Source: Flavobacterium psychrophilum
GTDB lineage: Bacteria; Bacteroidota; Bacteroidia; Flavobacteriales; Flavobacteriaceae
DNA: 23,807 nucleotides
Assembly (NCBI GenBank): GCA_022729635.1
Contig: DZAU01000034.1
Location: 1 to 23,807, forward strand
Direction of reading: 5' to 3'
A program made the position numbers and the translations under genes. The notes under the pieces were generated by a model, which worked only from the letters and a program-made list of their open reading frames with translations, did not search any database and was not told the DNA's origin. The number at the start of each line of letters is the position of its first letter. Position 1 is the first letter of the stretch. Shown piece by piece: positions 1 through 23,807 of the stretch.

Positions 1-1244
1 GCTTGTTTCCAATCAGAAACCTTGCCTTCGAACTGGCTATTTTCAAAAGAAGTATTTGCCAAATAATTAAAAATTTTATCCGAATAAACTAAGGCTTCCA
101 GTAAAGAGTTTGACGCCAATCTGTTGGCTCCGTGTAAACCTGTTCGGGAACTTTCGCCACAAGCAAATAAATTTTCAACCGAAGTCCTTCCTGTTTTATC
201 AACTACAATTCCGCCACAAAGATAATGTTGTGCTGGAACCACAGGAATCCAATCCTTTGCCAGATCAATTCCAATGCTTTTGCAACGCTCATAAATCATC
301 GGAAAATGCTTTTTAAAAGCTTCCATATCTAAATGGGTGCAATCCAGATAAACACAATCGTCACCCGATTTTTTTAGTTCTAAATCAATGCATTGCGAAA
401 CAATATCACGGGAAGCTAAATCGCCTCTGGAATCATAATCGGGCATAAATCGATGCCCATTTTGGGTGCGTAAATAAGCTCCAAAACCACGAACGGCTTC
501 TGAAATCAAGAAAGATGTTCCTGTCGAAGCATCGTATAAAGCGGTTGGATGAAATTGAATAAATTCCATTTCTTTGATAACGGCATTGGCTCGGAAAGCC
601 ATTGCAATTCCGTCGCCAGTGGCAATCACGGGATTTGTGGTATGACCATAAAGATGACCAATTCCGCCGGTGGCAAGCAAAGTAAAATCAGATTGGAAAG
701 TGAGAATTTCGTTTGTTTTTTCGTCCAAAACATAAGCTCCTAAACACCGATTATTTTCTGTAATTAAATCAAAGGCTAGGTGGTAATCTAATACGCGAAT
801 ATTTTCTTTTTGATGCACTTGAAACAAGATGGCACGCTGAATTTCCTGACCTGTTTGATCTTTATGATGCACCACTCGATTTTCGGAATGACCGCCTTCT
901 TTTCCTAAATCTAGAGTTCCAGTTACATTTTTGTCAAATTTTGCGCCCCATTCGATTAACTCTTTCAATCGTTTTGGTCCTTCGGTAATTACCATTTCTA
1001 CAACAGATTCGTCACACAATCCATCGCCACAAATTAAGGTATCTTTAATGTGTTTTTTATAAGAATCTCCTTCTTTATCTGTGACGATTGCAATGCCTCC
1101 TTGAGCATATTTGGTATTGGACTCATTTGCATTGGCTTTGGTTACAAGGCAAACTTTTTTATTTGGGAATTGTTCTGCAATTTTTAACGCAAAGGTTAGT
1201 CCTGCAACGCCGGAACCAATAACTAAGTAATTTGTTTTAATCAT
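1..1244 (-). CDS. nadB: L-aspartate oxidase NadB (partial, 3' end outside window)
   Basis: Oxidises L-aspartate to iminoaspartate using FAD, the first step of de novo NAD synthesis; cytosolic. The frame is open from the ATG at 1244-1242 to the window edge, giving about 414 codons of a family usually near 530. The N-terminus shows the Rossmann FAD motif (VIGSGVAGLTFA, residues 8-19), and YAQGGIAIV follows about 40 residues later, as in NadB and fumarate reductase/succinate dehydrogenase flavoproteins. The start codon overlaps the nadA stop by one base (TAATG), so the two are translationally coupled. Pairing with nadA is what separates NadB from SdhA/FrdA. The last visible codons are still in frame, and the rest of the gene lies left of the window. 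Confidence 0.95.
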   Translation of the reverse strand, partial: MIKTNYLVIGSGVAGLTFALKIAEQFPNKKVCLVTKANANESNTKYAQGGIAIVTDKEGDSYKKHIKDTLICGDGLCDESVVEMVITEGPKRLKELIEWGAKFDKNVTGTLDLGKEGGHSENRVVHHKDQTGQEIQRAILFQVHQKENIRVLDYHLAFDLITENNRCLGAYVLDEKTNEILTFQSDFTLLATGGIGHLYGHTTNPVIATGDGIAMAFRANAVIKEMEFIQFHPTALYDASTGTSFLISEAVRGFGAYLRTQNGHRFMPDYDSRGDLASRDIVSQCIDLELKKSGDDCVYLDCTHLDMEAFKKHFPMIYERCKSIGIDLAKDWIPVVPAQHYLCGGIVVDKTGRTSVENLFACGESSRTGLHGANRLASNSLLEALVYSDKIFNYLANTSFENSQFEGKVSDWKQ

Positions 1245-2173
1245 TATTTTGATAATTCAAGCATTCTTTCAATAGGAATTAATGCTTCTTTCATAATTTC
1301 ATTTGGAACAGTAATTTCAGGAGTCTCATTGAGCAAACAATCGTAAACTTTCTGTAAAGTGTTCATTTTCATATAAGGACATTCGCTACAGGCACAAGTG
1401 TTGTCTTCTTCGGCTGGTGCTGGAATTAATATTTTGTCAGGAACTTCCTGTTGCATTTTATGAAGAATTCCGGCTTCGGTGGCGACAATAAATTTTTTGT
1501 TTGGGTCTTTTTTTACAAAATCTATCATTCCTGCTGTCGAACCAATGTAAGCAGCTGTTTTTAGAATATGCGTTTCAGATTCAGGATGGGCAATGATTTT
1601 GGCATCTGGATTTTCTTTATAAAGTGCAATCAGTTTATCCAATGAAAAAGCCTCGTGAACCACACAAGCCCCATCCCAAAGCAACATATCTCTTCCAGTT
1701 TTATGGATGATGTATTTTCCTAAATTTTTATCGGGTGCAAAAATAATTGGCGTTTCTTTCGGAATCGATTCCACGATTTTCACCGCATTCGATGAAGTAC
1801 AAACAATGTCGGTCAAGGCTTTTACTTCGGCAGAACAATTGATGTAAGTAATCACAACGTGACCGGGATGCGCATCGATAAATTTCTCGAAAGAATCAGC
1901 AGGACAAGACTCGGCAAGCGAACAACCAGCATTCAAATCCGGAAGAATTACTTTTTTTGTCGGGTTCAAAATCTTTGCCGTTTCGGCCATAAAATGCACT
2001 CCGGCAAAAAGGATAATATTGGCATCGACTTTCATTGCTTCCTGCGACAATCCTAGACTGTCACCCACATAATCTGCCACATCCTGAACATCGGATTCCT
2101 GATAATAATGCGCTAAAATTACTGCATTTTTCTCTTTTTTCAATTCCAATATTCGTTCTTTAAGACTTTTCAT
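1244..2173 (-). CDS. nadA: Quinolinate synthase NadA
   Basis: Condenses iminoaspartate with dihydroxyacetone phosphate to quinolinate, using a [4Fe-4S] cluster; second step of de novo NAD synthesis. The protein has 309 residues, the normal size for the compact NadA type. Visible motifs are the N-terminal [20 protein letters not shown] (Cys84), DGACVVHE (Cys170), the HPES segment, and a C-terminal cysteine group [15 protein letters not shown] (Cys260, 262, 265). The family uses one cysteine from each of these three regions as cluster ligand; which of the last group is the ligand cannot be read from sequence alone. It is the first gene of the nadA-nadB pair, with a Bacteroidota promoter about 45 bp upstream. 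Nothing looks broken. Confidence 0.97.
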
Positions 2174-2217
2174 CGCTCAATTAATTTTATTATTCTTGTT
2201 TTTTGCTATTATTTTCA

Positions 2218-2225
2218 CAAAGGTA
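2218..2225 (-). promoter_or_regulatory. Bacteroidota -7 box of the nadA-nadB operon
   Basis: Read on the minus strand this is TACCTTTG, a full match to the Bacteroidota -7 consensus TAnnTTTG. It lies about 45 bp upstream of the nadA ATG. TTG-containing stretches further upstream (around 2240-2260) could serve as the -33 element, but the exact one is uncertain. Confidence 0.6.
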
Positions 2226-2298
2226 CACTTAATTTGAAAAACAATAAACTCAAAAAAATTGTTACAGTGCAAATGTGTCAGTATAAAACGGCTAAAAT

Positions 2299-2448
2299 GT
2301 GCCGTAGGTACAAAATATTGGTAGAAAATAATTTAATATTGGGGATTTGTGTGCCGTAGGTACACGATATTATATATTTTATGGCGTACCTACGGCACGC
2401 TATATCTATTTTACAAAATGTTGCTACCAATATTAATGCCTACGGCAC
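2299..2448. repeat. Palindromic repeat element (about 150 bp, MITE-like)
   Basis: Two direct copies of GTGCCGTAGGTAC lie at 2299-2311 and 2351-2363. Their reverse complement GTACCTACGGCAC lies at 2386-2398, and a variant TGCCTACGGCAC lies at 2437-2448. A second nested pair is AATATTGGTAG (2314-2324) against CTACCAATATT (2424-2434). The whole block can fold into a long imperfect hairpin and contains no ORF of note. Repeats of this kind recur in flavobacterial genomes as far as I recall, but copy number cannot be tested here. It separates the nadA promoter from the FNR-type promoter at 2552. I see no further signal between 2449 and 2551. Confidence 0.75.
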
Positions 2449-2551
2449 AAAAATAATAATTAGTGCGTTTGAAATAAATTGGGGTTTTACCACTAGCTTA
2501 TAAGATTAAACGTATTATTGTCTTAAAGTAGTATTAAACTCCCGAAACTTA

Positions 2552-2594
2552 TGACAATTATCACGTATTTAATAAAGGACTTTCCCGATATTTG
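2552..2594 (+). promoter_or_regulatory. FNR-type operator plus -7-like box upstream of the 603-residue protein
   Basis: TGACAATTATCA (2552-2563) is a TGA-N6-TCA palindrome, one base away from the FNR core TGAT-N4-ATCA. GATATTTG (2587-2594) is a near match to TAnnTTTG. The operator centre is 29.5 bp upstream of the box start, exactly as at norC and nrfH. With the usual box-to-start distance this places the operator near -41.5, the class II activator position. The transcription start itself is inferred. Confidence 0.65.
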
Positions 2595-2626
2595 CGCCTT
2601 ATATTTTAAACATATTATTTTAGTTT

Positions 2627-4438
2627 ATGACAACAAATAAACAAATACATACATTTCACATTCCGGTTATGGGATTGGCTTTTACGATTGATAGTCCCAT
2701 TCGAGTATCAAAATACGGAATATCCTCAGTGGTTTCTATCGCCGATGATGAACTTATTGAAAAAATGAGAGCTTTTTACAGCGAGAAATTCGATGTTCCT
2801 TATCACGAAATTACCAAAAAACTTCAGGATTATCGGGCAGAAAGAATTACTTCTTATTTGAACTTGGTCGATAAAATTGTAAAAGAAAAATTCGAAAGTT
2901 TTAAAAACGAATTAGCCGAAAGCAAACAAGCATTAGGAAATTATATTGCAATGTTGCCCAACAAATCCGAAATAAAAAAAGGATTGGAAAACCTGATGGA
3001 AGACGGAATTGCGTTTAAGGAAAATGTCAAAAAATATCTTGAAGACCATCTTTCTTCAGGTGAAATTGACGTGAATATTATGACCAAACTCGATAAGGAT
3101 AATTTCATCAAAGACACGCAATTGCCGGTTGAATTTAATGATGCACACGCTGCTCTTCGTGGGTTTGCCAATAGCGATTTGACTTCTTCGGTGGTGCTTT
3201 CGGCAGGAATGAATCCAAGATTATTTAGTTATTTCGAAAATTTTTCAGCCTTTTTTCCTGATTTCAACAACAATCTGAAAAAGAAAATTATTTTGAAAGT
3301 GAGCGATTTTCGCTCGGCGATGATTCAAGGAAATTTCTTAGCCAAAAAAGGACTTTGGGTTTCTGAATATCGCATCGAATCTGGTTTGAATTGTGGTGGA
3401 CACGCTTTTGCTACCGATGGTTATTTATTGGGTCCAATTTTAGAGGAATTCAAACACAAAAAAGAGGAATTAATCAAATCAGCACACGATTTAATGGTGA
3501 AAGCTTTAGGGCAAAAAGAAATGCATGTTCCGGAAACGCCATTAGATTTAAAAATTACCGTTCAAGGTGGTGTAGGAACTGCCGAAGAACACAACTTTTT
3601 ATTAGAACATTACAATGTGGATTCTGTGGGTTGGGGAACACCATTTTTACTCGTTCCCGAAGCGACTTCAGTAGATGCAGAGACAAGAGAATTATTAAAA
3701 AAAGCCAAGGAAAAAGATTTGTATTTGAGTCATATTTCGCCTTTGGGAGTTCCTTTTAACACTTTACGAGGAACAACAAATGAAATATTAAAACAAAGCC
3801 GTATTGACCAAAACAAGGCAGGAAGTTCTTGCCCGAAACGATTTCTTGCATTAAGCAAAGAATTTGGCTCTGACGGAATTTGTACCGCTTCAAAGAAATT
3901 CCAAGATGTAAAATTAGACGAATTAGAGGCAGTTAAAGACACATTATCAGAAGCTGCTTTCCAAAAAAAGAAATTCGAAATCACCGAAAAAGCCTGTCTT
4001 TGTGTTGGTCTTGCCAATGCGTCTTACCTGGAAAATGACATCGAGGTAAAAGGACAATCGCAAGGTGTGATTGTTTGTCCAGGACCAAATTTAGCCTATT
4101 TTGAGAAAGAAGTTTCACTTTCTAAAATGGTGCAACACATTTATGGTAATGCCAATGTAATGACGGATGCCAATCGCCCGAATTTTTTTATCAAGGAATT
4201 GAAAATGTATATCGATTATTTGAAAAATGAAATCAGCGAAATCAGCGAAATTTCCGTTCCGCAAGTGAAGAAATTGAAAGCTTTTAAAAGCAATTTGTTA
4301 GAAGGCATTGCCTTTTATCAAACGATGTTCTCCAACTCAAATTATTTCGAAAACAGTATCAACGAAATTCAAAACCAACTCGACCATTATATTTTAGAAT
4401 TGGCTGGAGTAGAAGTGCCGGAATTAGTAGTGGCTTAA
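2627..4438 (+). CDS. Uncharacterised NPD/nitronate-monooxygenase-like TIM-barrel protein with extra cysteines
   Basis: I do not recognise a named family. Several segments look like the 2-nitropropane dioxygenase/nitronate monooxygenase fold, a flavin-binding TIM barrel. These are an N-terminal IPVMGLAFTIDSPIRVS strand, LNCGGHAFA (residues 254-262, compare EAGGH in that family), a phosphate-binding-like GGVGTAEEH (314-322), and GWGTPFLLVPE (335-345). A charged helical insertion lies at roughly 45-165 and another helical stretch at the C-terminus. Five cysteines follow the barrel motifs (402, 419, 457, 459, 484), in SSCPKR, GICTAS, CLC and VCPGPN, a possible metal or Fe-S site. At 603 residues it is much longer than ordinary nitronate monooxygenases (about 320-380). 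There is no signal peptide. It is a single-gene unit with an FNR-type promoter and a strong terminator. Fold assignment is inference; the substrate is unknown. Confidence 0.6.
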   Translation: MTTNKQIHTFHIPVMGLAFTIDSPIRVSKYGISSVVSIADDELIEKMRAFYSEKFDVPYHEITKKLQDYRAERITSYLNLVDKIVKEKFESFKNELAESKQALGNYIAMLPNKSEIKKGLENLMEDGIAFKENVKKYLEDHLSSGEIDVNIMTKLDKDNFIKDTQLPVEFNDAHAALRGFANSDLTSSVVLSAGMNPRLFSYFENFSAFFPDFNNNLKKKIILKVSDFRSAMIQGNFLAKKGLWVSEYRIESGLNCGGHAFATDGYLLGPILEEFKHKKEELIKSAHDLMVKALGQKEMHVPETPLDLKITVQGGVGTAEEHNFLLEHYNVDSVGWGTPFLLVPEATSVDAETRELLKKAKEKDLYLSHISPLGVPFNTLRGTTNEILKQSRIDQNKAGSSCPKRFLALSKEFGSDGICTASKKFQDVKLDELEAVKDTLSEAAFQKKKFEITEKACLCVGLANASYLENDIEVKGQSQGVIVCPGPNLAYFEKEVSLSKMVQHIYGNANVMTDANRPNFFIKELKMYIDYLKNEISEISEISVPQVKKLKAFKSNLLEGIAFYQTMFSNSNYFENSINEIQNQLDHYILELAGVEVPELVVA

Positions 4439-4451
4439 GAAAACTTTTTAT

Positions 4452-4488
4452 AAAAAAAGCTCGCTTAATTTTTTAGGCGGGCTTTTTT
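4452..4488 (+). terminator. Intrinsic terminator after the 603-residue protein gene
   Basis: The left arm AAAAAAGCTCGCTTAA pairs with the right arm TTAGGCGGGCTTTTTT, with two G-T pairs and a short T loop, and ends in a T run. It starts 14 bp after the stop codon. The A run on the left arm could let it act in both directions. Confidence 0.8.
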
Positions 4489-4518
4489 GTTTATTTGTGT
4501 ATAATTAAATTATTGAAA

Positions 4519-4824
4519 ATGGAAACTATATCTATTGAATTGCTAACCAAAAAACTTAAAAACGCTCCTCAAAGTGTTTTAGAACGTGTTATTGGCTATG
4601 TTGATGCACTAATAGAACCCACAAACACTAAACCTTACAGCTTATCTAATGAGCAACAACAAATATTAGACAGTCAACTTAACTCTGACAAAGCAACTTA
4701 TACCAATGCCGAAACGCTTTATACTGACTTAAAAAAGAAGTATGAATTATTAGGATTATTGTTTCGCCCATTGCTGCCAAAAACATTGAAGATGCTGTTG
4801 AATATTACATTTACAAAGCAATAA
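4519..4824 (+). CDS. Antitoxin-like protein of a broken toxin-antitoxin pair, with abnormal C-terminal tail
   Basis: Small protein starting at METISIELLTKKL; an ATG 24 bp upstream is in frame but adds an unlikely leader. The first 76 residues, ending LKKKYEL, look like the short antitoxins that precede RelE/ParE toxins in Bacteroidota. The remaining 25 residues (from LGLLFRPLLPKT) are translated from toxin sequence read in the wrong frame. Deleting one T in the TATTAGG at 4748-4754 would recreate a TAG stop directly after KYEL and at the same time the toxin start ATGAATTATAGG. The long tail is therefore best explained by a one-base insertion that removed the original stop. A weak -7-like TTTATTTG lies at 4490-4497. 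The role as antitoxin is inferred from context. Confidence 0.6.
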   Translation: METISIELLTKKLKNAPQSVLERVIGYVDALIEPTNTKPYSLSNEQQQILDSQLNSDKATYTNAETLYTDLKKKYELLGLLFRPLLPKTLKMLLNITFTKQ

Positions 4825-5041
4825 GAAAGTGGCTCTTGATTTTTTAAAAGACTATAGAAAAACCTATAAAGCACTGCAAATAAACCCTTTTTACCAGTTT
4901 CACGATAATAATTATCGCTTTTTGCCTTTTGATAAATTTCCCTATATCGCCTTTTTTATTGTTGATGAACCGAGTAAAACGGTGTTTTTGAATGCTGTAT
5001 TTCATACTTCACAAGACTCTGATAAATATCCTGTTAGATAA
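4742..5041 (+). pseudogene. RelE/ParE-type toxin remnant with two frameshifts
   Basis: The expected start ATGAATTAT (4742-4750) is followed at once by TAG in the same frame. Skipping one T near 4750 gives YRIIVSPIAAKNIEDAVEYY, a typical ParE N-terminus. Near 4821 one base is missing, and the frame moves to KKVALDFLKDYRKTYKAL, continuing to YRFLPFDKFPYIAFFIVDE and a normal stop at 5039-5041. The two changes (+1 then -1) restore the original frame, so the protein would be about 98 residues if both were repaired. ParE/RelE toxins cleave mRNA or poison gyrase; which applies here is unknown. As it stands the toxin cannot be made whole. A sequencing error at two places is the alternative explanation. 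Confidence 0.75.
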
Positions 5042-5043
5042 TA

Positions 5044-5071
5044 AAAAAACCGAGCAATTGCACGGTTTTTT
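5044..5071. terminator. Intrinsic terminator after the toxin remnant
   Basis: AAAAAACCG (5044-5052) and CGGTTTTTT (5063-5071) are perfect inverted arms with a 10-base loop, immediately after the toxin stop codon. The symmetric A and T runs make it potentially bidirectional. Confidence 0.75.
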
Positions 5072-5357
5072 GTTGACTTGACTTGTTTGTGTTACTCTCG
5101 TTTGTGGGCACGGAATGCAATTCCGCACTAGCCAAAACTAACCTAACCAGTATATTTACTGTATATCCGAGCTATCTAGTCGTAATATAGCAACCAACTT
5201 ATAAATATACGCAACTCTCAAAGTTACAAAATATATAAAAGTCTGTTTTTTTGTTCTTTATCCAAAAATAATAAAAATTGTATTACAAATTATCTAACGG
5301 ACGGAATTTAATCTGTAACGCTCCTCAACTCACAAAGATTTCGGGTTGTTTATACAA
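5072..5357. other. Gene-free stretch between the toxin remnant and the Rrf2 gene
   Basis: No convincing coding sequence in either strand. The only structure I see is a small perfect hairpin CGGAATGCAATTCCG (5111-5125; stem of six, loop of three), of a kind that can belong to dispersed repeats. No clear terminator for the minus-strand operon ending at 5358 was found, apart from the bidirectional hairpin at 5044-5071. Confidence 0.5.
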
Positions 5358-5789
5358 TCACTTCAAAAAAGATTCTCCAGAATTTATATCAATAACCAAC
5401 TCTTCCAGAGAAGTGTTTTCGAGCATTTTAGTAAGATCTTCTCTAATACTCTTGAATCTTTTATTGAGAGGACATGGGCGTTCATCTGAGCAATGATCTG
5501 TTCCTAATCCGCAAGAAGTAAAAAGAGCATCTCCGTCTATGGCAATAACAATTTGGGCGATACTTATTTTGTTGATATTCTCTTTTGGGATTTCAAAACC
5601 ACCTCCAATTCCTTTAATAGAATGCACAATATCTTTTTTTGCCAAAACCTGTAAAATTTTGGCGGTGAAAGACCTTGGCGAGTCAATGTTTTGGGAAATC
5701 TCTTTGATGGTTACCCTATCGTTTTGATAGGATTGTGTGGCTATAAAAATAGAAGCACGAATCGCATATTCACAGGTTTTAGAAAACAT
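5358..5789 (-). CDS. Rrf2-family transcription regulator, NsrR-like
   Basis: DNA-binding repressor or sensor of 143 residues, the normal Rrf2 length. The winged helix-turn-helix covers about residues 1-65 (TCEYAIRA; the VTIKEISQ and SFTAKILQ helices; then KGIGGGF in the wing). Three cysteines lie at 93, 100 and 106 (SCGLGTDHCSDERPCP), at nearly the same positions as the [2Fe-2S]/[4Fe-4S] ligands of the NO sensor NsrR and of IscR. The gene follows nrdG by 27 bp in the same direction and ends the ric-nrdD-nrdG unit. Its position beside an Fe-S repair gene and opposite an NO reductase operon suggests it senses NO through its cluster, but this is inference; RsrR- or IscR-like roles remain possible. 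Its target sites are not identified. Confidence 0.85.
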   Translation of the reverse strand: MFSKTCEYAIRASIFIATQSYQNDRVTIKEISQNIDSPRSFTAKILQVLAKKDIVHSIKGIGGGFEIPKENINKISIAQIVIAIDGDALFTSCGLGTDHCSDERPCPLNKRFKSIREDLTKMLENTSLEELVIDINSGESFLK

Positions 5790-5816
5790 ACTTTTTTAAA
5801 GTTTATGAATGATATT

Positions 5817-6545
5817 TTACTCTCTTAGAATAATTTGTATGGTTTGTGTTGATAATTTTTCGTAGTCAATACTATTGTTGGAACGTTCCAATTTTGAAAG
5901 TGTTTCCACATTATTTTTAAAATATTGAATATAATAATTACCTACATAGTTTTTACTTTCCAAAAAAGCTACCATTTCCCTTAAATCATTTTCTGCCAAT
6001 AAACCGGAATGATACGTGGTTCGAACTTCAAAAGGAAGTTGGGCTTTTAGCAACAAATTTAATGTTTTTTCGAATGAATCATATAAATTAGATTTGGTAA
6101 TGGTTTGAAATTTCGATTTTGGAGCCTTGAAATCCAAAGCAATGTAATCAATTTGATTTTCGCTTAGCAATTGTTGCATCACTTTGGGCGAACTTCCATT
6201 GGTGTCGATTTTTACCAAAAACCCCATTTTTTTTACCTCTTCAATCAGCGGAATAATCTTTTTATGCAATAAGCATTCGCCACCACTGAAAACAACAGCG
6301 TCTAATAAATTTTTTCGAGAATGTAAAAACGCAAGGATTTCCTCGAAAGAAAGTGTTCCTTTTCCGAGTACAATTTCGGGATTGTAACAATATAAACAAC
6401 GCATATTGCAGCCTGCAAACCAAAGAATGCAGGCTGATTTATGCGGATAATCTAATAAGGTAAAAGGGGTTAAACTGTAAATAGGAGTACTAACATTTTC
6501 CTTCGACAAAATGAATTCTTTGTTTGTGTTCACCTTTTTTTCCAA
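5817..6545 (-). CDS. nrdG: Anaerobic ribonucleotide reductase activating protein NrdG
   Basis: Radical SAM activase that places the glycyl radical on NrdD. The protein has 242 residues. The cluster motif CNMRCLYC (CxxxCxxC) sits near residues 46-53 inside ILWFAGCNMRCLYCYNPEIV, followed by VFSGGECLL (GGE motif) near 105. IYSLTPFTLLDYP before the motif is typical for this NrdG subgroup. The only usable start is the ATG at 6545-6543; the next conserved segment begins about 22 residues later with no other Met. The first 19 codons therefore overlap the upstream ORF (6490-6660) in another frame by 56 nt. Its substrate is normally the C-terminal glycine loop of NrdD, which here is encoded by that small upstream ORF. 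The downstream Rrf2 gene is 27 bp away. Confidence 0.93.
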   Translation of the reverse strand: MEKKVNTNKEFILSKENVSTPIYSLTPFTLLDYPHKSACILWFAGCNMRCLYCYNPEIVLGKGTLSFEEILAFLHSRKNLLDAVVFSGGECLLHKKIIPLIEEVKKMGFLVKIDTNGSSPKVMQQLLSENQIDYIALDFKAPKSKFQTITKSNLYDSFEKTLNLLLKAQLPFEVRTTYHSGLLAENDLREMVAFLESKNYVGNYYIQYFKNNVETLSKLERSNNSIDYEKLSTQTIQIILRE

Positions 6546-6660
6546 TGTTAAAACTTTCTACTGGTCTGTGATAACCCATCACGCGGGTGTAAACAAGGCA
6601 TTTGGTTCTTAAATGCTGGTTTTCTTCTAGGATAGGATTGGTTTTAGTTTCTGGTTTCAT
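6490..6660 (-). CDS. nrdD: Separated C-terminal glycyl-radical domain of NrdD
   Basis: A 56-residue ORF, MKPETKTNPILEEN to HFVEGKC, easily missed because of its size. It carries TRVMGYHRPVESFNIGKK (residues 25-42), the C-terminal signature of class III ribonucleotide reductases of the Pseudomonas type; the Gly in RVMGY (Gly29) corresponds to the radical-bearing glycine. In intact homologues this follows the zinc motif directly in one chain. Here the main nrdD ORF stops 101 bp earlier and in another frame. The leader before the ATG is A-rich (ACATAAAAAATAT), suitable for Bacteroidota initiation. The end overlaps nrdG by 56 nt, which would couple translation. It could be a functional second subunit, or the remnant of an interrupted gene. 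Confidence 0.85.
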   Translation of the reverse strand: MKPETKTNPILEENQHLRTKCLVYTRVMGYHRPVESFNIGKKGEHKQRIHFVEGKC

Positions 6661-6671
6661 ATATTTTTTAT

Positions 6672-6783
6672 GTTTAAAATTGTTTAAAGTTTAAAGTGGT
6701 TTAAAGTTTAAAGTTTCAAGTTAAGGTTTCAAGTTTCAAGTTTCGGACAGTTGCTCAACGTTAAACTTTAAACAATTTTAAAC
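6672..6783. repeat. 112-bp inverted-repeat element interrupting nrdD
   Basis: Perfect 23-bp inverted repeats lie at 6672-6694 and 6761-6783. Between them are 66 bp with short internal repetitions: TTTAAAGTTTAAAGT occurs twice near 6684-6714, and GTTTCAAGTT-like units repeat at 6713-6743. The right arm supplies the last six codons and the TAA stop of the main nrdD ORF. Length modulo 3 is 1, and deleting the 112 bp joins the upstream frame to the 56-codon ORF without a stop. No clear target duplication is visible; both flanks are T-rich on the plus strand. It looks like a small non-autonomous element or dispersed repeat rather than a coding insertion. Confidence 0.75.
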
Positions 6784-8875
6784 CTTTTTCTTTTTCTTTA
6801 ATCAAGGCATCGTCACATTTTGGACAATATTCGTGTTCGCCATTCAAATAGCCGTGAACAGGACAGACGCTAAACACGGGAGTTACCGTGATATAAGGCA
6901 ATCTAAAACTCGAAACTACTTTTTTAACAAACTGTTTGCAGGCTTCAGGCGAACTCATTTTTTCGCTCATATACAAGTGTAAAACGGTTCCACCAGTGTA
7001 TTTGCATTGCAATTCATCTTGCAAAAGCAAAGCTTCAAAAGGATCTTCGGTATGATCTGCCGGTATTTGTGAACTATTGGTATAATAAATATTTTCTTCT
7101 TGTCCGGCTTGTATAATATTTGGGAAACGTTTTTTGTCTTCTTTTGCAAAACGATACGTAGTTCCTTCGGCTGGCGTGGCTTCAAGATTGTATAAATTCC
7201 CGGTTTCTTCCTGAAATTCTTTCATTCGACCACGAATATGTTCTAAAATTTCGGAAGCAAAATCAATTCCTGTCGAAGAGGTTACTGTATCTTGTTTGCC
7301 AGTAAAATTGACAATCATTTCGTTGATTCCGTTTACCCCAATGGTCGAAAAGTGATTTCTGAAATGTTGCAAATAGCGTTTGGTATAAGGATACAAACCT
7401 CGGTCGTACATTTCCTGGATGAATACTCTTTTTTTCTCCAAAGTTGATTTCGAAAGGTATAATAATTTGTCTAATTGTTTGAATAATTCTTCCTTGTTCC
7501 CTCTATATAAATAACCCAAACGTGCCATATTTATAGTCACAACACCAATACTTCCAGTCATTTCGGCACTTCCAAAAAGACCATTGCCACGTTTGAGCAA
7601 TTCGCGTAAATCGAGTTGCAAACGACAGCACATACTGCGAACCGCATTGGGTTTGTAGGCATTTTCGTTTTCAACTTTGTTTCCGTTATCGTCTAATTTA
7701 TATTGACTTCCAATGAAATTTTGGAAGTAGGAAGAACCAATTTTTGCCGTATTTTCGAAAAGCAAGTCGGTATTTTCTCCGTCCCAATCAAATTCTTCGG
7801 TAATATTTACCGTCGGGATTGGGAAAGTAAAAGGCTGTCCGTTAGCATCGCCTTCGGTCATTACAGTATAATAGGCTTTGTTGATGAGGTTCATTTCCTT
7901 TTGGAAATGCTCGTAACGCAAATCGGTTACTTTATTTACGCCACGTTCTTGAGCTCTAACCAAAAGGTCGTGATTGAAATTATTTTCAAAAAAATGAAAG
8001 TCGTTTTTTGTTGGAATTTGGGTTTTCAAATCCTCAGGGACAATCCAATCCAGAGTGATATTCGTAAAGGGCGATTGTCCCCAACGTGCGGGAACATTCA
8101 AATTATAGACGAAACTTCGAACCGCTTTCAAAACATCGTCAAAGGATAAATCGTCTTTGAAAACATAAGGAGCTAAATAAGTGTCAAACGAACTGAAGGC
8201 TTGTGCTCCAGCCCATTCGCTTTGCAAAATACCTAAAAAATTCGCCATTTGACCCAAAGCTTCCCTAAAATGCGATGGCGCTTTGCTTTCAACACGACCA
8301 CGAACACCATTAAAACCTTCGTTGAGTAAGACACGCAAACTCCAACCGGCGCAATAGCCTGTCAGGCAATCTAAATCGTGAATGTGAACATCGCCATTTC
8401 TGTGTGCATAACCTTCTTCTTTGGTGTAAACTCGGTCTAACCAATAATTAGCAATGATTTTTCCGGCAACATTATTTACTAAACCTGCATTGGAATAAGA
8501 GGTATTCGCATTGGCATTGATGCGCCAATCCGTTTGTTCAATATATTCTGCTATGGTTTGTGAGCTGTCAACATAAGTGGTGTCATCATTAATTCCTTCT
8601 ACGTGTTCTCGTTGTAATTTCCGAGTGTGACGGTACAACATAAAGGAGCGCATTACTTCAAAATACTGTTTTTCGAAAAGGCTTTTCTCAATTAAATCCT
8701 GAATTTCTTCGACCGCCCAAGTTTCTTTGGATTGCAATCCATTGATAACATTTTCAAAAACACTTTCGTCGAATGCTATGGTGGCACTTTTAAAACTTTT
8801 TGAGATGGCATCCTCAATTTTGAAACTTTCAAACGGTTTATAATCTCCGTTCCTTTTGATAACGTACTTTTCCAT
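6761..8875 (-). CDS. nrdD: Anaerobic (class III) ribonucleoside-triphosphate reductase NrdD, lacking the glycyl-radical end
   Basis: Reduces NTPs to dNTPs without oxygen. The 704-residue chain has an N-terminal ATP cone (YVIKRNGDYKPFES, residues 4-17), HDLDCLTGYCAGWSL in the barrel, and SMCCRLQLDL with Cys416/417, one of which is expected to be the thiyl-radical cysteine. It ends with a zinc-type segment, Cys671-His674 and Cys684-Cys687 (CPVHGYLNGEHEYCPKC). A normal NrdD continues for another 40-60 residues with the RVMGY radical glycine. Here the chain ends in GLKLFKV, codons contributed by the inverted repeat at 6761-6783. The missing part is encoded at 6490-6660 in another frame. Ric lies 40 bp upstream, nrdG and an Rrf2 regulator downstream. 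Activity depends on whether the two pieces associate. Confidence 0.93.
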   Translation of the reverse strand: MEKYVIKRNGDYKPFESFKIEDAISKSFKSATIAFDESVFENVINGLQSKETWAVEEIQDLIEKSLFEKQYFEVMRSFMLYRHTRKLQREHVEGINDDTTYVDSSQTIAEYIEQTDWRINANANTSYSNAGLVNNVAGKIIANYWLDRVYTKEEGYAHRNGDVHIHDLDCLTGYCAGWSLRVLLNEGFNGVRGRVESKAPSHFREALGQMANFLGILQSEWAGAQAFSSFDTYLAPYVFKDDLSFDDVLKAVRSFVYNLNVPARWGQSPFTNITLDWIVPEDLKTQIPTKNDFHFFENNFNHDLLVRAQERGVNKVTDLRYEHFQKEMNLINKAYYTVMTEGDANGQPFTFPIPTVNITEEFDWDGENTDLLFENTAKIGSSYFQNFIGSQYKLDDNGNKVENENAYKPNAVRSMCCRLQLDLRELLKRGNGLFGSAEMTGSIGVVTINMARLGYLYRGNKEELFKQLDKLLYLSKSTLEKKRVFIQEMYDRGLYPYTKRYLQHFRNHFSTIGVNGINEMIVNFTGKQDTVTSSTGIDFASEILEHIRGRMKEFQEETGNLYNLEATPAEGTTYRFAKEDKKRFPNIIQAGQEENIYYTNSSQIPADHTEDPFEALLLQDELQCKYTGGTVLHLYMSEKMSSPEACKQFVKKVVSSFRLPYITVTPVFSVCPVHGYLNGEHEYCPKCDDALIKEKEKGLKLFKV

Positions 8876-8915
8876 AGTATTTAATGATTTTGGTTTTTAT
8901 ATTGGTTGGTTGTAT

Positions 8916-9647
8916 TTATTCTTCGTTTGAGAAAAATTTTTCCAAAGCTTTTGCTTTTGGAAACAGAATGTTGCTTTCTAAATGAATGTGTTTGTGCAAA
9001 TCGTGTTCAAATTCCTCTAGCATTGCAAAAGTCACTCTGTAGGTTTCACAGGCATCGTCTGGTGGTGTGTAATTGTTGGTTAACGAAGCGATTGTGCGGA
9101 AACGTTCGCCTTCATTATCGTGCTCAAGCATCATCGCCACAATAGGATTTTTTACAGTTCCAAAAAAGGGTTTACCAATAGAACCGTGACTTTTTGTGGC
9201 ATTCATCATTTCTTTGATGAAAGGAAACAAAATCAATTCTTCTTTTTTTAAATGTGGGGTTAATTCTGTTGCACTGGCTTTAAATAATTTGTTAATTTCG
9301 AATAATTCGGGATGATTATTTCCGTGTACGTTGCATAATTTTTCCAAAAGGGGAAGGATTACAGGAGTTTTTTCTGTGATAAAACGATGGTGTGTTTTTT
9401 CGATATAATCAATCAGTAAATCTAATGACAAGGTGTTGAAGTCTATTTCGGAATCATTTTTTGTTGCTAATACGGCGTTTATTTCATCCAATAAAACAGC
9501 TTCATTAATATTTTTTTTGGTACAAACTTCATCAAGGGTTCTTTGTCCTTTGCAGCAAAAATCAATTCCATATTTTGAGAAAATGGCGGCTGTCCTAAAA
9601 TCTTGAGCAACATAATCTCCAATCGTAGTTTTTTCTTGAAGGTTCAT
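8916..9647 (-). CDS. ric: RIC/ScdA/YtfE family iron-sulfur cluster repair di-iron protein
   Basis: Repairs iron-sulfur clusters damaged by NO or peroxide; cytosolic. The 243-residue protein has the usual two parts. The N-terminal DUF542 domain (residues 1-60) contains DFCCKGQRTLDEV with Cys31-Cys32, and the C-terminal hemerythrin-like four-helix domain supplies His/Glu ligands in HHRFITEKTPVILPLLEKL, HLKKEELILFPFI, EHDNEGERF and HKHIHLESNILFP. It is the first gene of the minus-strand unit with nrdD, the glycyl-radical ORF, nrdG and an NsrR-like gene, and is divergent from norC. RIC genes are commonly under NO-responsive control (NsrR, FNR-like). A TGAT-N4-ATCA palindrome lies 105 bp upstream of its start. 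Confidence 0.93.
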   Translation of the reverse strand: MNLQEKTTIGDYVAQDFRTAAIFSKYGIDFCCKGQRTLDEVCTKKNINEAVLLDEINAVLATKNDSEIDFNTLSLDLLIDYIEKTHHRFITEKTPVILPLLEKLCNVHGNNHPELFEINKLFKASATELTPHLKKEELILFPFIKEMMNATKSHGSIGKPFFGTVKNPIVAMMLEHDNEGERFRTIASLTNNYTPPDDACETYRVTFAMLEEFEHDLHKHIHLESNILFPKAKALEKFFSNEE

Positions 9648-9744
9648 AATTTTGATTTTAATTTAATTTAAGTATCAGGATGTTACGGTCGTTTTTTAGC
9701 CGTTTTTTCAATTTATAATTTTAGGAATTTATAATTTTATTTAA

Positions 9745-9760
9745 TATGATTTAAATCATA
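9745..9760. promoter_or_regulatory. FNR-type palindrome, probably for the ric-nrdD operon
   Basis: TATGATTTAAATCATA is a perfect 16-bp palindrome containing the FNR/DNR core TGAT-N4-ATCA. It shares TATGATT/AATCATA with the norC site. On the minus strand, the place 29.5 bp downstream of its centre reads TAAAATTA (9723-9716), only a partial match to TAnnTTTG, so the promoter of ric is less certain than the operator. Confidence 0.6.
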
Positions 9761-9874
9761 TTTCGTTTTTTTTATCATTTTTTTATCAACAAAAGTTAAT
9801 AAATAGAAAACCATAATAACGACAAGGGTTTATGTTTTTGTTGTTGAATTTATGTTGAAATAAAATAGATTGAG

Positions 9875-9919
9875 TATGATTCTAATCATAATATAATGTG
9901 GTTTTCAGAACGACCTTTG
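9875..9919 (+). promoter_or_regulatory. FNR-type operator plus -7-like box of the nor operon
   Basis: TATGATTCTAATCATA (9875-9890) is a palindrome apart from its two central bases and contains TGAT-N4-ATCA. GACCTTTG (9912-9919) is close to TAnnTTTG. The centre-to-box distance is 29.5 bp, the same as upstream of the 603-residue protein gene and nrfH, which suggests class II activation by a Crp/Fnr-family regulator. The leader to norC is about 70 nt. Confidence 0.7.
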
Positions 9920-9993
9920 CGTGGGTTAAATAACAAGGATGTTATGTTTTATTTAATCAACACAAAATTTATTAATTAACAAAACTGATAATT

Positions 9994-10428
9994 ATGCTTT
10001 CAAAATCACAAGCAAGGGCATTTTTTTTGGGAGGAACATTAGTCACCTTTTTAATTTTTATAGGATTGACCGTTTATTCCTTTATGCCAAAAAACGACCA
10101 AACCAACTTTGGCAAAATAGATGCTCAAGTTGTAAAAGGTAAAGAAATTTGGGAATCCAATAATTGTATGGGTTGCCACACCGTTTTAGGCGAAGGAGCT
10201 TATTATGCTCCCGAATTGACAAAAGTTATCGACCGTAGAGGCGAGGCTTATGTAAAAGCTGTTTTAATGTCTAAAGAACCTTGGCAGCCAAGAGGAAGAA
10301 AAATGGTTGCTTATGGTATGAACGATGCCGATGCCGAAGCGGTAGTGGCCTATTTTAAATGGATTGGACAAATTGATTTGAATGGTTTTGACCGTGTGGT
10401 TTCTCCTTTAGCTAAAACAAATAATTAA
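9994..10428 (+). CDS. norC: Nitric oxide reductase cytochrome c subunit NorC
   Basis: Membrane-anchored monohaem cytochrome c that passes electrons from periplasmic donors to NorB. The protein has 144 residues, normal for NorC (about 146-150). One N-terminal transmembrane helix (about residues 9-30, FFLGGTLVTFLIFIGLTVY) anchors it, the haem motif CMGCH is at 58-62, and the downstream GRKMVAYGM segment offers the methionine ligand. GEGAYYAPELTKV and KEPWQPRGRKM match the NorC family. It is the first gene of the operon, 12 bp before norB, and its promoter carries the FNR-type site at 9875-9890. It should act in the inner membrane facing the periplasm. Confidence 0.96.
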   Translation: MLSKSQARAFFLGGTLVTFLIFIGLTVYSFMPKNDQTNFGKIDAQVVKGKEIWESNNCMGCHTVLGEGAYYAPELTKVIDRRGEAYVKAVLMSKEPWQPRGRKMVAYGMNDADAEAVVAYFKWIGQIDLNGFDRVVSPLAKTNN

Positions 10429-10440
10429 AATTAAATTACG

Positions 10441-11778
10441 ATGAAATATAAATCACAAAAAGTAGCCTATTGGTTTTTTGCACTATGTATGCTTTTGTTC
10501 TCTTTACAAATCATATATGGTTTTATAATGGGCTTTGATAGAATAGGAATACAAGGACTGCATGACATTATTCCGTTTAATACGGCAAGAGCAGTACATA
10601 CTAATTTATTGGTAGTTTGGCTTTTAACTGGTTTTATGGGTGCTGCTTATTACATCATTCCCGAAGAAGCGCAAATCGAATTGGTAAGTGTAAAATGGGC
10701 TTATGTGCAGCTTATATCATTAGCTGTTGTGGGCGTTGTAGCAATAATTGGTTTTCACTTAAATCACTGGGAGGGCAGAAAATTTCTTGAAATTCCAAGA
10801 GAATTAGATTTTCTAGTTGTAGTCAATGTTTTGCTTTTTTTAGGATTAATTTTAGGAACTTTATTCAAAGGAAAACGCCAAACCACTACCGCTTTAGTGC
10901 TTTCAATGGGATTGCTGTTTGCTGCCTTGTTATATCTTCCGGGTATGATCTGGTTCGATAGTCAGGTTATGGATTCTTTCTTCCGTTGGTGGGTTGTTCA
11001 CCTATGGGTTGAAGGTGTTTGGGAATTAATTATGGGTGGTATTTTATCTTATTTATTAATAAAACTAACAGGAGTTGATAGAGAAGTTATCGAAAAATGG
11101 TTGTATGTAATCATTGGTTTAACTTTCCTTTCGGGAGTTTTAGGAACTGGACATCACTATTATTATATAGGAGTAAATAAAATTTGGTTAATCGTTGGTG
11201 GAATATTCTCTGCATTGGAACCATTAGCATTCCTTGCTATGGCATTATTTGCAGTTAATATGTATAGAAAAGGCGAAAAAAGTCATCCAAATAAAATTGC
11301 TTTATTCTGGACAATTGGTTCTGCGATAGTTTCTTTTATTGGGGCAGGATTATTGGGTTTTGCACATACTTTACCCCAAGTTAACCTATACACACACGGG
11401 ACTTTAGTTACCGCAATGCACGGACATTATTCTTTTTGGGGAGCTTATGCCATGATTGTTTTGGCAATAATTAGTTATGCAATGCCAAATTTAACAGGCA
11501 GAAAACGTTACGATAGCACACAAGGACATTTGGCTTTTTGGTTATCCAATATAGGAATTCTGGGAATGACGGTTGCTTTTGGAGTAGCTGGTGTGGCACA
11601 AGTCTATATGGAACGAAAATTAAAAATGGATTTTATGGAAGTTCAAAACGAAATCGCCGTTCATTTTGTGGTGCTTCTTATTTGTGCAACAATGTTTACC
11701 GTTGGAATCGGGCTGTTTATCTCCGATTTTATAAAATATGGAACTCCAACCGACGAGGCTTTAGAAGAAACCAAATAA
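10441..11778 (+). CDS. norB: Nitric oxide reductase catalytic subunit NorB (cNOR)
   Basis: Reduces two NO to N2O at a haem b3/non-haem iron centre; inner membrane, about 12 helices. The protein has 445 residues. All expected ligands are visible: His53 (AVHTNLL), His187 with Glu191 and Glu195 (VHLWVEGVWE), His238-His239 (GTGHHYYYIG), and His327 and His329 (AMHGHYSFWG). From His187 on, these are offset by 20 from what I recall of the Pseudomonas aeruginosa residues (207, 211, 215, 258, 259, 347, 349), so the active-site spacing is kept. There is no quinol-oxidising N-terminal extension, and norC is adjacent, so this is the cytochrome c type. A hairpin with a T run follows in the 118-bp gap before norQ. 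Confidence 0.97.
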   Translation: MKYKSQKVAYWFFALCMLLFSLQIIYGFIMGFDRIGIQGLHDIIPFNTARAVHTNLLVVWLLTGFMGAAYYIIPEEAQIELVSVKWAYVQLISLAVVGVVAIIGFHLNHWEGRKFLEIPRELDFLVVVNVLLFLGLILGTLFKGKRQTTTALVLSMGLLFAALLYLPGMIWFDSQVMDSFFRWWVVHLWVEGVWELIMGGILSYLLIKLTGVDREVIEKWLYVIIGLTFLSGVLGTGHHYYYIGVNKIWLIVGGIFSALEPLAFLAMALFAVNMYRKGEKSHPNKIALFWTIGSAIVSFIGAGLLGFAHTLPQVNLYTHGTLVTAMHGHYSFWGAYAMIVLAIISYAMPNLTGRKRYDSTQGHLAFWLSNIGILGMTVAFGVAGVAQVYMERKLKMDFMEVQNEIAVHFVVLLICATMFTVGIGLFISDFIKYGTPTDEALEETK

Positions 11779-11810
11779 ATCTTTATACTAACTAATTCAA
11801 TTATTGCCTG

Positions 11811-11884
11811 CCAGAATCCTTTAGCAACCTTTTTTTAGAATTTAATTTCCAAAGAAATACGGTTAATGGGTTCTGGTTTTTTTA
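11811..11884 (+). terminator. Imperfect hairpin with T run between norB and norQ (attenuator candidate)
   Basis: The left arm CCAGAATCCTTTAGCAACC (11811-11829) pairs imperfectly with the right arm GGTTAATGGGTTCTGG (11861-11876), and seven Ts follow directly. The loop is about 30 bases, so the structure may be weak. In this place it could lower norQ-norF expression relative to norCB. Confidence 0.4.
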
Positions 11885-11896
11885 ATAAAAATTAAA

Positions 11897-12676
11897 ATGT
11901 TAGAAAACACACCTTATTATCACGCTGTAGGAAAAGAAATCGAAGTCTTTAATCAAGCCTATAAAAACAAAATTCCATTTCTTTTAAAAGGACCAACAGG
12001 AACAGGAAAGTCTCGTTTTGTTGAATATATGGCGCATCAATTAGATAAAAAAATCATCACCATTAGCTGTCACGAAGAAACATCTTCGACCGATTTGATA
12101 GGAAGATTTATCATCAAAGGTGCCGAAACGATTTGGCTCGACGGACCATTAACTACTGCCGTAAAAGAAGGAGCGATCATTTATCTGGACGAAATTGCCG
12201 AAGCACGTCCCGATGTAATTGTTGCCATTCACTCACTAACCGACCATCGGCGTGAACTTTTTATCGATAAATTGGGGGAAACCATAAAAGCGCACGAAGA
12301 TTTTATGTTGGTTGCTTCATTTAATCCTGGTTATCAAAGAGGTTTTAAAGAGTTGAAACCTTCAACTCGCCAGCGTTTTATTGCCATTTCTTTCGATTAT
12401 CCTGAACCAAAAATTGAAACCGAAATTTTGATAAACGAAACTCAAATAGATGCTGATACTGCCAAAAAATTAGTTGCTATTGGAAACAAAATCAGAAACT
12501 TGACAGAATTAGGTTTGACCGAAACGGTTTCCACTCGGCTTTTAGTCGATGCAGCAAAAATCATTCATAGCGGATTACCAAAAAGATTATCCGTTCACGT
12601 CGCCATCGTAGAACCACTTACCGATGATTTGCAAACCGTGGAAGCATTGAAAGATTTGTGTAACTTAATGATATAA
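11897..12676 (+). CDS. norQ: NorQ, MoxR-type AAA+ ATPase for NO reductase activation
   Basis: Together with NorD it is needed to insert or activate the non-haem iron of NorB (NorQ/CbbQ group); cytosolic, probably hexameric. The 259-residue protein has Walker A GPTGTGKS (32-39), Walker B IIYLDE (94-99), a sensor-type SFNPGYQRG and the arginine-containing STRQRF. Its size fits NorQ. It lies 118 bp after norB with a possible attenuator in between, and its stop codon is directly followed by an inverted-repeat element that separates it from norD. Context between norB and a NorD-type VWA protein makes NorQ more likely than CbbQ or a general MoxR. Confidence 0.93.
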   Translation: MLENTPYYHAVGKEIEVFNQAYKNKIPFLLKGPTGTGKSRFVEYMAHQLDKKIITISCHEETSSTDLIGRFIIKGAETIWLDGPLTTAVKEGAIIYLDEIAEARPDVIVAIHSLTDHRRELFIDKLGETIKAHEDFMLVASFNPGYQRGFKELKPSTRQRFIAISFDYPEPKIETEILINETQIDADTAKKLVAIGNKIRNLTELGLTETVSTRLLVDAAKIIHSGLPKRLSVHVAIVEPLTDDLQTVEALKDLCNLMI

Positions 12677-12852
12677 GCCCCTAACCCCCGAAGGGGGAAT
12701 TTAGAGAGCAATAAATGATAAAAATAATTATTTCCTTGAAGCTAATTAAGGAAATTATGTTTTTGCAATGATAACTTAAATTGATAAAGTTATTAGTAAT
12801 GTAAATTCCTATTGACCCCTAATAGGAGTTCCCCCTTCGGGGATTAGGGGGC
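12677..12852. repeat. Inverted-repeat element between norQ and norD (about 176 bp)
   Basis: The left arm (12677-12699, GCCCCTAACCCCCGAAGGGG and on) and the right arm (12829-12852) are near-perfect inverted copies differing by one C and one C/T change. Each arm can also fold on itself (CCCCC-GAA-GGGGG type). Two further internal hairpins exist: TTTCCTT/AAGGAAA (12731-12754) and ATAACTT/AAGTTAT (12771-12793). The element begins at the base after the norQ stop and ends five bases before the norD ATG, so it fills the whole gap and supplies the sequence in front of norD, including a G run. It is probably a dispersed non-autonomous repeat of flavobacteria. Confidence 0.75.
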
Positions 12853-12857
12853 TTATT

Positions 12858-14633
12858 ATGGGTTTCGAAATTGATGAGTATATTGTAGGGAAATTTTTTA
12901 GGCATTTCAAAAAAAACAAAAAAGTTGATTTTGAAGTGCTTGAACGTACCGTTACGCTCAACGAAATCAGACCGCGGTTGACTATTTTGGCACGAGCAAT
13001 TACGGGTTTTCCTATCGAAATTTTCCCGGCTGAACGTGAAGGCGGTTACAAAAACAATAATTTTTTCCTTCCAATTTCGTTCTCTGAATTTCCAACTTTA
13101 GACCAAAATAAAGATTTTTATTTGTTCCGAATCCTGTATTTGAGTATTCAACAACGATTAAATTTGAATTGGAACGCATTTGAAAAGGAGTCTTCTTTGC
13201 AAATTTCACAACAAAAAGCCGAAGAATCTGCCGAAGAAATTTTGACAATCTTATTTAAAGAATTTCCTATTTCAAATGGAATTTATACTAAAGCCAAACA
13301 ACATTATATCGAAAAAGGAACTCCTAAAAAATCAGTCGATTTTTCTTGGATTTATGGCAAATGGATGCGTAATGAAGCCGAAGAAAAACCAGAAACTATT
13401 TTAGAAAATTTTTCAGACAAAATAAAAAATGCTGCCGAAAATCAAGCTTTAACTACCATAAAGGCAAAAGCAGTCGAGGAAGTAATCACTTTGGTTTTAG
13501 ACAAAAAACAACAAGAAGATTATGTGTTGCAACACAGATATGAAAAAGTAGAAACTGCCGATGAATTCAATGGAACCTGGCGCGATTTTGACGGCTCGGA
13601 CGAACTAGAAGATCATCAAGAAGCTTTAGAGGAATTGAATATGAAGTTTACCGTGAGGGTTGATGACACTTCACATTCTGTGTATCAGGCAGATTTTATC
13701 GAAAACACAAGTATAAATGAAAGTGCTGAGGTCGATACAAAAGGGTTTCATCTTTGTTATGACGAATGGGATTTTGGCAAACGCATTTATAAAGAGAAAT
13801 TTTGCAAAGTCTATCCAAAATTGCAACAAAAAACGGATAGTAATTATTATAAAAATACCATTTCAAAAAACGCTTCAACCTTAATGGGTCTGCGAAAAAT
13901 GCTGACTAATGTAAATAATAAAATGCAGCAACAACGCCGTCAATCACAAGGCGATGAGTTTGATATTGACGCTATTACCGATTTGTATATTGATGTGCAT
14001 TCGCAACGTACACCTTCGGATAAAATTTATATATCTAATCGGAAAAAAGAAAAAGATTTATCAATACTGTTGCTTTTAGATATCAGCCTTTCGAGTGATT
14101 CTTATGCTGACGGAAATCGCGTGATAGATGTCGAAAAAGAGGTTTCTATCCTTTTCGGAGAAATTCTTAATGAATTTAATATCGATTTTTCTATCGATAG
14201 TTTTTATTCTAAAACCCGGAATTTTTCAACCTATTTGACGGTTAAGGATTTTGATGAAAATTGGAATATTGGGAAACATAAAATAGGAGCTGTTGAACCT
14301 AGTGGCTACACACGAATTGGTGCCGCTTTGCGACATGCTGGGACAAGACTAGACAAAAGAAAAACCAAAAACAAATGGGTAATCCTGATTTCTGACGGAA
14401 AGCCTAATGATTATGATAAATACGAAGGTAAGTATGGCATAAACGATGTGAAACAAGCCCTTCGAGAACTCAATAAAAAAAACATTAATTCCTACGCATT
14501 AGCTATCGAAGCTCAAGCTAAATATTATTTACCACAAATGTTTGGGCAAAACCACTATCAGATTCTGACAACTCCAGTAGAATTATTAGAGTCTTTAGTA
14601 AAATTATACGAAAAAATTAAACATCAAAAATAA
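12858..14633 (+). CDS. norD: NorD, von Willebrand factor A domain protein for NO reductase activation
   Basis: Partner of NorQ in maturing NO reductase. The 591-residue protein has a long N-terminal helical region and a C-terminal VWA domain (about 395-590). The metal-ion-dependent adhesion motif DxSxS is intact at residues 408-412 (DISLS), with the later threonine likely in SGYTRIG and the aspartate in ISDGKPND. The start at MGFEIDEYIVGKFF reads like a natural NorD N-terminus. The start codon lies five bases after the inverted-repeat element, so its translation signals come from that element. The hemerythrin/PAS gene follows after 13 bp, keeping the operon tight on that side. Confidence 0.9.
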   Translation: MGFEIDEYIVGKFFRHFKKNKKVDFEVLERTVTLNEIRPRLTILARAITGFPIEIFPAEREGGYKNNNFFLPISFSEFPTLDQNKDFYLFRILYLSIQQRLNLNWNAFEKESSLQISQQKAEESAEEILTILFKEFPISNGIYTKAKQHYIEKGTPKKSVDFSWIYGKWMRNEAEEKPETILENFSDKIKNAAENQALTTIKAKAVEEVITLVLDKKQQEDYVLQHRYEKVETADEFNGTWRDFDGSDELEDHQEALEELNMKFTVRVDDTSHSVYQADFIENTSINESAEVDTKGFHLCYDEWDFGKRIYKEKFCKVYPKLQQKTDSNYYKNTISKNASTLMGLRKMLTNVNNKMQQQRRQSQGDEFDIDAITDLYIDVHSQRTPSDKIYISNRKKEKDLSILLLLDISLSSDSYADGNRVIDVEKEVSILFGEILNEFNIDFSIDSFYSKTRNFSTYLTVKDFDENWNIGKHKIGAVEPSGYTRIGAALRHAGTRLDKRKTKNKWVILISDGKPNDYDKYEGKYGINDVKQALRELNKKNINSYALAIEAQAKYYLPQMFGQNHYQILTTPVELLESLVKLYEKIKHQK

Positions 14634-14646
14634 AATTAAATTTAAA

Positions 14647-15612
14647 ATGTACGACAATTCAATCTCAACAACATTAGCCGAAGGGCATCCAGTTAAAACG
14701 TATTATCAGGAAAAAGAACTTATTAATTCCCTTTTAGATGAATTATCAGTTGCTAAATCAAAAAACGATTTATTAGAATACACTAATATTTTCAACCAGA
14801 TTCAAACCATAGAAAAGCGATTTGCCAGAAAGGAAAATCAGTTGTTTCCGTTTTTGGAAAAAAAAGGATGGAATGGACCATCGCAGGGAATGTGGGGCTT
14901 TCACGACAATTTGAGAGAACAGCTTAGACTCTTACGCAAAAACATTGACTATAAAGAATGGGATAAAATTAGTACCAATACACCGTATTTAGTTGATGGA
15001 ATTCATCGTTTAATGCAAGTCGAAGATACAGTTTTGTTTCCCAATGCCTTGGATATGCTGACAGAAAGCGATTGGATTGTAATGAGAAAAGGCGAAGAAG
15101 AAATAGGCTGGATGTTGCCAGAAGATCCAGAACCTTTCCCAAAAACAGATTACATTCACCCGAGTGAAGATTTTACAAAAAGAGATATTTCTTTTTCAAC
15201 AGAAAACGCTTCGCATTATGATGAAGGTTATATGACGGTAGAACAAGTAAATTTACTTTTAAAAACAATGCCTTTAGATTTGACATTCGTTGATGAAAAT
15301 GATAAAGTGATTTTTTACAATCGTGGTGAAGAGCGCGTTTTTCCTAGAAGTGCCGGAATCATTGGTCGTGAAGTGAAATTTTGTCATCCTCCAAAAAGTG
15401 TAGGAACGGTGCTAAAAATCGTTGAAAGCTTTAAAAATGGCTCTCAAAACGAAGCTTCTTTTTGGATAAATTTCAAAGAAAGATTGATATATATTCGTTA
15501 TTTTGCTGTTCGTGATGCCGATAAAAATTATAAAGGAGTTATCGAATTATCGCAAGATATTACAGATATCAAGAAAATTGAAGGCGAACAACGATTATTA
15601 GATTGGGAATAA
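14647..15612 (+). CDS. DUF438-type protein: hemerythrin-like domain plus PAS domain
   Basis: The 321-residue soluble protein has two recognisable parts. Residues 1-140 look like the hemerythrin-like HHE fold of DUF438 proteins, with likely iron ligands in GHPVKTYY (His14), RKENQLFPFLE (Glu63), WGFHDN (His86) and IHRLMQVEDTVLFP (His120, Glu126). Residues 195-315 form a PAS domain (DLTFVDENDKVIFYN at its start, then FCHPPKSVGTVLKIVESF, ending in IELSQDITDIK). There is no transmembrane segment and no output kinase or cyclase domain. It sits inside the nor operon, 13 bp after norD and 4 bp before norE. A role in sensing or buffering NO or O2 or in iron delivery to NorB is plausible, but not shown by sequence. 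It is not a normal part of the proteobacterial nor cluster. Confidence 0.8.
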   Translation: MYDNSISTTLAEGHPVKTYYQEKELINSLLDELSVAKSKNDLLEYTNIFNQIQTIEKRFARKENQLFPFLEKKGWNGPSQGMWGFHDNLREQLRLLRKNIDYKEWDKISTNTPYLVDGIHRLMQVEDTVLFPNALDMLTESDWIVMRKGEEEIGWMLPEDPEPFPKTDYIHPSEDFTKRDISFSTENASHYDEGYMTVEQVNLLLKTMPLDLTFVDENDKVIFYNRGEERVFPRSAGIIGREVKFCHPPKSVGTVLKIVESFKNGSQNEASFWINFKERLIYIRYFAVRDADKNYKGVIELSQDITDIKKIEGEQRLLDWE

Positions 15613-15616
15613 AAAA

Positions 15617-16198
15617 ATGAGTTTATCAAAAATAGATTATAAAAACATATATTATCCACCGGGAGGAATTCTGATGTGGATAATTATTTGTATAGAACTT
15701 CTTACCTACGGAATGGCACTCGTGTCTTTTATTTATCATGGAAGACTAGAACCCGAAGTGTTTCATCAATCCCGTATGCATTTGAACACGACTTTTGGCA
15801 CAATTAATACGATTTTTTTATTGACCAGCGGATTGTTTATGGCAGCAGCGGTGCACGAATTCAAGGAAAACAATAAATCAAAATCCTCTCTTTATTTCAA
15901 GTTAGCCATGCTTGGCGGATTGGTTTTTATTATTGTAAAAAGTATAGAATATTACCAAAAAATAGAAGCAGGGTTTTCATTAGAGACCAATATGTTTTTT
16001 ACTTTTTATTGGTTATTGACCGCTTTTCATCTTATACATGTAGTTGTCGGATTAGTGATTTTGGGATGGATAAATAGAGGGATAACCAAGGAAAATTCTG
16101 AAACTTCAGTCGAAGATGTCGAAGCTAGTGCGGCCTTTTGGCACATGTGCGATTTAATTTGGCTTTTATTGTTTCCGGTTTTATATTTAATCTTCTAA
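15617..16198 (+). CDS. norE: NorE-like haem-copper oxidase subunit III family protein
   Basis: The 193-residue membrane protein has about five helices (GGILMWIIICIELLTYGMAL; INTIFLLTSGLFMAAAVHEF; YFKLAMLGGLVFIIVKSIEY; FTFYWLLTAFHLIHVVVGLV; and a C-terminal helix). It belongs to the cytochrome c oxidase subunit III family. FHLIHVVVGL and the terminal WHMCDLIWLLLFPVLYL are typical of it. The shorter-than-CoxC length and location in the nor operon point to NorE, an accessory protein that raises NO reductase activity but is not catalytic. It is followed after two bases by the NorF-like gene. Confidence 0.88.
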   Translation: MSLSKIDYKNIYYPPGGILMWIIICIELLTYGMALVSFIYHGRLEPEVFHQSRMHLNTTFGTINTIFLLTSGLFMAAAVHEFKENNKSKSSLYFKLAMLGGLVFIIVKSIEYYQKIEAGFSLETNMFFTFYWLLTAFHLIHVVVGLVILGWINRGITKENSETSVEDVEASAAFWHMCDLIWLLLFPVLYLIF

Positions 16199-16200
16199 AA

Positions 16201-16440
16201 ATGAAAAAAGAATTTCTTTATACCTACATTATCTTAATTCTACTTACAGGAACTGTTGCTTTTTTGGCTTCCGTAACTATAATTTCTAAGGAAATGATTT
16301 TCTTGATTATGGGAATTTCAGCCATAAAATTTTTATTGGTTTCCTTTCAATTTATGGAACTAAAAAAAGCAAATTCTTTTTGGAAAGTTGTAGTACTGCT
16401 TTTCTGGGTTTGTTTTTTGTTGATTTTGGTTAGTATTTAA
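16201..16440 (+). CDS. norF: NorF-like small membrane protein (subunit IV-like)
   Basis: The 79-residue protein has three hydrophobic segments (FLYTYIILILLTGTVAFLAS; EMIFLIMGISAIKFLLVSFQ; VVLLFWVCFLLILVSI). An in-frame ATG exists at 16138 inside norE, but the ATG at 16201, two bases after the norE stop, gives a protein of normal NorF size and avoids the overlap. MGISAIKFLLVSFQFMEL resembles prokaryotic cytochrome oxidase subunit IV proteins, to which NorF belongs. It is the last gene of the nor operon; no clear terminator is seen before the nrfH promoter. The exact role of NorF is poorly defined. Confidence 0.8.
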   Translation: MKKEFLYTYIILILLTGTVAFLASVTIISKEMIFLIMGISAIKFLLVSFQFMELKKANSFWKVVVLLFWVCFLLILVSI

Positions 16441-16455
16441 AAATCTTATAAAATC

Positions 16456-16498
16456 TGATAATTATCATAAAAAGGAATTTTTATCCTTTTTATATTTG
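16456..16498 (+). promoter_or_regulatory. FNR-type operator plus -7 box of the nrf operon
   Basis: TGATAATTATCA (16456-16467) is a perfect palindrome with the FNR core TGAT-N4-ATCA. TATATTTG (16491-16498) is a full match to the Bacteroidota -7 consensus. The centre-to-box distance is 29.5 bp, identical to the norC and 603-residue-protein promoters. This is the best example of the three. Confidence 0.75.
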
Positions 16499-16546
16499 TA
16501 CTATTATTAGATTTAAAAATTAAGGGGTTTTAATAAAATATTAATT

Positions 16547-17161
16547 ATGAAAGCGAGATGGATTAGAAGAATGTATCCGCCACCAGAATGGAGACCAGCA
16601 GTGATATTGCTTATTGGAATAGTAATAGGTTTGGGGTTTTATATGCTCAAAATTGCAAATGTGGCTTCTTACGCCTCAGACGATCCAAAGGCTTGTATTA
16701 ACTGTCATGTTATGAATACGGAATATGCAACCTGGCTAACTTCCTCGCATGCCAAAAAAGCCAGTTGCAACGATTGTCATGTCCCACACAATAATGTTTT
16801 TAATAAGTACTTTTTTAAAGCAAAAGACGGACTCTATCACTCGTTTGTTTTTACCACTCGAACGGAACCCGAAGCCATAATTATGCACGAAGCTGGGCAA
16901 GGAGTGGTTAAAGAAAATTGTATTCGGTGTCATGACCGACAATTAAAAAACCCAAAACAATCCAATTTGATGGTTGATTATGATGTGCATAGAACCGACA
17001 GAAAATGCTGGGATTGCCATCGTGAAGTGCCTCATGGTCGAACAAAAAGTCTGTCTTCATCATCGATGTTTGGCAAAAGAACTGAAGAAGGTGACGCCAG
17101 AATGCCACAATGGCTATCAAAACAATTGTCAGAAAAAGAAAATAATAAAGAAAAAAAATAA
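16547..17161 (+). CDS. nrfH: Cytochrome c nitrite reductase membrane subunit NrfH
   Basis: Tetrahaem quinol dehydrogenase of the NapC/NirT family that feeds electrons from menaquinol to NrfA. The 204-residue protein has one N-terminal helix (about 17-36, PAVILLIGIVIGLGFYML) and four haem motifs: CINCH (50-54), CNDCH (74-78), CIRCH (125-129) and CWDCH (154-158). The family length is 160-200; the surplus is a charged lysine-rich tail. It precedes nrfA by five bases, as in epsilonproteobacteria and other Bacteroidota. It acts at the periplasmic face of the inner membrane. Confidence 0.96.
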   Translation: MKARWIRRMYPPPEWRPAVILLIGIVIGLGFYMLKIANVASYASDDPKACINCHVMNTEYATWLTSSHAKKASCNDCHVPHNNVFNKYFFKAKDGLYHSFVFTTRTEPEAIIMHEAGQGVVKENCIRCHDRQLKNPKQSNLMVDYDVHRTDRKCWDCHREVPHGRTKSLSSSSMFGKRTEEGDARMPQWLSKQLSEKENNKEKK

Positions 17162-17166
17162 ATATT

Positions 17167-18669
17167 ATGAATCCTATTAAAAAAAGAAATATAAGAAATT
17201 GGTCTTTTCTTATTGGTACAATACTAATTGTTTTTGTGTTAGGTCTGCTAGCTACATCAATTATTGAGCGAAAATACGAATCAAGCTATGCCGGATTAAG
17301 TAAAAAAGACATTAAGCAAAACGATCCCAGAAATGCAGTTTGGGGCGAACAGTTTCCGCAACAATATGAAAGTTATATGGCTACCGAAGATTCTACTTTT
17401 AAAAGTATGTACAATGGAAATGCGATGATTGATGAACTTGAAGAGGATCCAAAATTAGTAATTCTTTGGGCTGGTTATGCTTTTGCAAAAGATTACAATC
17501 AAAGTAGAGGACATGCTTATGCGGTTAAGGATGTACGCAATAGCCTACGCTCAGGAAATTTATACCCAACTGATACAGCCAAAGGAATGCCTGGCACTTG
17601 CTGGACTTGTAAAAGCCCCGATGTACCACGTTATATGGCCGAAAAAGGAGTGGCTGAATTTTATAAAACTTCTTTCGAAAAATTAGGACCTGAAATTGTA
17701 AATCCAATTGGTTGTGGTGATTGTCACGATTCTAAAACAATGAACCTTACCATTACACGTCCAGCTTTGGTTGAAGCTTATACGAATCAAGGCAAAGACA
17801 TCAAAAAAGCAACTCATAACGAAATGCGTTCCTTAGTTTGTGCTCAATGTCATGTTGAATACTACTTTGACAAAAAATCAGTCAAAAATCCTAAAGTTCC
17901 CTACCTGACTTTTCCATGGAAAAACGGTATGAAAGCCGAAGATATTGAAAAGTATTATGATGAGAAAGAGTTTAAAGATTGGGTACACCCAATTAGTAAA
18001 GCCAAAATGATTAAAGCGCAACACCCTGATTATGAAACATACACAACAGGTATCCATGCAAAAAAAGGAGTTTCTTGTGCCGATTGTCACATGCCGTATA
18101 AAACTGAAGGAGGAACTAAATTTACAGATCATCATATACAATCTCCATTAAATAATATTCAAAATTCTTGTCAAGTATGTCATAGAGATGATGCTAATTC
18201 GTTGATTGATGATGTTTATACTCGCCAAAAAAGCATCAAAGAAAATGTGAATTCTCTTGAGGATAATTTAGTTAAAGCGCATATTGAAGCTGGAGCTGCT
18301 TGGAAGTTAGGAGCAACAGAAGCTCAAATGAAAGACATATTATTGGATATTCGTCACGCTCAATGGCGTTGGGATTATGCAACTGCCGGACACGGAGCTT
18401 CATTTCACGCTCCAGTTGAAATTAGCAGAACAGTTTCGTCTGGACTTGCACTTGCTTTAGACGCTCGTGTTAAATTAGCGAGATTATTAGCCAGTTTAGG
18501 GCAAAAAAATCCTGTAGCAATGCCAGACATTTCCACCAAAGCTAAAGCTCAGGCTTTTATAGGCTTAGATATGAATAAGCTAAAAGCGGATAAAGCCAAA
18601 TGGAAAAAAGAAATTCTCCCTACTTGGGATGCAAAAGCAAAAGAAAGAGAAAGTAAGTATGGCAAATAA
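17167..18669 (+). CDS. nrfA: Ammonia-forming cytochrome c nitrite reductase NrfA
   Basis: Pentahaem enzyme reducing nitrite (and NO) by six electrons to ammonium in the periplasm. The 500-residue protein has the special active-site haem motif CWTCK (145-149), with lysine instead of histidine, followed by CGDCH (183-187), CAQCH (225-229), CADCH (304-308) and CQVCH (335-339). RHAQWRWDYATAGHGASFH near 400 carries late conserved histidine ligands. The N-terminus has a hydrophobic segment (about 12-32) without a clear cleavage site, so it may remain membrane-anchored. The 3' end overlaps resB by 11 bp. The CXXCK type needs a dedicated or tolerant haem lyase, which fits the next two genes. Confidence 0.97.
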   Translation: MNPIKKRNIRNWSFLIGTILIVFVLGLLATSIIERKYESSYAGLSKKDIKQNDPRNAVWGEQFPQQYESYMATEDSTFKSMYNGNAMIDELEEDPKLVILWAGYAFAKDYNQSRGHAYAVKDVRNSLRSGNLYPTDTAKGMPGTCWTCKSPDVPRYMAEKGVAEFYKTSFEKLGPEIVNPIGCGDCHDSKTMNLTITRPALVEAYTNQGKDIKKATHNEMRSLVCAQCHVEYYFDKKSVKNPKVPYLTFPWKNGMKAEDIEKYYDEKEFKDWVHPISKAKMIKAQHPDYETYTTGIHAKKGVSCADCHMPYKTEGGTKFTDHHIQSPLNNIQNSCQVCHRDDANSLIDDVYTRQKSIKENVNSLEDNLVKAHIEAGAAWKLGATEAQMKDILLDIRHAQWRWDYATAGHGASFHAPVEISRTVSSGLALALDARVKLARLLASLGQKNPVAMPDISTKAKAQAFIGLDMNKLKADKAKWKKEILPTWDAKAKERESKYGK

Positions 18670-19888
18670 AAAAACAGGCCAATGGAGTTATAATGAGTCT
18701 TTTATCATTGGAATTACATTACTTTTATTAGGGATTGTTTTTCAGGTTTTTTCAGGAGACATTATAAAAATAAATCTTCATTGGCCTTATAATTTTATTG
18801 TATTTTTCACTCATATTGTTTTATGCACCTTATGGTTTGTGTTTTTTAAAAACACAGCAATAGTGAGTTGGATAACCAAGGTTCCAGCTTCCATGGTGTC
18901 AATAGTTCTTGTGTTGTTTTTAACGATGCTTATGGGTACGATACCACAAACAGTAAATAATAACAGTGCATTTATTGAACTATTTGGATTAAATAAAATC
19001 ACACAAACCTGGTATTTTTTATTAGTAGTATTCTTTTTTTCTACTTGTCTGTTGATGATAAGTATAAAAAAAATAGCATTAGGATTACTATCTAATCTAG
19101 GTTTTTTAGCCAATCATTTGGGGTTATACATTGCCTTGAATGCCGGGGTTTTTGGTTCTGGTGATTTAATTCGTTATACCATGGAACTCAAGGAAAATAA
19201 GATTTCATGGGTTGCTAATGATGCTAATAAAAAGGCAGTTGAAATGCCCTTTGCCGTAGTTCTCGAAGATTTTGATATGGAAGATTTTCCCCCAAAGTTG
19301 GCGATAATTAATCAAGAAGGAAAGTTGCTTACCAAAAAAGGGAAAAATCTTTTTTTGGTAAAAAAAGGATTGAAAGTTGAATTAGAAAACAATTATGTTG
19401 TTGATGTAATAGATTATATTCCCGAAGCCGTAAAATTTGACAATAGTTATCGTTCAGTAAATCAAGAAGGAGCAACTCCTTCCGTGTATGTTAAAGTTTT
19501 CAATAACAAAACTGGTTTTAAAAGTGAAGGTTGGCTTGCTTCAGGAACTTTTTTGTATGATCAACAATATCTCGGTTTAGAAAAACATCAGTTTTTAGTA
19601 TTAACAAAACCGGAACCTAAAAAATTTAGCTCAAAAATCAAGGTTTTTACCATTGACAAAGAAGAATATTCAACTGTTTTAGAAGTCAACAAACCATTTG
19701 AAGTGATGGGCTGGAAATTGTATCAACTGAGTTATGACGAACGTTTTGGTAAATACTCAACCACATCTACCATAGAATTAGTGAAAGATCCTTGGTTGCC
19801 AGTAGTGTATGTTGGGATATTTATGATGATTTCTGGAGCCATTTATCTTTTCTTCATAGGGAACATAAAATCTAAAAAAAATGATTGA
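18659..19888 (+). CDS. resB: ResB/Ccs1-like cytochrome c maturation protein
   Basis: System II cytochrome c biogenesis subunit that works with CcsA/ResC to deliver haem and hold apocytochrome. The 409-residue protein has helices near residues 10-105 and about 118-150 (NLGFLANHLGLYIALNAGVF), a large extracytoplasmic domain, and a last helix near the C-terminus (LPVVYVGIFMMISGAIYLFF). The chosen start MANKKTGQWSY overlaps the nrfA end by 11 bp; an in-frame ATG 30 bp earlier would lengthen the overlap. The last codons overlap ccsA by 8 bp. Epsilonproteobacteria and many Bacteroidota have the two parts fused as CcsBA/NrfI; here they are separate. Its place after nrfA suggests it serves the CXXCK haem of NrfA. 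Confidence 0.85.
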   Translation: MANKKTGQWSYNESFIIGITLLLLGIVFQVFSGDIIKINLHWPYNFIVFFTHIVLCTLWFVFFKNTAIVSWITKVPASMVSIVLVLFLTMLMGTIPQTVNNNSAFIELFGLNKITQTWYFLLVVFFFSTCLLMISIKKIALGLLSNLGFLANHLGLYIALNAGVFGSGDLIRYTMELKENKISWVANDANKKAVEMPFAVVLEDFDMEDFPPKLAIINQEGKLLTKKGKNLFLVKKGLKVELENNYVVDVIDYIPEAVKFDNSYRSVNQEGATPSVYVKVFNNKTGFKSEGWLASGTFLYDQQYLGLEKHQFLVLTKPEPKKFSSKIKVFTIDKEEYSTVLEVNKPFEVMGWKLYQLSYDERFGKYSTTSTIELVKDPWLPVVYVGIFMMISGAIYLFFIGNIKSKKND

Positions 19889-20666
19889 TTATAATTCTTT
19901 TTATATAATAAGTGGTGTTTTTTGGTTACTATCAGTTGTCTTTTTATTGCTTTCGTTAAAAAACAATAAAACCTATTTAAAAACAGGATTGGTGTTAAAC
20001 AGCATTGCAATTATTGTAGTAGCCTTTTTTGTTTTCTATTTGTGGCAAACTTTAAATCGCCCACCTTTGCGAACTTTGGGAGAGACCCGACTTTGGTATT
20101 CTTTGTTTTTACCAATAGTTGGGATGGTATTTTATTTTAGATGGAAATATGTTTGGATTTTATTCTATACCATAGCAATGGCATTTCTATTTCTGACACT
20201 CAATTTTTTGAATCCTGATATGTATTCCCAAACTTTGATGCCTGCCTTACAAAGCCCATGGTTTGTACCTCATGTAATTGTCTATCTTTTTTCGTATGCT
20301 ACTCTTGGAGTGTCATGCATTGTTGCTATCAAAGAAATTTTTAAACCTTCTCATAATGGACTTCAACTCGCAGATAATTTAGTATATATTGGAGTTGCTT
20401 TTTTAACTTTAGGATTGTTGTTTGGAGCACTATGGGCAAAAGAAGCCTGGGGACATTACTGGACTTGGGATCCAAAAGAAACATGGGCATTTCTAACTTG
20501 GGCAGGATATATACTATACATTCATTATCGGTTTTATCATCCCAAAGAAGATAAAAAGGCTATGTATTTACTCGCTTCGGCATTTATACTATTATTAATT
20601 TGTTGGTTTGGAGTAAATTATTTACCCACAGCACAAAACAGTGTTCACACCTATACCAATTCTTAA
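19881..20666 (+). CDS. ccsA: CcsA/ResC-like haem handling protein for cytochrome c maturation
   Basis: Multi-spanning membrane protein of 261 residues in the CcmC/CcmF/CcsA family. The tryptophan-rich haem-binding loop is clear: WGHYWTWDPKETW (residues 190-202). Histidines that could ligate haem lie before and after it (FVPHVIVYLFSYATLGV; LYIHYRFYH; SVHTYTNS at the end). About eight helices are visible. The start overlaps the upstream resB-like gene by 8 bp, so the two are coupled and probably act as one complex. With nrfHA it forms a nitrite-reductase-specific maturation module, a role filled by NrfI in Wolinella; whether it also serves other cytochromes c of the cell cannot be told from here. 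Confidence 0.88.
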   Translation: MIDYNSFYIISGVFWLLSVVFLLLSLKNNKTYLKTGLVLNSIAIIVVAFFVFYLWQTLNRPPLRTLGETRLWYSLFLPIVGMVFYFRWKYVWILFYTIAMAFLFLTLNFLNPDMYSQTLMPALQSPWFVPHVIVYLFSYATLGVSCIVAIKEIFKPSHNGLQLADNLVYIGVAFLTLGLLFGALWAKEAWGHYWTWDPKETWAFLTWAGYILYIHYRFYHPKEDKKAMYLLASAFILLLICWFGVNYLPTAQNSVHTYTNS

Positions 20667-20726
20667 CTCTTTAAAATACATTCATAAACAAAACACAAAC
20701 AATAACCATAATTAAAAACAAACAAA

Positions 20727-21992
20727 ATGAATACCTTTAATAAAATCGTGCTGACATTTATAGTGATGATTACCACGAACACTTTTGCACAAGAATTTGA
20801 TGCTAATTTGCAATTTAGACCCCGTTATGAATACAGAAATGGATATAAAACATTGATTTCAAACGGAGAAAGTCCAACCTCTTTTGTGTCGCAGCGTTCC
20901 CGTTTGAATTTTAATTTCAAACAAGAAAAATTAAAATTAAAATTGACCCTTCAAAATATTAGAACTTGGGGCGATGTAGCTACTTCAGCCACTTTTGATA
21001 AAAACGGAGTTGCTCTTTTTGAAGCTTGGGCACAATATGAATTGGGTTCCAAATGGAGCACTCGAATTGGTCGTCAAGTAATTTCGTATGACAACCAGCG
21101 TATTATGGGAGAGATTGATTGGTTGCAACAAGGGCAAAGCCATGATGCAATGGTACTTACTTTTCATCCAAAAAATCATCAATTGGATTTGGGTTTTGCG
21201 TTAAATGCCAATGCCGATAATTTAATCGAACCACAAACTCCTTATGTTACAAATTACAAATTGATGCAATATGCTTGGTATCACACTCAAATAAGTAAGA
21301 TAAACGCCAGTTTATTGTTTCTGAACACAGGTTATGAATATGCACAAGCCAGTACAAAGCTTGACGTTGATTATAAACAAACTTTTGGAACTTTTCTTTC
21401 CTTTAAAGACAAAAAATGGGATACTAATTTAGGTTTGTATGGACAAACAGGAAAAAGTACTAATAAAAATGTAAGTGCTTGGTATGCTGGAGCAAATCTA
21501 GGATATGCAGTTACTGAGAAATTTAAAGGAATATTAGGATATGAGTTTCTTTCTGGTAAAAATCAAGATGACACCAGTACAGACATAAAATCATTTAGTC
21601 CATCATTTGGAACTAATCATGGTTTTAATGGTCATATGGATTATTTCTATGCCGGAAATCATTATAATAACGTGGGACTTAATGATGCCTATCTAAATGT
21701 AACTTACACTCAAAATAAATGGCAATTTGCTTTAATTCCACATTATTTTGCTGCAGCAGCAACCGTTTTAGATGCTTCCAATAAAAAAATGGATAGCTAT
21801 TTAGGAACTGAGATTGATTTTAATTTGAGTTATACTTTCCAAAAAGATGTAAAAATTATTGGAGGATATTCTCAAATGTTTGGATCAGCAACTCTAGAGA
21901 GAGTTAAAGGAGTAACAAATCCTGCCTCTACCGATAATTGGGTTTGGGTAATGGTATCATTCAGTCCAAGACTTTTTACATTAAAACAGTAA
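20727..21992 (+). CDS. Outer-membrane beta-barrel protein, alginate-export-like porin
   Basis: The 421-residue protein has a signal peptide (MNTFNKIVLTFIVMITTNTFA, cleavage probably before QEFD) followed by many short amphipathic strands with alternating aromatic residues and glycine turns, the pattern of an outer-membrane barrel. The opening (ANLQFRPRYEYRNGYK, VSQRSRLNF, RIGRQVISYDNQRIMGEIDW) resembles the Alginate_exp/OprE-like porin family found in many Bacteroidota. It starts 60 bp after ccsA in the same direction and ends at a strong terminator, so it is the last gene of the nrf operon. No alginate genes are nearby; passage of nitrite, nitrate or ammonium is a guess based on operon context. 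Confidence 0.75.
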   Translation: MNTFNKIVLTFIVMITTNTFAQEFDANLQFRPRYEYRNGYKTLISNGESPTSFVSQRSRLNFNFKQEKLKLKLTLQNIRTWGDVATSATFDKNGVALFEAWAQYELGSKWSTRIGRQVISYDNQRIMGEIDWLQQGQSHDAMVLTFHPKNHQLDLGFALNANADNLIEPQTPYVTNYKLMQYAWYHTQISKINASLLFLNTGYEYAQASTKLDVDYKQTFGTFLSFKDKKWDTNLGLYGQTGKSTNKNVSAWYAGANLGYAVTEKFKGILGYEFLSGKNQDDTSTDIKSFSPSFGTNHGFNGHMDYFYAGNHYNNVGLNDAYLNVTYTQNKWQFALIPHYFAAAATVLDASNKKMDSYLGTEIDFNLSYTFQKDVKIIGGYSQMFGSATLERVKGVTNPASTDNWVWVMVSFSPRLFTLKQ

Positions 21993-22005
21993 ATTACTTT
22001 ATAAC

Positions 22006-22040
22006 AAAAAGCGGTTTCAAGAAATTGAAACCGCTTTTTT
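22006..22040. terminator. Strong intrinsic terminator between the porin and lysS, probably bidirectional
   Basis: AAAAGCGGTTTCAA (22008-22021) and TTGAAACCGCTTTT (22026-22039) are perfect arms with a four-base GAAA loop and flanking A and T runs. It lies 15-45 bp after the porin stop and about 20 bp past the lysS stop on the other strand, so it can end both convergent transcripts. Confidence 0.9.
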
Positions 22041-22060
22041 ATATAATTGATTTACCGAAA

Positions 22061-23767
22061 TTACCCCACTAATTCCACGATTTTATTTTCGCCAACCAAG
22101 CTCACTTTTACCAAGCTGTGTTTTGCCAAGCCTTTCATTGCGGCATCCCATTTCTTGCCACTCAATTCCGATTTGATTTTCAATAAACCCAAATCCATTT
22201 TGTTGTCATTGACTTTTAATAAATCAAGGATTAATTTTTCTTCGTCTAATAATTCAACTTGAATTTTAGTTTTCTCTGGTCGCATTTGCGGGAAGAAAAG
22301 CACTTCTTGAATCGAAGAATTATTAGTCATTAACATCGCTAATCTATCAATTCCTATTCCAATTCCGGAAGTTGGAGGCATTCCGTATTCTAAGGCACGG
22401 ATAAAATCCTGATCAATAAACATCGCTTCGTCATCTCCTTTTTCGGACAAACGCATTTGCTCTTCAAAGCGTTCTCGTTGGTCAATTGGGTCATTCAATT
22501 CAGAATAAGCGTTGGCTAATTCTTTTCCGTTTACCATCAATTCGAAACGTTCCGTCAAATCGGGATTGTCACGATGCGATTTACACAAAGGCGACATTTC
22601 CTTTGGATAATCCGTGATAAAAGTAGGCTGAACATATAAATGTTCGCATTTTTCACCAAATATTTCATCAATTAATTTTCCAACGCCCATTGTGGCATCT
22701 ACGTCCAAATGTAATTTTTTGGCAACTTCCAGCAATTGCTCCTGATTCATTCCGGCAACATCAAAACCAGTGTGGTCTTTAATCGCTTGTAAAATAGGAA
22801 CACGAGGATAAGGCGCTTTGAAATTTATTTTTTTATATCCAACAATCACATCGGTGGTTCCGTGAACATTTAAGGCTATTTTTTCGAGCAGCGATTCTGT
22901 CGTGTCCATCATCCAATGGTAATCTTTGTAGGCCACATAAAATTCCAAAACGGTAAATTCTGGATTGTGCGTTCGGTCCATTCCTTCGTTGCGAAAATCT
23001 TTGGCAAACTCATAAACACCGTCAAAACCGCCCACAATCAATCTTTTTAAGTACAATTCGTTGGCAATTCTCAAATACAAAGGAATATTCAAAGCATTGT
23101 GATGCGATATAAATGGCTTTGCTGAAGCGCCACCAGGAATAGGTTGCAAAATCGGAGTTTCCACCTCCAAATATCCTTTTTCGTTCAGGAAAGTTCGGAT
23201 GGTATTGGTGATTTTTGTACGTTTAATAAAAGTATCTTTTACGTGGTCATTAACAATTAAATCCACATAACGACGACGGTATCTTTGTTCCGGATCCGAA
23301 AAAGCATCGTGTGTTTTTCCGTCGGCATCAATTTTTACCACAGGAAGTGGTTTCAACGCCTTTGACAAAACCGTCAAACCATAAACGTGAACCGAGATTT
23401 CGCCCACTTGGGTTTTAAAAACAGTTCCTCTAACTCCTATAAAATCGCCAATATCCAGCAGTTTTTTAAAAACCACATTGTACATCGTTTTCTCCTCATC
23501 GGTCGAAATATCTTCTCTCGAAACATAGATTTGAATGCGTCCTTCGGCGTCTTTCAACTCGGCAAAAGAGGCTTTTCCCATAATACGTTTTCCCATTAAT
23601 CGACCGGCCAAAACAACTTCTTTTCCTTCGTATTTTTCGAAATCTGCAAGGATTTCTTTAGAATATGTGGTGGTGACAAATTCGGCTGCGGGATAAGGCT
23701 CAATGCCTAAATTGCGTAATTCTGTGAGTGCTTCTCTACGAAGGATTTCTTGTTCGGATAATGCCAT
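22061..23767 (-). CDS. lysS: Lysyl-tRNA synthetase, class II, with C-terminal extension
   Basis: Charges tRNA-Lys; cytosolic. The 568-residue protein has an N-terminal OB-fold anticodon-binding domain (about 55-150, including VVLAGRLMGKRIMGKASFA), class II motif 2 FRNEGMDRTHNPEF starting at residue 258, and motif 3 GIGIGIDRLAML near 467. After the usual end (LFFPQMRPE) the chain continues for about 70 residues in a small charged domain ending KIVELVG, an extension I associate with Bacteroidota LysRS. It is convergent with the nrf operon and shares its terminator. It appears complete and ordinary. Confidence 0.97.
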   Translation of the reverse strand: MALSEQEILRREALTELRNLGIEPYPAAEFVTTTYSKEILADFEKYEGKEVVLAGRLMGKRIMGKASFAELKDAEGRIQIYVSREDISTDEEKTMYNVVFKKLLDIGDFIGVRGTVFKTQVGEISVHVYGLTVLSKALKPLPVVKIDADGKTHDAFSDPEQRYRRRYVDLIVNDHVKDTFIKRTKITNTIRTFLNEKGYLEVETPILQPIPGGASAKPFISHHNALNIPLYLRIANELYLKRLIVGGFDGVYEFAKDFRNEGMDRTHNPEFTVLEFYVAYKDYHWMMDTTESLLEKIALNVHGTTDVIVGYKKINFKAPYPRVPILQAIKDHTGFDVAGMNQEQLLEVAKKLHLDVDATMGVGKLIDEIFGEKCEHLYVQPTFITDYPKEMSPLCKSHRDNPDLTERFELMVNGKELANAYSELNDPIDQRERFEEQMRLSEKGDDEAMFIDQDFIRALEYGMPPTSGIGIGIDRLAMLMTNNSSIQEVLFFPQMRPEKTKIQVELLDEEKLILDLLKVNDNKMDLGLLKIKSELSGKKWDAAMKGLAKHSLVKVSLVGENKIVELVG

Positions 23768-23788
23768 TCTATTCTGATTTTAAGAGTG

Positions 23789-23796
23789 CAAAGATA
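23789..23796 (-). promoter_or_regulatory. Bacteroidota -7 box of lysS
   Basis: On the minus strand this reads TATCTTTG, a full match to TAnnTTTG, about 22 bp upstream of the lysS ATG, implying a very short leader. The -33 region lies mostly beyond the window edge. Confidence 0.6.
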
Positions 23797-23807
23797 AGAA
23801 AAGATTG

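Follow-up and report, generated by a model that had tools for sequence, protein, structure and literature searches.

The predicted radical glycine of a class III ribonucleotide reductase is encoded apart from the rest of the enzyme in Flavobacterium psychrophilum, on a small gene located between nrdD and nrdG. Comparing the window (the whole analysed stretch of contig DZAU01000034.1, 23,807 nt) with its relatives points to a three-gene operon of nrdD, a separate glycyl-radical (GR) gene and nrdG. This operon would specify a two-subunit class III ribonucleotide reductase that was split long ago and whose small chain would dock, and carry the radical, in trans; we put the probability of this reading at about 0.88. 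The initial annotation of the window, having noticed a 112-bp inverted repeat between the two parts, had proposed that the repeat either created a two-subunit class III reductase or marks a recent knockout. Of these proposals, that of two subunits is strongly supported by conservation of the split across the genus and beyond and by selection on the small ORF, while the repeat as its origin is contradicted by relatives that are split without the element.

The predicted radical-glycine loop is encoded in an ORF of its own

The large chain (P0001) contains a catalytic domain, with MCCR from residue 415, and a zinc motif (CPVHG...CPKC) at residues 671-687. As the initial annotation had stated, its 704 residues end just after this motif, with 17 residues between the last zinc-motif Cys (687) and the stop. 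No GR motif is present within NrdD; it sits on the separate 56-codon ORF, again as described, and its radical glycine is predicted to be Gly29. Against the Pfam NRDD profile (562 positions), P0001 covers positions 2-528 and the 56-aa ORF covers 532-562, PF13597 NRDD being the sole Pfam match of the GR chain at E up to 1. The large chain is a member of the class III NrdD subfamily NF006126/PRK08270 (1068.6 bits, curated cut-off 548), and the best families in the window are those of class III NrdD; class II models match the ATP-cone region only, far below cut-off. The GR ORF has its own ATG, preceded by an A-rich leader, and its 3′ end is overlapped by nrdG, which scores 199 bits against TIGR02495 NrdG2 (cut-off 131) and has an ambiguous start codon (TTG 6545, GTG 6533 or TTG 6509). 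The GR profile matched nothing in the PDB even at E 10, and an AlphaFold2 model of the large chain alone, built from 14 sequences, was poor (mean pLDDT 48.8).

Table 1. Features of the split nrdD locus (positions in the window)
Feature	Position	Strand	Basis
NrdD large chain, 704 aa (P0001)	6761..8875	-	ATP-cone, catalytic domain, zinc motif; profile matches
Glycyl-radical (GR) chain, 56 aa, RVMGYHRPVESFNIGKK	6490..6660	-	Pfam match, GR motif
nrdG, radical-SAM activase	5817..6545	-	TIGR02495 NrdG2 match
112-bp inverted-repeat element, nrdD-GR spacer	6672..6783	.	perfect 23-bp terminal arms
Left arm, 23 bp	6672..6694	+	perfect inverted repeat
Right arm, 23 bp	6761..6783	-	perfect inverted repeat; overlaps nrdD 3′ end

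The split is conserved among relatives

Conservation of the split in related genomes, which the initial annotation had named as support for a two-part enzyme, was found: the GR motif lies in its own ORF in 78 of 80 relatives and is fused in none, the contigs of the remaining two (L007 and L067) ending too early and being excluded. Since the same anatomy recurs in these 78 other contigs, an assembly error in the window would be a minor matter. A radical-SAM motif ORF, nrdG, follows the GR ORF in 90/90 loci with at least 300 nt of downstream sequence (two further loci end too early); the initial annotation had noted the coupling of the small ORF to nrdG in the window.

We also searched genome samples centred on a Flavobacterium genome, which overlap and each contain the centre genome. 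NrdD proteins above the NF006126 cut-off occurred in 9 of 246 genomes at the order level and 8 of 295 at the class level, all of them split (9/9 and 8/8), and in 20 of 345 at the phylum level, where 10 were split and 10 fused. The GR profile, run against the same 295 class-level genomes, gave eight strong matches, every one in a frame of 56-85 aa; four weak matches (E 0.0025-0.008) were left uncounted. Each of three relatives' genomes checked has one NrdD, and the window's own strain may carry a second nrdD.

The inverted repeat is not what made the split

The element itself is as the initial annotation described it: the arms are perfect, the right arm encodes the final NrdD codons and stop, and removal of 6672-6783 in silico yields a single 757-residue frame via EKEKDKKYMKPETK. 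Yet among ten deletion lengths of 108-117 bp the frame stayed open for three (109, 112 and 115), where one in three is expected by chance. The element, a possible mobile MITE/REP-like repeat, is present once in the window. Element-like sequence was detected in just 6 of the 81 sequences searched (window counted), and in the five other loci it always lies in the nrdD-GR spacer, with a length of just 19-24 nt in three cases. No element-like match occurs in the closest relatives, L001, L002 and L004, where NrdD and the small ORF overlap by 17, 11 and 17 nt, respectively. Because these relatives are split without it, the element is not what made the split, and the description of nrdD as cut by the element does not hold. 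That this repeat produced a strain-specific, still functional split would account for the stop codon that it provides in the window, but with 78 of 80 relatives split and the element so rare we give this idea almost no weight. The repeat would instead have entered the spacer after the split already existed. Because the element took the place of the usual overlap in the window, this strain may couple the GR ORF differently to the translation of nrdD.

The small ORF is under selection and has its own start

Across 81 distinct sequences the 32-codon GR core has a pN/pS of 0.052, as against 0.116 in the comparison region (the last 100 NrdD codons up to the zinc motif), with synonymous sites close to saturation across the whole set; constraint on the N-terminal extension is weak (ratio 0.41). 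One locus, L008, comes from a MAG in which a stop ends the GR ORF at 40 codons, through either error or decay, and was left out of this count. Judged from these substitutions, purifying selection on the small ORF is strong, a pattern that the initial annotation had expected of a two-part enzyme. If instead the repeat had recently inserted into an intact nrdD, the halves would be decaying fragments. The position of the element exactly between the parts and the 757-residue frame opened by its removal suit such a knockout. However, the nearest relatives have the split but no element, several deletion lengths leave the frame open, and the window GR core differs from those of L001, L002 and L004 by one nonsynonymous and 9-10 synonymous changes, making a knockout very improbable.

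The GR ORFs were taken from 92 loci (86 distinct); L069 was left out since its large ORF is broken in the assembly, though its GR is separate. The spacing from NrdD to GR ranges from -41 to +287 nt, with all three frames represented. In all 38 distinct overlapping arrangements the GR ORF is in the same +1 frame, as it would be if programmed frameshifting or readthrough over the junction still produced a single chain. In contrast, a spacer of 12-287 nt separates the two ORFs in 48 of the 86 distinct loci, with every frame represented. For 45 of these 48, the GR frame contains a stop positioned at the NrdD stop or beyond it, which prevents any single frameshift from joining the chains. Furthermore, all 92 GR ORFs (86 distinct) are headed by an ATG 18-36 codons ahead of the motif, and orphan GR genes occur without an adjacent NrdD. 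We therefore regard a frameshifted or read-through product as highly unlikely and favour separate translation of the two subunits.

The split is old and extends over several phyla

The same split is also found in Campylobacterota and Proteobacteria. On plasmid pHG1 of Cupriavidus necator H16, a 676-aa NrdD without a GR motif is followed by a 142-nt gap, a 66-aa GR chain and then nrdG; nrdDG of pHG1 have been reported to be essential for complete denitrification. Of 16 plasmid regions opened, drawn from two overlapping record sets (28 and 29), nine are split, four fused, one is an orphan and two (C. metallidurans CH34 and Cereibacter) were not classed.

Trees were built on chosen rows of 51, 32 and 29 proteins. 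In the first tree, of 39 split and 12 fused NrdD proteins, the split proteins form one clade. When plasmid sequences were added, the fused NrdD proteins of Acidiphilium and Actinomyces fell inside the split clade, and a clade of split proteins alone gave a p-AU of 0.023 (with long branches present), so that a single split without later change is rejected. These fused members suggest that the part was rejoined, or split off, more than once. The best explanation of the sequence data is an old split with one or few origins, common to Bacteroidota, Campylobacterota and Proteobacteria. As far as such comparisons can tell, the split is an old, widespread arrangement rather than fresh breakage.

Viral records carry the GR chain alone

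Viral records were scanned with the GR motif itself as search pattern. The 89 viral loci come from 80 contigs, since L142-L150 share their contigs with nine of L160-L239. L151 contained no GR motif. All 50 viral records compared, out of the 80 contigs, match the GR loop only and have no NrdD body; one further viral record has a split nrdD. The orphan viral GR genes are without the nrdD and nrdG that flank the host copy, and genes near them include those for endolysin, terminase, head-tail adaptor, portal and head-closure proteins. Their pN/pS is 0.28 across 47 distinct viral GR cores, from a regular expression that fixes part of the motif and matched 62 of the 89 loci. Among 50,697 isolated phage records no close match to the GR chain was found, apart from a few weak matches (E up to 1), of which the one opened lies inside a phage NrdD.

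The orphan genes could be host genes at miscalled virus boundaries, or non-functional passengers, with phages not supplying the part. The motif-based scan, the dearth of close matches in isolated phages and the possibly fragmentary nature of the viral records leave room for this, and some records seem from the form of their names to be isolate-derived and could be loosely bounded proviruses. Set against it are the phage structural and lysis neighbours, the missing host flanks and the viral pN/pS, and we consider it unlikely. Rather, it seems probable that a lineage of class III ribonucleotide reductases found in several phyla has its radical glycine on a detachable subunit (about 55 residues), and that many phages, differing in gene content, bring this subunit alone and load it into the host NrdD during infection as a spare part for DNA precursor synthesis.

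The viral GR gene was also considered as a lysis-cassette gene. Any one PHROG family matched at most 3 of the 55 upstream and 2 of the 50 downstream proteins searched (from 62 and 63 neighbours, respectively), and this idea was dropped because the orphan genes have no common neighbour family.

Comparison with known systems and a proposed mechanism

Canonical one-chain class III NrdD proteins (Prevotella copri 8P23, T4 1H78, Thermotoga maritima 4COI) have counterparts of the catalytic domain, the zinc site and the C-terminal radical-glycine loop, and the ATP-cone has one in the P. copri-type NrdD. Unlike these, the large chain here stops between the zinc site and the loop, which forms a polypeptide of its own. 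Oxygen cuts class III enzymes at their radical glycine and, more generally, kills glycyl-radical enzymes at the radical site. In the proposed enzyme, the ATP-cone, the zinc site and the catalytic barrel with its thiyl cysteine would lie on the large chain. The small chain, translated from its own ATG, would dock in the place of the buried radical loop and receive the radical on its glycine from NrdG. With the radical glycine on a detachable subunit, the oxygen-vulnerable part would become a replaceable cartridge: oxygen would destroy only a cheap peptide, which phages would also supply.

Close parallels are the pyruvate formate-lyase (PFL) spare parts GrcA/YfiD and phage T4 Y06I, which likewise combine a small autonomous glycyl-radical protein, phage-carried in the case of Y06I, with a large partner enzyme; PMC8683613 gives YfiD and Y06I, both for PFL, as the only validated spare parts as of 2021, others being speculated. 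YfiD repairs an enzyme that possesses its own radical domain, whereas the large chain here never has one, and the partner here is a ribonucleotide reductase on which the small chain presumably acts in trans. The GR chain has no sequence kinship to the PFL radical domain (Pfam, E up to 1). The split class II NrdJa/NrdJb of Pseudomonas aeruginosa is also a ribonucleotide reductase in two chains (PMC4520616, PMC9669993), but is a cobalamin enzyme. Phage nrdD and nrdA genes fragmented by introns, inteins and homing endonucleases (Aeh1, phiAS4) are in pieces as well, some of them functional according to PMC3653736; those cases are sporadic and mostly insertion-driven, whereas several phyla share the present split, conserved at a single domain boundary. 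The literature covered, with most subscription papers outside its scope, including a 1999 paper on C. necator nrdDG, yielded no report of a class III ribonucleotide reductase whose radical domain is a chain of its own; given that scope, the split may still have been published.

A two-part reductase would offer a natural system for studying radical installation, docking and replacement with separate proteins, and, if the viral chains work, a phage gene of some 50 codons would help to supply the host with DNA precursors. The finding also corrects annotation, because the small genes are currently named 'anaerobic ribonucleoside-triphosphate reductase' (nrdD) or 'hypothetical protein', and phrog_4132, the viral family of the GR chain, is labelled 'unknown function'.

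Organisation of the nrdD locus

The window carries NrdD and the radical glycine on two ORFs, followed by nrdG. The two chains together cover the family nearly whole: of the 562 positions of the Pfam NRDD profile, 2-528 are matched by NrdD and 532-562 by the small glycyl-radical (GR) ORF, so the break falls after the zinc motif and before the radical-glycine loop. Against NF006126 (cut-off 548) the large chain reaches 1068.6 bits, and it retains MCCR at 415-418, where the P. copri chain has MGCR in the alignment; the cysteine of this motif is presumably the thiyl-radical cysteine of the NrdD family. Collectively, our results indicate that the locus is a predicted, old two-subunit class III ribonucleotide reductase, neither a knockout nor the product of a repeat.

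Features of the nrdD locus in window coordinates
Feature	Position	Strand	Size or remark
nrdD	8875-6761	minus	704 aa
Inverted-repeat element	6783-6672	minus-strand order	112 bp; between nrdD and small ORF
Small GR ORF	6660-6490	minus	56 codons
nrdG	ORF 6545-5817	minus	start codon uncertain

The inverted-repeat element and the origin of the split

The initial annotation held that the element cuts nrdD, either creating a two-subunit enzyme or knocking the gene out, and proposed looking for the split in relatives. Scanning genome contigs for NrdD, we found a separate GR ORF in 78 and a fused one in none of the best 80 of 561 relatives; the two lacking a split call (L007 and L067) are both cut by contig ends. 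In the closest relatives, L001, L002 and L004, the NrdD and GR ORFs overlap by 17, 11 and 17 nt, respectively, and BLAST detected no element-like match in these three loci. Since they are split without the element, the repeat did not make the split, and knockout of nrdD by the repeat was likewise rejected. Instead, the element arrived in an already existing junction, displaced the overlap and now supplies the NrdD stop.

The further claim that removing the element restores the frame held in that joining its flanks gives a 757-residue frame, and was weakened in that the frame is open at three of the ten deletion lengths tried (109, 112 and 115 bp). Of the 81 sequences searched, six contain element-like sequence, one of these being the window, a count covering loci of at most 4 kb per side. 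In the other five (L006, L010, L017, L018 and L028) it lies each time in the nrdD-GR spacer, three of them holding only 19-24 nt of it. A TTTAAAGTTTAAAC-type palindrome, whole or in pieces, occupies this spacer in the window (6672-6783) and in the same five loci. Two more inverted repeats lie in the window at 12678-12850 and 2284-2413; their arms measure 22 and 28 nt. Among the 120 protein homologues listed out of 7999 scored, all but three (675, 720 and 734 aa) fall within 694-708 aa, which is consistent with the split without proving it.

The small GR ORF is a gene

Purifying selection on the small ORF, which the initial annotation named, together with conservation of the split, as support for a two-part enzyme, is evident. 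Over the 32-codon GR core of 81 distinct sequences, mean pN is 0.034 and pS 0.656 (ratio 0.052), while pN/pS is 0.116 over the last 100 NrdD codons to the zinc motif and 0.41 over the last 12 codons of the GR N-terminal extension. An ATG lies 18-36 codons upstream of the motif in 92 of 92 loci with the ORF taken, ATG alone having been accepted as start; the sole split-labelled locus omitted, L007, is cut. A is the commonest base at every position from -12 to -2 (35 to 68 of 86 distinct loci), and a radical-SAM-motif ORF (nrdG in the window) lies downstream in all 90 loci with enough sequence. The GR ORF overlaps NrdD in 38 of the 86 distinct loci, in the +1 frame every time; the remaining 48 have spacers of 12-287 nt, with all three frames represented. 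A one-chain product made by a single frameshift was rejected for 45 of these 48, because the GR frame has a stop at or beyond that of NrdD. Counting against the small ORF being a gene, the GR ORF of one MAG contig (L008) ends at 40 codons.

The best available sign that a two-part enzyme works comes from C. necator H16 plasmid pHG1, whose nrdDG genes are reported to be essential for complete denitrification. The plasmid encodes a 676-aa NrdD (76.19 kDa) that lacks the radical motif and then, after 142 nt, a GR chain of 66 aa, followed by nrdG. As judged from this arrangement, the pHG1 NrdD is of the split type. The C. necator enzyme is reported in a 1999 study to have a mass of 76.2 kDa, with Gly-650 as the radical site; in the large chain, position 650 falls in the zinc motif (THGYL), and the radical motif belongs to the 66-aa chain.

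Proposed mechanism

In P. copri NrdD, a zinc site is followed by a buried radical-glycine loop (PMC11226230). In the window the zinc site remains on the large body; the loop would enter as a separate peptide, and Gly29 of this small chain would receive the radical from NrdG. Class III enzymes are cleaved by oxygen at the glycyl radical (PMC3019208), so oxygen damage would cost the small peptide only. We found no description of a two-subunit class III ribonucleotide reductase of this kind in the accessible literature. The window also contains genes for NapC/NirT-type and c552-type cytochromes, cytochrome assembly, an Rrf2 regulator and the iron-sulfur repair protein RIC, a setting that suits life between oxygen and anoxia. 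The respiratory cluster, with cytochromes, the NapC/NirT-type cytochrome and the c552 gene, spans 9994-20666, and the RIC gene is near.

History and spread of the split

A midpoint-rooted tree of 29 proteins, with the radical domain left out, contains a fully supported clade of 21 split proteins, with fused Acidiphilium and Actinomyces proteins inside its mostly proteobacterial part. Across the root are six fused proteins, five from the phylum sample plus Geoalkalibacter; an outgroup-rooted tree also parts the group of those five from the split proteins. A clade made up of the split proteins only is rejected (p-AU 0.023), a value for which long branches call for caution. The tree would be compatible with a single old split and later re-fusions, or with repeated splits.

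In overlapping samples drawn around, and including, a Flavobacterium genome, the class level gives 8 members over the NF006126 cut-off in 295 genomes, each of them split; the order level gives 9 in 246, again all split, and the phylum level 20 in 345, of which 10 are split and 10 fused. Most genomes have no NrdD over this cut-off. Of 7999 scored candidates, two profile searches for GR-length proteins returned 7993 in one case and all 7999 in the other, counts in which short contigs can truncate longer proteins and not every protein is demonstrably stand-alone. Named sources among the 120 listed for each include Flavobacterium and Bacteroidia in the first search and Arcobacter, Sulfurovum and Campylobacter in the second.

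The 16 plasmid regions opened comprise nine split, four fused (Actinomyces, Acidiphilium, Acidithiobacillus, Geoalkalibacter), one orphan and two without a call. The split is annotated or readable on plasmids of Sulfuricurvum (4-base NrdD/GR overlap), Bradyrhizobium, C. necator H16, Paracoccus, Thiothrix, Aquabacterium, Shinella, Azospira and Sulfuricystis. The orphan GR gene (2980-3189 of L251, Allochromatium vinosum pALVIN01) lies next to a CHAP-domain protein; the surrounding 6-kb stretch has no annotated NrdD. On Azospira sp. I09 pAZI09 (L255), typed conjugative, the genes in succession are class I alpha, the split class III nrdD, GR and nrdG, and class I beta. For C. metallidurans CH34 (L254), one paper lists Rmet_5137 as NrdD and Rmet_5139 as NrdG (PMC2864759); the GR gene may bear the intervening tag 5138, which that list skips. 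Flavobacterium-like nrdD also occurs on contigs filed as Klebsiella pneumoniae (L067) and Bifidobacterium breve (L068) MAGs, which are probably binning errors.

Orphan GR chains in viral records

IMG/VR scans with GR profiles yielded 10 loci, then 80 kept of the 129 that qualified; L151 has no GR motif, and the other 89 loci represent 80 contigs. In 86 of the 89 (one open at the contig start) the GR frame is short and stands alone, and the locus gives no NrdD match. Two loci on one contig (L145/L180) have nrdD followed by a GR ORF and an ORF where nrdG would be expected; in L214 the motif falls inside an open frame of 362 aa that shows no similarity to NrdD. By contig, 78 of 80 carry an orphan NrdD-type GR chain with no NrdD match in the stretch. 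In whole-record searches, all 50 records (12.6 to 212 kb) matched at the radical loop only, the frames being 44-148 aa long; an NrdD body (TIGR02487) showed in none of these records, which may be fragments. Of 10 records in a separate search, one showed a body, with a stop within the match. The patterns behind these counts pick the split-type motif and leave other viral NrdD types uncounted.

Among 50,697 records of isolated phages, none matched the window's GR chain at E 0.001; with E up to 1, a viral chain matched four records and the C. necator chain three, all weakly. Phage T4 encodes Y06I, which serves pyruvate formate-lyase as a spare part (PMC8683613), and because of this precedent a phage-borne GR chain serving NrdD would be a reasonable reading. 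Neighbours of the viral GR genes share no common partner and include endolysin, terminase, head-tail adaptor, head closure, portal, methyltransferase and thymidylate synthase genes. The GR chains of the viral locus L142 and of the window, the two scanned, both match phrog_4132 ('unknown function').
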